Source: Euryarchaeota archaeon (GTDB lineage: Archaea; Thermoplasmatota; SW-10-69-26; JACQPN01). From it: a stretch of DNA of 64,000 nt. Each line of letters starts with the position of its first letter. Position 1 is the stretch's first letter. Made by a program: the position numbers and the translations under genes. Positions 1 to 64,000 of this stretch are shown one piece after another. The stretch lies in the NCBI GenBank assembly GCA_016207515.1, contig JACQPN010000019.1, positions 1 to 64,000 of the forward strand. The letters run 5' to 3'. The notes beneath the pieces are model-generated. The model searched no databases. It had not been told where the DNA came from and saw nothing but the letters and a program-made list of their open reading frames with translations.

Positions 1-90
1 GTACAGGCAACATCTCGTTGCAACGATAAATCAGGAAAGGTGAACAGAAATGCTAAATAATCAAACACGAGAGTTGTCCAAACCACAGGG

Positions 91-1236
91 GTGCGCACCA
101 CTGTCGCGATTGATAATCCAACCATTCGTGACGCCGTGGGATCGCCCGGCGATCGTCCGCTGGTCCCGGATTGGATTCGTGACGTGACGTACCAGGAGAT
201 AGGGTACCGAGGGGTTTCCGAGTACGATCACGTGGAGGGCCCCCCATGGATTTCCACCGGTGATTCCGACGACAACACGAACATGTCGTTCCTTGGCGTC
301 TGCAACGATCCATCGATGCCGGGCGTTTCCACCAAGATCGTTACAGACCCTGCCTTCGCCACATTTTACGACGAGACCCCGCAAATCCTTTTTTGGACGT
401 CGGTTCCCGGAGTTGGGTTCCACGCCAATGACGCACCCCAATTCGAATCGCACGGTCGCGCCCTCGAGGAAACGGCAACGATTCTTGATGTGTCTCCCCC
501 GAGGGGGTTAAGGCCTGAGCAACCCGCTCCGTTGCAGGACTCCGACACGAGACGCCCTACTGGCGGACCAATAGTGCTCGGGGATTCCGTGATTCAAACA
601 CGACTCGGGCAAAGCGTGATTCCCGCGTCTAGAATTGGGGAAACTCCGACTGTATCTGTCCAAGCCATTGCGGCGTCCATCCTGGTTCCGCTTATCCTGG
701 CCCTCTACCGTCGTCTTCACGAGCGCAAGGTCCTTGACAATCCGATTCGTCAGCAGATGCTTGCGCTCATAAAGAAGAGTCCTGGCATCTCCGTTTCCGA
801 TACGGCTCGCCTGTTGGGCATCGATTTCAAGACCGCTCTTCATCACTCTCGCGTCCTTGCGGATTATCGTCACATTGAGTTGGCGAGGAAGGGTCGTTTC
901 CTTCGCTTGTTCGAGAACCACAACTCCTTCGGTGTCAACGAGAAGGGCTACATCCTCGCGTTCGACTCGGACGTCCGCCGCAAGATTGCCAAGCTCGTCC
1001 TCCTCGAGCCCGGGATAACGCAGGCCGAGATGAGGGGCCGCCTTGAGTTCGCGAAGAGTACCGTGAACTTCCATGTCTCTCGCCTCGCATCGAGCGGGAT
1101 TGTCCAGGCGCATCCCGAACGGCCGACGGGCTACGTGGTCGCGTCCGAGATCCGTAACAAGGTCATCGACGCGCTTGTAACGGCCGCCGAGGCGCCCCGC
1201 GTCCCAGCCAACGGGGGTTCGATGGGTCTCTCCTGA
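91..1236 (+). CDS. membrane-anchored tandem winged-helix transcriptional regulator
   Basis: A 381-residue protein starting at a GTG just after an in-frame stop at 58-60. Residues 1-180 show no recognised domain and no signal peptide. A single hydrophobic segment lies at about 188-206, followed by basic residues. Two winged-helix units follow (about 215-280 and 292-360); the second has the helix-turn-helix-like stretch ITQAEMRGRLEFAKSTVNFHV. Positive-inside logic puts the DNA-binding half in the cytoplasm and the N-terminal half outside, suggesting a one-component membrane sensor-regulator. The start is uncertain because the left window edge is close and an upstream signal sequence could be missed. 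The ligand and targets cannot be told from the sequence. Confidence 0.75.
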   Translation: MRTTVAIDNPTIRDAVGSPGDRPLVPDWIRDVTYQEIGYRGVSEYDHVEGPPWISTGDSDDNTNMSFLGVCNDPSMPGVSTKIVTDPAFATFYDETPQILFWTSVPGVGFHANDAPQFESHGRALEETATILDVSPPRGLRPEQPAPLQDSDTRRPTGGPIVLGDSVIQTRLGQSVIPASRIGETPTVSVQAIAASILVPLILALYRRLHERKVLDNPIRQQMLALIKKSPGISVSDTARLLGIDFKTALHHSRVLADYRHIELARKGRFLRLFENHNSFGVNEKGYILAFDSDVRRKIAKLVLLEPGITQAEMRGRLEFAKSTVNFHVSRLASSGIVQAHPERPTGYVVASEIRNKVIDALVTAAEAPRVPANGGSMGLS

Positions 1237-1302
1237 AGCCGGTCGACGTCTTTCGTTTCCCCAGACGGCAGGTTCTTTTGACCTCCCGTTCTTCGGGGCG
1301 CG

Positions 1303-2061
1303 TTGCTACGGAACTCCTTCATTTTCCTCCCGGGCGTCGGGGCGAAGACCGAGCGGCGACTCTGGGGCTCAGGTATCTCCGATTGGGCGAAGTACCTCTC
1401 GAAGATGCCGGCGATGCGCCTTCCCGCGTGGCAGGAGGAGACGCATCGGGAACTCCTGGAGACCGCCTCGGCGCAACTAGTCGCAGGAAACCCGAGGCTA
1501 TTCGCCCTTTGGCTCCCGAACGGCGAACACTGGCGGGCTCTCAAGGAATTCGGACAAGATGCAGCGTTCCTTGACATCGAGACCACGGGGATGGGGAAGG
1601 ACGCGGATATCACCGTGATCGGCATCCACTCGCGCAGGGGCACGACGCAGTTCGTCCGCGGCAGGGACCTCACGCGCCGCGCCGTGAGCGCGGACCTTGC
1701 CCGTTACAAGATGTTCGTCACGTTCAACGGGAGCCAATTCGACATACCGGCGATGAGGACGGTGGGGATCCGGTTCCCGAAGGTCCCGCATGCGGACCTG
1801 CGCTTCGGGTTGGCAAGACTGGGTCTACGGGGCGGACTGAAACGCATCGAAGACCAAGTGGGGATGGGCCGCGAGGGAGACGTCAAAGGACTCACGGGCT
1901 ACGACGCGGTCAAGATGTGGCAGAAATGGGAGCGTAACGGCGACTCGCGAGCCCTCGAACTCCTCCTCGAGTACAACCGGGCGGATATCGAGAACCTTCC
2001 AAAGCTTGCGAAGATCGCATACGACGGGCTCAAACAATTGGCGCTCACCGGGCTGGAGTGA
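1303..2061 (+). CDS. YprB-like RNase H-fold 3'-5' exonuclease
   Basis: A 252-residue protein with a TTG start; the N-terminus LLRNSFIFLPGVG is the usual beginning of this archaeal/bacterial family. A short helix-hairpin-helix-like GVG motif at 11-13 precedes an RNase H-like fold with DEDD motifs: DIETTG (D91, E93), FNGSQFDIP, HADLRF, and a C-terminal YNRADIENL. These are the metal-binding acidic residues of DnaQ/YprB exonucleases. It probably degrades single-stranded nucleic acid in repair or RNA turnover; the exact substrate is unknown. It runs convergently into the phosphoribosyltransferase gene that ends at 2109. Confidence 0.85.
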   Translation: MLRNSFIFLPGVGAKTERRLWGSGISDWAKYLSKMPAMRLPAWQEETHRELLETASAQLVAGNPRLFALWLPNGEHWRALKEFGQDAAFLDIETTGMGKDADITVIGIHSRRGTTQFVRGRDLTRRAVSADLARYKMFVTFNGSQFDIPAMRTVGIRFPKVPHADLRFGLARLGLRGGLKRIEDQVGMGREGDVKGLTGYDAVKMWQKWERNGDSRALELLLEYNRADIENLPKLAKIAYDGLKQLALTGLE

Positions 2062-2108
2062 GCGACGAACCGGCGCCGTCTAGAACCCGGCGAGGTGGCT
2101 TTCCAGAT

Positions 2109-2675
2109 TCAAGCCGGGGGGCTACTTGGAAGCGCGCGACCGGAGTCGATCTCAACGCGGCAAAGCGTCTTCACCTTGATCGAGTGCCTCGACTCCACGA
2201 TGCGCCTCCCATCGCCTTTCTCGAAGACGACGACCACGTCGACCAATCCGACGCCAAGACCGCGCAATGCGTCGATAAGGGTACCAAGGGTGCCGCCGGT
2301 CGATACCACGTCGTCGATCACCGTGACGCGCATGCCGCGTGCGAGCCCGTTGATGAAAAGCTCCGTCTTGGAATAGCCGGTCGTCTGTGCGATTCTTGCC
2401 TCGCCGGGAAGTCTGTACGCCCTCTTGCGGACGATGTTGAGCGGCACGCCCGTGCGCTCCGACACCGCCACCGCGACGGGGATCCCCATCGCCTCGACGG
2501 TGACCAAAGCGTCGGCCCGGAAGTCGCCGATCTTCATGAGTTCCGAGGCCACCTCGTCTAGAAGAGCGGGTTCGATCGCTGGAATCCCGTCGGTCAAAGG
2601 GTGCACGAAATAATCGTAGGTGCCGAACTTCACGACCGTGGAGCGGCGGACGGATTCGTCGAGGAGGCGCCCCAT
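2109..2675 (-). CDS. hpt: hypoxanthine/guanine phosphoribosyltransferase-like protein
   Basis: A 188-residue purine phosphoribosyltransferase of the archaeal HGPRTase-like family. Family marks are YDYFVHPLTDGIP near the N-terminus, VTVEAMGIP, RKRAYRLPGE, TTGYSKTELFINGL, and the PRPP-binding loop VTVIDDVVSTGGT (about 117-129). It would turn hypoxanthine or guanine plus PRPP into IMP or GMP in the cytoplasm. I chose the ATG at 2675 because it forms a TGATG stop/start overlap with the upstream phosphorylase gene; a longer reading to 2720 would overlap that gene by 46 bases and adds no family-conserved residues. The pairing with a nucleoside phosphorylase makes a compact purine salvage operon. 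Confidence 0.88.
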   Translation of the reverse strand: MGRLLDESVRRSTVVKFGTYDYFVHPLTDGIPAIEPALLDEVASELMKIGDFRADALVTVEAMGIPVAVAVSERTGVPLNIVRKRAYRLPGEARIAQTTGYSKTELFINGLARGMRVTVIDDVVSTGGTLGTLIDALRGLGVGLVDVVVVFEKGDGRRIVESRHSIKVKTLCRVEIDSGRALPSSPPA

Positions 2676-3487
2676 CAGACGCTCCCCTCGCCATGTTTGG
2701 ATGCGCTCGAACGAAGCCACTGCGCGATGACGCGGGCCCCGCCGGAAAGTCCCGCTGGCCCGTCCAAACCATGATCGCCCACGGGATTCGCGACCCCTAC
2801 GACCGAGCCGGCGGGCACCCGCGCGGCACGAGCCGACCAGAACAAGGTGCCCGTTTCCATGTCGAGCGCGTCAACGGACCCGCTTTTCAACATTGAATCG
2901 TATGCGACGGCGATAGGGCCCGGTGGAGGGTCGTGGAAAAAGGACGCTCCCATGACCACACCGGTCCTGCCTTTCGTCCCGCTAGCGCGTAGCGCCCGCT
3001 GCAGTTCACCGAGAAGCCCGGAATCGGCGTGGGTCCGCACGATCCCCTGACCGGCCCCGACGCTCGCCACACCGTCATGGAAGGCGACGCCTTCTCGGGC
3101 GATCACCACGTCGCCGGGCAGGAGGTCCTTCGCGAGGCTGCCGCACGTCGCGTAACGGACGACGCGCTCGAGTCCGTGCCCTTTCACGTCGGCGAGCGCC
3201 AGTTCGACGTTCGGCGCCCCGACGCCTGCGACGCAAAGAAGCGCTGGACCGGGAGTCAGGCGATGCCAAAGGAAGCCGCGGTACCCACCAAGCAGTTCGT
3301 GGTGCAAGCCGGCGTTCTTGACGGCGGTCAAGACCTCGGATTCGTCCTCGCCGTTCGAGAGGATAAGGGTGCCGTCTGCGGCCCGGAGCCATTCCTCGCG
3401 AAAACCCGTAAGCCTCGAAGCGACCACGCGTCCCGGAGAGGGGAATGGCTTCAAGAAACTAGCTGCCAACGGGACAGAGCTAGGCAT
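2675..3487 (-). CDS. purine/uridine nucleoside phosphorylase family protein
   Basis: A PNP/UDP phosphorylase-fold protein. Visible marks are the GVGAPNVELALADV segment, ATCGSLAKDLLPGDVVIA (phosphate-binding GS loop), and the late DALDMETGTLFW motif, whose Met-Glu pair normally contacts the nucleoside ribose. It should split a nucleoside with phosphate into base plus ribose-1-phosphate and hand the base to the next gene's phosphoribosyltransferase. The start is uncertain: ATG 3487 is used; TTG 3508 lies upstream and GTG 3427 downstream, nearer the first recognisable fold residues. Base specificity cannot be read from the sequence. The gene follows a hairpin-rich intergenic region. Confidence 0.8.
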   Translation of the reverse strand: MPSSVPLAASFLKPFPSPGRVVASRLTGFREEWLRAADGTLILSNGEDESEVLTAVKNAGLHHELLGGYRGFLWHRLTPGPALLCVAGVGAPNVELALADVKGHGLERVVRYATCGSLAKDLLPGDVVIAREGVAFHDGVASVGAGQGIVRTHADSGLLGELQRALRASGTKGRTGVVMGASFFHDPPPGPIAVAYDSMLKSGSVDALDMETGTLFWSARAARVPAGSVVGVANPVGDHGLDGPAGLSGGARVIAQWLRSSASKHGEGSV

Positions 3488-3498
3488 AGAAGGCCCCC

Positions 3499-3635
3499 GA
3501 ACTCGCAAGACTCGCCCCCTACTCCCCCGGTCCTCGGGAAGAACGCAGATGGGCCCAGGGGAGGCCCGCGGACTCGAACGTCTCGCCCGCTACTCCCCTG
3601 GTCCCTGGGAAAATCACAGATGGGCCCAGGGGAGG
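3499..3635. repeat. two 66-bp imperfect direct repeats, 71-bp period
   Basis: Unit A (3499-3564) and unit B (3570-3635) align without gaps at an offset of 71, sharing CTCGCCC, TACTCCCC, CGGG/TGGG and a common end GCAGATGGGCCCAGGGGAGG (ACAGATGG in B). Within unit B, CTCCCCTGG pairs with CCAGGGGAG, so each unit can fold on itself (one mismatch in unit A). A third element at 3628-3653, AGGGGAGGGT with ACCCTCCCCT, uses the same GGGGAG bases and would compete with the unit B hairpin. Confidence 0.7.
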
Positions 3636-3703
3636 GTGGGAAAAACCCTCCCCTAGGACGTCATCGTCAGGGGGTCTGCCTCCTTTGCGCGACCCTGTTC
3701 AAT

Positions 3704-3805
3704 GTGAAGAAGGAAAGGCGGACTTTCCTTCGCGTGTGACGTGAAGAAGGGAGAAGGCAATCTCCCCTCTATCGATGGTGAAGAAGGGAAGGCGTTCCTC
3801 CCTTC
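3704..3805. repeat. three-unit 37-nt-period hairpin array
   Basis: The 10-mer GTGAAGAAGG occurs at 3704, 3741 and 3778, exactly 37 bases apart. Each copy opens a different hairpin: GAAGGAAAG/CTTTCCTTC (perfect, 9 bp, 3709-3731), GAAGGGAGA/TCTCCCCTC (one mismatch, 3746-3769) and GAAGGGA/TCCCTTC (7 bp, 3783-3805, with an inner GG/CC). The right arm changes along with the left arm, so pairing is kept while the sequence differs. Confidence 0.7.
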
Positions 3806-3815
3806 GTGATCCTTA

Positions 3816-3841
3816 GCCGGCCATCCAGCAGGATGGCCGGC
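3816..3841 (-). terminator. 11-bp perfect hairpin after secreted-protein gene
   Basis: GCCGGCCATCC pairs perfectly with GGATGGCCGGC around the loop AGCA. It lies 12 bases beyond the stop codon of the minus-strand gene that ends at 3853. There is no following T-run on the minus strand, so it may be an RNA 3'-end stabiliser rather than a classical terminator. Confidence 0.5.
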
Positions 3842-3852
3842 GCTGGGCCTCC

Positions 3853-4581
3853 TTATCTTGCGTAATAGTTCGGCGGCTGAACGCCCAGGAACATGTCCAC
3901 GTCGACCTTGTCGTGGTTGTGCGGGAATAGGTGCTCCTCGTAGGGACTGTACTGATTATGGCTGTTCCCGTTCTCGACGGCGCCGGGACTGCCGCTATGC
4001 GTTTCGCAGCCGTCGCAGGTCGTGAGGAACTTTCCGAGGTCCACCACATCGACGAAATTGTAGTCCTTGTTGATCGTCGGGTCCCGCGTCATGGGCCCGA
4101 TCTCGACGACGTAGGTGTAGTACCTCTTCACCTGGAGGTCGAGCCCCAGGAGAAGGACCTGCGGGTCGAGGACACCGTTGGCCCTCACGCTGGCCTGAGA
4201 GTAAGTGTACTCGACGACATGCCACGGTATCCCGTTCGGGTCCGAGAAGTCGAAGTACAGGCCGGTCCTGTTCAACGTGGGGTTCCCGCGAGGATCGGGC
4301 GTAAGGTGCTCCGTCGCGTAGACGAACCTTTTGCTTCCGAGGCAATTGGCCGTCGGCGCCAGGCGGAACAGTTCCTGGTCGTTGAACCAGAGTATGTTCG
4401 CCGTCACACGGCAGGTCACGGACCCGGCTACGGCCCCGAGGCTTATCGTCGGGGTCTCGTCGATCACTATGTCCACGTAGGACGTATGCCCTTCCACCGC
4501 CGATTTCGAGGCGATGGGATTAGCCGAGGCTATCGGAACGACGATAGCCCCAGCTACCAGTAACACCAACCATTTTCCCAT
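3853..4581 (-). CDS. secreted protein of unknown function
   Basis: A 242-residue protein. The ATG at 4581 is chosen because GGAGG lies 8-12 bases upstream and it gives a clean signal peptide: Lys-Trp, then LVLLVAGAIVVPIASA, followed by a cleavable ANPIAS. The mature part is rich in Tyr, Asp and Thr, with a CDGC pair and single Cys residues (SVTCR, ANCLGS) and a His/Asn-rich end with HNQYSPYEEHLFPHNHDK, which could bind metal. No family is recognised. It is preceded by an AT-richer spacer and followed by a strong hairpin, suggesting a single-gene unit. Confidence 0.65.
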   Translation of the reverse strand: MGKWLVLLVAGAIVVPIASANPIASKSAVEGHTSYVDIVIDETPTISLGAVAGSVTCRVTANILWFNDQELFRLAPTANCLGSKRFVYATEHLTPDPRGNPTLNRTGLYFDFSDPNGIPWHVVEYTYSQASVRANGVLDPQVLLLGLDLQVKRYYTYVVEIGPMTRDPTINKDYNFVDVVDLGKFLTTCDGCETHSGSPGAVENGNSHNQYSPYEEHLFPHNHDKVDVDMFLGVQPPNYYAR

Positions 4582-4911
4582 TGGATTATCCTCCCATCTG
4601 TGGCGGCAGAATCCGAGCGCATCCGCGCGCCGGATCAAGACCCTCTGGGGGTCCGGTCACCGGGTTACGAATTCGTCTCTTTCTGCCGTCCCATCTCGGG
4701 GGCTCCAACCACGGCTTCAAGCCGCTTCACGGTTGTCACCCACCGGAGTTACAAACACGCTTTCCATCTTAACGTGTTGTATGTCACCGTAGTGAGTGAC
4801 AGACGATAATACTTTGCTGATAGAGTCTCGCGAAATATTAGAGAAAGAATAGGTTTTCGCGAATTTAGAGAAGGAGGCACCGGGCCCTCTTCGGGCCCGG
4901 GCGTGTGATCT
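4582..4911. other. AT-richer intergenic region
   Basis: About 330 bases with no convincing gene between two minus-strand genes. The stretch 4760-4870 is clearly lower in GC than the surroundings and probably carries the promoter of the secreted-protein gene, though no single TATA box stands out. The hairpin at 4880-4900 belongs to the end of the next gene. Confidence 0.5.
4880..4900 (-). terminator. GC-rich hairpin terminator candidate
   Basis: CCGGGCCC pairs perfectly with GGGCCCGG around TCTTC, just past the stop codon of the small minus-strand gene ending at 4912. On the minus strand it is followed by a pyrimidine-rich stretch (CCTCCTTCTCT). Confidence 0.5.
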
Positions 4912-5184
4912 TCACCTGCTGTTTCGCGTCTCGGGGGCGGCCCCGCGCCGCGCGGCCTTCATCGCCGGCGCGGGCGCACCCGTCATCAATGCTTTTCCCG
5001 CAGCCTCGTTGGTCCCATCCATGGCGAATGCGACACTCACATGGAACGGCACTCGCCCGAGGCGCGGTTGTTCCCTGTTCGGTTTCATGAACAGGAGCGA
5101 TTCTCCTGTCGGCGGCACGGGGTCCCCGGGCTCGCGCGGCACGTGGAACACCATCGTGTAATCACGTATGTCGAATTTCTTCAT
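4912..5184 (-). CDS. small hypothetical protein
   Basis: A 90-residue reading frame with a good start region: GGAGAGGGA sits a few bases before ATG 5184, and a TATA-like TTTAGATA lies some 60 bases upstream. The protein starts MKKFDIRDYTMVFHVPREPGDP and has a central RVPFHVSVAFAMDG stretch like a beta-strand pair. The last 30 residues are Ala/Arg/Pro-rich. No family is recognised. A hairpin follows the stop. It could be a genuine small cytoplasmic protein; the low-complexity tail lowers confidence. Confidence 0.5.
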   Translation of the reverse strand: MKKFDIRDYTMVFHVPREPGDPVPPTGESLLFMKPNREQPRLGRVPFHVSVAFAMDGTNEAAGKALMTGAPAPAMKAARRGAAPETRNSR

Positions 5185-5826
5185 TGCATCCCTCTCCGAC
5201 GACGCGAGATCCGCATCGCAACTAGATATGGCGCGGGTCGGTATCTAAAGAATCGTGATTGACCAGGGTGAAAATCTGCACAGTGTATTCTCACACGAAA
5301 GAATCGGTCCATCGCCCACAAGAATCGTCATCTTTCCATGACCAGTCCTTGACGCGCGTGTTGGTCACTCTAAGGAGGAAACCTATTGTCCATGCGTACG
5401 TTTTAAATCTAACAAGCGTTGCATTTCTTCCGAGCAGTAACATGCCGGTGACTTAGTCTCGCAAATCGAAAATCCGAGTGGAACCACGACCGCGTCCACG
5501 TCGGATCATGGGTAGAGAATAGACTCACGCGAGGAAAACCGTCGCTCAAAGTGACGTTTCAGCCGTGGTTGACGTTTGTATGCAGCGGGCCAGTTGCACC
5601 GTCACTCTTCTGCGTCGCAGAACCCGAACCATGGTCGTGACGCACGTCGCCTCCGTGCGCGTGGGCCGCCCGTTGGCGCGCGGTGCCCGACCGGGCGACG
5701 GACGTCGTTCTTGTGGCGGCCTCTTTGCGAAGGCGATCTCGCCGTTTTTCATCTGTTGGAAGTGCGATCCATGAGGTCGCCACGTTTAAATAAGGACATC
5801 CGCCTTCCCGCGCGAGGCGTTCAACG
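5185..5826. other. 642-bp region without recognised gene
   Basis: Contains promoter-like elements only: a TATA-like TTTAGATA (minus strand) for the small gene at 4912-5184, an isolated TTTTAAATC at about 5401-5409 with no gene following, and TTTAAATA at 5785-5792 for the dehydrogenase gene. GC content is low from about 5220 to 5480. Short open frames here lack start signals and family-like sequence. An unannotated RNA starting near 5430 is possible but unsupported. Confidence 0.5.
5785..5792 (+). promoter_or_regulatory. TATA box of dehydrogenase gene
   Basis: TTTAAATA. Transcription would start near 5815, leaving a short leader before the TTG 5827 or ATG 5842 start. Confidence 0.6.
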
Positions 5827-8628
5827 TTGCAGCTCCAAGATATGATCATGCACCCGCAGAAGGCGATGGCGCGGTTCGATCCGTTAAGGAAGGAGCTCAC
5901 GGACGGACAGAAGCGGGACCTCATGCACACGTTCGGGGACCGCGTCTCCCTCGACTGGAACGAACGGCTCATCTATTCCCATGACGGGGGTGCCCTACCT
6001 GCGCCGCTACGGATCATGTTGAAGACGCGCGCCGCGGCCGTCATCCGTGCGCGCGATTCCTCCGACCTGTACCACGCCCTGCGCTTCGCCAAGACGCATC
6101 TTCTCCCCGTGACACCCCGCGGGGCTGGCACCTCATGGAACGGGGCCTCGCACCCCGCCGAGGACGGTTTGGTCGTGGACATGCGCGGCTTCAACCGGGT
6201 CCTCGCCATCGACGAGACCGCGCTGACTTGCACGGTCGAGCCTGGGATCAACTTCCTTACCCTCGAGAAGACGCTCAATGCGAAGGGATTGTCGCTACGC
6301 ACCCATCCGACCACCGCCCCGGGTTCGACGGTCGGGGGCCGCGTCGCGTTGGGCGGTGGCGGCTACGGGAGCCTCGAATTCGGGTCGTTCGGCGACCAGG
6401 TCGTCGAGGCCGACATGGTGCGCCCGGACGGAAAACAGGTGACCCTCAAGGGAAGCGACCTCGACCTCGTGGTGGACGCCGAAGGCACGACCGGGTTCAT
6501 CACGCGTCTCACCCTGCGGGTGAAGAGGATGGAGGCGGTCGAGCCTCTCCTCATCACCTTCAAGGACCCCGAGAAGGCGTGCAAGGCGTTCGAGGCCCTC
6601 TCCCGGCTTCCGCTCTGGAATCTCCACATGTCGACGCGCGAGTTCTCCGTGATGAGAAACGACGCCCAAGGGACGAAACTCCTTCCCGGCGACGCGGAAG
6701 CGATCCTCCTCGCGGCGCCGAAGGAGAGATTGGCTGCGCTCCAGTCGCGCCTCGATGACGTCGTGAAGGCGTTCGGTGGAGAGGTCGCGAAAGGGGACCT
6801 CGCCAAGAGGGAATGGGACAACAGGTTCAACCAGATCTCCGTGAAGCGGATGGGCCCGAGCCTCGTGACTGCGGAGGTCGTGGTGCCGGCGGATCGGCTG
6901 TTCGAGGCCCTGGAGGCCGCGCGCAAGGCGGCAAAGCTCGAGGAGTTCGGTATCTGGTGCCTCGCGGTGGGTCCGCGCGAAGTGCTCCTTGTCTGCCAAG
7001 GCCTCGCGGACGAGCGTCGACCGGATTACGTCCTGACGCACGCGAATTCCGTCGCCATCGTCGATTCGGTGAAGAGGTTCGGTGGCCGGGTCGCATCCGC
7101 TGGCCTGCTTTTCCCGGGTGAATCGAAGAGAGCGTACGGATGGGAGCGGATGAACCGCTGGCGCGACTTCCGGCGAAAGTATGACCCGAAGGACCTCATG
7201 AACCCGGGGAAGATCTTCCCGGCACACCTCTCCCTTGCCCCGCCCATGGACCTTGCATCCTTCATGAAGATGAACAAGCCTTTGATGATGCCCCTTCGCG
7301 GCCAATTCCCCTACAAGGGCGCCGCGAAGGAGGATTCCGCCTCGCTTGCCATCTGGAGGGCCTCGGGCGCCGTCAACGCATCACGCGGACTCTCGAAGCT
7401 CGCCCATGACGTCACCACCTGCTCGTCGTGCGGCTGGTGTTCGAACGTCTGCCCCGTCGGCGAAGTCGACCAATGGGAATCCGCCCTCCCACGGGGCCGC
7501 GTGAACCTGGCGTCGTACGTGCTCACGGGAACCGGCAAGGTCATCAAACGGAGCCTGCCGACGCTTCACGAGTGCACAGCGTGCCGTCGATGCGAGGAGG
7601 TCTGCCCGTCGAAGATCCCGCTCGTATCCGTTTTCGAGGGACTGAGGTCGACCTTCGTGGAACGGGGGGCCGGCTCGAACACCGCCTTCGCGGCGATGGC
7701 CGGATCCGTGAAAAAAGAACACAATCCCATCGGAAGGCCCCACAAGGACCGGAATACGTGGGCGACGGGCCTCGCCTTCGTCCCGACGGCGACCACGCTC
7801 CTCTACGCCGGATGCACCGCGTCATATTCGAAACCGAACACGGCGAAGAACGCCGCCGCCATCGCCAAGGCCGCCGGCATCCAACTCGCCCACCTAGGTG
7901 CCGATGAATGGTGCTGCGGAGACACACTGCTTCGGACGGGCCACGAGACCGAGGCCCGCGAGACGATCCTACATAACGTGAAGGCGGTGGCGGCGAAGAA
8001 CCACGGCCAGATCCTTTCGGTGAGCCCTGACTGCCACCGGACGATAAGTAAGGAATGGAAGGAGGCTGCGGCCGCGGAAGGGTTGGAGTGGGAGGTCGAG
8101 GCGAAGTCGATCGTCACCGCGATGAGAGAATGGGTCGATTCGGGAAAGATCAAGTTGACGGCCCCGTTCCCGAAGAAGGTCGTCTGGTATCCTGGGTGCG
8201 GCCACCGACTGGCGATCGGGCCGTCGGGTAGTGCGTTACTCAAGAAAGTCCCCTCCCTCGAACTCATGGAAGCCCCGGATTTCGTCTCCTGCGGTGCTGG
8301 CGCCGGTATGCGGCAGGGTTACAAGGACAAGGCCCAAAGGATGGCCACGAACCGGCTCAATGAACTCAAGGCCATGGGAGTCCAGACGGTCGTCACGACC
8401 TGCGGGACCTGCATCCTCAACCTCGAGGAGGCGAACACCGTTGGAAAGATCGGGTTGGAGATCCTCGACATCGTGGACGTCGTCGCCGTGTCCGCGGGCC
8501 TCATGACCCCGCCCGCCCCGCCGTCTCAACCTGCGCCGGCAAAGCCCCAGGCGACGGCGCCCGGTGCGGGTGCTGCGACGCCGGCGGCGCCTCCGGAAAG
8601 GCCCGCGCCTCCCGTCCCCGCGAACTAA
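5827..8628 (+). CDS. fused FAD/iron-sulphur 2-hydroxyacid dehydrogenase (GlcD-GlcF type)
   Basis: A 933-residue fusion. The N-terminal half is a VAO/PCMH flavin domain (PRGAGTSWNGAS and TTAPGSTVGGRVALGGGGYG motifs, about 97-185) with a FAD-linked oxidase C-domain. Two 4Fe-4S clusters follow, CSSCGWCSNVCP (about 531) and CTACRRCEEVCP (about 582). Then come two CCG-type domains with CTASYSK/WCCGD and PGCGHR/SCGAGAG (about 660-830), as in GlcF, LdhA and HdrB. It would oxidise D-lactate, glycolate or a similar 2-hydroxyacid and pass electrons to a membrane or soluble carrier. The last 45 residues are a Pro/Ala-rich tail. The start may be ATG 5842 or 5848 rather than TTG 5827. The true substrate is unknown. 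Confidence 0.88.
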   Translation: MQLQDMIMHPQKAMARFDPLRKELTDGQKRDLMHTFGDRVSLDWNERLIYSHDGGALPAPLRIMLKTRAAAVIRARDSSDLYHALRFAKTHLLPVTPRGAGTSWNGASHPAEDGLVVDMRGFNRVLAIDETALTCTVEPGINFLTLEKTLNAKGLSLRTHPTTAPGSTVGGRVALGGGGYGSLEFGSFGDQVVEADMVRPDGKQVTLKGSDLDLVVDAEGTTGFITRLTLRVKRMEAVEPLLITFKDPEKACKAFEALSRLPLWNLHMSTREFSVMRNDAQGTKLLPGDAEAILLAAPKERLAALQSRLDDVVKAFGGEVAKGDLAKREWDNRFNQISVKRMGPSLVTAEVVVPADRLFEALEAARKAAKLEEFGIWCLAVGPREVLLVCQGLADERRPDYVLTHANSVAIVDSVKRFGGRVASAGLLFPGESKRAYGWERMNRWRDFRRKYDPKDLMNPGKIFPAHLSLAPPMDLASFMKMNKPLMMPLRGQFPYKGAAKEDSASLAIWRASGAVNASRGLSKLAHDVTTCSSCGWCSNVCPVGEVDQWESALPRGRVNLASYVLTGTGKVIKRSLPTLHECTACRRCEEVCPSKIPLVSVFEGLRSTFVERGAGSNTAFAAMAGSVKKEHNPIGRPHKDRNTWATGLAFVPTATTLLYAGCTASYSKPNTAKNAAAIAKAAGIQLAHLGADEWCCGDTLLRTGHETEARETILHNVKAVAAKNHGQILSVSPDCHRTISKEWKEAAAAEGLEWEVEAKSIVTAMREWVDSGKIKLTAPFPKKVVWYPGCGHRLAIGPSGSALLKKVPSLELMEAPDFVSCGAGAGMRQGYKDKAQRMATNRLNELKAMGVQTVVTTCGTCILNLEEANTVGKIGLEILDIVDVVAVSAGLMTPPAPPSQPAPAKPQATAPGAGAATPAAPPERPAPPVPAN

Positions 8629-8713
8629 GCACCTGCAGACGATACTTCGAAAACAAAGGGGTCGTGGCCGCCGCTTCATGCGCACTTACGGGCGTTCGCC
8701 AGGCGTGATCGCC

Positions 8714-9664
8714 CTACTCCGTCTTCTTTCGCCTTTCCTCGATCACGGAGACCATCTCGTCGGCGGAATCCATCTTCTCCATTTCTGTCTCGCCGACGAG
8801 CGCGGTCCCCTCGACGGACGTCTTCGTGCGCATCTCGCGCACGACGAATACCGCGTGTTTGCCCGTGAGGCCGGCGATGTCGGCAAGCGCCCGGGCGCGG
8901 GCCTTGAAGTCCGCTTCCCCCTCGGATACGCCGGTGAAGATGAGGGTCTTCCTTGCGGCGCTCACGGCCGAGAACGGGCTCCGCTGCGTCTCGGCGACGT
9001 CGTAACCGAGTCTACGGAATTCCAAGAGGGCGTCTCGTAGCAGTCCTTCCTGGAGGTTCTCCAACCGTGATGGGTGCGAGACCTTGGCGGGATCGAAGGC
9101 GAACGGGTCGAGGGGCCGGCTGATCGGGGCTTCGAGGAACTCCTCCATCCTCAATACGACGTCGACCATCGCGTTCATCCCCTCCTCGTACATGGCGATG
9201 GCCCGACGGGACACGCCTGCTACTTCAGCCAGTTGGCCGAGGGAGATCGCGCGTTCCTCGCGTAGCCGCCGCAGCGTCGCCCCGTCCACGTGGACGTAGA
9301 AACCGCCCGGCCCGGCAAAGACAAGCGGCGGCGTTTCGCCCACGAGGAAATCCTCCAGCGTCTCCAGGCTCGTGATGGTGACACCATGGCGCACGTAGAG
9401 CGCTCCCTGTTCGAGATCCCCCGCGGACGAGCGCTCGCCCACAAGGAGCGGTGTCCCTCCGATGAACTTCGCGATGACGCGTAGTTCCGAGGCGACGTTT
9501 TCGGAAATGGAGTCCACGTTCGTGAGGACCTTCACGACGAGCATCTCCTCGCCGCGCCTTGCGATGACGTCGAAACTTAACGGTCGGACATCGCATTTCT
9601 CGGATAGTGAGAAGCCTGCGGTGGCAAGGACACGGCGCGTCTCCTCCAGTATCTGCGCTCTCAT
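8714..9664 (-). CDS. archaeal HTH-type transcriptional regulator
   Basis: A 316-residue member of the archaeal 'putative HTH-type transcriptional regulatory protein' family. The N-terminal half resembles a nuclease-like sensing fold (FDVIARRGEEMLVVKVLTNVD). A Cro/C1-type HTH follows at about 130-185 (LRRLREERAISLGQLAEVAGVSRRAIAMYE), and the C-terminal half repeats the first fold (VSAARKTLIFTGV). Start ATG 9664 lies about 29 bases from a TATA-like CTTCTATATC on the opposite reading, so the mRNA is nearly leaderless. Targets are unknown. Confidence 0.85.
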   Translation of the reverse strand: MRAQILEETRRVLATAGFSLSEKCDVRPLSFDVIARRGEEMLVVKVLTNVDSISENVASELRVIAKFIGGTPLLVGERSSAGDLEQGALYVRHGVTITSLETLEDFLVGETPPLVFAGPGGFYVHVDGATLRRLREERAISLGQLAEVAGVSRRAIAMYEEGMNAMVDVVLRMEEFLEAPISRPLDPFAFDPAKVSHPSRLENLQEGLLRDALLEFRRLGYDVAETQRSPFSAVSAARKTLIFTGVSEGEADFKARARALADIAGLTGKHAVFVVREMRTKTSVEGTALVGETEMEKMDSADEMVSVIEERRKKTE

Positions 9665-9840
9665 CGAACTGCCAAAAAGGATGCGTCCTTCTATATCAAC
9701 TTTCCTTGAATTCTATGGTGGACTGCGCGTCGGCCGTCGCCCGCGGCGCCCGTCGCTTGGGCAAAGTCCGAAGCGCGAGCCCTTCCTATGACGCACCAGT
9801 AACCGAAACGGCATAACGGGGCTCCCCGTACTGTCGCACA

Positions 9841-10062
9841 TTGAGTCCGACCCCAGACAAGGGCGCGCCCGGCCATCGAGGCGCCCCCCCGCGCCTTGAC
9901 GATCGTCCCCTGTTCTGCCGCGAATGCCGTTACTGGTACGGCGCCGAGGACGACGAGTACGGCCCCTGCCAGATAAAGCACGGCCGGGCGGCGAACGATT
10001 TCCTCACGCACGGGGGCCATTCATGTGACGAAGGCATGACCAAGGGGAAGGACAAGCTTTGA
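9841..10062 (+). CDS. small Cys-rich putative metal-binding protein
   Basis: A 73-residue protein with a TTG start. It holds FCRECRYW, then GPCQIKH and HGGHSCDEG, giving four Cys and several His that could form a zinc site. Its stop overlaps the start of the GNAT gene (TTGA, 10059-10062), and the GNAT stop overlaps the CysRS-like gene the same way, so the three are surely co-translated. No named family is recognised. The tight coupling suggests a role linked to those two enzymes. Confidence 0.65.
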   Translation: MSPTPDKGAPGHRGAPPRLDDRPLFCRECRYWYGAEDDEYGPCQIKHGRAANDFLTHGGHSCDEGMTKGKDKL

Positions 10063-10892
10063 CGCCCGCGACGCTGACTTTCAGGATGATGGAACGCGAC
10101 GACGTGCGCTCCGTCTCGGCTCTTCTCAACGAGGCCGGCTGGGCCTTCCTTCCACATGAGATAAGCAGGCTTTTCGAATTGAGCCCAAGCCTATCCGTGG
10201 TCGCCGAGCGCGATGCCGGCCTCCTAGGGGTCGCCATGGGGACGCTTCATGGCGAGCTCGGTTGGCTCGGGAACGTCGCCGTCAAGGCTTCGGAACGAGG
10301 CGGCGGCATCGGGCGGCGACTGGTGGAGGCGACGATCGCCGAATTGGAAGGCGCCGGGGCCAAGGCCGTGCGCCTCGCCTCGACCGCCGTCGCCGTGAAG
10401 ATGTACGAGAGGCTTGGTTTCGTACAAGAGGGCCACGTGCTTGCCCTCGCGGGAGAAATCGACGGCCGGGCGGCGCCCGCCTCGATGCGCCTTACGCCGG
10501 CCCACCTCGAATCCGTGATCATGATGGATCGGACGGTCTTCGGCGCGGACCGGTCGCGAACGCTACGCCGACTCCTCTCCGAGTTCAAGGACAACGCGGC
10601 CGCCACCGGGAACCCGGTCACCGGTTATGCGCTCCTGCACGACGGCGTGTTGGGCCCGCTTGTGGTCGGAAGCGGCGAGACGCGCGACGCTGAAGCCCTC
10701 GTGCGCTCGGCAACAGCCGGGTACGCGGGAACTGTGGAGGTCGCCGTCCCGGGGGCCAACGCGAAGGCGGTGGCGCTTTTCGGCCGCATGGGGTTCAAGG
10801 AGGCCGTTCGAACGACACTCATGTCCCGTGGCCGCGCCCCGGCGATGACGTTGTCATCCATCTACAGTCTCGGGGGGCTTGAGAAAGGTTGA
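10059..10892 (+). CDS. two-domain GNAT N-acetyltransferase
   Basis: A 277-residue protein. The N-terminal GNAT domain (about 1-140) has the acetyl-CoA loop SERGGGIGRRLVE and the closing VKMYERLGFVQEG. The C-terminal half (about 145-277) looks like a second, degenerate GNAT-type domain ending KAVALFGRMGFKEAVRTTLMSRG, as in YitH-like proteins; mycothiol synthase MshD also has two GNAT domains. TTG start in a TTGA overlap with the gene before, and its stop overlaps the CysRS-like gene in the same manner. The acceptor substrate is unknown; the neighbour hints at a cysteine-containing compound (inference). Confidence 0.82.
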   Translation: MTPATLTFRMMERDDVRSVSALLNEAGWAFLPHEISRLFELSPSLSVVAERDAGLLGVAMGTLHGELGWLGNVAVKASERGGGIGRRLVEATIAELEGAGAKAVRLASTAVAVKMYERLGFVQEGHVLALAGEIDGRAAPASMRLTPAHLESVIMMDRTVFGADRSRTLRRLLSEFKDNAAATGNPVTGYALLHDGVLGPLVVGSGETRDAEALVRSATAGYAGTVEVAVPGANAKAVALFGRMGFKEAVRTTLMSRGRAPAMTLSSIYSLGGLEKG

Positions 10893-12112
10893 CGCTGCGG
10901 CTCTACAACACGCTCTCGAGAAGCGTTGAAGCATTCAAGCCGCGTCACCCGGAGTTCGTCTCGATGTACGTGTGCGGGCCCACCGTCTACGACCACGCGC
11001 ACATCGGGCACGCGCGCTCGTACGTCTTCTACGACGCGCTCAAGCGATACCTTGTCCACTCCGGTTACCGGATCCGCCACGTCCAGAACTTCACGGACAT
11101 TTCCGACCGCCTTCCACTCGTCGCAAGAAAACGCGGGAGTTCGGTGGTGGAGACGGCGGAGCATTACCTTCGCTCCTTCAAGGAGGACATGGCGCGGCTT
11201 CGGACACTCCCTCCCGACGTCGAGCCGCGGGCGACCGAGCACATCGGCGACATCATCGAACTCGCCAAGTCGCTCATCGCAAGCGGCCAAGCATACTGCA
11301 ACGATGCTGGCTGCTTCTTCGACGCGGCCCACTCACCGTGCTTTGGCGACCTTGCCGGCCGTCTCCCGCCGATGAAGCCTCCGGTGGACGGCAGGAAGGA
11401 CCAACGGGACTTTGCGATCTGGCGGTTCACGGAGGATGCCGGCGCCACGTGGGATTCCCCGTGGGGCCGAGGGCGCCCCGGTTGGCACATCGAATGCCCG
11501 GCGATGGCGATCCGCCACCTAAGTGGACGGGTCGACCTCCACGGTGGAGGACTCGACCTCATCTACCCGCATCACGAGGCGGGACGAGCCGCGGTGTGCG
11601 CGGCGACGAGCAAGCCCTTCTGCGATTTCTACGTCCATAATGGCTTCGTGACGATGGGCGATACGAAGATGTCGAAGTCCGTCGGCAACTACGTGACGGT
11701 CCGCGATCTCCTCGGCATCACGGATCCCGGGACGTTGCGGTATTTCCTCCTCTCCAAGAAGTACAGGGACGCGCTCGAATACTCGGCGGAGGCGTTGAAG
11801 GCGGCCCAGGCCCGGTTATGGGAGTTGAGGTCCGCGTTCGCGGTGCTTCGGACGGTCCGTGGTTCGGACGGGTTTCCAACGGAGTCCACGGGTCAAAGGC
11901 CCGACGTCGCCGCCGCGCGCTCCTCCTTTATCGCGGCCCTTGACGACGACTTCGACACGCCGAAAGCGCTCTCGCTCATGCACGCCTTGGCCGGCGAAGT
12001 CGCGGCCGCCGTCGGAGCGGGGACTTTGGGCGAGGACGATGCGCGCGCGGCGGTGGAATTCTATCGCGAGGCCGACTCGATCCTAGTGGTGCTTGAAGCG
12101 GGGCAGGGGTAA
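10889..12112 (+). CDS. cysteinyl-tRNA synthetase-like protein lacking the C-terminal anticodon-binding end
   Basis: A 407-residue class I synthetase. Visible are YVCGPTVYDHAHIGHAR (HIGH and zinc Cys), WHIECPAMA (zinc Cys), GGGLDLIYPHHE (zinc His/Glu) and DTKMSKSVGN (KMSKS), so cysteine activation should work. Usual CysRS proteins are about 460-480 residues. This one stops shortly after the helical DALR part (LDDDFDTPKAL) and lacks the final subdomain that reads the GCA anticodon. MshC, the CysRS paralogue that joins cysteine to glucosaminyl-inositol, has the same shortened plan and about the same length. The CGPTVYD and VEPRATEHI motifs are closer to CysRS. It may be a true cysS with a trimmed end or a cysteine ligase. 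Confidence 0.8.
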   Translation: MTLRLYNTLSRSVEAFKPRHPEFVSMYVCGPTVYDHAHIGHARSYVFYDALKRYLVHSGYRIRHVQNFTDISDRLPLVARKRGSSVVETAEHYLRSFKEDMARLRTLPPDVEPRATEHIGDIIELAKSLIASGQAYCNDAGCFFDAAHSPCFGDLAGRLPPMKPPVDGRKDQRDFAIWRFTEDAGATWDSPWGRGRPGWHIECPAMAIRHLSGRVDLHGGGLDLIYPHHEAGRAAVCAATSKPFCDFYVHNGFVTMGDTKMSKSVGNYVTVRDLLGITDPGTLRYFLLSKKYRDALEYSAEALKAAQARLWELRSAFAVLRTVRGSDGFPTESTGQRPDVAAARSSFIAALDDDFDTPKALSLMHALAGEVAAAVGAGTLGEDDARAAVEFYREADSILVVLEAGQG

Positions 12113-12203
12113 GCGGGGTGCGGGTCCCTGCTCGAGGCCAGCGCGTCCCTTCCTATTTAAGAGCCAGTAATGATGCAGCGCCTTGCGGCCGAGGCACAAA
12201 CCC

Positions 12204-12210
12204 TTTATAT
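12204..12210 (+). promoter_or_regulatory. TATA box of 2-oxoacid oxidoreductase operon
   Basis: TTTATAT, 106 bases before the ATG. Predicted transcription start near 12235, giving an untranslated leader of about 80 bases that ends in the ribosome-binding stretch AGGAAGGA. Such a long leader is unusual in this window, where most starts look leaderless. Confidence 0.55.
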
Positions 12211-12315
12211 GGATTGTCCAATGCGAACCGCGCCCCTTCCTTGAAAGTACTAACTCTTCAAAGAGAGGAACCATCTAACGATCACCCTAACAAGAATAGG
12301 AAGGAACGTGGAACG

Positions 12316-14238
12316 ATGCAAAAAAACAAGTTTTCCTGGATGGTCGGAGGTCCGCAAGGATCAGGGATCGATTCATCCGCAAGGATGTTCGCACTCTCAT
12401 GCGCGCGCGGCGGCCTGTACGTGTACGGACGCCGTGAGTACTGCAGTAACATCAAGGGCGAACACTCCTACTTCCAGCTGAGGATCGAGGACAGACTCGT
12501 CCGGTCCCCCATAAACGATGTCCACCTCCTCGCATCGTACGACAACGAGACCATCGCCCGCCACCTCTACTCGGGCGAGGTCGTCCCAGGCTCCGCCGTG
12601 ATCTACGATTCCGCCCTGGTCAAACAGAAGATCGAGGACATCGGAACGCTCGACCATCGGCTCCAAGAGGAGATGACGGCCTACCTCAAGAAGAAAGGAA
12701 AAGGCGACACCGTCGCGGACATGCTTGAGGACGCCAAGGAGAAGGGCATCCGGCTCGTGCCGCTTCCCTACGGGGACATCATCGCGGAGCTTGGCAAGGA
12801 ACTGAACATCGTCGAGCTCTCGAAACTCACCATCATGAAAAACACCATCTGCGTCGGGGCGTCGCTCGGCGCCGTGGGCTACGACTTCACGATCCTTGAA
12901 GAAGTCATCCGGGACCAGTTCAAGGGCAAGGCCGGGATAGCCGACAACAACATCCTCGCGGCGAAGAAGGGCTACGACCGCGCCCACTCGCTCCTTGGAG
13001 GTTTCCCGCACAAGTTGGAGAAGGTCTCGACAGCGCCATCCGACAAGCGCATGTACCTCCAAGGGTCGCAGGCCGTGGGCATGGGGAAGATCCTCGCCGG
13101 GTGCAAGTTCCAGACCTACTACCCGATCACGCCGGCGACAGACGAGAGCGAGTTCCTCGAACAGAACCCGCAGTACGGGACCGTCGTGGTCCAAACGGAA
13201 GACGAGATCGCCGCCGTGACGATGGCCGTCGGCTCTGCGCTGACCGGCGTGCGTTCATCGACCTCGACCTCCGGACCCGGCTTCGGGCTTATGGCCGAAG
13301 GGTTGGGCTGGGCCGGCATCAACGAGGTGCCGGTCGTGGTCATCAACTATCAACGTGCGGGCCCCTCGACGGGACTCCCGACGCGCCACGAGCAAGGCGA
13401 CCTGAAGTTCGCCCTCTACGTGGGCCACGGTGACTATCCGAGGATCGTCCTTGCCCCCGGTGATCTTGAACAGTGCTTCTTCGACACGGTGGACGCGTTC
13501 AATTACGCAGAGACCTACCAGACCCCGGTGATCCTCCTTTGCGACAAGAATCTCGCGAACAACAGCCAGGTCGTACCGATGTTCGACGCGTCGAAGGCCG
13601 TGATCAACCGCGGTAAGCTCCTCACCGAGGCCGAAACCGAAGCGAAGAGCGAAGACGGCCTCTTCAACCGCTACAACTACTCGGCCGACGGGATATCGAA
13701 CCGCCCGGTCCTCGGCATGAAGGGCGGCATACACTGGGCCACCGGCGACGAGCACACGGAACGCGGCCACATCACGGAAGACCCGGTCATCCGCAACAAC
13801 ATGATGGAGAAGCGCGCCAAGAAGATGGAGACGATGTTGAAGGACATCCCCGACGACAAGAAGGCGGTCCTCTACGGCGACAAGCACGCCGACGTGACCA
13901 TCGTCTCGTGGGGGTCGACCAAGGGCACCGTCCTCGACGCGATCGACAGGTTGAAGGCCGAGGGGCTGAAGGTGAACCTCCTCCAGATCCGGCTCATGTC
14001 GCCGTTTCCGGTGGATGTCGTGACCAGGCTCCTCGCTTCGGCGAAGATCAAGGTCGGATTGGAGATGAACTTCTCGGGCCAGATGTGCCGCCTCGTGCGT
14101 CAGGAGACCGGTGTCGCGATGGACCATCAGGTCATCAAGTACAACGGCAGGCCCATGACGGAAGACGAAGTGGTCGGTGCCGTCAAACAGATCCTCAACA
14201 AGAAGACCCCCAAGGTGGTGCTTACCCATGGCGTCTAA
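12316..14238 (+). CDS. 2-oxoacid:ferredoxin oxidoreductase, fused gamma-alpha subunit
   Basis: A 640-residue protein. The N-terminal gamma-type domain (VGGPQGSGIDSSARMFA, about 8-200) is fused to the alpha-type pyrimidine-binding domain (about 215-400, GSQAVGMGKILAGCKFQTYYPITPATDES, EDEIAAVTMAVGSALTG) and domain II (about 530-620). With the beta subunit next door it converts a 2-oxoacid plus CoA to acyl-CoA, CO2 and reduced ferredoxin. The fused gamma-alpha plus beta plan fits 2-oxoglutarate- or broad 2-oxoacid-type enzymes; the exact substrate is unclear. ATG 12316 is chosen for the AGGAAGGA ahead of it. A longer frame to 12118 runs through the TATA box and is rejected. Confidence 0.92.
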   Translation: MQKNKFSWMVGGPQGSGIDSSARMFALSCARGGLYVYGRREYCSNIKGEHSYFQLRIEDRLVRSPINDVHLLASYDNETIARHLYSGEVVPGSAVIYDSALVKQKIEDIGTLDHRLQEEMTAYLKKKGKGDTVADMLEDAKEKGIRLVPLPYGDIIAELGKELNIVELSKLTIMKNTICVGASLGAVGYDFTILEEVIRDQFKGKAGIADNNILAAKKGYDRAHSLLGGFPHKLEKVSTAPSDKRMYLQGSQAVGMGKILAGCKFQTYYPITPATDESEFLEQNPQYGTVVVQTEDEIAAVTMAVGSALTGVRSSTSTSGPGFGLMAEGLGWAGINEVPVVVINYQRAGPSTGLPTRHEQGDLKFALYVGHGDYPRIVLAPGDLEQCFFDTVDAFNYAETYQTPVILLCDKNLANNSQVVPMFDASKAVINRGKLLTEAETEAKSEDGLFNRYNYSADGISNRPVLGMKGGIHWATGDEHTERGHITEDPVIRNNMMEKRAKKMETMLKDIPDDKKAVLYGDKHADVTIVSWGSTKGTVLDAIDRLKAEGLKVNLLQIRLMSPFPVDVVTRLLASAKIKVGLEMNFSGQMCRLVRQETGVAMDHQVIKYNGRPMTEDEVVGAVKQILNKKTPKVVLTHGV

Positions 14239-15184
14239 CCTCAAACTGTTTCGCGAAGAAGAAGTCCACAACGACTGGTGCCCGGGCTGCGGCGATTTCG
14301 GTATCCTTAGCGCCATCCAGATGGCACTCGCGGACCTCGCGATCCCGCCCCACCGCGTGACTATGTTCTCCGGGATAGGCTGCTCCGGGAAGACGCCGCA
14401 TTACATCCGCACGTACGGTGTCCACACGCTCCATGGACGCGTCGTTCCGTTCGCGACCGGTGCGAAGCTTTCGAACCCCGAGTTGGAGATAATCGCGGTC
14501 GGAGGCGACGGCGACGGCTACGGGATCGGCGCGGGGCACTTCCTCGGCGCCGGACGCCGGAACACGGACATGGCCTACATCGTCTACAACAACGGCGTCT
14601 ACGGCCTTACGAAGGGCCAAGCGTCGCCCACGTTGAAAGGGGGGCTAAAGACGAAATCCCTTCCGCAGGAGAACATCAACGAGGGGATCAATCCCCTGGC
14701 CGTCGCGCTTTCCGCCGGCTACACTTGGATCGGCCGCGCCTACGCGTTCGACGCCAAGCACCTCAAGGAAATGATCAAGATGGCCGTGCAGCACAAGGGC
14801 GCGGCCCTTCTCGACGTGCTGCAACCCTGTCCCACGTACAACAACATCCACAGCAAGGACTGGTTCGCAGGCGAAGACCTGGGAACGAACAACCCGCGCA
14901 TCTACAAGCTCGAAGCGACGGGCTACAACGGCGTCGTCGACAACCACCAGGACGATTCGGAGATCGCGGCGAAGAAAGGAGCGGCGTTCATCAAGATGCA
15001 AGAATGGGGCGACAAGATCCCCATCGGCGTCTTCTACCAGGAGAACAGGATAACGTTCGAAGAGAAGCTCAGAAAAAGGCTCCCGAGCTACGCAGCGGCG
15101 CCGCTGTCGAAGGCGGTCCTTAACCAGGGCACGAAGCCGACGGCGGATGTGCAGCCGTTGTTGGAACAGTTGAGGGTGCTGTAG
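14228..15184 (+). CDS. 2-oxoacid:ferredoxin oxidoreductase beta subunit
   Basis: A 318-residue thiamine-diphosphate-binding subunit. It has WCPGCGDFGIL near the N-terminus (iron-sulphur/TPP Cys), GIGCSGK, the TPP motif GGDGDGYGIGAGHFLGAGRRN and CPTYNNI. The ATG at 14228 overlaps the end of the alpha gene by 11 bases, which indicates translational coupling. It supplies the TPP active site and, with the fused gamma-alpha subunit, makes the full enzyme. No separate delta ferredoxin subunit is seen. Confidence 0.93.
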   Translation: MASNLKLFREEEVHNDWCPGCGDFGILSAIQMALADLAIPPHRVTMFSGIGCSGKTPHYIRTYGVHTLHGRVVPFATGAKLSNPELEIIAVGGDGDGYGIGAGHFLGAGRRNTDMAYIVYNNGVYGLTKGQASPTLKGGLKTKSLPQENINEGINPLAVALSAGYTWIGRAYAFDAKHLKEMIKMAVQHKGAALLDVLQPCPTYNNIHSKDWFAGEDLGTNNPRIYKLEATGYNGVVDNHQDDSEIAAKKGAAFIKMQEWGDKIPIGVFYQENRITFEEKLRKRLPSYAAAPLSKAVLNQGTKPTADVQPLLEQLRVL

Positions 15185-15282
15185 GGGCGGCAAGATCCCG
15201 GATCGGCAAATAGCCGGCGATCGCAGGGCCCTTCCTCTGCTTTCCCAAAAATTACTTGGCCTCAGGGACCCAATCCCTGGTC

Positions 15283-15888
15283 ATGGGGCCGGAGGAGAGT
15301 CCAGATGGCGCGTCCGACCTGGGAGGGGCCCAACCGCATCGCCGCCTCGCGCTTGGTCTCATGCTGTTGTCGTTTCCCTCCTTCATAGTCGGAAACGCAT
15401 TCGTGCTGTTCGCATGGCTCTTCGCGGCCGTGCCCTTTGCTCTCCTTGCAAGGAATCGGACGACCAGACGTGCCGCCGTGAGCGCCTTCGTCGTCCTCGT
15501 CATTTGCGTCGTCGCGGCGCTCATGCTTGCGGGCGGCATACGCGGCGTCCCACGGATCACGCCCTCTCCCGAAGTCCAGAGATGGGCGGGGGCCTTGGGT
15601 CTGTTCGGCATGTGGTACGCGGTTTCCGTGTTCGTGGCCATCGCGCCGTTGAACGCGCCGCGCTTCCTCCAGAAAGCTGGCTGCGTGTTGAGCCTTGGAG
15701 GATTTGTCGTCGGATCGTTTTGGTTACTGCTCGGGCAACCGGCGATTCCCGATTTCTCACCGGGGTTCGTGCTCAGCCTCGCTTTTCTGTCGAGTCTCAT
15801 TGGAAGCGCGTTGGTCTTTTTATCCCTCATCTCGGAACTAGTCGGTTTCCCTGCGCCTCGATCTCCCGCGCCTCCCGCTGCACAATAG
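15283..15888 (+). CDS. multi-pass membrane protein, tandem paralogue 1
   Basis: A 201-residue protein with about six membrane segments and no recognised family. It is a paralogue of the next gene: shared marks are RRAAVSA, GGIRGVPRITPSPEVQR (INPSPEVQR in the copy), WYAVSVF and ISELVG. I chose ATG 15283 because the paralogue's corresponding ATG 15961 also gives exactly 201 residues and both are preceded by the same AAAATTACTTGG-like promoter about 33 bases upstream, so both look leaderless. The upstream frame to 15256 is probably untranslated. Confidence 0.7.
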   Translation: MGPEESPDGASDLGGAQPHRRLALGLMLLSFPSFIVGNAFVLFAWLFAAVPFALLARNRTTRRAAVSAFVVLVICVVAALMLAGGIRGVPRITPSPEVQRWAGALGLFGMWYAVSVFVAIAPLNAPRFLQKAGCVLSLGGFVVGSFWLLLGQPAIPDFSPGFVLSLAFLSSLIGSALVFLSLISELVGFPAPRSPAPPAAQ

Positions 15889-15960
15889 CCGACGCCCACG
15901 GTGAGCCATGGGTTGCGTCGCACCAAAACTACTTGGGCTACCGCGCCCCATCCTTTCTCT

Positions 15961-16566
15961 ATGGGGTCGGAGGAGAGCGGCACCATGAAAAAGCCGGTCC
16001 AAGGACTTTGGCCGCTCCGTCGCATCACGCTTCTTCTCCTAGTCCTCGCATTCCCCACGTTCATCTTCGGGACGGGTTTCGTCCTCATCGCGTGGATCAT
16101 CGCGGCAGTTGGGTTCGCGATGCTCCTGCGCGACGCCGCCACTCGGCGAGCGGCCGCCGGCGCACTGATACTTCTGTCAGTGTGCGTTCTCGCAGCGTTG
16201 CTGCTCGACGGCGGAATACGCGGCGTCCCGCGCATCAACCCATCGCCCGAGGTCCAACGCGTGGCTGGTGCGATGGGCGTCTTCGCGACGTGGTATGCGA
16301 CCGCTGTATTCGCACTCCTTTCGCCGCTGACGGCTCCGAAATGGTTGACGCGAATAGGTGTTCCATTAGTGTTACTCGGGATGCCAGCAGCAAATGTCGT
16401 GATTGCGCTGGGCCCTCCTCAGATACCAGACGTTTCCCCCGCGAGTTTCCCCAACATCGCGATTCTCCTCTCGTTTCTCGGGGCGCTGATGATCCTCGTG
16501 GCGCTCCTTTGCGAAATATTGGGAATCAAGGCCGGTACCCTGAAAACGCCAGAACCCTCAGGCTGA
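15961..16566 (+). CDS. multi-pass membrane protein, tandem paralogue 2
   Basis: A 201-residue protein, second copy of the preceding gene, with about six hydrophobic segments. Conserved between copies are the loop GGIRGVPRINPSPEVQR and the start MGxEES. ATG 15985 is an alternative start, since GGAGGAGAG lies 8 bases before it; ATG 15961 is favoured by matching length and promoter spacing with the paralogue. The function is unknown. The stop is 4 bases from the convergent kinase gene. Confidence 0.7.
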   Translation: MGSEESGTMKKPVQGLWPLRRITLLLLVLAFPTFIFGTGFVLIAWIIAAVGFAMLLRDAATRRAAAGALILLSVCVLAALLLDGGIRGVPRINPSPEVQRVAGAMGVFATWYATAVFALLSPLTAPKWLTRIGVPLVLLGMPAANVVIALGPPQIPDVSPASFPNIAILLSFLGALMILVALLCEILGIKAGTLKTPEPSG

Positions 16567-16569
16567 CGC

Positions 16570-18255
16570 TCAGTCCCTATCCGCCGAGAAGTACAGCATC
16601 GCCAGTCCCCACACGAGTCCGATGACTGCGCTGAAGTAGAAGAACGTCGAAATGCGGCCAGCGCCGTCTGGCGCAACACTTATGATCGCGAGTCCCACCA
16701 CGAGCGCGCCTACCAGGCCGGTGAAGCTGTATCGAAGGAGTTTCCTTTCCCGTTCCTTCTCCTCCGCCTCGCCGCCCGAGTGGTCGATCTTGATCCGTAT
16801 CTCGTTCTTCTCGATCTTTCTTAAGACCGCGTTGACACGTCCGGGAAGTTCCGAGAGGAACTCCGCGTAGCCGAGGGCCGCGTCCTTTGCCACTTCCTTG
16901 TTCTTGCTGAAATCGAAGAGGCGTTTCCTGGCTATCCCGATGATTATGGGCGTGAGTTTGTCGACGATCTCGTAATCGGGGTCCATCCTCTTGCAAAGCC
17001 CCTCGAACTGGACTATCGCCCGGTCGATGAGGATGAAATCGGGGGGAAGGAGCATGTTGTGGTTCTCGGCGATGCGCATCATGGCGTCGAGCATCTTCGG
17101 GTCGGCGATGGATGGGCCACCCATCTCGGCCAAATCCATCACGCGTTCGATGTCTTTTCTCAACGCCGGGAAATCTATCTCGCCGTAGACGTTCGAGAGG
17201 TCGAGAAGCGACTGCGCGCAAAGCTCGACGTCGCCGCGGGCAAGGCCGGTGATGAGGTGGACCATGAGGTCGGCCCGGCGACGCGTGATGTAGCCGACGG
17301 CGCCGAAGTCGACGTAGGCGATCGTCTCGCTGTCTATGATGATGACGTTTCCGGGGCTTGGGTCCGCGTGGAAGAGGCGATGCTCGAAGATCTGCGTGGC
17401 CATGGATTGCGTTATGATCTGGGCCACGCGTTTGCCGTTGATCCCGCGCTTCGAAAGGTCCGCGGTCTCGGAGAGCCTGATGCCTTCGATGAATTCGAGC
17501 GTCAGGATCCTTCGGGACGACAGTTCCCAGTGGACGCGCGGGATCCGGACGTGCTTGTCGTTTGCGAAGTTGCGGGCGAACTTCTGGTAGTTGGCGGCCT
17601 CGTTACGGTAGTCGAGTTCCTTTTCGACCATCTCCTCCAGTTCGCTTAGATGCGCCGAAGGCTGCCAAATGCGGGCGGCCGCGAAGAGGTTCTCAATGAA
17701 GCGCAGCAAGGGCCGCATGATCTCGAAGTCGACGCGCATCTTCTCGATGATGCCCGGGTGCTGGACCTTCACCGCGACCTTGGTCCCGTCTTTCAATGTC
17801 GCGACATGCACTTGACCGATCGAGGCGGACGCGATGGCGGTCTCCTCGAATGTCGCGAATATCTCCTTGAGGGGCCGCCCGAGTTCGCTTTCGATGAGGG
17901 CCTTGATCTCCGGGAAGGGAGTGGGTTTGGTGCGGTCGTAGAAGTTCTTGAACTCGTCGAGGAACGGCTGGGGGACGAGGTCCGGGCGGGTCCCGAGCAG
18001 TTGGCCGATCTTGATGAACGTCGGCCCAAGGTCCTCCATGATGAGGCGGACTTTGAGGGGAAGTTCCTTGGGGATGTCGACCTCGATCTTCGAAAAACCA
18101 ACGGGTCGTCGCTCGGCCCTTGCGAGGCGTCGCATCTCGCTTAGAAAATCGTGCTCGATGAGCGTGTCGATTATCTGGACGGTGCGCTGGAGTTTGCTTA
18201 TCGCCCGGCCTTGGCGGGCGGATGGGCTGGGAGGAGAAGTAAGACCGTCGGCCAA
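16570..18255 (-). CDS. ABC1/UbiB-family protein kinase-like protein
   Basis: A 561-residue atypical kinase of the ABC1/AarF/UbiB family. Key marks are the family KxGQ motif in TFIKIGQLLGTRPDLVP (about 79-95), SIGQVHVATLKDGTKVAVKVQHPG (nucleotide loop and Lys), EFIEGIRL, FHADPSPGNVII (catalytic loop), and YVDFGAVGYI (metal Asp). Two C-terminal hydrophobic segments (about 500-555) anchor it in the membrane. In other organisms such proteins assist quinone synthesis or lipid homeostasis by ATPase activity. TTG start, with a TATA-like CCATAAAAAG just upstream. It ends tail to tail with the paralogous membrane proteins. Confidence 0.9.
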   Translation of the reverse strand: MADGLTSPPSPSARQGRAISKLQRTVQIIDTLIEHDFLSEMRRLARAERRPVGFSKIEVDIPKELPLKVRLIMEDLGPTFIKIGQLLGTRPDLVPQPFLDEFKNFYDRTKPTPFPEIKALIESELGRPLKEIFATFEETAIASASIGQVHVATLKDGTKVAVKVQHPGIIEKMRVDFEIMRPLLRFIENLFAAARIWQPSAHLSELEEMVEKELDYRNEAANYQKFARNFANDKHVRIPRVHWELSSRRILTLEFIEGIRLSETADLSKRGINGKRVAQIITQSMATQIFEHRLFHADPSPGNVIIIDSETIAYVDFGAVGYITRRRADLMVHLITGLARGDVELCAQSLLDLSNVYGEIDFPALRKDIERVMDLAEMGGPSIADPKMLDAMMRIAENHNMLLPPDFILIDRAIVQFEGLCKRMDPDYEIVDKLTPIIIGIARKRLFDFSKNKEVAKDAALGYAEFLSELPGRVNAVLRKIEKNEIRIKIDHSGGEAEEKERERKLLRYSFTGLVGALVVGLAIISVAPDGAGRISTFFYFSAVIGLVWGLAMLYFSADRD

Positions 18256-18325
18256 CGGCTTTTTATGGACGCGTATTCAATAATAAACTTTGGACAACGG
18301 GAACTGGCCCGAAACGTGAACAGCG

Positions 18326-18345
18326 CACTTTTCACGCGAAAAGTG
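18326..18345 (-). terminator. hairpin between hypothetical gene and UbiB-like gene
   Basis: CACTTTTC pairs perfectly with GAAAAGTG around ACGC, 47 bases past the stop of the minus-strand gene ending at 18392. It is a likely transcript-end signal or stabiliser. Confidence 0.45.
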
Positions 18346-18391
18346 GAAAGCACGGCCTTTTGGAGCCGCTCCGGATGACGTCCGGCGGATC

Positions 18392-18808
18392 CTATCCTTT
18401 GATCCCGCGTCGGTCTTCGTTGAGCGCCCGCTCCACCTTGTCCTCCATGGCCTTGACCTCCTGGCGGGCCCATGTGTCGACCTGGTCGATGAGGCCTTGG
18501 AAGTTGCGGGGGGCGTGCGTCTTGATGTATTCGGCGGCGGCGCGTTCCGGTGTCGCATACTTGGCTTTGAGGTCCTGGTACTGCCGGAAGGCGATCTTCA
18601 TTGTCTCAAGCGTGGCCGCCTGCACTTCTTTGATGTATTCGGGAGCCGCGGTCGTGATGCCGCCCACCGTCGATGTGACCCCTATCTCATCTTCTGGGAG
18701 GACCACCAAGACGTCGCGGCCGGCGAACTCCGTGAAGCCGCTGATCTGGCCGTTCGGACTGACTTTCTTCGTGCCCAGGATCTTTCCGTTTCCGATATCG
18801 ATACGCAT
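18392..18808 (-). CDS. conserved-looking hypothetical protein
   Basis: A 138-residue cytoplasmic protein with no recognised family. The first 55 residues are beta-rich (IGNGKILGTKKVSPNGQISGF, GRDVLVVLPEDE). The rest is helical and charged (EVQAATLETMKIAFRQYQDLKAKYATPERAAAEYIKTH), possibly a coiled coil. Start ATG 18808 has GGGGTATTTGA just ahead. Upstream lie TTGTGT copies at 18821 and 18831 and ACACAA at 18850, which could form an operator. Confidence 0.6.
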   Translation of the reverse strand: MRIDIGNGKILGTKKVSPNGQISGFTEFAGRDVLVVLPEDEIGVTSTVGGITTAAPEYIKEVQAATLETMKIAFRQYQDLKAKYATPERAAAEYIKTHAPRNFQGLIDQVDTWARQEVKAMEDKVERALNEDRRGIKG

Positions 18809-18820
18809 TCAAATACCCCG

Positions 18821-18855
18821 TTGTGTATTATTGTGTCTCATATTAGGTAACACAA
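18821..18855 (-). promoter_or_regulatory. TTGTGT/ACACAA repeats near promoter
   Basis: TTGTGT occurs at 18821 and 18831 and its complement ACACAA at 18850-18855, around the AT-rich promoter of the hypothetical gene starting at 18808. A regulator site is possible but the repeats are short. Confidence 0.3.
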
Positions 18856-18909
18856 TGTAATAAGACTTCCGTTTGGCGAGGTGCGCTGCCATCCAAACCG
18901 CCCGTGGAA

Positions 18910-20589
18910 TCACTTTTCGGCGAATCCGGCCTCGTCGAGCATCGCCTCCATGGCGATCACTGGAGCGCCGAGGCCGAAGGCCGTGATCGTCGCGGGGCTC
19001 AACTCGCCGAAAAGCACGTCGTAGGGGCCAAGACGTCCGCGTCCGGCTCGCCCTGGCACAAAAGCACCGTGTTCCACCGGGGCCACGCTCACGGCGACGC
19101 CGATCTCACGCCCGACGGCCTCGACGAGGGATTTGGCCTCCGTGAAGCCGGTCTTGCCGGCGATTCGCACTGCCGCAAGGACACGCCGGTTCGAGGCCAC
19201 ACCGCCTTCCACATGGACGACGTCGCCCAACTCGAACAGTTGCTGCGGCAAGTCTCGATGACTGTTCTTGGCAAGGACATTGAGAAGCGACGGCAAAAGA
19301 CTCGGGCGCATCAGCGTATGCTCTTCGATCATCGGATTGTGGATTTGTACCGTCTCTGGAACGCCCGCCGGGTTTCGAGTCGCAGCATCCGCCTTCAGGC
19401 CCATCTTCACGAACTGGTCGTCCTCGGACGACAAAGACAATGTCATCACCTCGTTGAACCCGAGTCCGGTCAACACTTCGCGCAGGCGTCCGGCAAGGCG
19501 TTCCTCGGGGCGCTCGCGCCCGTACGTGACCGAGCGCGCCGGGGCCGCCGAGAGGTTCCAGTACCCTATCCCAACAGCTAACTCCTCGACGAGGTCGACC
19601 TCGTGCATGATGTCAGTCCTGTAAGCCGGAACGTCGATCGTGGCCCTCGTGCCCTTGATAGTGACCCCGTGCCCCATCCGCATCAAGGCGCGCTTTGCCT
19701 TCGCGCCTCCGACTGCCTCTCCGATGAGCGACTGGGCGAATGAAAGGTCCAAGGTGTGACGCCGGGGAGTGAGGTCTGGCGTGATCGTCGCCCTTTTTCC
19801 GCGCATCACCCTCACCGCCTCCAACCTGGCCCCACCCTCGGCGAAGTGGGCGGCCACGATGTTGAGGGCGTTGGTGATCGCCCTCTCTTCCGGTCCCGTC
19901 ACGTCGATGAAGATGTTCTTCGTCCGCGTCGTCACGGTCGTGAGCCGGCCGTTGATTATCGGGGGCAGGGAGAGAAGCTCACCATCGCGGTCGAGGATGA
20001 CCGGGAATTGCTTGGCGCTGGCAAGGAGCGGGGCGTAATCGACGCCCTTGGGGTGCTTTTGAAGCACTTCGCCAAGGGTCATCTTCTCGTCCGATTGGAG
20101 CGGGACGAACGAGATCTCGTCCGGTCCTGCGCCCCGGTACACGAACGGAGGCGTCACGCAATCGAGGTCGTGCACACCGATGGCGGCCTTCCGCCGGCGG
20201 GCCCCGACGCCCCAGTGAAGGTCCTCCTGGAGCTCGATGAGCCCTTCGAGAGAGGTCTCGTCGAGGTCGACGCCGCGAACGACCCCTGCGACGATGAAGG
20301 GCCGCGTCTTTCCGACGCCTTTTCCCACAGTAAGGGTGACCGATGGTCTTCCGACGCGATACGTCCTTGGCCCTGTCTTGATCCCGAGAAACGCCCGAAG
20401 AGCACGGGCGACGCCCTCCGTACTGTAGAGATCGGGCCTGTTGGGGAAGAATTCGACGCTGATCGTGTCGCCTTCGACGCGCTCCACGTCGGCACCCATC
20501 ATGGGGATCTTCTCGACGAGCGTCTCCTTCGGAATGCGCTTTCCGAGGAGCTTCGTGAGGCGCGAGTACGACACGCTGACGACGGGCAC
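18910..20589 (-). CDS. pheT: phenylalanyl-tRNA synthetase beta subunit
   Basis: A 559-residue archaeal/eukaryal-type PheT, matching the family's usual 540-590. It begins MPVVSVSYSRLTKLLGK and shows FFPNRPDLYSTEGVARALRAFLG (B1-type region), the B5 region around VDLVEELAVGIGYWN, and the C-terminal catalytic-like fold with NPMIEEHTLMRPSLLPSLL and QQLFELGDVV. It pairs with PheS, which is not in this window, to charge tRNA-Phe. ATG 20589 is about 27 bases from a TTTAAA box, so the mRNA is leaderless. It is divergent from the HMG-CoA reductase gene. Confidence 0.93.
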   Translation of the reverse strand: MPVVSVSYSRLTKLLGKRIPKETLVEKIPMMGADVERVEGDTISVEFFPNRPDLYSTEGVARALRAFLGIKTGPRTYRVGRPSVTLTVGKGVGKTRPFIVAGVVRGVDLDETSLEGLIELQEDLHWGVGARRRKAAIGVHDLDCVTPPFVYRGAGPDEISFVPLQSDEKMTLGEVLQKHPKGVDYAPLLASAKQFPVILDRDGELLSLPPIINGRLTTVTTRTKNIFIDVTGPEERAITNALNIVAAHFAEGGARLEAVRVMRGKRATITPDLTPRRHTLDLSFAQSLIGEAVGGAKAKRALMRMGHGVTIKGTRATIDVPAYRTDIMHEVDLVEELAVGIGYWNLSAAPARSVTYGRERPEERLAGRLREVLTGLGFNEVMTLSLSSEDDQFVKMGLKADAATRNPAGVPETVQIHNPMIEEHTLMRPSLLPSLLNVLAKNSHRDLPQQLFELGDVVHVEGGVASNRRVLAAVRIAGKTGFTEAKSLVEAVGREIGVAVSVAPVEHGAFVPGRAGRGRLGPYDVLFGELSPATITAFGLGAPVIAMEAMLDEAGFAEK

Positions 20590-20609
20590 TTGTCCGCGGA
20601 ACGGGTGGA

Positions 20610-20622
20610 ACCGATTTAAACC
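20610..20622 (-). promoter_or_regulatory. TATA box of pheT
   Basis: GGTTTAAATCGG on the minus strand, centred about 27 bases before ATG 20589, consistent with a leaderless transcript. Confidence 0.65.
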
Positions 20623-20674
20623 AATCGCAGCCCAATCAAGAAGGGTTAATCTGGCCCGGCGCGATTGGCCGCAC

Positions 20675-21943
20675 GTGGCTCGGTCGTCGAGGATCCCCGG
20701 TTTTCACAAGATGAGCCGCCACGACAAGCTCCGCGCCGTGGCCGAGTTCGCGTCGCTGACGCCAGATGAGTGCAAGCGTCTTTCCAAAGCCCTTCCGGAA
20801 GCGACGGCGGACACTATGATCGAGAACGTCATCGGCACCTTCGAGGTTCCCCTCGGCGTCGCTACGAATTTCATCGTGAACGGGCGCGATTGTCTCGTGC
20901 CCATGGCCACGGAAGAAGCCTCGGTTGTCGCGGCCGCGAGTAACGCCGCCAAGATCGCGAGAAGATACGGCGGGTTCACAGCGAAGGCCCAGGACGCCGT
21001 GATGATCGGGCAGATCCAGATCCTCGACGTGACGGATACGGCGTGCGCGATCGGCGAGATCAAGCGTCGCGAGAAGGAGCTTCTCGACCTTGTGACAGAA
21101 CCTCAAAGCTCGATGGTGAAAGCCGGCGGGGGGCCTCGAGGGTTGGAGGCGCGCGAACTCCGGACCGCGGCCGGCACGATGCTCATCGTGCACCTTCATG
21201 TGGACGTGCGCGACGCGATGGGGGCGAATGCCGTGAACACGATGTGCGAAACACTCGCCCCTGTCGTCGCCGAGATCGCGGGCGGTCGCCCGCTTCTCAA
21301 GATCCTCTCAAACCTCGCCGACCGGCGGGTAGCGCACGCGCGGGCGCTCTTTGACAAGGATGAGCTCGGCGGGGCGAAGGTGGTCAAAGATATCGTCGCG
21401 GCATGGGCGTTCGCCGATGCGGACCCCTACCGCGCCGCCACCCACAACAAGGGCATCATGAACGGGATCGACGCCGTCGTCATGGCGACGGGGAACGACT
21501 GCCGCGCCGTCGAGGCGGGGGCGCACGCGTTCGCGGCCCGGACGGGACGCTACCGGAGCCTCACGCTTTTCCGTGAAAGACCCGACGGGAACCTGGAGGG
21601 GATAATAGAGCTCCCGCTCGCGTTGGGCACCATCGGGGGTGCGACCAAAGTCCATCCGACGGCGGGCGTCGCTTTGAGGATACTGGGCGCGAAGACGGCC
21701 TCCGAGCTCGCTTCGATCGTGGCAAGTGTGGGACTCGCCCAGAACCTTGCGGCACTACGCGCCCTGGCCGACGAAGGCATCCAGGAAGGCCACATGCGGC
21801 TTCACGCGAAGAACATCGCGAGGATGGCGGGCGTTCCGGATGCACAAGTGGGACCCGTTGTCGAAAAAATGATCTCGGAAGGACAGGTGCGGATGAGCCG
21901 GGCGAAAGAGATCTGGGACGAGCTTCAGAAAGACGGCAAATAG
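20675..21943 (+). CDS. hmgA: class II hydroxymethylglutaryl-CoA reductase
   Basis: A 422-residue class II HMG-CoA reductase. Motifs are ENVIGTFEVPLG, VDVRDAMGANAVNTM, HNKGIMNG (catalytic Lys), ATGNDCRAVEAGAH (Asp), GTIGGATKVHPTAG and the late LHAKNIA (His). It makes mevalonate for archaeal isoprenoid lipids. I chose GTG 20675 because it restores the family's conserved beginning SSRIPGFHKMS; the first ATG (20711) would cut off the usual S-R-x-P-G-F-x-K segment, and upstream residues look unlike protein. Thermoplasmatales are known to use class II enzymes, whereas many other archaea use class I. Convergent with pyrI. Confidence 0.92.
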   Translation: MARSSRIPGFHKMSRHDKLRAVAEFASLTPDECKRLSKALPEATADTMIENVIGTFEVPLGVATNFIVNGRDCLVPMATEEASVVAAASNAAKIARRYGGFTAKAQDAVMIGQIQILDVTDTACAIGEIKRREKELLDLVTEPQSSMVKAGGGPRGLEARELRTAAGTMLIVHLHVDVRDAMGANAVNTMCETLAPVVAEIAGGRPLLKILSNLADRRVAHARALFDKDELGGAKVVKDIVAAWAFADADPYRAATHNKGIMNGIDAVVMATGNDCRAVEAGAHAFAARTGRYRSLTLFRERPDGNLEGIIELPLALGTIGGATKVHPTAGVALRILGAKTASELASIVASVGLAQNLAALRALADEGIQEGHMRLHAKNIARMAGVPDAQVGPVVEKMISEGQVRMSRAKEIWDELQKDGK

Positions 21944-21993
21944 CGGGCAAGCGATACTCCTTCGAGAAGGGTGCCGCCCCAGTCCCGTCAAGA

Positions 21994-22491
21994 TCACATT
22001 ATCTGGTCAGCGATATTGACGACGTCGCGGTCGCAGTAGTCGCAACGAAGGACCGGTTTCTCCTTCGCGATGACCCTGAACGATGCCAAGACCGGCTCGC
22101 GGCGGCCGAACTCGTCTCTCGCGTTGGTGATGCAGTTGGGGTTGCTGCAAGCGACCGTGCCCTCGGCCCGCTCCGGAAGGGCCACCTTATGCTTCTCGGC
22201 CACCTCGTAATCGCGGATGATGTTGATCGTCGCGTTAGGTGCGATCAAGGATATCCTGTCCACCTCCTCGGGTTCGAGTTCGCGGTCCTCGATCTTCACG
22301 ATGTCCTTGCGCCTTCCGCTTTCCGACGGCACATTCATGATCGCGGAAACCACCGAACGGCTTCCCTCCCGCGGAAGACCGAGTATCCGAAGCACTTTGA
22401 GCGCCATTCCAGGCGTGATGTGGTCGATGACGGTGCCGTTGCGGATCGGGGAGACCTTCATCTCCTTCTGCGAAACTACCTCCGTGTTCAT
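21994..22491 (-). CDS. pyrI: aspartate carbamoyltransferase regulatory subunit
   Basis: A 165-residue PyrI. The N-terminal allosteric domain has [26 protein letters not shown] and the C-terminal zinc domain has four Cys (CSNPNC and CDYC). It binds nucleotide effectors and joins PyrB in the first committed pyrimidine step. Its ATG overlaps the pyrB stop as ATGA (22488-22491), so the pair is translationally coupled. A 10-residue N-terminal extension ([10 protein letters not shown]) precedes the usual start of the fold. Confidence 0.95.
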
Positions 22492-23420
22492 TCTACGACC
22501 CCCAGTAGCAATGCAAGGATCGCCATTCGGACCGGTACCCCGTTGAAAGATTGCTGGAAGTACCTTGCATGCGGAGTGGAATCCACGTCTTCCTTGATCT
22601 CACCCACGCGAGGAAGTGGGTGGAGGACCACCGCATGTTTCTTCGCTTGTGACAGGAGGTCGGCCGTGATCTGATAACTGCCGGCCACTTTCGCGTACTC
22701 GGTCGCGTCGGGGTACCTTTCCTTCTGGATGCGCGTCACGTAGATGACGTCGAGGCTTGGTATCACGGCGTTCAGGTCCTGGGTCGCCTTGATGCTCGCC
22801 CCGGTCTCTTTGAGCCTTGCCACTTGCTCGCTCGGCATCTGGAGTTGCGGCGGCGACACGAAGGTTATCTCGGCGCCGAAGCGCGCCAAGGCGTTCGCGA
22901 GGCTGTGGACGGTGCGACCGTACTTGAGGTCGCCCACTATCCCGACGTGGCTTCCCGCGATCTTCCCCGTCTCTTGTTGTATGGTGAAAAGGTCTAGAAG
23001 GGTCTGCGTCGGATGCTGTCCCGCCCCGTCTCCGCCGTTTATCACGGGGACGCTCGAGAACTTCGTGGCAAGCCTCGAAGCACCTTCTCGCGGATGACGT
23101 AGTACTATGATGTCGGCGTAGCTCGAGATGACGCGGATCGTGTCGGCCAGCGTCTCGCCCTTCGCCACGGAACTCACGTCGGGGTCCGAGAAACCGATCG
23201 CAGCCCCTCCGAGGCGCTCCATCGAGGCTTCGAACGACAGACGCGTGCGCGTCGAGGGCTCGAAAAACAACGACGCGAGCACCTTGCCTTGCGCGGCGGT
23301 CGACTTCCGTTCCCCGCGCGCGACGGGCACCATCTTGGCCGCAACACCCATGATGTGCTGCATCTCCTCGACGGAAAGGTCCTCGATGTGGACTATGTGG
23401 CGCCCTTTGAAGCCGGCCAT
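22488..23420 (-). CDS. pyrB: aspartate carbamoyltransferase catalytic subunit
   Basis: A 310-residue PyrB with [13 protein letters not shown] (carbamoyl phosphate binding), [32 protein letters not shown] and HPLPRVGEI motifs. It makes carbamoyl aspartate. ATG 23420 gives the typical start [16 protein letters not shown] and normal length; the longer frame to 23489 would run almost into the TrkH gene and is not family-like. Coupled to pyrI by ATGA. Confidence 0.95.
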
Positions 23421-23485
23421 GCCACGCGAGAAAGAGAGGAAGCGGTAGTTATGGCTTCCTGTCGAAAAGAAGTGGCCCGTGGCGC

Positions 23486-25018
23486 TCATTCACGGTAGGC
23501 GCTGCGGGCGAAGAGGAGGAGGACCGCGAAGATCTCGAGCCTGCCAAGCCACATGTCCGCGATGAGGACCACCTTGGCGACGGGGTCGATGGCGGCGAAC
23601 GTGAAGCCCGGCCCTCCGACCACGGGCCCCATCGCGATCCCTACGCCGCCCATGGCCTGCGCCACGGACGAGGCGGATGAGAGCATCGGAAGGCCCGTCC
23701 CGGCAAGGATCACGGCGGAGACCACGAAGATGATGAGATACGCGAAAAAGAACGCCGAGATGTTGCGCACGGCGTCCTCCGAGAGCACGTCGCGCCCGAT
23801 CCTTATCTTCGGGGGCGAGCGCGGGTGTATTATCCGGAGGATCTCGCGTCTGAAAAGCTTCGCGAGCACTATGAAACGCATGACCTTGACACCACCGGCA
23901 GTACTCCCGGCGCAGCCTCCGATTATCATCAGCATGAGCAATGCCTGCTTCGAGAAATCTGGCCACAAATCGAAATTGGCCGTCGTGAATCCCGTGGTGG
24001 TCGAGATGGAGACGACGGTGAACGCCGCTTGGCGTAGCGCCACCAGGACGTCGGGCCGACCCCCCGTAGAAGCCCACGCCTCCTCGGAGCCCGACAGGAG
24101 GAGGTTGAGCGTCAGGGCGATTGTCACGATGACGAGGATGGAAACGAAGAGACGCGTCTCTTGGTCGCGCGAATAGGCCTTCGCTCGCCCCGAAAGGGCG
24201 TCGCGGTGGACGCGGAAACTGACGGCGCCGAGGATCATGAACGCCATCACGGCAAGCTCCACGGGCCACGAACCGTACTTCGCGACGCTATCAGTCCAGA
24301 CGGAGAAGCCGCCCGTGGAAAGCGTCGAGAACGACACGACCAAAGCTTCGTACGCCGCCCGCCGCTCGGGGAGACCGCCGGCTCGAAATAGCACGAAAAG
24401 AAGGCCGGCGAGGATGATGGTAAGCGCGAGGTAAGCACCCCACAAGGTCCTCGCGGTGGAGGCCAGCCGCTCCTTGAGACGGGGTGCGCCTCCCGAATAC
24501 TCCGCTTGCATCATCGCAGACCCCGTCGAAACGAGGCCCGCAAGAAGCGCCATCGCGAGGACGATTATCCCCATCCCGCCAAGCCATTGAGTGAGGCTAC
24601 GCCAGAACAGGACGGACGCGGGATGCGCCTCCACGGGGTAAGGGATCACTGTCGCCCCGACGGTCGCAAAACCACTCATCGACTCGAAGAACGCGTCAAG
24701 CGGAGACGCGATTGTGCCAGTGAGTAGATACGGAATGGCGCCGACGATCGAAACCAAGAGGTACGACAAACTCACGACCGCGAACCCCTCGTAGCGGCGC
24801 AAGTCGCCGTTTCCCCCTCGGACCTTCAATATGAGGCCGAGTATGAGCGTCAAAAGGAACACGGAGAAGAAAACCAACGCATTGTCGGGTACGTAAGTGC
24901 CGAACGGTCGCGAGCCGGGTTCTTCGAAGGCGTACGCGGGGACGATCGGGAGCAGGAACGCGAAAGAGAAGAAGACGAGTACCGCCCCTAGATTCCCCGT
25001 GACAGCGCGGATCTGCAT
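23486..25018 (-). CDS. trkH: TrkH/KtrB-family potassium transporter
   Basis: A 510-residue membrane protein of the TrkH family with about ten to twelve membrane segments. Four pore loops carry the selectivity glycines: SGFATVGATV, FSTLSTGGFS, ISTTTGFTTANF and AQAMGGVGIA. GGCAGSTAGGVK is also a family motif. It imports K+ (or Na+), normally gated by a cytoplasmic TrkA-type nucleotide-binding subunit, which is not in the window. ATG 25018 starts a normal TrkH (MQIRAVTGNLGAVLVFFSF). The same frame is open up to 25729, but that part lies opposite msrA and is a shadow. Confidence 0.92.
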   Translation of the reverse strand: MQIRAVTGNLGAVLVFFSFAFLLPIVPAYAFEEPGSRPFGTYVPDNALVFFSVFLLTLILGLILKVRGGNGDLRRYEGFAVVSLSYLLVSIVGAIPYLLTGTIASPLDAFFESMSGFATVGATVIPYPVEAHPASVLFWRSLTQWLGGMGIIVLAMALLAGLVSTGSAMMQAEYSGGAPRLKERLASTARTLWGAYLALTIILAGLLFVLFRAGGLPERRAAYEALVVSFSTLSTGGFSVWTDSVAKYGSWPVELAVMAFMILGAVSFRVHRDALSGRAKAYSRDQETRLFVSILVIVTIALTLNLLLSGSEEAWASTGGRPDVLVALRQAAFTVVSISTTTGFTTANFDLWPDFSKQALLMLMIIGGCAGSTAGGVKVMRFIVLAKLFRREILRIIHPRSPPKIRIGRDVLSEDAVRNISAFFFAYLIIFVVSAVILAGTGLPMLSSASSVAQAMGGVGIAMGPVVGGPGFTFAAIDPVAKVVLIADMWLGRLEIFAVLLLFARSAYRE

Positions 25019-25138
25019 CGTTGTGGCCTTTCGAGAACGGCGTTCTCGTACCCGTTCGCTGGAATAAGACTTCCGAGTTATTTCCACCCCCCTCTTTCCG
25101 GGTGAACCTTCATCTCCTGTGACGGTGATTGCGAGCGC

Positions 25139-25681
25139 ATGAGCGGAACATGGGAGACAGCGACACTTGCCGGCGGCTGCTTCTGGTGCTTGGAGGCGGT
25201 CTTCGAACAACTCCAGGGCGTCCAAAAGGTCGTGAGCGGCTACGCGGGCGGCACGGTCAAGGACCCGACGTATGAGGCGGTCTGCGACGGCGACACGGGC
25301 CACGCCGAAGTGGTGCAAGTGACATTCGACCCCGCCGTGATCCCCTACCGCGATCTCCTGGAGGTCTTCTTCTCTATACACGACCCGACGACGCTCAACC
25401 GGCAGGGCGGCGACATAGGAACGCAGTACAGATCCGCCATCTTCCACCACTCGCCCGTCCAAAAGACGACTGCCGAGACCGTCATCGCGGAACTCATGAA
25501 GGCGAAGATTTTCAACGGTCCTATCGTGACGCAGCTCTCGCCGTTCACCGTATTCTACGCGGCAGAGGACTACCATCAAGGATACTTCAAGCGAAACCCC
25601 GACCAGCCCTACTGCGCCGCCGTGGTCTCGCCGAAAGTCTCCAAGTTCAGGAAGAAGTGGGCGGCGAGGCTGAAACGATAG
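25139..25681 (+). CDS. msrA: peptide methionine sulfoxide reductase MsrA
   Basis: A 180-residue MsrA with the catalytic GGCFWCLEAVF (Cys at 14 in this start), YAGG, GHAEVVQVTFDP and DIGTQYRSAIF motifs. It reduces methionine-S-sulfoxide in proteins after oxidative damage. The N-terminus and length are typical of short single-domain MsrA. No MsrB is fused or adjacent. It is divergent from trkH, and the following DUF488 gene may overlap its end. Confidence 0.95.
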   Translation: MSGTWETATLAGGCFWCLEAVFEQLQGVQKVVSGYAGGTVKDPTYEAVCDGDTGHAEVVQVTFDPAVIPYRDLLEVFFSIHDPTTLNRQGGDIGTQYRSAIFHHSPVQKTTAETVIAELMKAKIFNGPIVTQLSPFTVFYAAEDYHQGYFKRNPDQPYCAAVVSPKVSKFRKKWAARLKR

Positions 25682-26178
25682 GACGGGAAAAAGCTGGAAA
25701 GAGGGCACACGGCGCCAAGGCGCGTCCATTGGCCCTGCCTATCGGGAAGCGCCCGAAAAGCCGTGGCGACCGTCCAGACGTCGGCGTCGTCAAGACAAAA
25801 CACCTCCGCCTCGATCCCCTCGAGCCGTCCGATGGGACCCGGATCCTCGTGAGCCGGTTCTACCCACGCGGCTACGCCAAGGGCCGTGAGACCTGGGACG
25901 AGTGGCGAAAGGAACTTGGGCCAAGTCGAGAGCTCCACGGAGAGGTGAAGGCGAACAAGGTCGGGATGGAGACCTACCGTCGACGGTTCGAAAACGAGAT
26001 GGAAGCACCCGAAGCGCAAGAGGCCATCACAGGAATCGCTCGCCGCGTGGCCGAAGGAGAATCCGTGACGTTGCTCTGCGACCATCTACGGTCGGCACCG
26101 GCTGAAGGGTGCCACCGGTTCATCGTGGCGGGGCTCATCGAGGAGGCGGCGCGGGCGGGGCCTCGTGGCGGATCGTAA
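25657..26178 (+). CDS. DUF488 family protein
   Basis: A DUF488-like (YeaO-type) protein. Marks are LDPLEPSDGTRILVSRFYPRG, DEWRKELGPSRELHGE, and LLCDHLRSAPAEGCHRFIVAGLI, the last being the family's CxxxxxxCHR-type end (the first Cys also present). The function is unknown in general. The start is unsure: GTG 25657 overlaps msrA by 25 bases and is preceded by AGGAAGAA; TTG 25729 gives a protein nearer the usual length. The first 40 residues under the longer reading are basic and low-complexity. Confidence 0.75.
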   Translation: MGGEAETIGREKAGKRAHGAKARPLALPIGKRPKSRGDRPDVGVVKTKHLRLDPLEPSDGTRILVSRFYPRGYAKGRETWDEWRKELGPSRELHGEVKANKVGMETYRRRFENEMEAPEAQEAITGIARRVAEGESVTLLCDHLRSAPAEGCHRFIVAGLIEEAARAGPRGGS

Positions 26179-26322
26179 GCCGGGAGGAAAAAATGCACGG
26201 GCCAGGAGTCCTTGCGTCTTCTTTTCTCTCAGGACCGATGGCGGATGGACCCACCGAGCATGGGGGAACCGCGAGAGCACGGGCGACACGATTATCCATT
26301 GCCATCCTTTACCGCACCGGTG

Positions 26323-27138
26323 ATGCATGGGGAGGCCGAGGGCGCCGTCGTCGCCGTGCACCGCTACGCGGTGAAATCCATGATGGGGGAGGAGCTGCAC
26401 GCCGCCGAGGTGACGGAGCGCGGGCTCTTGGGCGACCGGGCCTACGCGCTGGTCGACGTGGCCTCCGGGAAAATCGCCAGCGCGAAGAATCCGCGTCTTT
26501 GGGGTAGACTCTTCGAGTTCCGGGCCGCCTACGTGGAGGCACCGCGCAACCCGGCGCGGCCACCGCCCGTTCGCATCACGCTGCCCGACGGCGCCGTGGT
26601 GACCTCCCTGGACGCCCAAGCCTCCCACCAACTGTCGAAGGCGCTGGGGCGCGAGGTGCGCCTTACCGCTCAAGCGCCCGAGACGCCCTCCCTCGAAGAG
26701 TACTGGCCCGACATCGAGGGGCTCGCCCACCGCGAGGAGGTCACCGAGGAGGCGATGCACGCCCGCACGTTCTTCGACAGCGCGACGTTGCACCTGCTCA
26801 CCACCAGCACCATCGACAAGCTTCGCCACCTGTCCCCCGGCGGACGCTTCGAGACGCGCCGCTTCCGGCCCAACCTGGTGGTGAGAACGCCTCGGCAGGG
26901 CTTCGTCGAGAATGGGTGGGTGGGCCACGAGCTTGCACTAGGGGAAGAGGTCGTGCTCCGAGTCGAGAGGCCGTGTGGGCGCTGCGTCATGACCACGCTG
27001 CCCCAGGGTGACCTGCCTCGCGACCCGAGCATCCTGCGCGCGGCGGCGCAGCACAATGCGGCCAACGTTGGGGTCTACGCTTCGGTGGTGCGCGGCGGGA
27101 CCGTGCATCGTGGGGACGAGGTGCGTGTCCGGGCGTAG
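26323..27138 (+). CDS. MOSC-domain molybdenum cofactor sulfurase-like protein
   Basis: A 271-residue protein with MOSC N-terminal beta-barrel (VVAVHRYAVKSMMGEEL, ERGLLGDRAYALVD) and the MOSC domain (FRPNLVV, ERPCGRCVMTTLPQG with the conserved Cys). Such proteins handle sulphur or the molybdenum cofactor, including Mo-dependent N-hydroxylated base reduction. ATG 26323 is chosen since residues before it are not family-like. The protein reads like bacterial MOSC proteins, and the gene sits beside a tRNA gene with a partial duplicate, so acquisition by transfer is possible (inference). Confidence 0.85.
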   Translation: MHGEAEGAVVAVHRYAVKSMMGEELHAAEVTERGLLGDRAYALVDVASGKIASAKNPRLWGRLFEFRAAYVEAPRNPARPPPVRITLPDGAVVTSLDAQASHQLSKALGREVRLTAQAPETPSLEEYWPDIEGLAHREEVTEEAMHARTFFDSATLHLLTTSTIDKLRHLSPGGRFETRRFRPNLVVRTPRQGFVENGWVGHELALGEEVVLRVERPCGRCVMTTLPQGDLPRDPSILRAAAQHNAANVGVYASVVRGGTVHRGDEVRVRA

Positions 27139-27144
27139 CGGTCA

Positions 27145-27230
27145 TACACGGGCTAGGATTTTCGGAGGACTTCGTCCTCCTCGCTCGGATTTGGTTTCCC
27201 CCAAATCCTCGCTGAACCTGGGAACACGCC
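27145..27230 (-). repeat. interrupted partial copy of the tRNA-Leu 3' part
   Basis: Two blocks match the 3' part of the adjacent tRNA-Leu: 27145-27161 (matches 27236-27252, two mismatches) and 27213-27230 (matches 27252-27267, with a 2-base insertion). Between them, at the T-loop position, lies a 51-base insert made of two perfect hairpins: GGAGGAC/GTCCTCC (27164-27180) and GGATTTGG/CCAAATCC (27187-27208). Confidence 0.75.
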
Positions 27231-27235
27231 CTGAG

Positions 27236-27320
27236 TGCACGGGCCAGGATTTGAACCTGGGAACGCCTTCGCGACTAGACTCTGAATCTAGCACCTTTGG
27301 CCAAGCTGGGTTACCCGTGC
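27236..27320 (-). tRNA. tRNA-Leu (anticodon CAG)
   Basis: An 85-base class II tRNA on the minus strand. Acceptor GCACGGG pairs with CCCGTGC, with discriminator A at 27236 and no encoded CCA. The anticodon arm is CTAGA-TTCAGAG-TCTAG, anticodon CAG. A long variable arm follows (CGCGAAGGCG), as expected for Leu, and the T arm is CCAGG-TTCAAAT-CCTGG. The D loop carries TTGGCCAAAGG as in archaeal tRNA-Leu. No intron is seen. Found by eye from base pairing. Confidence 0.93.
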
Positions 27321-27410
27321 GACCGAAGCCGACCGAAGGTCGGCGAGGCGCCGGGGACGAGGCCGAAGGCCGAGTCCACGAGCGCCCGAGGCGGCGCTAA
27401 GCCGCCGAGG
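27321..27410 (-). other. GC-rich hairpin leader upstream of tRNA-Leu
   Basis: Upstream of the tRNA 5' end lie three hairpins: GCCGACC/GGTCGGC with loop GAA (27328-27344), GGCC/GGCC with loop GAA (27361-27371), and GGCGGC/GCCGCC with loop GCTAA (27390-27406). A TATA-like TTCATATGC (minus) lies beyond them near 27409-27417. If that is the promoter, the tRNA has a structured leader of about 60-70 bases. Confidence 0.45.
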
Positions 27411-27479
27411 CATATGAACCATGCCCCGGTCTAATCGGCGGATTCCGGGAACCGTATGAGTCTTTGCGGGCCGCCGATG

Positions 27480-27701
27480 CTATTTTTTCATCAAGCCGCC
27501 AAGTAGCGTAAGGAGCAACGTCGCCCCGGCATAGAGCACGCTCCCGGTGTTGTCGTAGACGTAGTAGGCCCCGAATATCCCGAGCCCCAGGAATATCCCG
27601 AACTTTGCGATGGCGTTTCCGATGACGCCGAGGACGATCGCGGCGACGATCACCAACGCGGTGCCGATCAGTGGGTCTGTGATTCCGAACGGGAAGGCCA
27701 T
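27480..27701 (-). CDS. small two-segment membrane protein
   Basis: A 73-residue protein starting MAFPFGITDP. It has two or three hydrophobic, glycine-rich stretches (LIGTALVIVAAIVLGVIGNAIAKFGIFLG, then LYAGATLLLTLLGGL) and a Lys-Lys end. No family is recognised. It stands alone between the tRNA region and a repeat-rich spacer. The composition and clean start support a real gene. Confidence 0.6.
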   Translation of the reverse strand: MAFPFGITDPLIGTALVIVAAIVLGVIGNAIAKFGIFLGLGIFGAYYVYDNTGSVLYAGATLLLTLLGGLMKK

Positions 27702-28217
27702 GGTGTCACTGGTCCGGGAAAGGGGGATGGGGGGTTTAACCCTGCTCTTCCAGCAGCGGTCCGACGGCCCAACGTCCGTTGTTCACAAACCCACCGGAAC
27801 AAGTGTGGATAAGCCCGGCGCGACACAGTAGATCTTGGAGCGGGTCGCCTCCTGCCTTCCGCAACACCTCCCTAATTCCCCGCTCCCCTCCCTTTCACCG
27901 CCCAATCGCATTTTCCATCGACGCTTTTCGCGAGCAACGCGAGCGAAAAGGGTCGTTTGGCAGCACCTCCCTAATTCCCCGCTCCCCTCCCTTTCACCGC
28001 CCAATCGCATTTTCCATCGACGCTTTTCGCGAGCAACGCGAGCCGCAGCGTAGGCTTCGCCGGCGCTCGGCCGCGCGCACTGCCGTGCGCCGCGGCAAAA
28101 AGGGGTCGTTGGAAGTGGAATCCGCAGGGAGAAGGCTCTCCTTCCCCCCACGGGGTATCCTCCATGTGCGTTCCCACTTTGCCTTGAAGGGGGGGCACGA
28201 GAATAGCGATTTCTTGT
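27702..28217. other. 516-bp intergenic region with 80-bp direct repeats
   Basis: No gene is seen; both strands give only short arginine/proline-rich frames. It contains the 80-bp repeat pair (27865 and 27964), each ending in the hairpin-prone CGCGAGCAACGCGAGC, then a GC-rich inverted repeat near 28068-28095 (CCGCGCGCAC with GTGCGCCGCGG). Probable role: transcript ends for the flanking minus-strand genes, or an untranslated RNA. Confidence 0.55.
27865..28043. repeat. two identical 80-bp direct repeats, 99-bp period
   Basis: Units 27865-27944 and 27964-28043 are identical over 80 bases, starting CACCTCCCTAATTCC and ending GAGCAACGCGAGC. Unit 1 continues into GAAAAG so that CTTTTCGC pairs with GCGAAAAG (27924-27950). 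Unit 2 diverges right there. The perfect identity means recent duplication or ongoing exchange. Confidence 0.85.
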
Positions 28218-28823
28218 CTACCGTTTGCGTCCGAACCCGAAGAGCTTCCCGATGAAACCTAAGACACCTTTGACGGGCCGCGGCTCGGGAGCGCGCGGGG
28301 CGCCAAGACCGGCGAGCAAGTCCACTGGACCGGCTGCAGGGGCCATCGGGCCGATCGGCATCGGGGGTTCGACGAACGGTCCCGGGGCCGGTGGCGTCGG
28401 GGGGTCGAGAGCGACCGGGGTCGGCGCAAGGATGGTGGGCGGCTCATATGCGCGGGGCGGCATTTCCGGTTCCCGCGCCGGTTCGGGCATCGTGACCTCG
28501 ACCGACATCTCGTGGGCGAACGTCTCTTGGACGACGGGGGCTGCTGGCGATTCCTCGCGCGCCGGTGACGAGACGCTCATCATGAACGATGATTGCGCCT
28601 TGTTCTTCATGATCTTCATCCAACCCCGCCACTCGTAGACCGAAAGGCCCTTTTCCTTCAGGTTGGCTTCAAAATCGTTCCAGTCAATCACTTCGAAGCG
28701 CGTGTTGGCGCGGCTTGCGAACTCGACCACGTTCGTTCCTCGGATCCGGACCGGTTTGAGGCCGCGGTCCCAGGCGATCCGCCTCGCTCGGGCTAGGTCA
28801 ATAGGGCTCATCGACATGTGCAT
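28218..28823 (-). CDS. hypothetical protein with proline-rich linker
   Basis: A 201-residue protein using ATG 28823 (ATG 28817 also possible). The first 85 residues are an ordered domain: SPIDLARARRIAWDRGLKPVRIRGTNVVEF followed by FEVIDWNDFEANLKEKGLSVYEWRGWMKIMK. Next comes a long Pro/Ala/Glu-rich linker (about 95-180) and a C-terminal amphipathic, glycine-rich basic tail KGVLGFIGKLFGFGRKR, which could bind membrane. No family is recognised. The longer frame to 28979 is Arg-rich and not supported. Confidence 0.6.
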   Translation of the reverse strand: MHMSMSPIDLARARRIAWDRGLKPVRIRGTNVVEFASRANTRFEVIDWNDFEANLKEKGLSVYEWRGWMKIMKNKAQSSFMMSVSSPAREESPAAPVVQETFAHEMSVEVTMPEPAREPEMPPRAYEPPTILAPTPVALDPPTPPAPGPFVEPPMPIGPMAPAAGPVDLLAGLGAPRAPEPRPVKGVLGFIGKLFGFGRKR

Positions 28824-28999
28824 CCATCCTTTGGGCTGAAGTCCCAAGAGCGAGAACGTGGCGTCATTAAGATAAACGTGTCGGAATAAATCTTGGAGCG
28901 CAGGACCACGTCTCCTTCGTCGCGGTGCGCTCGCCCGCGACGCGACATCAAACGAACTCGCCAGAACCCTTATGGCCAACGCGCCGCGGTCTCGTTACC

Positions 29000-29965
29000 A
29001 TGGACATGGCGCCGTTCTGCGCTCTATCGATCCTCGTTCTTGCCGCGATGCCGATGTCGGAAGCGCAGGGGCTCTTCCCAACGGCTATCGATGTGCGGGT
29101 CGAGCCCATGTTCGAACCGGCGACGCCAGGCATGGGCGTCCGGGACACGCGTGTCTCCATCGAATATTCGACGCCAGTTCCCGGCCCGATCCTTTCCCCC
29201 ACCCGTGTTGACTTGGCAGCCGTGTCCGATGTGCCTTGGCTCCTCGCGGCCATCAACCCGTCGACGATCTACTTGGCGCCCTCGCGGGCTCCTTGCGCCT
29301 GCTCCGTTGAAACCATGCATGGCGAGGCCGTACTCGCGGTCGTAGCGTCTTTTGACGCTCCCGCCTTTACACCCGCCGGGATCACGGTCTCGGCAAGCGC
29401 GGCTCCGAATGGCTTCTTCAGCGCGTCGGGATCGGAGGCCCGGATGATGGCGGAGGCCGGTTTCTTCGCGCTCACCACCGCGGAGCCCGAACGTGGCACA
29501 CTCGCCCTGGTTCCAGGGACGCGGATCCCGCTCAAAACGACGGTCGCAAACCACGGGAACGCGATGATGCTCGTGTCGTTCGACGCCGAATCGGGACCGG
29601 ACGGCGTGAGTGTCCAAGCGCCCCCGCCCCTCGAGCTTGGATCGCGGCAGACCGGTGAAAGGCGGACCAGTGGTGAAGTCGACTGGTGGTTCGAAGCCGA
29701 CAGGCCGTTCGGATCGGGCGTGGCCACCCTCCTTGTACACACCGCGTACCGCTTTGACGCATCGCTCAAGGGCGAGGACGTCCGGGTCCAGGTCCGTCTC
29801 TCAGATCAAGCGGATGAGATGGTCGAGGGACTCGAAACAGATGCCTCCGAAGACTTCTCAGACATCAATCCTGTCCCAGACCTTTCCGTGCCGGGGTCCT
29901 TGCCCGCGCTCGCCACCGCGGCCCTTTCGCTTGCGTTCGCCAGGCGGAAAATCACGCGACGATGA
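29000..29965 (+). CDS. secreted protein with C-terminal sorting-like signal
   Basis: A 321-residue protein. ATG 29000 or 29006 gives a short signal peptide (APFCALSILVLAAMPMSEA). The mature part looks like beta-sandwich repeats (GTRIPLKTTVANHGNAMMLVSFDAES, VDWWFEADRPFGSGVATLLVHTAYRF), similar to extracellular CARDB-like domains. The end VPGSLPALATAALSLAFARRK is a hydrophobic helix after a PG-type motif with a basic tail, like archaeosortase-processed C-termini. It probably faces the cell surface. The ligand is unknown. Confidence 0.7.
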   Translation: MDMAPFCALSILVLAAMPMSEAQGLFPTAIDVRVEPMFEPATPGMGVRDTRVSIEYSTPVPGPILSPTRVDLAAVSDVPWLLAAINPSTIYLAPSRAPCACSVETMHGEAVLAVVASFDAPAFTPAGITVSASAAPNGFFSASGSEARMMAEAGFFALTTAEPERGTLALVPGTRIPLKTTVANHGNAMMLVSFDAESGPDGVSVQAPPPLELGSRQTGERRTSGEVDWWFEADRPFGSGVATLLVHTAYRFDASLKGEDVRVQVRLSDQADEMVEGLETDASEDFSDINPVPDLSVPGSLPALATAALSLAFARRKITRR

Positions 29966-30024
29966 GCAAGCGTCCGGCGCGTAAGTGTAAAATGGCCCCG
30001 CCCCATGACGCAAGCGGGTGACTA

Positions 30025-31188
30025 TTGAAGGTCTGCCAGGTAACTCCCTATTTCCGGCCCCACGTCGGCGGCGTCGAATCCCACGTAGAGGCACTCGCCG
30101 GATCGCTCGCAAGGCTCGCCGTCCAGGTCACGGTCCTCACGTCGCGCGGAAAAGGCGAGGCGCGCGAAGAGAAGATCGGACCCGTCCGCGTCGTGCGGCT
30201 GCCTACCTTCGCGAACCTTTTCATGACGCCGGTCTCACCGGGGATCGCGAGGTTCCTCCGCGAGGACAGCTTCGACATAGTGCACTCGCACAGCCCTCCG
30301 CCCCTTTCCGCGTATTTCGCGAGCCGGGCGCGCAGCAGAGGACGGTTCAAGCATGTCCTCACCTATCACTGCGACCTTGAGATCCCGGGTCCTTTGGGAA
30401 GACTCGCCGTTGCAACGTACGTCGCGAGCCTCGGCGAAAGTACGCTACGTGGCGCGGACGGCGTCGTAGCGACGACGAAGACCTACGCCGAGACGTCCCG
30501 GGAGCTTTGGAAAAGACCTGACATCGAGGTGATCCCGAACCCCGTGGATTGTGCGCGTTTCCGCCCCGACTTGGACGGGTCGGCCCTTCGCGATCGGCTG
30601 AAGCTTGGAAACGCCAGGGTCGCCCTCTTCGTCGGCCGCCTCACGCATCACAAGGGCGTCGAGGATTTCGTCCGTTCCGCGGCATTCACGGCAAGAGACG
30701 TCGTCCACGTGGTCGTCGGCGACGGGCCTCAAAAACGGGCTCTCGAAGGACTCGCCCGTTCGACCGGTGTGGCACACAAGTTTGCCTTCGTCGGCAGGGC
30801 CGATAATCACGATCTGCCGCTCTACTACAATCTGTCGGACGTCGTCGTGCTCCCAAGTGTATCGAGGCTTGAGGCGTTCGGGATCGCGACGATCGAGGCC
30901 CATGCATGCGGAAAACCGGTGGTCGTGAGCGACATCCCGGGTGTCAGGGAAGTGATCACAGATGGCGAGACGGGACTCGTCGCGCAACCTTTCGACCCGG
31001 AGGACCTCGCTGAGAAGATCTCACGAGTGTTGGCCGATGCGCAGAAGGCCAAGGCGATGGGCGTTGCGGCGCGAAAGCACGCCATCGAGACGTACGAGAC
31101 CGGCCGCGTCGCAAAGAAGGTCCTGGGCTTTTACGAGCGCCTTCTCGAAAGGCCTGCGGCGATCACGGCCGCCGCACCAAGAACGTAG
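30025..31188 (+). CDS. GT4-family glycosyltransferase
   Basis: A 387-residue GT-B glycosyltransferase. The N-terminal domain starts MKVCQVTPYFRPHVGGVESHV (acceptor-side glycine loop). The C-terminal GT4 domain holds LFVGRLTHHKGVEDFV, VVGDGPQKRALE and the donor-binding EAFGIATIEAHACGKPVV (E-x7-E motif). It would move a sugar from a nucleotide donor to lipid or glycan carriers, for instance in protein N-glycosylation or surface glycans. TTG start. Its last 58 bases overlap the end of the convergent secreted-protein gene. Confidence 0.9.
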   Translation: MKVCQVTPYFRPHVGGVESHVEALAGSLARLAVQVTVLTSRGKGEAREEKIGPVRVVRLPTFANLFMTPVSPGIARFLREDSFDIVHSHSPPPLSAYFASRARSRGRFKHVLTYHCDLEIPGPLGRLAVATYVASLGESTLRGADGVVATTKTYAETSRELWKRPDIEVIPNPVDCARFRPDLDGSALRDRLKLGNARVALFVGRLTHHKGVEDFVRSAAFTARDVVHVVVGDGPQKRALEGLARSTGVAHKFAFVGRADNHDLPLYYNLSDVVVLPSVSRLEAFGIATIEAHACGKPVVVSDIPGVREVITDGETGLVAQPFDPEDLAEKISRVLADAQKAKAMGVAARKHAIETYETGRVAKKVLGFYERLLERPAAITAAAPRT

Positions 31189-32804
31189 GCCGGCGTCGGT
31201 AGATCGAAGAGCCCGTTGGACTGGGGCGGATCCGCCACCCGTACCAGCATGTCGCGCCCGATCTCCAACTCCCCGCTTGTAGCGTTGATGGAGACGCGGA
31301 CGTTCCCGGCCACGTCCGAACGGAACGGGACGACGATGGTCCTCTGCTGGCTTTCCCGCAGCGATATGACGTCCTCGAACACCTTGGAGCCGGGTCCGAC
31401 GAGCTTGAGGGACACGGTCATGGCGAGCCCCACGTCGTCGGAGACGTCGAAGTTGTTGTTGTAATTGCTCAATGTGACGTTGAGCTGGGCTTCCTGTCTC
31501 GGCCGCGGCTCGATGACCGGGACACTCAACGTGAAGCCTCGTTGCGCGGTCGTCAAAGCATAGAAATCGTCGCCCTTGTAAAGGATCGAGATGACGCGGT
31601 ATGTCGTGAGTCCGGCCGCACGGATGGGCTCGGCTGGAAGCCTCGCGAGGCGGGCGTTGCCGGAGACGAACGAATCCGCCTGGAACGCGGCACTGGTCAC
31701 GATCCGACCCGAGGCGTCGAGGGCGAATGCGTCCCCGCCCGTCGAGCCCGATTGCACGTCCGGCGCGGTGTCGTTCACTTGCACGATGATGGCCTCGGCC
31801 TGGGAAAGGCCTTGCCCCGCGATCTGGCGCGCCTCGTGGCGGTAGGCGAGGGTGGTCACCGGGCGCGCCGCGACCGGCACTGCGACCGCGGAGCTCCCTA
31901 GCGAGTTCTCGTCGCCGACGAGGTGGGCTTCGATGACCAATAGCGCGGAGTTGGCGTTCCCCGTGACCTCGGATGGCTGGAAGCGCGCTATCACGCGGCC
32001 GTTGCTGTCGGCGGCCTCACGTTTGATCACGCGCCCCACGTCCTTGTTCTGGACGACGATCTCCGCGAGCCTTCCTGCGGCCTCCCGGAACACGGCCGTC
32101 ACCTCGACGGGCTCCGAGGGCGCCACCGCCGTGGTCTGGAGGAGGGTGAGGTTGCCGGCTCCTATGTCGGTGTAGCCCTTGATCCTCTCTTCCGGGAAGA
32201 ACGTCCCCGGGATGTCGATCGCGACGCCCGATGCGGTGACGGAGAAAGGCCTCACCGACACGCTGGTCGGCGGAATGGTCGGGTCTGGTGTGGTGGATAG
32301 GAGCAGGACCTCCACTTTCATGGAATAGCTCCCCGGAAGGAGGACGGGGAACGGTTTGCCGCTCTCCCCGTCGAGGTCGAACTGGGCCCGGAACTGGTAC
32401 GCGCTGAGTTTTGTGAGTTTGGCCGGGATGACGCCCGTGGTCGTGGCGATGGAGGCGTTGATCACGTAGTTGTCGGGCCCCGACGGTGGTGCCCCGCGGT
32501 CGTCTTGCAAATCGATCACGGCAGTGAGGTTATACCCCACGTAGTTCACGCCCGAGGCCGCATGGTGCGGTCGGGCGCCGTCGTAATATGGGTTCGAATA
32601 CACCATGGGAGGCACGGAGCCTGTGACGGGTGTCGTTGGGATGCCGCCGATCGTTGGTTGCGCGGCCTCGTCCTTCCAAGCCTCGGATCCATAGCCGGCC
32701 TTGAGCTCCCGTAGCGCCGGAACGACCACGCCTTGCGAAACGGCGGGGGGCGACAGGACCGCCGAGGCAACGAGCAGAATGAAGACAAGGATGACCGGTT
32801 TCAT
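31131..32804 (-). CDS. large secreted surface protein with sorting-like C-terminus
   Basis: A 557-residue protein. ATG 32804 follows the ribosome-binding GGAGGAGA and starts a clear signal peptide (MKPVILVFILLVASAVLSPPAVS). The mature part has several beta-sandwich-like repeats with Thr/Val/Pro-rich strands and N-glycosylation sequons (NLTA, NASI, NATS). It ends DLPTPAYVLGAAAVIAAGLSRRRS, a proline motif, membrane helix and Arg tail resembling archaeal sorting signals. A TATA-like AATATAAGG lies upstream. The Arg-tailed helix is encoded opposite the end of the glycosyltransferase gene. Confidence 0.75.
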   Translation of the reverse strand: MKPVILVFILLVASAVLSPPAVSQGVVVPALRELKAGYGSEAWKDEAAQPTIGGIPTTPVTGSVPPMVYSNPYYDGARPHHAASGVNYVGYNLTAVIDLQDDRGAPPSGPDNYVINASIATTTGVIPAKLTKLSAYQFRAQFDLDGESGKPFPVLLPGSYSMKVEVLLLSTTPDPTIPPTSVSVRPFSVTASGVAIDIPGTFFPEERIKGYTDIGAGNLTLLQTTAVAPSEPVEVTAVFREAAGRLAEIVVQNKDVGRVIKREAADSNGRVIARFQPSEVTGNANSALLVIEAHLVGDENSLGSSAVAVPVAARPVTTLAYRHEARQIAGQGLSQAEAIIVQVNDTAPDVQSGSTGGDAFALDASGRIVTSAAFQADSFVSGNARLARLPAEPIRAAGLTTYRVISILYKGDDFYALTTAQRGFTLSVPVIEPRPRQEAQLNVTLSNYNNNFDVSDDVGLAMTVSLKLVGPGSKVFEDVISLRESQQRTIVVPFRSDVAGNVRVSINATSGELEIGRDMLVRVADPPQSNGLFDLPTPAYVLGAAAVIAAGLSRRRS

Positions 32805-32955
32805 TGCGCGTCTCCTCCTTGAGATAAAGGACGCCTTATATTGCTTTTGGACCGTTCTTTGCAACGCAACAAGAAACGTGCCGGTCGAAGGACGCTGGGC
32901 CTTCGCCCGATCGAACGACGCCTCCTTGCCGCGAATCGACGCTTTGGCTGGCTTC

Positions 32956-33591
32956 TCAACTCTTCCTTTTGGACGCCAACGCCCGCTCCAACTGCGCTAG
33001 CTTCCGGCGCAGCTGCGCATTCTCCGCGGAGACCTGCAACTCACCTCTGGTCTTTTCGATGAGGCCGCGCGCGACGTCCTGCTTGCGCCGCAGAGCCCCC
33101 AATGCAGACGTGTGGTTGAACCGCATGAGGATCTCGAACAGCATCTCCATCTCCTCGACCCGCTTCGACGCGAGCGCGTGGTCGGATCTCCTCATGCAAT
33201 CGAGGGAAAGTCGACGCAATTCGCCGATGGCATCGCCAAGGCCCAGAAGGTAAGCGTCCTCGGGGACGTTGATGTCACGCGGCAACGGCACGGGAAGGCC
33301 CCGGGCGATGGACCTCACGACCGCGGCCTCGGCAAGTTCCGCGAGGGCGTCGATCGCGAACCCCGCGAAGTAAAGGTCGGGGTACTTCGCGAGCACGCGT
33401 TTCAACCGCGCCGCCTCGCTTGTGGCCGCCGCAAGCGCGATGCGCTCGTCCCGGCCTGCGTGGAGGGCCCGCACCGAATCCCCGGAGAGGCGGGTGATCG
33501 CCCTGGCGGAGACGATGCCACGCTCGCGCGCCTGGTCGCGGGCCGTGAGGACGCGTTCCAGTCGGTCCGCGATTCGCCTAATCCCTTTCAC
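32956..33591 (-). CDS. archaeal translin-family protein
   Basis: A 211-residue, all-helical protein of the translin family. Family marks are YFAGFAIDALAELAEAA, LPRDINVPEDAYLLGLGDAIGELRRLSLD and GALRRKQDVARGLIEKTRGEL. Translins bind single-stranded RNA or DNA and some archaeal ones have nuclease activity. GTG 33591 gives the typical start MKGIRRIADRLERVL; the longer frame to 33696 is basic, non-family sequence. It is divergent from the dehydrogenase gene that follows. The C-terminus is a Lys/Arg-rich coiled coil. Confidence 0.88.
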   Translation of the reverse strand: MKGIRRIADRLERVLTARDQARERGIVSARAITRLSGDSVRALHAGRDERIALAAATSEAARLKRVLAKYPDLYFAGFAIDALAELAEAAVVRSIARGLPVPLPRDINVPEDAYLLGLGDAIGELRRLSLDCMRRSDHALASKRVEEMEMLFEILMRFNHTSALGALRRKQDVARGLIEKTRGELQVSAENAQLRRKLAQLERALASKRKS

Positions 33592-33700
33592 GCGTGGTGA
33601 TACGAGGCACGCAATACTTAACCCTCGCACACGGGAAGGGTGTCGCCCTTGTCCACGACTCGCGGCCCTGCACCGCGCACGGGAGGCGTGCGGCAAGGGG

Positions 33701-33707
33701 TTTATTG
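33701..33707 (+). promoter_or_regulatory. TATA box of dehydrogenase gene
   Basis: TTTATTG centred about 25 bases before GTG 33729; it helped choose that start over GTG 33723. Confidence 0.55.
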
Positions 33708-33728
33708 CGGGACGCTCATCCTGTGCCC

Positions 33729-34664
33729 GTGAAAATCATCGTCCCAGAGACCATCTCGGAGGCGGGCCTCAAGGTCCTTCGCGAACGCTTCGACGTCGAT
33801 ACCAAGGCGATGGACCGGGCAGAGATCGAGGAGGCGATCCGGGGCGCCGATGCGCTCCTCGTGCGTAGTGCTACGAAGGTCGATGGGAAGCTCATCGAAC
33901 TTGGCGGCAGGTTAAAGGTCATCGGCCGCGCGGGCGTTGGGGTGGACAACATCGATGTCCCGGCGGCGGCGAAGCGAGGGATCGTGGTCGTGAACGCTCC
34001 GACGGCCGCCACCGAATCCGTGGCTGAACTCACGATCGGAATGATGCTCGCGTTGGCACGCGGCCTGCCGCGCGCGGACGGCTCAATGAAACGGGGCGAG
34101 TGGCTAAAGAAGGATTTGATGGGGACACAACTCCACGACAAGACCCTCGGACTCATCGGCATCGGCCGCATCGGCGCGCGCGTCGCCGAGATCGCGAAAG
34201 CACTTGGGATGACCATCGTCGCCTACGACCCGTTCGTCGATGCCGGCACGATGGTCCGCTACAATGCGACGAAGATGACGTCGCCTCAAGAGGTCGTCGA
34301 GCGCGCCGATTTCGTGAGCATGCACCTCCTCCTTAACGATGAGACGCGCAACCTCATGGACGCGTCACTCCTTTCGAAGATGAAGCCGGGTGCTTTCCTC
34401 GTGAACGTGAGCCGCGGCGGGGTGATCGACGAGAAGGCGCTCTATGACGCCCTCAAGGCCAAGCGCCTTGCAGGCGCGGCGTTGGACGTCTACGAGAGCG
34501 AGCCTCCGAAGGCTAGCCCGCTCTTGACCCTCGAAAACGTGATCCTCACACCGCACATAGGCGCCTCGACGCGGGAAGCGCAGGATGCCGCGGGCCTCAT
34601 AGTTGCCGAGGACGTGAAACGCGTCCTTCTTGGGGAGCGGCCGCTCTACCCTGTGAAAATCTAG
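33729..34664 (+). CDS. serA: D-3-phosphoglycerate dehydrogenase-like 2-hydroxyacid dehydrogenase
   Basis: A 311-residue D-isomer-specific 2-hydroxyacid dehydrogenase. Motifs: GRAGVGVDNIDVPAA, NAPTAATESVAELT, the NAD loop GLIGIGRIGARVAEIAKALGM with D at the following strand end (YDPF), NVSRGGVIDEKAL (catalytic Arg) and PHIGASTREAQ (catalytic His). It lacks the C-terminal ACT domain of long SerA, like many archaeal and type III enzymes. The likely role is the first step of serine synthesis, oxidising 3-phosphoglycerate. GTG 33729 lies 25 bases from a TATA box. Confidence 0.88.
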   Translation: MKIIVPETISEAGLKVLRERFDVDTKAMDRAEIEEAIRGADALLVRSATKVDGKLIELGGRLKVIGRAGVGVDNIDVPAAAKRGIVVVNAPTAATESVAELTIGMMLALARGLPRADGSMKRGEWLKKDLMGTQLHDKTLGLIGIGRIGARVAEIAKALGMTIVAYDPFVDAGTMVRYNATKMTSPQEVVERADFVSMHLLLNDETRNLMDASLLSKMKPGAFLVNVSRGGVIDEKALYDALKAKRLAGAALDVYESEPPKASPLLTLENVILTPHIGASTREAQDAAGLIVAEDVKRVLLGERPLYPVKI

Positions 34665-34727
34665 AATGCGTGATGGAAGACGGTCTTAGACCCTAGCACT
34701 ACGGGCGCGTGCCAAGGAAAACTGGCA

Positions 34728-36539
34728 TCAGTTCATGGTCATGCGCCAGGCGTTTCCAGTGTCCGGCGCGGGGCTAACGGGAAGCGATTGGCTTTGGACG
34801 GTCTCATCGCCGCACGCGACCGCAAAGACCGTTATCAGATAGGCACCATTTCCTCCCCACGGCGTACTGGCGGCGAGCGCGACCAGGCCCCTTCCGCCCG
34901 GGGGGTTGGAGGCTTGCGGGCTCGCGACCGTCTCGCCGTTTGGAAGCCGCACCGTGAACCTGAACGTGTCCGGAGAGTTGGCCGTGGCCGCCGATGACGC
35001 CGCCTCATCGACCCATTCGAGGGTGAAATTCACGGACTCGACTGTCCCGTTCGTCATGTTCACCATCACCGTCCTTTCCGTCGATTGGCCTTCCGTCGTC
35101 GTTCCCGTCACGGGGGCGACGTTGAGAACACCGATAGGCCGCGTCACGTTGTCCGTCGGCGGAAGCTCGGCCACACGATCGAACCGATCCGTACCGCCCA
35201 CGTAGCCGGCGCCTATCACGGCCGGGATGAGGAGGATCGCGACCACGGCGATAGCAGGCTTCGTGACAAGGTCGAAGGTGGACCGGCGCGCCGGGGCCGC
35301 AACGACCTCTGGCGCCGCCCGTTTCTTTGTGATCCAACGATTGTAGAGGATGAACGCGGCCATCGTGAAAAGACCAACGGCCGCGGAGGCCGCCCAATAG
35401 AGTTTGGGGCGAGTCCCTACTTCCGAGAAGGCGTTGTACATCGTCCCCCCGACGCCCGCCCCGACCGTGAGACCGATCCCCACCGGGATGAAGGCATACC
35501 CGAGGTAGACCGCCACCCGGTCCTGGGGGGCGATCTTCGAGACGTACGCGTAGAAACACGGGTGTGCGACCACCTCTCCGATACTCACCAGGACGGCGCC
35601 GAGGATGAAGAGTCCCGGGACGACGCCGAGGAACACGGTGCCGACCACGTAGAGGCCTATTCCGGCGATCATCGTCGGGAGCGACGGCAGCTTCTCGACG
35701 AATTTCCCGATGGGCGAACCCATGAGGATGATGACACCCGGGTTCACGGTCGCAAGAAACGCAGGCGTGAACCAGTCGGGCATCGCATGGAAATCCGTCA
35801 TGTAGAGCGGCGCGTAGAACTGGAACTGCGCGTACATGAACCAAAAGCCGCTGTAAAGAAGCAGGAGGAGGAGGAACGCCGGGTCCTTGAAGACGCCGAC
35901 CAGCGCCCCGAGCGCCCCGAACACGCTCTTTCCCGTCTGCGGCGGGCGGACATTCCTGTACAGGAGAAAGATGATCGCGACGTTCAACGCGATGAGACCG
36001 GCTGAGACAAAGAAGACGAGGCCATAGAATTCCGGCGGGATCGTGAACGCGATCGCGAGCGGCACGAGGAACGCGCCCATGTTCACGGCCATGTAATAGA
36101 TGACGAACCCGAAGTTACGCTGTTCCGGGGAGGTGGATTGGGCGACCACGGCCGTGGCTATCGGTTTGAAGGCCCCGGCACCGACACCGAGCGCCACGAT
36201 GCTCGCGATGATCGCGACGGGCTCGGAGACCGATCCAAGCGCGAAATAACCGATCCCGAGGAGGGCGAAGGCGAGGATCAACGAGATCCGGTAACCGTAT
36301 TTTTCGGCCAGGGCCGCCGCGACAAGGGGGACGAAATAGAGAAGGGGCTGAAGGACCGCGAGGAAGCCTCCGACCTCCACGGAGGAAAAACCCCGCGTCC
36401 TCACCATGTATACGGTGAAGATCGCGAGCATCCCGTAATAGGCGCCGCGCTCGAGGAGTTCTATGAAATTGATGAGCCAGAATGTCCGAGGATACGTCGA
36501 GAAGACCCTACCCATCTTTGAGACGGCCGACTCGCCCAC
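34728..36539 (-). CDS. MFS/POT-type transporter with extra extracytoplasmic domain
   Basis: A 603-residue protein. The first 415 residues are a 12-segment MFS carrier with FIELLERGAYYGMLAIFTVYM near the start, the E-R-x-x-Y-Y-G signature of proton-coupled peptide (POT/PTR2) transporters. An additional hydrophobic segment (KPAIAVVAILLIPAVIGAGYVGG, about 425-447) leads to about 155 residues of extracytoplasmic beta-rich sequence with sequons (NVTRP, NMTNGT, NFTLE). Such a C-terminal domain is not normal in bacterial POT proteins. It likely imports small peptides, matching the secreted protease in this window. Confidence 0.82.
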   Translation of the reverse strand: MGESAVSKMGRVFSTYPRTFWLINFIELLERGAYYGMLAIFTVYMVRTRGFSSVEVGGFLAVLQPLLYFVPLVAAALAEKYGYRISLILAFALLGIGYFALGSVSEPVAIIASIVALGVGAGAFKPIATAVVAQSTSPEQRNFGFVIYYMAVNMGAFLVPLAIAFTIPPEFYGLVFFVSAGLIALNVAIIFLLYRNVRPPQTGKSVFGALGALVGVFKDPAFLLLLLLYSGFWFMYAQFQFYAPLYMTDFHAMPDWFTPAFLATVNPGVIILMGSPIGKFVEKLPSLPTMIAGIGLYVVGTVFLGVVPGLFILGAVLVSIGEVVAHPCFYAYVSKIAPQDRVAVYLGYAFIPVGIGLTVGAGVGGTMYNAFSEVGTRPKLYWAASAAVGLFTMAAFILYNRWITKKRAAPEVVAAPARRSTFDLVTKPAIAVVAILLIPAVIGAGYVGGTDRFDRVAELPPTDNVTRPIGVLNVAPVTGTTTEGQSTERTVMVNMTNGTVESVNFTLEWVDEAASSAATANSPDTFRFTVRLPNGETVASPQASNPPGGRGLVALAASTPWGGNGAYLITVFAVACGDETVQSQSLPVSPAPDTGNAWRMTMN

Positions 36540-36576
36540 GGCTTACACACCGCCGACATCGGCGCTCAGCATCGTT

Positions 36577-37020
36577 TCAGTCTTCCCTCGAAAGAAGCAC
36601 GAGGCACTTTGCCGACCTTGCGATGTGCTCTGTCTTCGAACCCCGTAACACCTCGCCGAATCCTTTTCGGTCGAGCGAATGCATCACGATCACGTCGTGG
36701 CTCGCGGTCTCGCGGATGATCTCGTCCGCGACCTTTCCCTTGACGGCCTTCTCATTGGCCGCCACCCCGTGTTTCTTGCATACGGCTTGAGCCTTCGCGA
36801 GCATCCGTAGCGACGAGTCCTCCGTCGGGAATATCTCGTCCCCTTCGTCCTCATCGAACTCCTCGACCGTCGTCTCCGGGGCCGTCTCGAACCCTTTTTG
36901 CATTACGTTGAAGAGCGTGACCTGGAGGCCCGGCGTGGCTTTGAACAGGATCAAGGCGCGCTCCATCGCGGCGAAGGAACGCTCGGAGCCGTCGAGGGGG
37001 AATAGGAGGCGGAGGACCAT
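36577..37020 (-). CDS. universal stress protein family protein
   Basis: A 147-residue UspA-fold protein. It starts VLRLLFPLDGSERSFAAMERAL and ends DVIVMHSLDRKGFGEVLRGSKTEHIARSAKCLVLL, where the G-x2-x9-G-S type ATP loop and the SxxxxHI region are visible. An acidic loop (EEFDEDEGDEIFPTED) is inserted in the middle. ATG 37020 lies 26 bases from a TTATAGG-type TATA box (about 37042-37049, minus reading CCTATAA), so the mRNA is leaderless. The role in stress response is inferred from the family. Confidence 0.85.
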   Translation of the reverse strand: MVLRLLFPLDGSERSFAAMERALILFKATPGLQVTLFNVMQKGFETAPETTVEEFDEDEGDEIFPTEDSSLRMLAKAQAVCKKHGVAANEKAVKGKVADEIIRETASHDVIVMHSLDRKGFGEVLRGSKTEHIARSAKCLVLLSRED

Positions 37021-37073
37021 TAGGGGGCCGATATTGTACATCGTTATAGGTTTTGCCGCTATGCCACCGGCGG

Positions 37074-38231
37074 TCACGCTGGCCGCGGCGCGCCCTGGAA
37101 AGGGATGGAGGCCAGGACCTCTGATTCTAGGGCGGCTGCGTCTTCGGTTGAGATCCCCAGTTTTTCTCGTAACCTTGCTAGCACTGCGTGCTCCTTCGAA
37201 GTGACTTCACCGTCTTCGGCCGCGCCTTCAAGAGCAGCCCTGTACACCTCGAGTTTCTTGTAGGCCACATACGTCGGCGTGTTCGAAACGTTGGGCATCG
37301 CCGCCTTGGCCACGCCCTCGGCGACGCGTTGGATGGGCGCTATCGCGAAAACGAGCAACGCGGCGGCGAGGATTCCCAGGTACGGCCCGAACCCGCTCTG
37401 TTGAAAGAACGTCTGGGCGGCCTCGCTGACAAGGAAAAACGCGGCGATGAAAAACGCGGCGACGGTGCTTTGTTTCACCGTCCAACGGATCTTGAGGTCC
37501 ACATCGAACAATTGGGTCCGGAGGATCCCGTAGGCCAAGAGCGGCACATAGACCAGCGTAAGCATCGGAACGAAGAGAATGAAACGGAGGTCTCCGACGC
37601 CACCCGTGGTCGAAGGCAAGGCCAAAACCGAGATTATCGCCAATATCCGCAACGCGTCACGAATACCAAATGCGATCGCGAAGGCTTTCGCTCGTCTCCT
37701 GACAGTCTCGGTACGAGCGCTTCGAAACGCCCAAACGGCCACCACGAGCGCGAATATCGTCACGCCCAACGAAAGCAGATTGTACGTGAAGGACAAGGGT
37801 CCCGAACGCGATTCGAAGTGGGCGATGGGGGTCTCGCGGTTGAAACCGCCGATGAACAACCCAGTGTTCGTGAACCAATATGCCTCAAGTAAGGCCGCTA
37901 CGAGAAGTAGAGCACCTTGGACGACGGGGCTCCTGAACGGCCTTGACAACGGCGTATCCAATGTCGCGAGGAAGAAGAAGTAGAGGATCGGCACCACGAT
38001 GATGGCCGTCACACCGACCGCCTGCAGGCCAAAGGCCGAGTTCGCATCATCGACCATGAAGAGAAGCCCGGTGGCGGTCCCCGCGACGGTTCCTTCGAAG
38101 AAAAGGACGACCGCAAGCCACCGATTGGCTCTTCGCGTGGGCGCGCTGAAGTAGACCACGGCCGCCATCATCCACGCGATGACCAGGGCGAGAAGACCCG
38201 GCAGTCCCCAAAGGTTGAAGACAAAGCCCAC
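37074..38231 (-). CDS. multi-pass membrane protein with cytoplasmic helical tail
   Basis: A 385-residue protein with about nine hydrophobic segments (GLPGLLALVIAWMMAAVVYF through LGILAAALLVFAIAPIQ). The arrangement resembles the N-terminal 7TM sensor part of some histidine kinases, and the loop GILRTQLFDVDLKIRWTVKQS is typical of those. There is no kinase domain. The C-terminal 75 residues are helical and acidic with EDGEVTSKEHAVLARLREKLGIS, like TerB-type helical units. GTG 38231 is 26 bases from ATTATAACC and so leaderless. The function is unknown. Confidence 0.72.
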   Translation of the reverse strand: MGFVFNLWGLPGLLALVIAWMMAAVVYFSAPTRRANRWLAVVLFFEGTVAGTATGLLFMVDDANSAFGLQAVGVTAIIVVPILYFFFLATLDTPLSRPFRSPVVQGALLLVAALLEAYWFTNTGLFIGGFNRETPIAHFESRSGPLSFTYNLLSLGVTIFALVVAVWAFRSARTETVRRRAKAFAIAFGIRDALRILAIISVLALPSTTGGVGDLRFILFVPMLTLVYVPLLAYGILRTQLFDVDLKIRWTVKQSTVAAFFIAAFFLVSEAAQTFFQQSGFGPYLGILAAALLVFAIAPIQRVAEGVAKAAMPNVSNTPTYVAYKKLEVYRAALEGAAEDGEVTSKEHAVLARLREKLGISTEDAAALESEVLASIPFQGAPRPA

Positions 38232-38253
38232 AGCGACCAATCCTGGAGGATGG

Positions 38254-41200
38254 TTATAATCCCGATTGTCCGCCTCGCCCTCGGCCCTTGAAACGTCTGC
38301 CAAGGACGACCGGCAACGCCGGGAGCAGCGCTCCAACGGACGGAGTCGAGATCAGCCCCTCGCCATCGTCCACGCTTCCGTTGTCATTCGCATCATTGTA
38401 GGCCGTCATGGAGCCGTCGCCGTTCTCCGCGATCTTCGGGTTGAGGACCAGTCCGGTCTGGCTGGCCCTTCCCGAATTCGCGCTCTCGCCACCCGAACTC
38501 ACGGCCGTTACCGTGTAGTGGCACGTGGTCCCCGCGGGGCACGTGGAATCCACGTGTGACCGGGTGTCGCCGAGTCGGGCGAGGAGCCGCGGCTCGCCAT
38601 CGCCTTCGGCCCTGTAAACACGATATTCTCCTGGCACAGCGCTTCCGTTGTATGCCGGTTCGCGCCACGTGACGCTGATGTCGTTCGCGCCGGGTCCGGG
38701 GGCGGCACTGATGTCTTGCGGGTCGTGGGGGGCGACGTTGTACTGGAGGACCGCGTCCTTTTCACCGTCGTCGTCGGAACCGCCGAAGATCAACACGTGC
38801 TCACCCGTCCAGACGGCGCTTGCGCAGCAGGCCGGTTCCGGTAGGGTCGCTTCCGAAAGCTCGAGCGTACCGTTCGACGGGTCGAACCGCCAGACGTTTT
38901 GTGAATTCGAACCGTTGTCTTCGCCTCCGAAGAGGTAGACGTACTGCCCGCTATACGCGGCGGCAGCGCAACAGATGTTGTCCGTCAATTCACCGATCTT
39001 TTCGACGGTTCCCGTGGATGGATCGAACCGCAAGATCTCACCCTTGTTATCCGAGTCGTTCCGCGCGCCGAACAGATAGATCGACGGGCCGACCGACGCT
39101 GCGGCCGCGCAGCAGATGTTCCTACTCAGATCACCGATGTCGGTCACACCGTTCGTCGCGGGGTCGAACCGCAGGATATCGTACGATTGCGTGGAGGCAT
39201 TGTAATCGCCAAAGAGGTACCCTTTCCCGTCCGCCCATCCCGCCGCCTTGCAGCAGATGTTCTTCGTGAGGTCTCCGATGTCCGTGACACTGTTCATTGC
39301 TGGATCGAAGCGAAGGATATCGCCCGGGTACCCACTTCCGTTGAAACCCCCGAAAAGGTAAACGTAGTCTCCGCTCCATAGTGCGCTCACCGAGCAGAGT
39401 GGCTCCACCAGGTCCGCGACGTGCTCGAATTCGTCGAGCGCGTCGTCATAGCGAAGGATCTCCGCCGTGCAGGCCGTGCCGTTCCTTCCACCGAAGATGT
39501 AAGCGTCCTCGCCCGTCCAGACGGAGGCCGTGTCGCCGAGACCGTCGGGAAGGGCTGCCTCGCGAGGCGTCACCGTGTCGCCACGCGGAGTGAAGTTCGC
39601 CGCCTGCTCGCTCCTATTGCCTTCCCCCACGACGTTCATCGTGGCGACCGCGTAGAACCATTCGGTCCCGCTGACCCCGCCCGTGTCATCCACGTACGAG
39701 AAAGCCGACGAGCCGAGCTCCGCCGCAAGGGCGCCGGGGAATTCGGATGACGTCGCCATGCGATAGAGGCGGTAACCCGTGAAGTTGGTGCCGCCGTTAT
39801 CTCCCGGCGCTTCCCAACCGAGCGAAATCTGCCCGGCCTCAGGCCCGGAAACGGCGGTCAGGTTTACGGGCGCGCCCGGGTAGCCGAGGCTCGTCGCCGA
39901 AACCACACCCGTAGGTTGGCCTTCGCCGGCGGCATTCTCCGCCGTCATCCGGTAATAGACCGTCTCGTGGTTTCCGAGGCCCGTGTGGGTGAAGGAGGTG
40001 ACGTTTCCAAGGAAGAAACCGCCTTGGCTTGCCGATTGATCGTCACCAAACATGAGGTTGTAGTGCAGGACCGGAGCGCCGCCGTCGCTTGACGGCGGTG
40101 ACCAGGAGATCGTGATCTCACCGGGGGCCGGACCGCCCGAAGCCGCAAGACCTTGGGGCACCGAAGGCGCCGCGAACGTGGTTGCGGTTGCTTCGTTACT
40201 CGCCTCCCCTTCGCCGACGAGGTTAACAGCGGTCAACCGGTGGGAGCGCGTGTGATTTTCCGGGAGCCCTATGTCAGCCGCGTTCGTGGCCGCCGCCGAT
40301 ACGTTCTTGATGAAGGTCCATGGCCCCGCCGACACCCGACCGTAGAGGCGGTAGTGCGTGATGTTCATCCCGCCGTCGCCTGCCGGCGGCTGCCACGATA
40401 GGTTGATCGCGTTCCGGCTGCCCTCCGAAACGAAGTTCTCTGGGGCGCTAGGCGTGCTGAAAGAGGTGGCGCTCACTTCAGGCGAGAACGGACTCGGGCC
40501 TACGCAGTTTGCGGCGCGCACCTGATAATATCTGGTGACGTTGGCGCCGACCCCCATGGCCTTCCAGCCAAGGATGTACGGCGGGAACGTTTCTAGATTG
40601 GGTAGATCTCCACTGGCGCCTCCCCACTTGATTTGCATCGACTCACGAGCGCACCCTCCGTCATCCAACGGGTGTTGCCAGGCCACCTGGACCGTTCCGG
40701 CTTCGGGGCCCGCGAACGCGGTGACATCGATGGGTTCGCTTGGGAGGTTGTAGGTCGTCGCGCTGGCCTCGTTGCTCCGTGGACTCTCACCGCTAGCCGT
40801 CGACGCCGTGATCCGATAGTAGCGCGTCGCGCCAAGGGGAAGTCCCGTGTCGACGTACGTCGTGACGTTACCGATGGTTGCGAAGAGCGAAAGGCTTCCC
40901 GAGGCGCTACCGCGATAGACGGTGTAATTCGTGATGCTCGAGGAGTACGTGTTGTTAAGTGGCGGCTGCCAGGTAAGAGTGATTTCGCCCGAGGCCGGTC
41001 CCGCATAAGCGGCGAGGGTTTGGGGGGCCCCCGGCCCGAGCCCGTACCGCACGATCTTGTTCAAGCGGCCGCCATCGTAGCCCCCGAAGACGTAGGAGTT
41101 CGTACCATCCCACACCGCACTCGTATAGTCACGCCCCGTGGGGAGCCTGGCGGTCATGGTGGTGACGGTGTCCGTGCCGGGATTGTAGCCAACGATTTCA

Positions 41201-42087
41201 TTGATTAGCACGTTATTGTAGAAGCCACCGAAGATGTACGCGTTGGTGCCATCCCACGCCGCACTGGTGGCGTAGCGCCCGGTCGTGAGGGTGGCGGTCA
41301 GGGTGTTGACCGTGTCCGTGCCGGGATCATAGCGCAGAACCTTGTTCGACAGACAATCTTGGGTGTAGCAGCCGCCGAAGAGGTACGCCTTGGTTCCACC
41401 CCAAACCGCGCTCGTGAGGTAGCCTCCTCCGGAGGGGAGGGTGCCGTTCATGACAGTGACCGTGTCCGTCGCGGGGCTGTACCGCACGATCTGGTCCAGG
41501 ACGGCGCCGTCGTAGCCGCCGAAGATGTAAGCGTTAGTGCCGTCCCATGCGGCGCTGGTCCACACGCGTGCCGTGGGGAGGGTGGCCGTCATGGTGGTGA
41601 CCGTGTCCGTGCCGGGGTGGTACCGCACAATCGTGTTCGAGCGTGAGAATGGGTCCGAGCCGCCGAATATGTAAGCGTTGGTGCCGTCCCACACCGCACT
41701 CGCGTAAGCGACTTGCGTGGGGAGGGTGGCGGTCATGTTGGTGATGGTGTCCGTGGACGGGTTGTAGCGCACGATCTTGTCCAGGTAGTTACCGTCATAA
41801 CCCCCGAAGATGTAGGCGTTGGTCCCGTCCCACACCGCACTCGTCGCGTCGCGTGCCGTGGGAAGCGCCCCGCTCATGTTCGTGGCAGAGTCAGCCCTCG
41901 CCTCATCCGCCATCGTGAGACTGACGCCGAGAAGCAACGCTACCAGGAGGCAGATCCACAGAAGGCCGCGGACGCCGTCGAGCGACTCCCTGGCGTAGGG
42001 GGTGTTGCCGATAGGGGAATAGGTTGCCAGGGGGAGCCTCGCCTCGCGTCCGGAGTCCTTCTGTGCCCTTAAAGCGTTTATCCTCAA
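38254..42087 (-). CDS. giant secreted Kelch/fibronectin III repeat protein
   Basis: A 1277-residue protein with a TTG start and an internal signal-anchor (LLWICLLVALLLGVSLTMADEARA). Order: six Kelch units of about 50 residues with AVWDGTNAYIFGGYDG, then five fibronectin III domains (PGAPQTLAAYAGPASGEITLTW style), then six further Kelch-like units in which NICCAAAA-type Cys-Cys pairs occur, then a last FN3 and a Ca-binding-like NANDNGSVDDGEG stretch. The end TPSVGALLPALPVVLGRRFKGRG could be a sorting or anchor signal. It is likely an adhesin or surface binding protein. The first Kelch units are near-identical in DNA. Confidence 0.85.
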   Translation of the reverse strand: MRINALRAQKDSGREARLPLATYSPIGNTPYARESLDGVRGLLWICLLVALLLGVSLTMADEARADSATNMSGALPTARDATSAVWDGTNAYIFGGYDGNYLDKIVRYNPSTDTITNMTATLPTQVAYASAVWDGTNAYIFGGSDPFSRSNTIVRYHPGTDTVTTMTATLPTARVWTSAAWDGTNAYIFGGYDGAVLDQIVRYSPATDTVTVMNGTLPSGGGYLTSAVWGGTKAYLFGGCYTQDCLSNKVLRYDPGTDTVNTLTATLTTGRYATSAAWDGTNAYIFGGFYNNVLINEIVGYNPGTDTVTTMTARLPTGRDYTSAVWDGTNSYVFGGYDGGRLNKIVRYGLGPGAPQTLAAYAGPASGEITLTWQPPLNNTYSSSITNYTVYRGSASGSLSLFATIGNVTTYVDTGLPLGATRYYRITASTASGESPRSNEASATTYNLPSEPIDVTAFAGPEAGTVQVAWQHPLDDGGCARESMQIKWGGASGDLPNLETFPPYILGWKAMGVGANVTRYYQVRAANCVGPSPFSPEVSATSFSTPSAPENFVSEGSRNAINLSWQPPAGDGGMNITHYRLYGRVSAGPWTFIKNVSAAATNAADIGLPENHTRSHRLTAVNLVGEGEASNEATATTFAAPSVPQGLAASGGPAPGEITISWSPPSSDGGAPVLHYNLMFGDDQSASQGGFFLGNVTSFTHTGLGNHETVYYRMTAENAAGEGQPTGVVSATSLGYPGAPVNLTAVSGPEAGQISLGWEAPGDNGGTNFTGYRLYRMATSSEFPGALAAELGSSAFSYVDDTGGVSGTEWFYAVATMNVVGEGNRSEQAANFTPRGDTVTPREAALPDGLGDTASVWTGEDAYIFGGRNGTACTAEILRYDDALDEFEHVADLVEPLCSVSALWSGDYVYLFGGFNGSGYPGDILRFDPAMNSVTDIGDLTKNICCKAAGWADGKGYLFGDYNASTQSYDILRFDPATNGVTDIGDLSRNICCAAAASVGPSIYLFGARNDSDNKGEILRFDPSTGTVEKIGELTDNICCAAAAYSGQYVYLFGGEDNGSNSQNVWRFDPSNGTLELSEATLPEPACCASAVWTGEHVLIFGGSDDDGEKDAVLQYNVAPHDPQDISAAPGPGANDISVTWREPAYNGSAVPGEYRVYRAEGDGEPRLLARLGDTRSHVDSTCPAGTTCHYTVTAVSSGGESANSGRASQTGLVLNPKIAENGDGSMTAYNDANDNGSVDDGEGLISTPSVGALLPALPVVLGRRFKGRGRGGQSGL

Positions 42088-42190
42088 CTTCTCGCCGAGT
42101 CCACTCTGGAGGCGATACTCTTAAAGGAGCGGTGTGCGGAAAAACTGCAAACCAGCTCCCGGAGGACCCGCCATTAGTGAAATCGTATGA

Positions 42191-43921
42191 CTATCTCGCC
42201 GCCGTGAGCCGATCGCGAAGTGCGCGCAACCTCGCGGTTGCACGTCGACCCAATCCGTTCCCGTCGCCGAAAGCCGCGAGAATGGAACCGGCGCGCTCGG
42301 CGTTTCCCATCCTTTCCAGGGACAGTGCGATCTTCCACGTGAGATCTGCGACACGTTCCAGGTCGCGCGCGCGATTGAAAACACGTGCCGCACGCTGGTA
42401 GGACCGGAGCGCGCCGTCGTAGTCCTTGCGCGTGAATCGAAGATCGCCCCGTTCGTCATCGACGAGCGCGGCCTGCCTCGCCGTGAGGCGCTTCGTGCGT
42501 GCAAGTGCCTCAAGCACCTCGTCGTAGGCGGTCTGGTACGCCGCAGGAAGAGCTTCCGCTTCCTCGAGGTCGAGGTCGCGTTCAAGCATCGACAAGACGC
42601 GCGCTTCGCCGCCCGCCTCCATGAGATGCCGCATCGCCTCGAGACGACCTTCAATCGTCGCGGTGGCGAGATAGTGATCGGCCAAGGCAAGGTGCCTGCT
42701 CTTCGACGAACGGTCGACCGAGCGGAAGAAATTCCGCACGACCTCATGAAGCTCGAAGCCGGACAGCGTCTCGTCGACAAGGAGGCGGCGCCGAAGGGAA
42801 AGGAACGCGGATTCATCGCGCCGTGAGACGACCACGTCCGCTTCCTCGGGACTGAAAGGGCCGGGAAAGACCGAAAGGGCCGCGAGGACGCGACGCTCGC
42901 TTTCCGAGACAACGTCATAGAGCTCCGACAGGAGATAATCGGTGAGGGGCTCCTCGGGGAGGCCGTCGAGAAGGGTGTCAAGCTTCTCGGGGTTCCCCGC
43001 CGTCTCAAGGAGTATGTTCAGGGCGAGCGGATGTCCGCCTACTTCTTTTCGCACGCGCCTCTCCAATCTCTCGGGTATCGGCAGCCCTTTTTTGCCCGCG
43101 AAGGTGCTGACGGCTTCAGCGTCCAATCCACGAAGCCGAAGTCTACGAACACGGGCCGGTAGCCACGAGAGACGCGTCCTGGAGATGGCGACCACCTGCG
43201 CATCGTCCACACGCTCGCAGAGTGTGCGCAAGAGCCCACGAAGGCCGGAGTCGCGCGCGTTCTGCGCATCATCGAAGACGAGAAGCGACCCGGCCCGTTC
43301 AATCAAGTCCATGGCTCGTTCGAGTCGTGGCCGCTCGTCGTTTGAATCGTCCGCTTCGAACAGGGCGGGCTTCACGCCCGCAGCGGCAAGATGGAGCGCG
43401 AGCCGCGACATGAGCCACGCCTCGGAATCGACTGTGCGGACCCGGTGCCAGAAGACAGGCCGCTTGTCGCGTTGCTGTCGGGCGTAGCTTGCGACGAGCG
43501 AACTCTTCCCGATCCCCGCGATGCCCTCGACGACAACGGGACCAGACGAGGCGCCAAGCGCGGACAATTCGTCGTGACGGCCGACGAAGACCCGGGGCAA
43601 ATCGGGCGGGGGCGCCTCGATCTGGCTGGCCTCGGCGGACCTCTTGGTGCCGCCCATGAGAATCGTGACGCCGTCGGGTCCGAAAACCAGACTTGCGGTG
43701 TTCGCACAGAGTCGATACGTCCGCACATTGGTGTCTAACCGGCGCCACGCGCCCTCGACGAGTCCCGCCTTCTCCATGGCCCTTAGTCGACGGGCCGCGT
43801 CCGATTCGGGCATGGAAAGGAGGCCTGCGACACGTCGGGGATGCGCGGGCTCGGCAGCAAGAAGCGAGAGGATCGCCCGGTTGCGAGGCGACGCAATGAG
43901 GCGCAAAGCATCCGGCGGCAC
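42191..43921 (-). CDS. STAND NTPase regulator: winged helix, NB-ARC-like ATPase, TPR
   Basis: A 576-residue protein with a GTG start. Residues 1-75 are an ArsR-like winged helix (SPRNRAILSLLAAEPAHPRRVAGLLSMPESDAARRLRAMEKAGLVEG). A STAND ATPase follows: Walker A GIAGIGKSS (about 133-141), Walker B SLLVFDDAQ, sensor SRTRLSW and GGHPLAL (GxP motif). The C-terminal 200 residues are helical TPR-like repeats (YDGALRSYQRAARVFNRA, LTWKIALSLERMGNAERAGSIL). It resembles signal-transducing STAND transcription factors such as MalT/AfsR in plan, with the DNA-binding part at the front. The inducer is unknown. Confidence 0.85.
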   Translation of the reverse strand: MPPDALRLIASPRNRAILSLLAAEPAHPRRVAGLLSMPESDAARRLRAMEKAGLVEGAWRRLDTNVRTYRLCANTASLVFGPDGVTILMGGTKRSAEASQIEAPPPDLPRVFVGRHDELSALGASSGPVVVEGIAGIGKSSLVASYARQQRDKRPVFWHRVRTVDSEAWLMSRLALHLAAAGVKPALFEADDSNDERPRLERAMDLIERAGSLLVFDDAQNARDSGLRGLLRTLCERVDDAQVVAISRTRLSWLPARVRRLRLRGLDAEAVSTFAGKKGLPIPERLERRVRKEVGGHPLALNILLETAGNPEKLDTLLDGLPEEPLTDYLLSELYDVVSESERRVLAALSVFPGPFSPEEADVVVSRRDESAFLSLRRRLLVDETLSGFELHEVVRNFFRSVDRSSKSRHLALADHYLATATIEGRLEAMRHLMEAGGEARVLSMLERDLDLEEAEALPAAYQTAYDEVLEALARTKRLTARQAALVDDERGDLRFTRKDYDGALRSYQRAARVFNRARDLERVADLTWKIALSLERMGNAERAGSILAAFGDGNGLGRRATARLRALRDRLTAAR

Positions 43922-44052
43922 GCGCGAGGAGTGACCTCGTCCCCTAAAAAAGCGCCGCCAGGCCGGCCACAGATAGGGGCGCCCGAAAAACGTGCACGGC
44001 GGGTCAGAACCCTTAATAGGCCCCTCGCAATCTTCCGGACGGGTCTGAGAAG

Positions 44053-44538
44053 ATGGACAGGGACACCCTCACTGGCATCGTCGGAGCAGTCATCCTCGTC
44101 GGCGCGATGGCCGGCGTCTTCTATTACGAGAGTGTCAACGCGCCGCCGGTCGTAAACGGCGGCGGGACGGGGGGGACGGGGAACAACACCACGACGAACG
44201 GGACGGGCGGTGGCGGCGGTCAACAGACGCTGCCCAATGAGAACGGCAGCGGGACGATCACATGCGGCACGCCCACCGGGACCGCGGGCAATTTCCCGAT
44301 CAACGTGAAGACCGGGTACACGAAAGTGACAGTTTCATTTACAGCGAATCCGAACGCGGCGGCCGTCACTGGCTTCTCCGCCACGCTCACTAACAGCACC
44401 GGCGGGGCAAGTTCTTCGACGGCTGTCGGGACCGGAATCACGGGAACAGGCACTTCGGGAGCATGGAGCCTCACAGCGAGTTGCAATGGCCCGCCGACGG
44501 CAACTGTCGCCATCGCTTGGGTGATTTCCCAGAGATAA
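44053..44538 (+). CDS. small membrane-anchored outer protein, paralogue A
   Basis: A 161-residue protein. One N-terminal membrane segment (TLTGIVGAVILVGAMAGVFYY) leads to a Gly/Asn/Thr linker (with many possible N-glycosylation sites) and a C-terminal beta-sandwich of about 95 residues. The end GTSGAWSLTASCNGPPTATVAIAWVIS is alike to the third gene of this cluster (GPSGDWRLTISCTGPNAVSIVVSWNVS). A TTAATAGG TATA-like box lies about 35 bases upstream. It is divergent from the STAND regulator. Function unknown. Confidence 0.65.
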   Translation: MDRDTLTGIVGAVILVGAMAGVFYYESVNAPPVVNGGGTGGTGNNTTTNGTGGGGGQQTLPNENGSGTITCGTPTGTAGNFPINVKTGYTKVTVSFTANPNAAAVTGFSATLTNSTGGASSSTAVGTGITGTGTSGAWSLTASCNGPPTATVAIAWVISQR

Positions 44539-44590
44539 GGCCCTCACCCCCTTGGGAAAACTTCATCCTTCGGGACGCTCGTCGGAAACT

Positions 44591-45109
44591 GTGAAGTTGG
44601 GCTTCGTCGCGTCGCTACTTCTATTCTCCATGATTGGTGGTTGCACGCAGACCGCTGATGAGGGAAGCGGCCCTCCAACTGACGACCAGGGAAAAGGCCT
44701 GACGCCGCCCGAGGATGGCATCGCGAACGACACGCAGATGAACGAAACGACGGCACAACAAGGCACGCGATTCAAGATCGCCGTAGATCATGATCACACG
44801 CAAGCCCCGGAAAACAAGGTGCTTGATGTCCCACCCGGCGCCGGTGTGACCGTGATCAAACTTGGCTTTCGTCCGCTCACAACCGCTGGCCCCGCGGCCG
44901 CGTGCGAAGGTAATGGGGCGCTAGTGGTGTTGAAGACTCCGAGCGGAAACGAAAGCCGCCGATTGGAGGCGGACACGGGTCCGGCGCTGCCGGACGGCTG
45001 GTGCAACTGGACTTCGGGGGGAGTGAAATCGCCCGTCGCCGGAAGGTGGACCGCCGAATTCTCCGGAACGGCCGCCGTGCGGGGAATCGTGGAAATGAGC
45101 GCCGACTAG
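44591..45109 (+). CDS. putative secreted lipoprotein, paralogue B
   Basis: A 172-residue protein. GTG 44591 is chosen since it starts exactly at a lipoprotein signal: MKLGFVASLLLFSMIGGCTQ with Cys after GG. A disordered acidic/Thr-rich linker follows, then a beta-sandwich of about 100 residues with two Cys (AACEG, GWCNW). The end VAGRWTAEFSGTAAVRGIVEMSA matches in shape the ends of its neighbours. The longer frame to TTG 44552 adds nothing. Same strand and close to the genes on either side, probably one operon. Function unknown. Confidence 0.65.
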   Translation: MKLGFVASLLLFSMIGGCTQTADEGSGPPTDDQGKGLTPPEDGIANDTQMNETTAQQGTRFKIAVDHDHTQAPENKVLDVPPGAGVTVIKLGFRPLTTAGPAAACEGNGALVVLKTPSGNESRRLEADTGPALPDGWCNWTSGGVKSPVAGRWTAEFSGTAAVRGIVEMSAD

Positions 45110-45118
45110 TCAACTGAC

Positions 45119-45529
45119 GTGACGACGGTCAGGACGGGTAAGATGAAAATCGCATTTACGCCCCGCGCTATCGATTTAGCAGACCTCGTTGCGATGGTCA
45201 ACCTTGGACCCCCGCCTCCCGCGTGGATTCCAAACGTCTACTCGACCGCCTCCCGGAGCTCGAATGCCGCATGGGCATCGATCGGCAACCGGGAAGCGCG
45301 CATTGCAAGCGACCTATCCTCCGCGCGCGTGATCATGACGTCCACCAGTGCCATCTCGAGCGCGACGCTCGTGGATGCAACGGGGGCCACAAGAGGCGGC
45401 TCGACGGGAAACAACATGCCGACGCTCACGAGCAGCGCGGGCCCATCGGGGGATTGGCGACTTACGATTTCCTGCACAGGACCGAACGCGGTCTCAATTG
45501 TCGTGTCGTGGAATGTGTCAGCAAACTAG
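45119..45529 (+). CDS. small beta-rich protein, paralogue C without signal peptide
   Basis: A 136-residue frame from GTG 45119, 9 bases after the preceding stop. The C-terminal 70 residues align with the first gene of the cluster (ARVIMTSTS / TKVTVSFTA; GPSGDWRLTISCTGPNAVSIVVSWNVS). The first 60 residues have no signal peptide or membrane segment, unlike the two sister proteins. Either the protein stays inside, or this is a decayed copy whose export signal was lost. Confidence 0.45.
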   Translation: MTTVRTGKMKIAFTPRAIDLADLVAMVNLGPPPPAWIPNVYSTASRSSNAAWASIGNREARIASDLSSARVIMTSTSAISSATLVDATGATRGGSTGNNMPTLTSSAGPSGDWRLTISCTGPNAVSIVVSWNVSAN

Positions 45530-45709
45530 CCGACAAGTGTCCGATAAGCTGCGCCTGGGGTCGTGCCCGACAATGATTCTTGCTATGCCGGAGACGGTGC
45601 CCGAGGAACAAACGTCGCGGCCCCGCAGGAACGCGCAAGGCGGTCCATGCAAGCCCTTGTTCTCTGTGAATCTTGCCGCGGAAATGCGTCGGATCTGGAT
45701 GGTCATGGG
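45530..45709. other. intergenic spacer
   Basis: About 180 bases between the small secreted cluster and the VapBC operator. No gene or repeat is seen. Confidence 0.4.
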
Positions 45710-45758
45710 GTTTGTATACAAACACTAATTTGAATACATTGCGAAAACATATATAGTT
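45710..45758 (+). promoter_or_regulatory. promoter and operator of first vapBC
   Basis: GTTTGTATACAAAC (45710-45723) is a perfect 14-base palindrome. A wider pair TGTATACAAA and TTTGAATACA (45714-45739, one mismatch) overlaps it. The TATA box CATATATAG (45749-45757) follows, 26 bases ahead of the GTG start at 45779. This is the expected setting for autoregulation by the antitoxin. Confidence 0.6.
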
Positions 45759-45778
45759 GCCACGCCAAATAATGACTG

Positions 45779-46024
45779 GTGACCGAAGTAGTAAGCTTCC
45801 GGCCCACATCGGAAGAGCTTGAGATCATCGAGATCGCCAAGAAGACGCGAGGGCTCGACAACACCGCGGACGCCGTCCGGTTCCTCATACGCCGTGGCGC
45901 GTATGAGCCCGGAAGCCTCGCCGACGAGCCGGTTTTCCGGCTCCGAGCGCCAAAACGGTTCCGAGGCGGGGAAGGCATGACCAGCAAGGAGCTGGATGAA
46001 TCGCTTTACGGCGGGAAACCGTAA
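45779..46024 (+). CDS. vapB: VapB-type antitoxin, ribbon-helix-helix
   Basis: An 81-residue protein with an N-terminal RHH DNA-binding fold (VVSFRPTSEELEIIEIAKKTRGLDNTADAVRFLIRRG) and a C-terminal tail that would wrap the toxin (GMTSKELDESLYGGKP). GTG 45779 is 26 bases from the TATA box, so the mRNA is leaderless. Its stop and the toxin's start share an A (TAATG at 46022-46026). It should neutralise the adjacent PIN toxin and repress the operon. Confidence 0.8.
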   Translation: MTEVVSFRPTSEELEIIEIAKKTRGLDNTADAVRFLIRRGAYEPGSLADEPVFRLRAPKRFRGGEGMTSKELDESLYGGKP

Positions 46025-46419
46025 TGCGCCTCATCGCGTGGGACACGTGGGCGTTCCTCGAAAGCTACTTCGAATGGCCAAGGCACGAAGCTGTCCGGGC
46101 GCTCCTTGCGGATGCCAGCATGGTATTCACGGTCCGCGATGTGGTGGCGGAGAGTTTCAACCACATCGTCCATAAGACGGGACGCACAGAAGAGGCGTGG
46201 ACGTGGCTGGAATCGCTCTCCGCAAGCCGCGTGAAAGTGTACGAACCGTCGTTTCGGGACGTCTACGCGTTCATGGGGCAACAGTCAAGAACCGGATCGT
46301 TGAGTTTCACCGATCACGCACTCGCATACGCGGCCGTGCGAGACGACGTCGTCGAGATCGCCACGGAGGACGCCGAATTCAGACGGTTGGACCTCGTGCC
46401 GATATTCGCCCGATCATAG
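46024..46419 (+). CDS. vapC: VapC-type PIN-domain ribonuclease toxin
   Basis: A 131-residue PIN-domain protein. Acidic metal-binding residues are seen in LIAWDTWAFLE (D7), VAESFNH (Glu), SFTDHALAYAA (Asp) and ATEDAEF (Asp). Such toxins cleave RNA, often tRNA, when the antitoxin is lost. Length is typical. Coupled to the antitoxin by TAATG. It could alternatively be a housekeeping PIN nuclease, but the linked RHH gene argues for a toxin. Confidence 0.82.
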   Translation: MRLIAWDTWAFLESYFEWPRHEAVRALLADASMVFTVRDVVAESFNHIVHKTGRTEEAWTWLESLSASRVKVYEPSFRDVYAFMGQQSRTGSLSFTDHALAYAAVRDDVVEIATEDAEFRRLDLVPIFARS

Positions 46420-46649
46420 GCCGTGTCCAGTCCAGGATGGCAGATTCTCGGATCGACGTCGCTGCGCCTCACACAAGAACCGGCTCCAGAATAGGCCGCG
46501 CCATTCAACCGCAATCACCCTTCCGCCGGCCCACCCGGTCATTTGATCCTCGACCGGTCGCCGGAAACGCACGGCGGCAGCGCCGAAGCGACCTCGCCTG
46601 AAAGTCTGGAAAAGTCGGATAGTTGGCCGCGACCAATCCACGGGTTCCG
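46420..46649. other. convergent intergenic spacer
   Basis: About 230 bases between the ends of the PIN toxin gene and Taw1. No gene, clear hairpin or repeat is seen. Confidence 0.4.
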
Positions 46650-47699
46650 TCAGCCGAACGTCACGGTCACGCCAGGCGGGAGCTCCGTCGCTCCTTCCGC
46701 GGCCACCTGCGTTTCGAAGCCGACCTCGATCGGCGCAAGGGTCTTCTTCCCGTGCCCCGCGCGGATCGCCGAAAAGTCGATCATCCTTTTTGCCCCCGGC
46801 CGCATTACGAGTGCGACGCGTGAATGCCGATTGAAATCCTCGAGACCATAGCCCGTTGCGGCCGCGATCTCCTCCGAGAACGTGGCGACCTCTTCGGGGC
46901 TTGGCACATTGTCCCATGACATGCGCGTCCTTGAGGGTCCCACGAACTCGTATGCCTTGCACTCGATGAAATCAGGTTTGGCGATCTTGTCGAGTTCAAT
47001 GAACTCGGCCGTCGCGTCCATGTTCCATCCCTTGATTATCGTGTGCCGGATCACCTTTCGGCATTCAAGCGACGGTAGGATCTCCAGTGTCTTCATGACA
47101 CGCGCCCACGCGTCTTTCGTGGTCGGGACCCCGAGTGAGTTGAACATCGTCTCGTTCACCGAGTCGAGGCTCACGTACAACTGTGTCGGGAGCGGGTCCA
47201 ACGTGGCGAGTATCTCTGGCGTCGTTCCGTTCGTCACGAGGAACGTCGACACGCCGCGGTCGTGCATCTCCGAAATGAACTTCGCGAGCTTCGGGTAGAA
47301 AGTGGGCTCGCCCGTGAGGCTGATGGCGACGTGGCGCGGTTGGAGCGCTTCGGCGAAGCGCTCCTTCGACACGCGGGGGTCGCCTTTGAAGCCTGAAAGG
47401 AGTCGCCGCTGCTGCTTGATGGATTCCTCTATTATGAACCCCGGTTCGTCCCAGTGCCCGGCCAACTTGTCGTCCCATCCTTGGAAACGCCAGCAATAAA
47501 GACAGGTCTTGTTGCAGTAATTGACGACCGGCGTCATCTGAAGACAGCGGTGACTCTCGATGCCGTAGAACTGGTGCTTGTAGCAACCCGCTCCACCGGA
47601 AAGCATCGACTTCGTCCAGTGGCAGACCTTGACCCCGCTGTGCTCGCCCACAAGGCCGTAGCCCTGTTTTTCGAGTATCTGGCGAAGAGCCTGGTCCAC
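46650..47699 (-). CDS. taw1: tRNA 4-demethylwyosine synthase Taw1
   Basis: A 349-residue radical SAM enzyme with CNKTCLYCWR (CxxxCxxC cluster), upstream CHWTK/GCYKHQFYGIESHRC Cys residues for a second cluster, SLTGEPTFYPKL, and the Lys-containing ISLT/RHTIIKGWN region. It condenses pyruvate carbons with N1-methylguanosine-37 of tRNA-Phe in wyosine synthesis, a hallmark of archaea and eukaryotes. GTG 47699 lies 25 bases from a CTTATACG TATA box, so the transcript is leaderless. Length is typical for archaea, without the flavodoxin part of eukaryotic TYW1. Confidence 0.94.
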   Translation of the reverse strand: MDQALRQILEKQGYGLVGEHSGVKVCHWTKSMLSGGAGCYKHQFYGIESHRCLQMTPVVNYCNKTCLYCWRFQGWDDKLAGHWDEPGFIIEESIKQQRRLLSGFKGDPRVSKERFAEALQPRHVAISLTGEPTFYPKLAKFISEMHDRGVSTFLVTNGTTPEILATLDPLPTQLYVSLDSVNETMFNSLGVPTTKDAWARVMKTLEILPSLECRKVIRHTIIKGWNMDATAEFIELDKIAKPDFIECKAYEFVGPSRTRMSWDNVPSPEEVATFSEEIAAATGYGLEDFNRHSRVALVMRPGAKRMIDFSAIRAGHGKKTLAPIEVGFETQVAAEGATELPPGVTVTFG

Positions 47700-48066
47700 G
47701 AAGGGCGGCTAAAGCGCAGCGGCGTATAAGGGTTTCTTCGGCGCCGCCACCTGATCATCTCGAAGCAAGCCTTGGCGAAATCCGAGTCCTACGTGAACGC
47801 GCGTTTGATCGCGAGGTCCTTCATCAAGGCGGATGAAGGCGTAACCGAGAGATCGACCCCCCGATCGCCGTGAAGAAGCCGGTGACCCCCAAAACACCGG
47901 AGAGCGCCCTATTCACGCGGTGGTTGAGGTTCAGTCCCAGTAGGAAGACGGCGAGGAACATCATGCCGACGACGGAGGCGAGGTCGGGGAGCAGCTCGAT
48001 CTGGAACGCTATCCAGGGTTGGACGCCTCCATAGCAAGATAAAGAGTGTGGCTTGTGCTCGGGGGC
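47700..48066. other. intergenic region with a possible membrane-protein remnant
   Basis: No standard gene. On the minus strand, in frame with the end of the cyclophilin gene beyond its stop, an open stretch down to the stop at 47824 reads like a membrane protein (PWIAFQIELLPDLASVV, then MMFLAVFLLGLNLNHRVNRA). It has no ATG, GTG or TTG start except ATG 47964, which would leave 46 residues. It may be a decayed gene fragment. A TATA-like CTTTATC sits near 48040. Confidence 0.35.
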
Positions 48067-48762
48067 TCATTGCCCAACGATAGTGACACGCGTGGTCGTC
48101 ACGTCTTGGATCGGCCTATCGGCACTGTCCGTCTGGACCGATGCGATCGCCGCGACGATCTCCATCCCGTCTATCGTCTGCGCAAAGACCGCGTACCCGG
48201 GAGCCCCACTGTACTGGATCTTGAAGTTGTCGTCGTCGAGCCTGTGCTGCGGCCCGTCGCAGACGTAGAACTGCGCCGTCGCGGTATCCGGTTCGGTCTC
48301 GCGTGCCATGCCCCACGCTCCGTCCCAATGGCGTAACCCGGTCTGGTTCTCCAGTTCGATCGAAGGGTATGTGGTCGGTTTTTCGGTACCGTTTGCCAAG
48401 ACCCCACCGCCCTGTATCACGAAATTGTCGATGACGCGGTGGAATACCGTGCCCTCGTAGAACCCGTCGGACGCGTACTTGATGAAGTTCGCAGTCGAGA
48501 TCGGCGCCTTGTTCTCGAAGAGCTCCGCGACGAACCACCCCGTCGTGGTGCAGATGATCGCAAGACGGTTCGATGCGGCGTGATCCATCCTCGCCGCCGA
48601 GAACTCGAAGGCCGTGCGGTTTCCGAGGACCCCGGCCTTGTCCACAGGACACGCGCCCGTGTGGTCGAAAGGGCCGGTGTAGCCGGTCGGGCCGGTCCCA
48701 AGGCAACCCGCCACTCCCATTGCGAAAAGAAGCGCTGCGACGCCGAGCACGGGGCGTTTCAT
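48067..48762 (-). CDS. cyclophilin-type peptidyl-prolyl isomerase, lipoprotein
   Basis: A 231-residue protein. ATG 48762 begins a lipoprotein signal (MKRPVLGVAALLFAMGVAGC). The cyclophilin core has STANFIKYASDGFYEGTVFHRVIDNFVIQGG (catalytic Arg in FHR), MARETEPDTATAQFYVC and GYAVFAQTIDGMEIV. It would speed folding of secreted proteins at the outer face of the membrane. The longer frame to 49086 runs over the cupredoxin gene and is not real. Confidence 0.9.
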   Translation of the reverse strand: MKRPVLGVAALLFAMGVAGCLGTGPTGYTGPFDHTGACPVDKAGVLGNRTAFEFSAARMDHAASNRLAIICTTTGWFVAELFENKAPISTANFIKYASDGFYEGTVFHRVIDNFVIQGGGVLANGTEKPTTYPSIELENQTGLRHWDGAWGMARETEPDTATAQFYVCDGPQHRLDDDNFKIQYSGAPGYAVFAQTIDGMEIVAAIASVQTDSADRPIQDVTTTRVTIVGQ

Positions 48763-48824
48763 GGCGGCCGCTGGAGGGCATTGTGGGTAGAAAAAACCGC
48801 CTCTTGTGCCGCGTAGTCGTGAAC

Positions 48825-49313
48825 TCAAACGCGGCGGCGCAGCGCGACGAGCGCGATGCCCGCGGCGCCAAGAATCGCGAACGCCTCGAACCCTGGCGAT
48901 TTCTTGTCCGTGGCTGTGTTCCCGCCAGTGGCCTTCACGGTCATCTTGCCCGTCATCGTGGAGGGGTGGAGATTGCAAAGGAACCCGAAGGTCCCGGCCT
49001 TCGACGCGCTGAACGCCACGCTTTCGGATTGGCCGCCGTTGAGGTTCTTCGTGTGATAGGCGTTGTATGGCGCCTCGACGAACCACAGGTTGTGCGGCAA
49101 GTCCTTATCGTCGTTGGTCACGTTGATTACCACATCGGCGCCCTGGTCGACGGTGAATTCGTTCGGTTTTCCGCTGTTCGGCGTCACGATGATCGTGCTA
49201 ATGTCCTTGAAGCTCATGGCGAACGTACTATCGGCGCTGACGAGTCCGGCGGCGGAGATCACAAGGAAGCCCGCGAGGGTAATCACGAGGATGGCGTTTT
49301 TTTGTTTTGACAT
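48825..49313 (-). CDS. plastocyanin-like blue copper protein with PGF-CTERM anchor
   Basis: A 162-residue cupredoxin. Signal peptide MSKQKNAILVITLAGFLVISAAGLVSA. Type 1 copper ligands are all visible: His in LPHNLW, then Cys-His-Met in FLCNLHPSTMTGKM. The end SPGFEAFAILGAAGIALVALRRRV is a classic PGF-CTERM signal for archaeosortase A. It is an extracytoplasmic electron carrier, possibly linked to the respiratory chain. A TATA-like AATATATTATAAG lies about 27 bases upstream of ATG 49313, near-leaderless. Confidence 0.9.
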   Translation of the reverse strand: MSKQKNAILVITLAGFLVISAAGLVSADSTFAMSFKDISTIIVTPNSGKPNEFTVDQGADVVINVTNDDKDLPHNLWFVEAPYNAYHTKNLNGGQSESVAFSASKAGTFGFLCNLHPSTMTGKMTVKATGGNTATDKKSPGFEAFAILGAAGIALVALRRRV

Positions 49314-49394
49314 GCCTACCGCTCGACGATTAGGAATATATTATAAGAAGATTTTGGCGGGGCAGTACGGTACCGCCCCGCAATTGATCCTTTC

Positions 49395-51857
49395 CTACGC
49401 GCTCGGCGCGTCCACTTCGTTGACGACGAAGCCGTTCAATTGGACGGAGGCGTCGGACGTGAGACGCACGACCAGCGTGTCACCAGGCACGTAGGTCGAC
49501 CAGAAGTCGAGGCCACCCTCAAGGCTGTAGGTGCCGAACACGGTTCCCGCAGCGTCCTCCACACTCGCGAAGTCGAAGCTCGTTTCGACGTCGAAGTCCT
49601 CAAAGTGGGCGCTCACGGCGGAGGCCCCGGGGACGGTCCTCGTCCAGACGACGTTCGCATCGGCCGGGTACGGGTGTGGCGTCTCGATGGGCGTTATGGC
49701 CACCACGTTGAGTTCGGGGCCGGGACCTTCCACCGGAACGGACGTCCCCTGCCAATAGGCCTCGCGCACCGCGTGGTTCGCCTCCATGTATGGCTTGGCG
49801 AGCCCTTTCACGGCCGGCGGCGCTGGTATCGAGTAGTCGCCGCTTTGAACGACGGCCACGATGTCGTCGGTGGACCGTGCGTCGATGTGGCCCCAGCCGA
49901 TTTCAGCCCAGGGTGCCACAGGCACCACGCCGACGTCGCCGTTCCAATGGAGACCGGCCAAGTAGACCGTGCCCGTCTCAAGCCAATCGTTGTAGTAGGC
50001 GCTCTTGTTCAATGCAGCGCGCATCTCGACGTTACCGACTCCCATGGACGGGACGAAGTCCCCGCCGCTGATGCCACCCGTGTAACCGCTCGCCGCGCGT
50101 AACGCATAAATCGCGCCTGCCGTGGTGCCGGCCGCCGTCGGGCAAGAGAAACTCGTGCCTCCGGTCTCGACGGTCGCATTGTGCGACGTGCGGTCCGCCG
50201 CCGTCACAGTGTAGTTGCTTGCGATGTCCGGATAGACGGTGGACGCCATTATCTCGCGACCCTGCCCACCTTCCTGCGTCCCCGTGACGGAGATCACCCA
50301 TGGGACGCCGTCGAGGGAATCGGTGGGAAGCGGCGAAGGGTCGTTTCCCGCGCTCACGAAGATTATCTTCCCCGCGTCGTAGGCCTTCTTCGTGGCCTCC
50401 GGGACCTCGGGTCCTCCAAGCGGGACGTTTCCGGCCGCGCCCACGGAGATACTGATCACGTCGATCCACGGCTGCTCGGCCGCCCACTCGACCCCTTCGG
50501 CGAGTGTGAGGAGGTCAACGGCGGTCCCGTCCGTCTCAGGTTGCACTTGGACTATTATCGCACCCGGGAACGCGTCGAGGACGGTCGACGTCGTCGCCGT
50601 GCCGTGACCCTGCGGGTCCCGTATCTTCACCGTCTCGGGCCGCGCATCCATTGAGATCGCGAGGACGTTGGTGCCCGCGAAGTAGACGAGTTCGTGGGAC
50701 GGGATGCCCGCCCAGTTGCCGGCGTCCGAGGCGACAGCGCTGCCGAAGTCGTTTGTGAAGTTGAGGTTAACGACGCGCGGCGCAGCGGAATCGGAGGCGT
50801 TCAAGAAGTCGCCAAGCGGCAGGTTGACGCCAGCGCGCCTGTACGTCTCGTGGTACGGGTTTACGCCCGTGTCGACGACCGCGACGACCACGCGCGGGCC
50901 GTAGGGATCGGTCTCTTCGGCCGTGACCGTGAGAAGCGCCGAGTCGCTGAGCGACGCCGTGTCCGTCGCGCCTATCTCAGCGTTGTAGACGCCTGGCAGC
51001 GTGTAAGTGTGTGAGACAACGGTCGTGCCCGCACTGAGGCTCGTCGATGCCCCGTCGCCGAATTCGAGGGTCGCCGTCGAGATGGCGTTGTCCCCCGCGG
51101 TCACCGTCGCAGTGTAGGTGATGCTCGAACCCTCGTCGATGTTCCTGTCATCCGCCGTGAGCGAGACAGTAGGGCCGGCCGATCCCCCGCCCGCGACAAT
51201 CGCGATGTCGTCAAGGGCGTAACCCTCCGCCGGGAGGATTGTTACGAAATCAGAAACGAAATGGAACCTGACCTTTGCCGAGGCAGAGCCGGAGGCCGGC
51301 CCGAGGGGCACGGTATACTGCGCCCAGTCGCCCTTGTCGCCAGTGAATTCCGCGACCTGCGTCCAAGAGGCGCCGTCATTGCCACTGGCAAGGACGTACA
51401 TGAAGTCGAAATCGAGTTCGACCGCCCCGCGGAGCCAGAACGTGAGCTGAACGTCCGGCGTCGCGCCGAGATCAAGCGACGGGCTGTCGAGCTTTGTATC
51501 TTCGCAATCACCGTAGAAGGCGAACAGTTCTCGATCGAAAATCCACCCGAGGGGAGACCCGTCGCGTGCCCCGAATTCTGACAGGTGCCATCCAGGCGCT
51601 GCGGGGGCCGCCGGGTCCCACGTGGCGCCATTGAGGTTAAGCCCAGCTTGACCCGTGAATAGCCCCGTGCCACAAGGCGAAGCCCCGACGAACCGTGTCG
51701 CAGCCCATCCTTGGACACCATCGTCAAAGTTCCAACCTGTGGGACCTGTCGCCGCAGCAATCGGGCCAGCAAGAGCCGCGAAAGGCGCGGCAAAGACCAG
51801 CATGGCAAGTAATAGGGACTTAAGCAAGCGTGATTGAGCGGTCGTTCTGTTGGACAT
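49395..51857 (-). CDS. secreted S8 (subtilisin-like) protease with lectin-like and PKD-like domains
   Basis: An 820-residue protein. Signal peptide LLKSLLLAMLVFAAPFAALA. A MAM/jelly-roll-like domain (FDDGVQGWAATRF, about 40-225) and a PKD-like domain (DEGSSITYTATVTAGDNAISTATLEFGDG) precede the S8 peptidase. Catalytic triad: VAVVDTGVNPYH (Asp), DPQGHGTATTS (His) and GGTSFSCPTAAGT (Ser). A C-terminal beta-rich domain follows (SAHFEDFDVETSFDFASVED). There is no obvious propeptide and no PGF-CTERM end. It probably degrades external protein, feeding peptide uptake. Confidence 0.9.
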   Translation of the reverse strand: MSNRTTAQSRLLKSLLLAMLVFAAPFAALAGPIAAATGPTGWNFDDGVQGWAATRFVGASPCGTGLFTGQAGLNLNGATWDPAAPAAPGWHLSEFGARDGSPLGWIFDRELFAFYGDCEDTKLDSPSLDLGATPDVQLTFWLRGAVELDFDFMYVLASGNDGASWTQVAEFTGDKGDWAQYTVPLGPASGSASAKVRFHFVSDFVTILPAEGYALDDIAIVAGGGSAGPTVSLTADDRNIDEGSSITYTATVTAGDNAISTATLEFGDGASTSLSAGTTVVSHTYTLPGVYNAEIGATDTASLSDSALLTVTAEETDPYGPRVVVAVVDTGVNPYHETYRRAGVNLPLGDFLNASDSAAPRVVNLNFTNDFGSAVASDAGNWAGIPSHELVYFAGTNVLAISMDARPETVKIRDPQGHGTATTSTVLDAFPGAIIVQVQPETDGTAVDLLTLAEGVEWAAEQPWIDVISISVGAAGNVPLGGPEVPEATKKAYDAGKIIFVSAGNDPSPLPTDSLDGVPWVISVTGTQEGGQGREIMASTVYPDIASNYTVTAADRTSHNATVETGGTSFSCPTAAGTTAGAIYALRAASGYTGGISGGDFVPSMGVGNVEMRAALNKSAYYNDWLETGTVYLAGLHWNGDVGVVPVAPWAEIGWGHIDARSTDDIVAVVQSGDYSIPAPPAVKGLAKPYMEANHAVREAYWQGTSVPVEGPGPELNVVAITPIETPHPYPADANVVWTRTVPGASAVSAHFEDFDVETSFDFASVEDAAGTVFGTYSLEGGLDFWSTYVPGDTLVVRLTSDASVQLNGFVVNEVDAPSA

Positions 51858-52006
51858 TATGTGTGTCTCCCTTACGGCGAGCCTCGGACGCCGTTGGTTC
51901 TGAGACCGCTTGTGGGTTCATAAGTTTTCTGGGAACTATGACTACGCTTTCACTAGCGAAGGCGGCCGTTCACCGTCCGGAAACGGTCTCTTGTTACCCC
52001 TTGCGG

Positions 52007-53749
52007 TTACATCGTGTCAGGCGCGCGCACACCCAAAAGATCGAGCCCGTTACGCAGCACCGTCTTCGTCGACTCTGCGAGGAACAGGCGATTCTCGCGG
52101 ACATCTGGCTCGGCGAGGAGGACGGGGCAATCCCTGTAGAACACGTTGAAATCGCGCGACAACTGGAGCACGTACATCGCGATCTGGTGGACGCGTAGCG
52201 TCGCGGCGCAATCCGCGACCACCTGCGGGAACCGCGCCAAAGTCGTGAGGAGCCTCACTTCAGCGGCCTCCAACGGCACTGAATCGTGGGCGCGCGGTGC
52301 CGTCTTCTCCTCCGCGGCCTTCCTGAGGATGCTCGCGCAGCGGGCGTGGCTGTACTGGACGAACGGCGCGGAGGCACCTTCGAAGTCCAACGCCTCCTCC
52401 CAACGGAAGGTTATGGCCTTCTCCGCTTGGACGGCCGCGATGTTGAATCTCAAGGCGCCGATCCCGACCACTTCCGCGATCTCGTCCATCTTCTCCGGCG
52501 GCAAGTCGCCCGTCCTGCGCTTCTTCACCTCTTCGAGCGCGAGTTCATGGGCCTCGTCCATGAGGTCGTCAAGATACACGACGCGTCCACGCCTCGTGCT
52601 CATCTTCCCCTCTGGAAGGCTCACGAAACTGTAGAAGACGACCTCCGGTTCGCGCGCTTCGCCAAGGAGGTGAAGGCCCACATTCAATTGTTGGACCGTG
52701 AGCTTGTGGTCCTCGCCTAAGACGTCGACCACGCGGCCGCCCGGTCCAGCGCGCTTGAACTTGTCCGCGTGGTAGGCAAGGTCGCGCGTCGTGTAAAGCG
52801 TCGTCCCATCCTTTCGGACGAACACCCATTTCGTGTTCTTGCCTTGGATCCCGTAGGGCGCCATCTCGATGTGGAATGCGCCGCCCTCTTCGACGGTCTT
52901 GCCGGTCGCCTTCAGGCTTGCGACCACTTCGTTCACGGCGCCTCCAAGCACGTGTTGGCTCTCCCAGGCGAATTGCTGCTCCATCACGTTGAGGCGAGAA
53001 AGGCTCTCGCGCATTCCACCCAAGACCGCGTCGATGCTGGAACGGATGTCCTTGGCGACATCCTTGTCGCCGTTTTCGAACCGTCGTAGCATCTCGTTCA
53101 CGGCACGCTCGACTTCCGGGTCTTTTTCTGCGAGCTCGTGGGCCTTCTGATAGTATGAGACGAGCGCGTGGTCGCCCTTTGCCCTCGTTGAAGGCGCGAC
53201 GTCGCCGGCTTTGAGATTCATCCGGCCCCAGGTGAGCAAGACCACTTGTTTTCCCATGTCGTTGACATAGTACTCGGTGACGACCTCGAGCCCCGCCGCT
53301 TTCAACACGCGCGCGATGGAATCCCCGACGATCGGGTTACGGGCCCGCCCGACGTGGAACGGCCCGTTCGGATTGGCGCTCGTGTGCTCGACGATGACCT
53401 TGACGTTCTTCGCCGGATGCTCGCCAAAACGCTCGCCCATGGCCTGAAGCGCCCCGAGGGCTGCCTTGGCGAGGTATTCGGTGCGGAGGGTGACGTTCAC
53501 GTAAGGCCCGTCGGCGGCGGCCGTGGCGTCATCCATCTTGAAGCGGGCGGCGACCTCTCCAGCGATGTGCGGCGGGGCGCGGCGCGCTTTCTTGGCGATC
53601 GGGAAGCACGGAAGCGCAAAGTCGCCTTTTCCCTCGGGTGCTGTGTCGAGTCGGGGCGGCACGTCGTGGTCGAACCCGGCATCGTTCAAGGCCGCTTGGA
53701 GAGCGTTTCGGACCCGGTCGTGGAAATCGCCCAGCGGATCGTGGCTCAC
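52007..53749 (-). CDS. argS: arginyl-tRNA synthetase
   Basis: A 580-residue class I synthetase. An N-terminal Arg-N domain (DPLGDFHDRVRNALQAALND) is followed by VEHTSANPNGPFHVGRARN (HIGH-type motif), YYVNDMGKQV, and VFVRKDGTTLYTTRDLAYHADKF; the KMSKS-type site is KMSTRRG (in EGKMSTRRGRVV). The helical anticodon domain ends RNGLDLLGVRAPDTM. GTG 53749 is chosen: it lies 26 bases from the CTTATATCC TATA box, and the upstream 59 residues are antisense-like to aRF1's flank. Confidence 0.94.
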   Translation of the reverse strand: MSHDPLGDFHDRVRNALQAALNDAGFDHDVPPRLDTAPEGKGDFALPCFPIAKKARRAPPHIAGEVAARFKMDDATAAADGPYVNVTLRTEYLAKAALGALQAMGERFGEHPAKNVKVIVEHTSANPNGPFHVGRARNPIVGDSIARVLKAAGLEVVTEYYVNDMGKQVVLLTWGRMNLKAGDVAPSTRAKGDHALVSYYQKAHELAEKDPEVERAVNEMLRRFENGDKDVAKDIRSSIDAVLGGMRESLSRLNVMEQQFAWESQHVLGGAVNEVVASLKATGKTVEEGGAFHIEMAPYGIQGKNTKWVFVRKDGTTLYTTRDLAYHADKFKRAGPGGRVVDVLGEDHKLTVQQLNVGLHLLGEAREPEVVFYSFVSLPEGKMSTRRGRVVYLDDLMDEAHELALEEVKKRRTGDLPPEKMDEIAEVVGIGALRFNIAAVQAEKAITFRWEEALDFEGASAPFVQYSHARCASILRKAAEEKTAPRAHDSVPLEAAEVRLLTTLARFPQVVADCAATLRVHQIAMYVLQLSRDFNVFYRDCPVLLAEPDVRENRLFLAESTKTVLRNGLDLLGVRAPDTM

Positions 53750-53771
53750 GGGCTCACGAAGTGGGGAACGG

Positions 53772-53780
53772 ATATAAGAA
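53772..53780 (-). promoter_or_regulatory. TATA box of argS
   Basis: CTTATATCC on the minus strand, centred 26-27 bases before GTG 53749. Confidence 0.6.
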
Positions 53781-53879
53781 TGATAAGGGCCCGTGTGACG
53801 ATCGGGTCGGAGCGTCAACGGGAGGCGACGGGCGCGCGCGGCAAGGCGGATGGTGCGCCTCATCGTCGAGGCGGAGGCC

Positions 53880-55139
53880 TTACTGACCGCGTCCCACGTG
53901 GAACCGTAGGATCGCGCCCATCCCACCGAAGGCGTTCGTGAACGTCTCGCCTTCGGACGTGTCCCCCGCGATTATCTCCACGCGAGTGCCCCGCGTCGAG
54001 GCGAGGTCGGACATCTCCTCGACGATGTCCACCTGACCGCCGATCGTGCGTTGCGACGTGCCGCATTTTTCGCAAGGGCCAAGACTGTTCTCGAAGGTGT
54101 CCACATCACCGACCGTGTGCTCGGTCTTGTCGCCGCAGTTGCCGCATTCGACGCGGACCCGGTGCTTACGGAGGCGCTCGGAGAGGATGAGCACATCCAC
54201 CGCGCCAATCTCGATCATGCGCCGGATCTCGGCCTCGCCGTAGGCCGCGAGCCCGTGCTCCCTCACGATCTCGCGCATGAACCTGCCCAAGAGGTCCTTC
54301 TCGCGGGTGAGTCCCACTTGTTTCAGGGTCTCATGCGCCGCTTCGACGAGTTCCCGTAGTCCATGCTCGTCCGTGTAGCCGGTGTCGAACGTCTCCATTA
54401 TCTTCTTCTGGATCTCGTGATGGAAGAACCCGCCGTCGACAACGTAGTTCTTGGTCGCTCCGGGACCGCCAACGAGGACGCCTTTCAACTCCTTTTCGGC
54501 GAGGAATATCGTGGACGCCTGCTCTCCGCACTTCTTGAAGAAATTGTCGGCCGCCTCCTCGATGAGGCGTTCGAGACGGCGCTGCGACTGGCCCCCCATC
54601 GTGTGCTTCCTTGGGACGTTCGATTCGAAGTTCTTCACGAGCTCGATGCGCTCGCCGCGCAAGAATCCGATCGTGCACTCGCCTCGATCTACGAGGAGGA
54701 GCCCATATGTCTCGGTATGGGAGAGCATGGAGAGGAGCGGTTCGAGGAAGAATTCGCTGTCGCAACGGTACATGAACGAAGGGAGCGGCTGCGGGGGGAT
54801 GACGACAAGCTGGACCATGCGCGTCTGGTCGTTTCCAACGGCCTTGGCGCCGGTGAATATCACCATCCCGTTCTCCGGCGGGGCTTTGAACTGTTTGAGG
54901 CGAGAAAGTATGGATTCGATGGCGCCTGTCACGTTCTTTCTCGTACGCGTCGACTTGATGTTGCTCGATTGGCTGTATTCATTCCTAAGGTAGCCCGAAA
55001 CGTCGCTGATGAGCTTACCCGGCGGTATGTAGACGCTCACCATCTCAGTGCCGCGCCCCTTGATCTTCTGGAGCTCTTCGAGCGCCTTCTTGAACTCGTA
55101 GCGCGCCCGCTGCTTTTCCGGGTCCAACTCCTGAGCCAT
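53880..55139 (-). CDS. prf1: peptide chain release factor 1, archaeal
   Basis: A 419-residue aRF1. Domain 1 carries the stop-codon reading motif NIKS (QSSNIKSTRTRKNV) and YRCDSEFF (YxCxxxF type). Domain 2 carries the GGQ loop (HTMGGQSQRR) that triggers peptide release. Domain 3 carries zinc-like CGNCGDKTEH and CEKCG. It ends translation at all three stops in archaea. The ATG 55139 start follows a leader of a few bases after TATA-like ACTTTAAAG. It is divergent from the UMP kinase gene with close-set promoters. Confidence 0.96.
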   Translation of the reverse strand: MAQELDPEKQRARYEFKKALEELQKIKGRGTEMVSVYIPPGKLISDVSGYLRNEYSQSSNIKSTRTRKNVTGAIESILSRLKQFKAPPENGMVIFTGAKAVGNDQTRMVQLVVIPPQPLPSFMYRCDSEFFLEPLLSMLSHTETYGLLLVDRGECTIGFLRGERIELVKNFESNVPRKHTMGGQSQRRLERLIEEAADNFFKKCGEQASTIFLAEKELKGVLVGGPGATKNYVVDGGFFHHEIQKKIMETFDTGYTDEHGLRELVEAAHETLKQVGLTREKDLLGRFMREIVREHGLAAYGEAEIRRMIEIGAVDVLILSERLRKHRVRVECGNCGDKTEHTVGDVDTFENSLGPCEKCGTSQRTIGGQVDIVEEMSDLASTRGTRVEIIAGDTSEGETFTNAFGGMGAILRFHVGRGQ

Positions 55140-55167
55140 GTTTGGCCGCGTCTATGAGGGAAGCCGT

Positions 55168-55189
55168 CTTTAAAGTATCTTTATTAAAG
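55168..55189. promoter_or_regulatory. back-to-back TATA boxes of prf1 and UMP kinase
   Basis: CTTTAAAG (about 55168-55175) faces prf1 and TTATTAAAG (55181-55189) faces the UMP kinase, whose ATG 55210 is 25 bases on. Only about 70 bases separate the two start codons, so the two genes may be controlled together. Confidence 0.55.
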
Positions 55190-55209
55190 GGGCGCCCATT
55201 GCGAGTCCG

Positions 55210-55908
55210 ATGAGCGGCGTCAGGGTCGCGGTCTCCATCGGCGGTTCCGTCTTCATCGATGAGAACGGCCCTTCGCCCACTTACGCGAGGCAGGTCGGAA
55301 AAGTCATCTCCGACGCTTCAAAGACGGCGAAATTGGTGATCGTCGTCGGGGGCGGAAGCACGGCGCGCAGGTACATAGCCGCAGCCCGGGACCTCGGCTC
55401 CGAAGAGGCGACGCTTGACGACCTGGGCATCGACGTGACCCGCATCAACGCACGTATCCTCATCGCGGCCATTCCACAAGCATATCAGCGGCCAGCGCAC
55501 ACGTTCGACGAGGCGCTGACGGCGTTGAAGCACCAGGACGTGGTCATCATGGGCGGGACGCACGCGGGCCACACGACCGATGCGGTCGCGGCGATGGCGG
55601 CCGAGAAGATCCGGGCGGATCGACTCGTGATCGCAACTAACGTGGACGCGGTCTACGATTCGGACCCGAAGACGAACCCGGCGGCGAAGAAACTCACGAA
55701 GCTCACCGCCGACGAACTGGTCCGCATCACATTCACCATGAGCGCCTCGGCGGGAAGCGCTGGCGTGGTAGACCCCCTGGCCGCGCGCCTCATCGCAAGA
55801 AGCCGCATCCCGACCGGAATCGTGAACGGAAAGGATCTCGAAGCGCTCTCGAAGGCGATCCTCGGCAAGGACTTCCCGGGCTCACTGGTCGAACCCGCGA
55901 AACGGTGA
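55210..55908 (+). CDS. pyrH: uridylate kinase, archaeal type
   Basis: A 232-residue amino-acid kinase-fold UMP kinase. Motifs: VAVSIGGSVF near the N-terminus, IVVGGGSTARRYI, and VVIMGGTHAGHTTDAVAAMAAEKIRADRLVIATNVDAVYDSDP (nucleotide and UMP contact loops). It phosphorylates UMP to UDP, next in line after the de novo pathway that includes pyrB and pyrI in this window. Leaderless ATG, 25 bases from a TATA box. Confidence 0.94.
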   Translation: MSGVRVAVSIGGSVFIDENGPSPTYARQVGKVISDASKTAKLVIVVGGGSTARRYIAAARDLGSEEATLDDLGIDVTRINARILIAAIPQAYQRPAHTFDEALTALKHQDVVIMGGTHAGHTTDAVAAMAAEKIRADRLVIATNVDAVYDSDPKTNPAAKKLTKLTADELVRITFTMSASAGSAGVVDPLAARLIARSRIPTGIVNGKDLEALSKAILGKDFPGSLVEPAKR

Positions 55909-55971
55909 CAAGCGCATGGAGACGCCCATTCGGCAGAGCCACAATCCCATTCTCGAATCGAGGCCCATCTA

Positions 55972-56175
55972 ATGACAGACACCATAGTCAACCACGGACA
56001 TTGCCTGATGTGCGGACGGGTCGTCACGTTCGGCGATAAGACCTGCTCCGACAAGTGCAAGGGCGACCAAGAGGACATGCAGAAGAAACGCAAGCAGTAC
56101 ATGCTGATGCTCTACGGGGCCATGGGGTTCGCGCTGCTACTGTTCGTCCTGCAGGCGATGGGGATCGTGAGGTAG
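55972..56175 (+). CDS. small zinc-ribbon membrane protein (DUF2116-like)
   Basis: A 67-residue protein. Four Cys (CLMCG and CSDKC) form a treble-clef/zinc-ribbon of the DUF2116 type at 11-30; a basic linker (MQKKRKQY) and one membrane segment (LMLYGAMGFALLLFVLQAMGIV) follow. Small proteins of this kind are common in archaea; the role is unknown. It follows the UMP kinase gene by 63 bases and may be co-transcribed. Confidence 0.8.
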   Translation: MTDTIVNHGHCLMCGRVVTFGDKTCSDKCKGDQEDMQKKRKQYMLMLYGAMGFALLLFVLQAMGIVR

Positions 56176-56251
56176 GGAAAACCGGCTTTCCTGTACCTTT
56201 TCATCGCACCTATTACTGGACCGTTAGCCAGAGCGCCCCCTCGGAAATGCA

Positions 56252-56279
56252 TAAATATATGTTATAATATATAACATAT
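56252..56279 (+). promoter_or_regulatory. promoter and perfect palindromic operator of second vapBC
   Basis: ATATGTTATA (56257-56266) and TATAACATAT (56270-56279) are a perfect 10-base inverted repeat with spacer ATA, ending 3 bases before the ATG at 56282. The TATA box TAAATATATG (56252-56261) overlaps its left arm, so a bound repressor would block both polymerase placement and start. Confidence 0.75.
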
Positions 56280-56281
56280 CG

Positions 56282-56515
56282 ATGGCTTCCTCGGTCACGA
56301 CCGTCGCTCTCGATGAGAACGCCCGCCAGTTGTTCGGAGAGCTTCGCGACCGTTACAAGGCGAAGAACTTCAGCGACCTGGTGAGGATCCTTTTCAGGAA
56401 GGAGAAGGACCTTCCCGAGTCGATGTTCGGAGCCTTTTCGGATCTTCCGCGCTGGACGGCCCAGGCCAAGAAGGAAACCCGCGGAAAGGAACGGACGGAC
56501 GGTTGGAAGCTCTGA
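56282..56515 (+). CDS. VapB-like antitoxin
   Basis: A 77-residue protein. The N-terminal half (TTVALDENARQLFGELRDRYKAKNFSDLVRILFRKEKDLP) looks like an archaeal VapB/RHH-type DNA-binding antitoxin; the C-terminal half is basic and Trp-containing (RWTAQAKKETRGKERTDGWKL). The leaderless ATG stands directly after the palindromic operator. The next PIN gene overlaps its end by 13 bases. Confidence 0.72.
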   Translation: MASSVTTVALDENARQLFGELRDRYKAKNFSDLVRILFRKEKDLPESMFGAFSDLPRWTAQAKKETRGKERTDGWKL

Positions 56516-56895
56516 CGTACCTCATCGACACTTGGTGCTGGGTCGAGTACCTCGGTGGGGAGGTTAGGGTTCTGAAACCGATTCTCGAGGGGCGCAAGCA
56601 CTACAGCAGTCTTCTGACCCTGGCCGAGGTCTCGGACGTCGTGAGGCGGAGCGGGCACGACGATTCCGACCGTTGCATCGATTTCATAGCGATGCACTCG
56701 ACGATCCTCGATCCCGACCCGATGATCGCGGACGCCGCGGGTCGGACGCGTGCCGCGCAGCGGAAAAGGAAACGCGACATGGGTCTCATGGACGCGCTCA
56801 TCTACGAGACCGCGCAGGCCAACGAGCTGGTTCTCCTCACCGGGGACGAGGACTTCAAGGGCCTCGACGGCGTGGAGTTCGTCGACGGCGACTGA
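56503..56895 (+). CDS. vapC: VapC-type PIN-domain toxin
   Basis: A 130-residue PIN-domain nuclease with acidic residues in YLIDTWCWVEYL (Asp), LLTLAEVSDVV (Glu), RDMGLMDALIY (Asp) and LLTGDEDF (Asp). TTG start overlapping the antitoxin gene. The low match with the first VapC of the window suggests independent origin rather than tandem duplication. Ends 51 bases before the convergent helicase gene. Confidence 0.82.
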   Translation: MEALTYLIDTWCWVEYLGGEVRVLKPILEGRKHYSSLLTLAEVSDVVRRSGHDDSDRCIDFIAMHSTILDPDPMIADAAGRTRAAQRKRKRDMGLMDALIYETAQANELVLLTGDEDFKGLDGVEFVDGD

Positions 56896-56946
56896 TTCGA
56901 ACTATCGCCTCCATGGCGTGAAGTCTCGGAAATATTTGGAAAAGCG

Positions 56947-58572
56947 CTATCCACGCGGAGGGCCCCGCGACATCTTGCGCACGATCTTCCCCATTCTCTC
57001 CTCCCGCTTCGCCTCTATCCTAAGGAACGCCTCGTCGCGTGTTCCCGTGGCGACTAGGACGACGATGCGCCCGATCCGACCGCGCCCGGTGCGTCCACGC
57101 CTCTGGATGGTCCGTATCTCGCTGGCGACGGGCTCGTAGAAGACGACGAGGTCGACGGCGGGGATGTCTAGTCCCTCCTCGGCGACGCTCGATGCTACGA
57201 GCACGTTGAAGCCGCCAGTCCGGAACTCGTCCAGTATCTCGCGCTGGCGCTCCTGGCTCAAGCCCTCGTCGCCTTCGTTTCGGCTCGCTTGCCCCACGAA
57301 GCGCGTTGCCGAGATGTGCATCGCGTCGAGCATCTCCATGATCACGCGGATCGTGTCTCGGTACTGGACGAAGACGATCACCTTGCTAGACGTACTCTCG
57401 GCAAGCTGCGCCTTGACTATCTCGAGGAGCGCGCTCATCTTCGGGTGCGACGTCGAGGGAAAGTCTTGGAGGCTCCGTCTCGCTTCGACGATGCGAGGAT
57501 CGTTGAGGAAGGTCGCCTCGGAGCGTGCGGGTTTCTCCTTCTTCGCCATGCGATCGAGATAATCCGTCAACGGAAGGGTGCCTTGGGTCTCAAGGAGTTC
57601 GAGGCAATGGGCCGCGTGGACGCCGATGGTCTGGTCTTGAAGGAGGGGGAAGAGCGTCTTGTTCCCGCGGCCTATCGCCGCCCGGAGGGCGTTGCCCGCT
57701 TTGATGAGGTCGCCTTTGCCGACGTACTCGGGGGGCTTAGGGGGCACGAAACCTCTGGCCTGGAGTCTCTTCACGCGTTCCCGCAATGTCGCATCGAAAT
57801 GCGTCGCGAGGCGTTTCATGTACCCGGGGAGTTCGACACGGACGATCCCGGCGTCGATCGTCGCCACGTACGGGGCCACATCGGCGTCCGCCTCGGTGCG
57901 GATCTCGGCGGACGTGAGCCCCAAGGCCGCCATCACGTTCTCGATTTTTGCCCTCGATGAGCCTGGAGACGCCGTTATCCCGAGGAGTCGCGGGGGCTCG
58001 GGGACAGAGAGAGCGCGTGCGGCCACGTCCACGTACGCATAGGCGCCGGCCGCCCGGTGGGCCTCGTCGAAGATGACGAGAACGCAATCGTCGAGCGTGT
58101 AGAGTCCTGCCTCAAGGTCGTTTCGGACGGTCTGCGGCGTTGCAAGGACGATGCGCGAGGCGTCCCACAGATCCTTGCGCTCTTGGGCGGGGACGCTTCC
58201 AGTGAAGAGGGATGTCGGGGTCTCCTTCATAAGGGCGAGCATGGAGTCCTTGTGCTGCTGCGCCAAGGGACGCGTCGGGCTCAAGAACAACACTTTTCCG
58301 CCGCTGGACTTGATTATCGCGTCCGCGATGACCAACGCCGCGACCACCGTCTTTCCCAGGCCCGTCGGAAGGACGACAAGGAGGTTTTCCCGTATTGCCC
58401 GCGCAGCGATTGCGACCTGGTACTCGCGCGCCTCGACGGCCCCGGCCCGTATCATCGGATGCGAGACGTGGCCGTCCACGATCTTGAACGGGGCGTCGGC
58501 GGGTGCGGCGGGCGACGGGTGGCCCTTGGCGCTTTGGTAGAACTCGCCGAGGCGGGATTGCTTCGGGGCCAC
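56947..58572 (-). CDS. Hef/FANCM-like SF2 helicase without nuclease domain
   Basis: A 541-residue DNA helicase. Walker A PTGLGKT (69-75), DEAH box (169-172), TASPG motif, an inserted helical thumb (about 230-380), and the C-terminal helicase part with VIFVQYRDTIRVIMEML, ASSVAEEGLDIP and QRRGRTGRGR. These fit the helicase half of archaeal Hef, which remodels stalled forks. The XPF-type nuclease and HhH half found in euryarchaeal Hef is missing. Residues 5-12 (QSRLGEFY) match a PCNA-interacting peptide. GTG 58572 is about 27 bases from a TTTAAG TATA-like box. Confidence 0.9.
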   Translation of the reverse strand: MAPKQSRLGEFYQSAKGHPSPAAPADAPFKIVDGHVSHPMIRAGAVEAREYQVAIAARAIRENLLVVLPTGLGKTVVAALVIADAIIKSSGGKVLFLSPTRPLAQQHKDSMLALMKETPTSLFTGSVPAQERKDLWDASRIVLATPQTVRNDLEAGLYTLDDCVLVIFDEAHRAAGAYAYVDVAARALSVPEPPRLLGITASPGSSRAKIENVMAALGLTSAEIRTEADADVAPYVATIDAGIVRVELPGYMKRLATHFDATLRERVKRLQARGFVPPKPPEYVGKGDLIKAGNALRAAIGRGNKTLFPLLQDQTIGVHAAHCLELLETQGTLPLTDYLDRMAKKEKPARSEATFLNDPRIVEARRSLQDFPSTSHPKMSALLEIVKAQLAESTSSKVIVFVQYRDTIRVIMEMLDAMHISATRFVGQASRNEGDEGLSQERQREILDEFRTGGFNVLVASSVAEEGLDIPAVDLVVFYEPVASEIRTIQRRGRTGRGRIGRIVVLVATGTRDEAFLRIEAKREERMGKIVRKMSRGPPRG

Positions 58573-58663
58573 ACCGCGGCATCGGGCGGGGCGGGCTTAA
58601 ACCAGCCGTCGTCGCTGCCGGTGGAGGCGGCAAGGAATAACCGTGGGAAGGGCTTCGCCAGTC

Positions 58664-59350
58664 GTGGAAGACGCTTCGACCCCGGCAAGACCGGGCCCCG
58701 CGGGCCCTCCCTTTTCGACTTGGGCGCGCCGGTTCCTCATCGTGGGGCACAAGGCCCGCACCGACGGCGATTTCAACCTCAAGGACGTCCCGGGAACAAG
58801 TGGCCGGCTCGACGTCCTGGCCCGTTGCCTCACGACCGGGCTCCTGATCTCCAACGGCATCAGGAAAGACACGGCGGTGTACCTTCTTCTTCGCGGTCCT
58901 CCGGGGCCCATGAAGGTGCTGCGCTTCGACGGGGCGTCCTTGAAGAACCTGAACCCCGACGAGCGAAGCGCCGCTACCCTGGTCCAGGCCGCTTCGCGCG
59001 TCCCCGTGGGACCGGGCGGTTGGCTGGAAGTGGCAACCGGCATCGCAGTGGCGCTTGCGGACGAGGCGCTCTTCAAAGCCGAATTCTCCGACCTCACGCG
59101 TGTGATCCTGTCGGAGGGTGGCGAGGACCTGGACAGGGCCGCCTTCGAGAAGGCTGTGGTCATCCTCGGCGGACACACGGATGTCGATGAAGCGGATCTA
59201 CGACTTCTTCGAGCCGGAGACGCCGTGCGGATCCGTTTGGGGCCCCTGTCACTCCATGCCGATCAGTGCGTTACCGTCGTCCACCACGTCATAGACTCAA
59301 AAGTGGGTCGAAAGGGAGGCAGCGCGGCTTTAAAATTATTGGGAGGCTGA
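58664..59350 (+). CDS. trmY: tRNA (pseudouridine-54-N1)-methyltransferase TrmY
   Basis: A SPOUT-fold methyltransferase. Family marks are RRFLIVGHKARTDGDFNLKDVPGTSGRLDVLARCL, SNGIRKDTAVYLLLRG and VILGGHTDVDEADLR, then LGPLSLHADQCVTVVHHVID with the late Cys. It makes N1-methylpseudouridine at position 54 of tRNA, an archaeal feature. GTG 58664 is preferred; GTG 58643 would fall nearly inside the TATA-like GAATAACC. Even so there is a 20-residue Pro/Ala extension before the usual start. It is divergent from the helicase gene. Confidence 0.9.
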   Translation: MEDASTPARPGPAGPPFSTWARRFLIVGHKARTDGDFNLKDVPGTSGRLDVLARCLTTGLLISNGIRKDTAVYLLLRGPPGPMKVLRFDGASLKNLNPDERSAATLVQAASRVPVGPGGWLEVATGIAVALADEALFKAEFSDLTRVILSEGGEDLDRAAFEKAVVILGGHTDVDEADLRLLRAGDAVRIRLGPLSLHADQCVTVVHHVIDSKVGRKGGSAALKLLGG

Positions 59351-59738
59351 AAGATGAAGGCACGCGCTGCTATAGGGATAAGGGCCCAGCGGTCTAAATA
59401 TGTTGCGTTTTGATGGTAAACTTGTCCGAAAATAGCGAAAGCATATGCTTGACGGGAGGCCGCGAATACGTCAGAAAAACGGTTCCGGCGAATCATCGGT
59501 CACGCATCGGACCCTTCGCGCCGCGACCCTAACATGTCCGCCCCCAAGGCATCCGTGACCCGGTGACGACGCATCGGTCTCAAATGATTCCGGGGGTCGG
59601 CCCCGGTCTTTGAGGCACTCGTGGCGGGGTGCCGACGATGTGGCTCAAAAGCGTGAAGCGCTCGCCAAAGTCGGCGAAAACGTCGATTTTCGGTCAATGC
59701 TGATGTCGCGAAAAGCAGTGGAACTACGAAAAGCGCCA
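59351..59738. other. 388-bp convergent intergenic region
   Basis: No convincing gene. It includes an AT-richer part at about 59390-59450 and a GC-rich part with GGGGGTCGGCCCC at 59591-59603, a short hairpin. An 80-residue frame on the minus strand (59500-59742) begins hydrophobically right after nuoN, but turns Arg/His-rich and is doubtful. Confidence 0.45.
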
Positions 59739-61376
59739 TCACGGGGCGAGGACAAGGAGGCTCTGCGCCGCCCGCGTCGACAACTCGATGATGGGATTCG
59801 GGTAGACGCCGATGACGACGACGGCGATCATCGCAAGGACGACTGCCGCCGTGACGCCCCTCGGCATCGCGATGGGCCCGGTCGCTATCGTCTCCTCGAC
59901 GTACATGTAACGCACGACCCGGGCGTAGTAGAAGAGCGAAAGCGCGCTATTCAATATCCCGGCGATGGCCAACCAAAGGAGCCATTCCTTCCCGGGAAGG
60001 CCCGCCACCGAAACGGCGGAGGAGAACAGCACGAACTTCGACGCGAAGCCCGCGAGCGGCGGGAGGCCCGCAAGCGAGATGAGGAAAAGCGCCATGGCGA
60101 ACGCGATGAGAGGCGCTCTCTTTCCGAGGCCTCGGAAATCCTCGATCCTGCCCGAGAAACCAGAAACGGCGAGCCCGGCGACGACGATGAAAGCGCCCAT
60201 CGTGATGAGCGCGTGCGTCAGGATCTGGAAGATTCCGCCTGTGACACCGTACACGGTCCCAACGGCGAACGCTATAAGGATGTAACCGGCCTGGGCGATG
60301 GATGAGTACGCAAGCATCCTCTTGATGTCCGTCTGGCTCAAGGCGACGAGGTTCCCGACCGTCATCGTGAGTATCGCGAAGATGGCGATGGCGACGTCCC
60401 AATTCGCCTTGACTCCTATGAGGGCGATGAAGAGTATCTTGAAGAGTGCTGCGAAACCCGCCTTCTTCGTACCGGCCGCAAGAAGGCCTGAGACCGGCGT
60501 CGGCGAGCCCTCGTAGACATCAGGGGCCCAGAGGTGGTACGGGAACATCGCCACCTTGTAGCCGAAGCCGGCGAGGAGCAGGATAGTGGACAATACGAGA
60601 AGAGGGTTGAACGCGGGCGCGCCCGTGAGAAGCCGTGATATCGCGGCGATGTCCGTGGTGCCGGTGATGGCATATATCATGCTGATGCCATAGAGGATGA
60701 GGGCACTCGACAACGCCCCGACGATGAAGTACTTCATCCCGGCTTCCGCGGAGGCGGAGGCCTCCCCGGGGGAAGCGGTCGCCGAAGGTCCTCGATGGGC
60801 CTCCATCGCATGACCGGCGTCGCCGCGCGACGGGTCGACCAGTGGCTCGACGCTTCGCTCCGGCGACCTCGCGTCCTTCTTGTGGTAGGTCGCGAGAACG
60901 TAAGTGGCGAAGGACGCGAGTTCGAGCCCCAGGAATATCGTCAATAGTTCGCGGCCAGAGGCGATGACCATCATGCCGACCGTGCTGAAGATGATGAGAC
61001 CGTAGTATTCGCCTTCGTTACCGCGCCCGACGTTCCTCGACGATGCAGTGGTCCCGCTGAGTCTCTGGAGGTATGCGGGGCTTCCAAGCACCATGAGGAA
61101 AGCGACGGCGATGAAGATGAGTTTCATCACTTGCGCGAAGGGGGTGATCTCGTAGACGCCGAAAAGCAGCGGGCCCGCAAGCGTCGCCTCCGGTATCCAC
61201 GACGTGAGTCCGGAAGGGAAAAGCGTCCCGAAGGTCCACCAGCCCGCGATAAGGAGGGCGAGCGCCGTCATCCAAGCAAGAAGCCTCTTGTTCTCCACGA
61301 AGAGGCCGACGACGGGAAGGGCCACGGCGAAGACCAAGAGCAGTAGCTCCGGTGCAAGGGCGGCCTCGCTCGTCAT
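59739..61376 (-). CDS. nuoN: NADH-quinone oxidoreductase-type subunit N
   Basis: A 545-residue antiporter-like complex I subunit with about 14 membrane segments. Family marks are GRELLTIFLGLELASFATYVLA, GLGYKVAMFPYHLWAPDVYEG (here GFGYK, with the pumping Lys) and MLAYSSIAQAGYIL. A hydrophilic insert of about 45 residues, Pro/Ser/Ala-rich, lies at about 169-214, before the conserved EAGMKYFIVGA. It would help pump protons in a complex I or Fpo/Fqo-like enzyme. Overlaps nuoM by 4 bases (ATGA). Confidence 0.93.
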   Translation of the reverse strand: MTSEAALAPELLLLVFAVALPVVGLFVENKRLLAWMTALALLIAGWWTFGTLFPSGLTSWIPEATLAGPLLFGVYEITPFAQVMKLIFIAVAFLMVLGSPAYLQRLSGTTASSRNVGRGNEGEYYGLIIFSTVGMMVIASGRELLTIFLGLELASFATYVLATYHKKDARSPERSVEPLVDPSRGDAGHAMEAHRGPSATASPGEASASAEAGMKYFIVGALSSALILYGISMIYAITGTTDIAAISRLLTGAPAFNPLLVLSTILLLAGFGYKVAMFPYHLWAPDVYEGSPTPVSGLLAAGTKKAGFAALFKILFIALIGVKANWDVAIAIFAILTMTVGNLVALSQTDIKRMLAYSSIAQAGYILIAFAVGTVYGVTGGIFQILTHALITMGAFIVVAGLAVSGFSGRIEDFRGLGKRAPLIAFAMALFLISLAGLPPLAGFASKFVLFSSAVSVAGLPGKEWLLWLAIAGILNSALSLFYYARVVRYMYVEETIATGPIAMPRGVTAAVVLAMIAVVVIGVYPNPIIELSTRAAQSLLVLAP

Positions 61377-62860
61377 AGTCCACCTCTCGCGGCCGCGAGT
61401 ATCGCGGCCGTTGCAGGGTTACTGAAGTCGTTGAGGTACGACGGGAGGAGCCCAAAGCCGACAATCAACACGATGAGTATCATGAGGGGAATGGCCTCGA
61501 ACGCGTGCCAATCCGTGAGATGGTGCGTCTCGACCTTTGTCGTGAGCGGTCCGAAGAACGACCGTTCCAATGCCCACAGGTAGTAACCCGCGGTGACGGC
61601 GACGGAGGCGATCGGTAAGATTATCACCCATCCGAAGGCGTCCCACGTGGCGATGAAGACCTGGAGTTCGGCGACGAAACCCGCCATCCCGGGAAGCCCC
61701 AACGAGGCGAGGCTCGCGGCGACCATCGCAAAAGTGGCGTTGGGCATCTTCTGCGCGAGGCCCCCTAGTTCGGGAATCTGCCTCGTCCCGGCGGCGTGCC
61801 CCACGAGACCGCACATCATGAAGAGGGCCGGCGAGATGAGGCCGTGGGCGAAGAGCATGAAGATGGCGCCGTTGATGCCGATGGGGTCGCCGGTAACGAG
61901 ACTAGCCGCGATGCCAAGGAAGACGAAGCCCATGTGCGACACGGAAGAGTAGGCGACGAGCTTCTTCAAGTCCTTCTGTGAGAGGCATATCATCGCGCCG
62001 TAGAGGATGGACAATATGCCGATGACGAGAAACCACGGGACGAACCATTGGGCGCCGAACGGAAGGGCGGGAAGCGCGATCCGCAGGAATCCGTATGCGC
62101 CGAGCTTCAACAAAACGCCGGCGAGCATCACGGAACCGGCCGTCGGTGCCTCCACGTGGGCATCGGGGAGCCACGTGTGGAACGGGACCATCGGGAGTTT
62201 CACGCCGAAGCCGATGAAAAGGGAGCCGAAGATGAGGATCTGAGTTGCATGTGGGATAAGCGGCGCGGCCTTCGCTATCTCCACCATCGAGAAAGTTCCC
62301 ACACCCGTCTCGAAGTAGATGGCCATGAAGCCGAGGAGCATCACGAGCGAGGCGGTGAACGTGTAGACGAAGAACTTGATCGCCGCGTACTTCCGCCGGG
62401 GACCGCCCCATATGGCGATGATGAAGTACATGGGGATGAGCACCACCTCCCAGAAAATGTAGAACAGGAAATAGTCGAGAGACGAGAAGACGCCCATGAC
62501 GGCCGTCTCAAGAACGAGAAGAAGCGCGAAGAATTCGGTCGTCCGTTCCGTGACGTCCCACGAGAACCAGATGGAGAGCGTCGTGAGAAGGGCGGTGAGC
62601 CAAAAAAGCGGCATGGAGAGCCCGTCGAGGCCGACCGAGTACGAGATGCCGAGTGTTGGGATCCACGGATACGTCGCCACATAATCGTACGGTATGCGCG
62701 TGTTGAGGTTGAGCCACATCCAACTCGAGACCGCCAAGGCGACGAGGCTGACTGCGAACGCCGTGTACTTCACGATTGTATTGTTCTTGCCGACGAGGAA
62801 GAGAAGTACAGCGCCGACGAACGGTATCGCGAGGGCCAACGAGATGTAATCGGTGGCCAT
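61373..62860 (-). CDS. nuoM: NADH-quinone oxidoreductase-type subunit M
   Basis: A 495-residue antiporter-like subunit with about 14 membrane segments. Marks are YSVGLDGLSMPLFWLTALLT, EVVLIPMYFIIAIWGG (Glu in the pumping path), GVKLPMVPFHTWLPDAHVEAPTAGSVMLAGVLLKLG and KKLVAYSSVSHMGFV. It sits between nuoL and nuoN in the usual order, with 1 base between it and nuoL and a 4-base overlap with nuoN, so all three are in one operon. Confidence 0.95.
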   Translation of the reverse strand: MATDYISLALAIPFVGAVLLFLVGKNNTIVKYTAFAVSLVALAVSSWMWLNLNTRIPYDYVATYPWIPTLGISYSVGLDGLSMPLFWLTALLTTLSIWFSWDVTERTTEFFALLLVLETAVMGVFSSLDYFLFYIFWEVVLIPMYFIIAIWGGPRRKYAAIKFFVYTFTASLVMLLGFMAIYFETGVGTFSMVEIAKAAPLIPHATQILIFGSLFIGFGVKLPMVPFHTWLPDAHVEAPTAGSVMLAGVLLKLGAYGFLRIALPALPFGAQWFVPWFLVIGILSILYGAMICLSQKDLKKLVAYSSVSHMGFVFLGIAASLVTGDPIGINGAIFMLFAHGLISPALFMMCGLVGHAAGTRQIPELGGLAQKMPNATFAMVAASLASLGLPGMAGFVAELQVFIATWDAFGWVIILPIASVAVTAGYYLWALERSFFGPLTTKVETHHLTDWHAFEAIPLMILIVLIVGFGLLPSYLNDFSNPATAAILAAARGGL

Positions 62861-62861
62861 G

Positions 62862-64000
62862 CTAGAGGCCTCCCCGCGGCAGTCTTGGCACGATGTAGAT
62901 GACGAACATGAAGAGCACCACGAGGCCGCCGATCATCCAAGCGGCATAGTCCTGTACGTTGCCACTCGTCTGCTTTCTGGCACTCTCGGAGCCGGACTGC
63001 CCGGTGGTCGAGATCCCATTCACGACCGCGTCGATGACGTGCTCGTCGAACCAGTCGATGACCGCGGCGGCGCCGAGGACCACGCGATTTGCGAATGCGC
63101 CGTAGAGGTCGTCCATGTAGTATTTCTTGGTGAGGACAAGGTGGAAAGGCGCACCCCAGGTCCGTTTCACGTGGTCGGGGTCGATGGAGCCCTTCGAGTA
63201 GACGAGGTACGCAAGGAGGATGCCGCCGACCCCGGCGACGATGCTCACGTAGGTGAGAGGACTTGCAAAGGTCTCGGCGAGGATCTCGCCGAAACCGGCC
63301 GAATGGTGCTCGGCCTCGCCCACATGGAACGTCGAGGCGAACCCGCCAGTGGACACCGCCCACAATCCGCTGCCCACGGCGAGGACGGCCAGGACAAGGA
63401 GTGGTCCTGTCATTTTCAACGGGGACTCATGCGGCGTGCCGTGATGTTCGCCGGGGTGGTGCGCGACGTGGGTCGCGCCCCGGTGCTTTCCCTCGAACGT
63501 CATGAAGTAGAGCCGGAACATGTAGAAGGCCGTCATGAGCGCGGTCAGGACGCCTAGGACGTACAGTATGAGGAACGTCGTCCCGTACGTCGGGTGGCTT
63601 GTCGCAAGGAAAACGGTCGCGAGCAGTTCGTCCTTGCTCCAAAATCCGGAAAGCGGCGGGATGCCGGCGATCGAGAGCGACGCGAGAAGGAACGTGATCG
63701 CGGTGACAGGCATGAACTTGCGGAGCCCCCCCATCTCACGCATATCATTCGTATGCACGGCATGTATCACGCTTCCCGCCCCCAGGAACAGGAGCGCTTT
63801 GAAGAACGCGTGGTTCATGAGGTGGAACTGGGACGTCGTCCACCCTTCGGCCGCGACCGTCGTGCCGACGAGGGCCGCGCCGGCTCCGAGACCGAGGAAC
63901 ATGTACGCAAGCTGCGACACGGTGGAGTAGGCGAGGACCCGTTTGATGTCGTATGCGACGAGCGCCATGGACGCCGCGAGGAACGCCGTGAAGCCGCCGA
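62862..64000 (-). CDS. nuoL: NADH-quinone oxidoreductase-type subunit L, 5' end beyond window
   Basis: The frame stays open to the window edge; the visible 379 residues are the C-terminal part. Marks are ALVAYDIKRVLAYSTVSQLAYMF, HLMNHAFFKALLFLGAGSVIHAVH, SIAGIPPLSGFWSKDELLA and the long lateral-helix and last-segment region near the end. It would be the outermost proton-pumping subunit with the lateral helix. No NuoE, F or G is visible, so whether NADH, F420 or ferredoxin gives the electrons cannot be judged here. Confidence 0.94.
   Translation of the reverse strand, partial: GGFTAFLAASMALVAYDIKRVLAYSTVSQLAYMFLGLGAGAALVGTTVAAEGWTTSQFHLMNHAFFKALLFLGAGSVIHAVHTNDMREMGGLRKFMPVTAITFLLASLSIAGIPPLSGFWSKDELLATVFLATSHPTYGTTFLILYVLGVLTALMTAFYMFRLYFMTFEGKHRGATHVAHHPGEHHGTPHESPLKMTGPLLVLAVLAVGSGLWAVSTGGFASTFHVGEAEHHSAGFGEILAETFASPLTYVSIVAGVGGILLAYLVYSKGSIDPDHVKRTWGAPFHLVLTKKYYMDDLYGAFANRVVLGAAAVIDWFDEHVIDAVVNGISTTGQSGSESARKQTSGNVQDYAAWMIGGLVVLFMFVIYIVPRLPRGGL

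Follow-up and report, generated by a model that had tools for sequence, protein, structure and literature searches.

EpmA and the amino acid:carrier protein ligases are truncated paralogues of aminoacyl-tRNA synthetases that aminoacylate proteins; they are class II enzymes of the LysRS and SerRS types. MshC of mycothiol synthesis is CysRS-derived, lacks the anticodon domain, and coordinates zinc by Cys43, Cys231, His256, and the substrate thiol (PMC9736012). In archaea, neither MshC nor mycothiol had been found according to a 2020 review (PMC7278568). CysRS* of Desulfobacterales has no anticodon domain either and still charges the selC* tRNA (PMC7609411; PMC9437257). Hence, loss of the anticodon domain alone does not stop tRNA charging (PMC7609411).

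The window, i.e., the whole stretch of 64,000 nucleotides analyzed here, contains a module of three genes, all of which are ORFs with a TTG start. The features are as follows:

9841-10062, + strand: gene of a small four-Cys protein, 73 aa
about 9916-10032, + strand: 39-residue domain of the small protein, C-x2-C-x2-WYG...G-x-C-x2-K-x2-R...T...CDE
10059-10892, + strand: gene of a two-domain GNAT acyltransferase, 277 aa
10889-12112, + strand: gene of a short CysRS paralogue, 407 aa, lacking the C-terminal region that reads the anticodon
11000-11011, + strand: HIGH motif, residues 38-41 of the 407-aa protein, intact
11582-11584, + strand: codon of Gly232, which by sequence comparison replaces the fourth zinc ligand (Glu238 in E. 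coli)
11666-11680, + strand: KMSKS motif, residues 260-264 of the 407-aa protein, intact

Overlaps of 4 nt (TTGA) join the three genes, and the GNAT gene overlaps both neighbors. An ORF check and domain matches confirmed the coordinates and gene descriptions given for the trio in the initial annotation. The grouping is beyond chance, as the genes are also together in G001-G006 (same order and class) and in the distant family f6. Upstream of the module, at 8714-9664 on the − strand of the window, lies the gene of an HTH regulator of the PRK04140 family; in G003, a close homologue of this regulator is encoded downstream, about 6.6 kb from the module (L092:10465-11424). The gene content marks the genome as archaeal: the window also has matches to archaeal 2-oxoacid:ferredoxin oxidoreductase models, and relatives carry PCNA, S6e, and eIF2 gamma.

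The plainer view offered in the initial annotation was that the 407-aa protein is a trimmed cysS, and a search of the genome for a second, full-length copy was suggested. Such a copy was found: a different contig of the source genome (2.67 Mb, rated 98% complete) encodes a normal, full-length CysRS of 470 aa. The 407-aa protein is therefore a paralogue, and a sole, trimmed cysS is ruled out. It is a second CysRS gene copy which has lost its anticodon domain. The match of the protein to the cysS model TIGR00435 ends at profile position 375 of 466, and none of six conserved residues of the C-terminal (anticodon) domain is present, compared with six of six in the other CysRS of the genome; the lack of an anticodon-reading part had thus been described correctly. 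The domain is absent in every short copy checked by sequence. With a TIGR00435 score of 371, the window protein passes the cut-off of 340 and would be called cysteine--tRNA ligase, so automatic annotation hides the short CysRS. In G005, the canonical cysS (G005:C4:14977-16213, L107) spans two frames, which may be a frameshift, a sequencing error, or a split gene.

In profile searches, the 407-aa protein matches tRNA-synt_1e with an E-value of 1e-96. Like MshC, it keeps HIGH and KMSKS together with a Cys/Cys/His set of zinc residues (Cys29, Cys203, and His228). The zinc residues had been reported as intact, which holds for three of the four ligands; the fourth position is Gly232. The three MshC compared have Gly or Ser at the equivalent of E. 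coli Glu238, and most other module copies have Glu. Across the module (E. coli numbers), HIGH, Cys28, Cys209, His234, Thr68, Trp205, and KMSKS are retained; in f6, the Met of KMSKS is replaced by Leu, and the lysines are kept there as in the module copies generally.

A core set was defined as the 74 positions with at least 90% conservation in canonical CysRS. The window protein keeps 58 of these, versus 72 in the full-length CysRS of the same genome. Complete short copies have 11-28 of the 74 positions changed, canonical copies of the same genomes 0-8, and MshC 11-15. The module copies have lost near-invariant residues such as Asp71, Lys73, Ile75, Arg168, Glu191, and Gln241 (E. coli numbers), with Gly replacing Glu191 in 12 of 12 module copies; MshC is also without Lys73, Ile75, Arg168, and Gln241. 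This overlap in residue loss is above chance at 80% conservation (p = 8e-5), modestly so at 85% (p = 0.02), and not at 90% (p = 0.13). Judged by sequence, activation appears to be kept while other constraints are relaxed, a pattern that fits a changed acceptor. The AlphaFold2 model (pLDDT 92.9) has the CysRS/MshC fold and, with a TM score of 0.93 to CysRS 8qhp and 0.85 to MshC 8hfn, does not discriminate between the two. Its catalytic core superposes on tRNA-bound CysRS 1u0b with a TM score of 0.89.

A CysRS/MshC tree, as had been proposed in the initial annotation, was calculated with 66 rows, including three MshC and two bacterial short CysRS (L032 and L033) and no CysRS* sequences; it is subject to the usual limits of long branches. 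The 20 short CysRS that accompany the small protein, from 11 families, form one group with a support of 98/93. The canonical copies of these genomes are placed with the other canonical CysRS, and an earlier 64-row tree agrees. The three MshC group with L032 and L033 (support 98/97). Hence, the short copies stand outside canonical archaeal CysRS and, in this tree, separate from MshC, although a tree that unites the archaeal group with MshC was not rejected (p-AU 0.30; weak support of 63/37 with L032/L033).

The short CysRS gene of L032, a member of the MshC clade, is divergent beside an LmbE/PIG-L-like gene with an AHPDDE motif (the two genes: 5243-5965, − strand, and 6001-7155, + strand). This gene pair suggests a mycothiol-like pathway in another, bacterial lineage. 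L033, which groups near L032, is a Chloroflexota sequence. Another anticodon-less CysRS is found in the unclassified archaeon YF1.bin6 (L034:2607-3788 and L038). It has Asp at the zinc position Cys209 and groups with Geocrenenecus CysRS rather than with the module.

The most constant partner of the short CysRS is the small Cys protein, a point absent from the initial annotation. Its 39-residue domain gave a gapless alignment of 33 distinct homologues with 13 invariant positions: C1, C4, W7, Y8, G9, G16, C18, K21, R24, T31, C37, D38, and E39. In profile searches, none of the Pfam and NCBIfam families scored above cut-off, and a sequence search of the PDB was likewise without a match. Ten of 11 members show a weak HiPIP resemblance, which may reflect only the Cys spacing. 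Single-sequence AlphaFold2 prediction (pLDDT 49) yielded no usable structure, and a search of plasmids and viral contigs revealed no relatives.

We searched 60 relatives with the GNAT and CysRS queries and found adjoining matches in G001-G006 and G008. The pairing of GNAT and CysRS noted from the window alone is, therefore, a conserved partnership. The small-protein profile (alignment A1) was run against 390 genomes of the phylum, and the protein is present in 46 of them. Families f1-f4 and f6 have the trio at one locus; the CysRS gene of f22 is divergent beside the other two. The GNAT gene adjoins the small-protein gene, with no CysRS there, in f8, f45, and f53, and f50 has GNAT beside the short CysRS and the small protein elsewhere. 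Small protein and short CysRS are at separate loci in f7, f45, f46, f50, and f53. As f7 and f46 have no GNAT of the module type, the three parts are not always together.

The small protein is accompanied by two CysRS matches in 40 of its 46 genomes. Four more, from genomes 80-91% complete, have a single match which is of the short type by sequence (G175 partly covered). The only genomes that have the small protein and appear to be truly without the short CysRS are G010 and G021, from family f8; f8 thus has GNAT and small protein only. Among the 344 genomes without the small protein, two CysRS matches occur in six: G112 and G047 appear to carry a single gene in fragments, two full-length frames are present in G113, and the others are G266, G270, and G310. 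Fisher's test on the raw genome counts gave 1e-41, a value that ignores the kinship of the genomes. Because the genomes are related, the family count is the fairer measure: the short CysRS is in 11 of the 12 families having the small protein, and there is no verified case in families without it. Since the small protein tracks the short CysRS even from separate loci, the link is independent of gene adjacency.

No conserved downstream operon was found across the families. The short CysRS gene overlaps at its end with a gene for a glyoxalase II-like MBL hydrolase in f6, a possible thiol link, and with a glycerophosphodiester phosphodiesterase (GDPD) gene in f4 (hydrolase and GDPD genes: L097:7876-8493, − strand; L143:8506-9123, + strand; L144:3843-4460, + strand; L096:11099-11896, + strand). 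A literature search, which covered few subscription journals, found no earlier description of the module.

The 277-aa protein consists of an N-terminal PF00583 domain with an intact CoA loop and a C-terminal PF18014 domain. Among 14 module GNATs, Arg80 is invariant, and Gly81, Gly83, and Gly85 are nearly so. The best PDB match is 3ddd (E-value 2e-5), a GNAT of the PH0736 type (PF00583 and PF18014) with the same general two-domain layout and weak similarity. To our knowledge, PH0736-type GNATs have no link to CysRS. MshD is likewise a two-domain GNAT; against its model TIGR03448, the window protein scores 23.3 bits at a cut-off of 163.1. With its CoA loop kept, the protein resembles acyl-CoA enzymes more than Fem-like tRNA-dependent transferases.

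We consider it somewhat more probable than the alternatives taken together that the short CysRS works outside translation as a cysteine ligase, together with two partner proteins. We infer the chemistry, the loss of tRNA charging, the order of the steps, and the role of each partner. The short CysRS would bind cysteine via zinc, should form cysteinyl-AMP, and would hand the cysteinyl group to an amine other than tRNA. Acylation of the product, in the simplest case at the free alpha-amine of cysteine, is probably the task of the GNAT. The small four-Cys protein would be an obligate partner, either as cysteinyl acceptor or carrier or as a metal-bound redox partner of the product. Two acceptors are about equally likely: a small amine, leading to a low-molecular-weight thiol, and the small protein with its invariant Lys. 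No gamma-glutamylcysteine ligase of the GCS2 type was found. In the specific form in which the short CysRS cysteinylates the small protein (candidate site Lys, residue 46), giving a carrier or modified thiol protein whose residue is capped by the GNAT, the proposal is rather unlikely. EpmA and the carrier-protein ligases resemble such an arrangement in combining a truncated synthetase with a partner protein, and a single Lys of the small protein is strictly invariant; they differ in being class II enzymes, whereas the module enzyme is CysRS-derived.

The initial annotation compared the module with MshC and MshD, which is reasonable as an analogy of how it works. That the two proteins are orthologues of MshC and MshD making mycothiol or a close glycoside is, however, very improbable. 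The short CysRS shares the length and truncation of MshC, both have Gly or Ser at the Glu238 position, and the tree leaves room for a common group. Against the MshC model TIGR03447, however, the 407-aa protein reaches 252.5 bits at a cut-off of 485.1, the GNAT with its PF00583 and PF18014 layout is not MshD, and no PIG-L deacetylase (MshB type, PF02585) was found in this genome rated 98% complete, with a positive Corynebacterium control. MshC groups instead with two bacterial short CysRS, one of them beside a PIG-L-like gene; the small four-Cys partner is a further difference, and the review cited above also stands against mycothiol in archaea. The model scores and the absence of PIG-L led us to reject orthology to MshC and MshD, and membership in mycothiol synthesis is not supported.

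It is also unlikely, though with more in its favor, that the short enzyme still charges tRNA without reading the anticodon, as in recoding, stress, or a tRNA-dependent transferase reaction. CysRS* is a precedent, being likewise a second, anticodon-domain-less CysRS beside a full-length one, and the fit of the core to 1u0b would allow it. CysRS* is linked to selC*/selB*, whereas the module partners are GNAT and small protein, and no tRNA gene was found beside the module. The source genome has a single tRNA-Cys with a GCA anticodon; a search gave no second one, no tRNA-Sec-type or selC-like gene over cut-off, and no UCA anticodon among the typed tRNAs. It does contain eight odd tRNA-like genes with anticodons such as GAA, CCT, CAT, and CCA, several of them having the long variable arm of class II tRNAs:

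C12:162822-162907: tRNA-like gene
C12:166799-166887: tRNA-like gene
C12:167836-167906: tRNA-like gene
C12:168507-168594: tRNA-like gene
C19:95260-95343: tRNA-like gene
C1:46232-46318: tRNA-like gene
C9:58858-58942: tRNA-like gene
C9:75095-75176: tRNA-like gene

Four of these lie within 6 kb (L281), near an apparent Dam/DpnII-type methylase-nuclease pair (ORFs read by eye). Where the acceptor stem is clear, the discriminator seems, by eye, to be G or A, not the U of tRNA-Cys. The acyl-CoA appearance of the GNAT and the loss of near-invariant CysRS residues in parallel with MshC also argue against tRNA charging. These findings make a tRNA role less likely, although the normal tRNA-Cys could itself be a substrate of the short enzyme. 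A regulatory or non-ligase paralogue, e.g., a cysteine sensor or a cysteine persulfide producer with a metal-binding small protein, would suit the four invariant Cys and their weakly HiPIP-like pattern. We regard this as quite unlikely, since the module copies keep HIGH, KMSKS, and the zinc residues for cysteine binding, and a pure sensor would not need all of them together.

For the favored reading, a cysteine ligase outside translation, the module bears on a poorly known field, the low-molecular-weight thiols of archaea (PMC7278568). A putative cysteine-activating enzyme kept in 11 archaeal families with two partners offers a specific starting point for assays. A small amine as acceptor would point to a thiol not yet described. 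If the acceptor is the small protein, this would, if true, be a new protein modification, made by a CysRS-derived protein cysteinylase.
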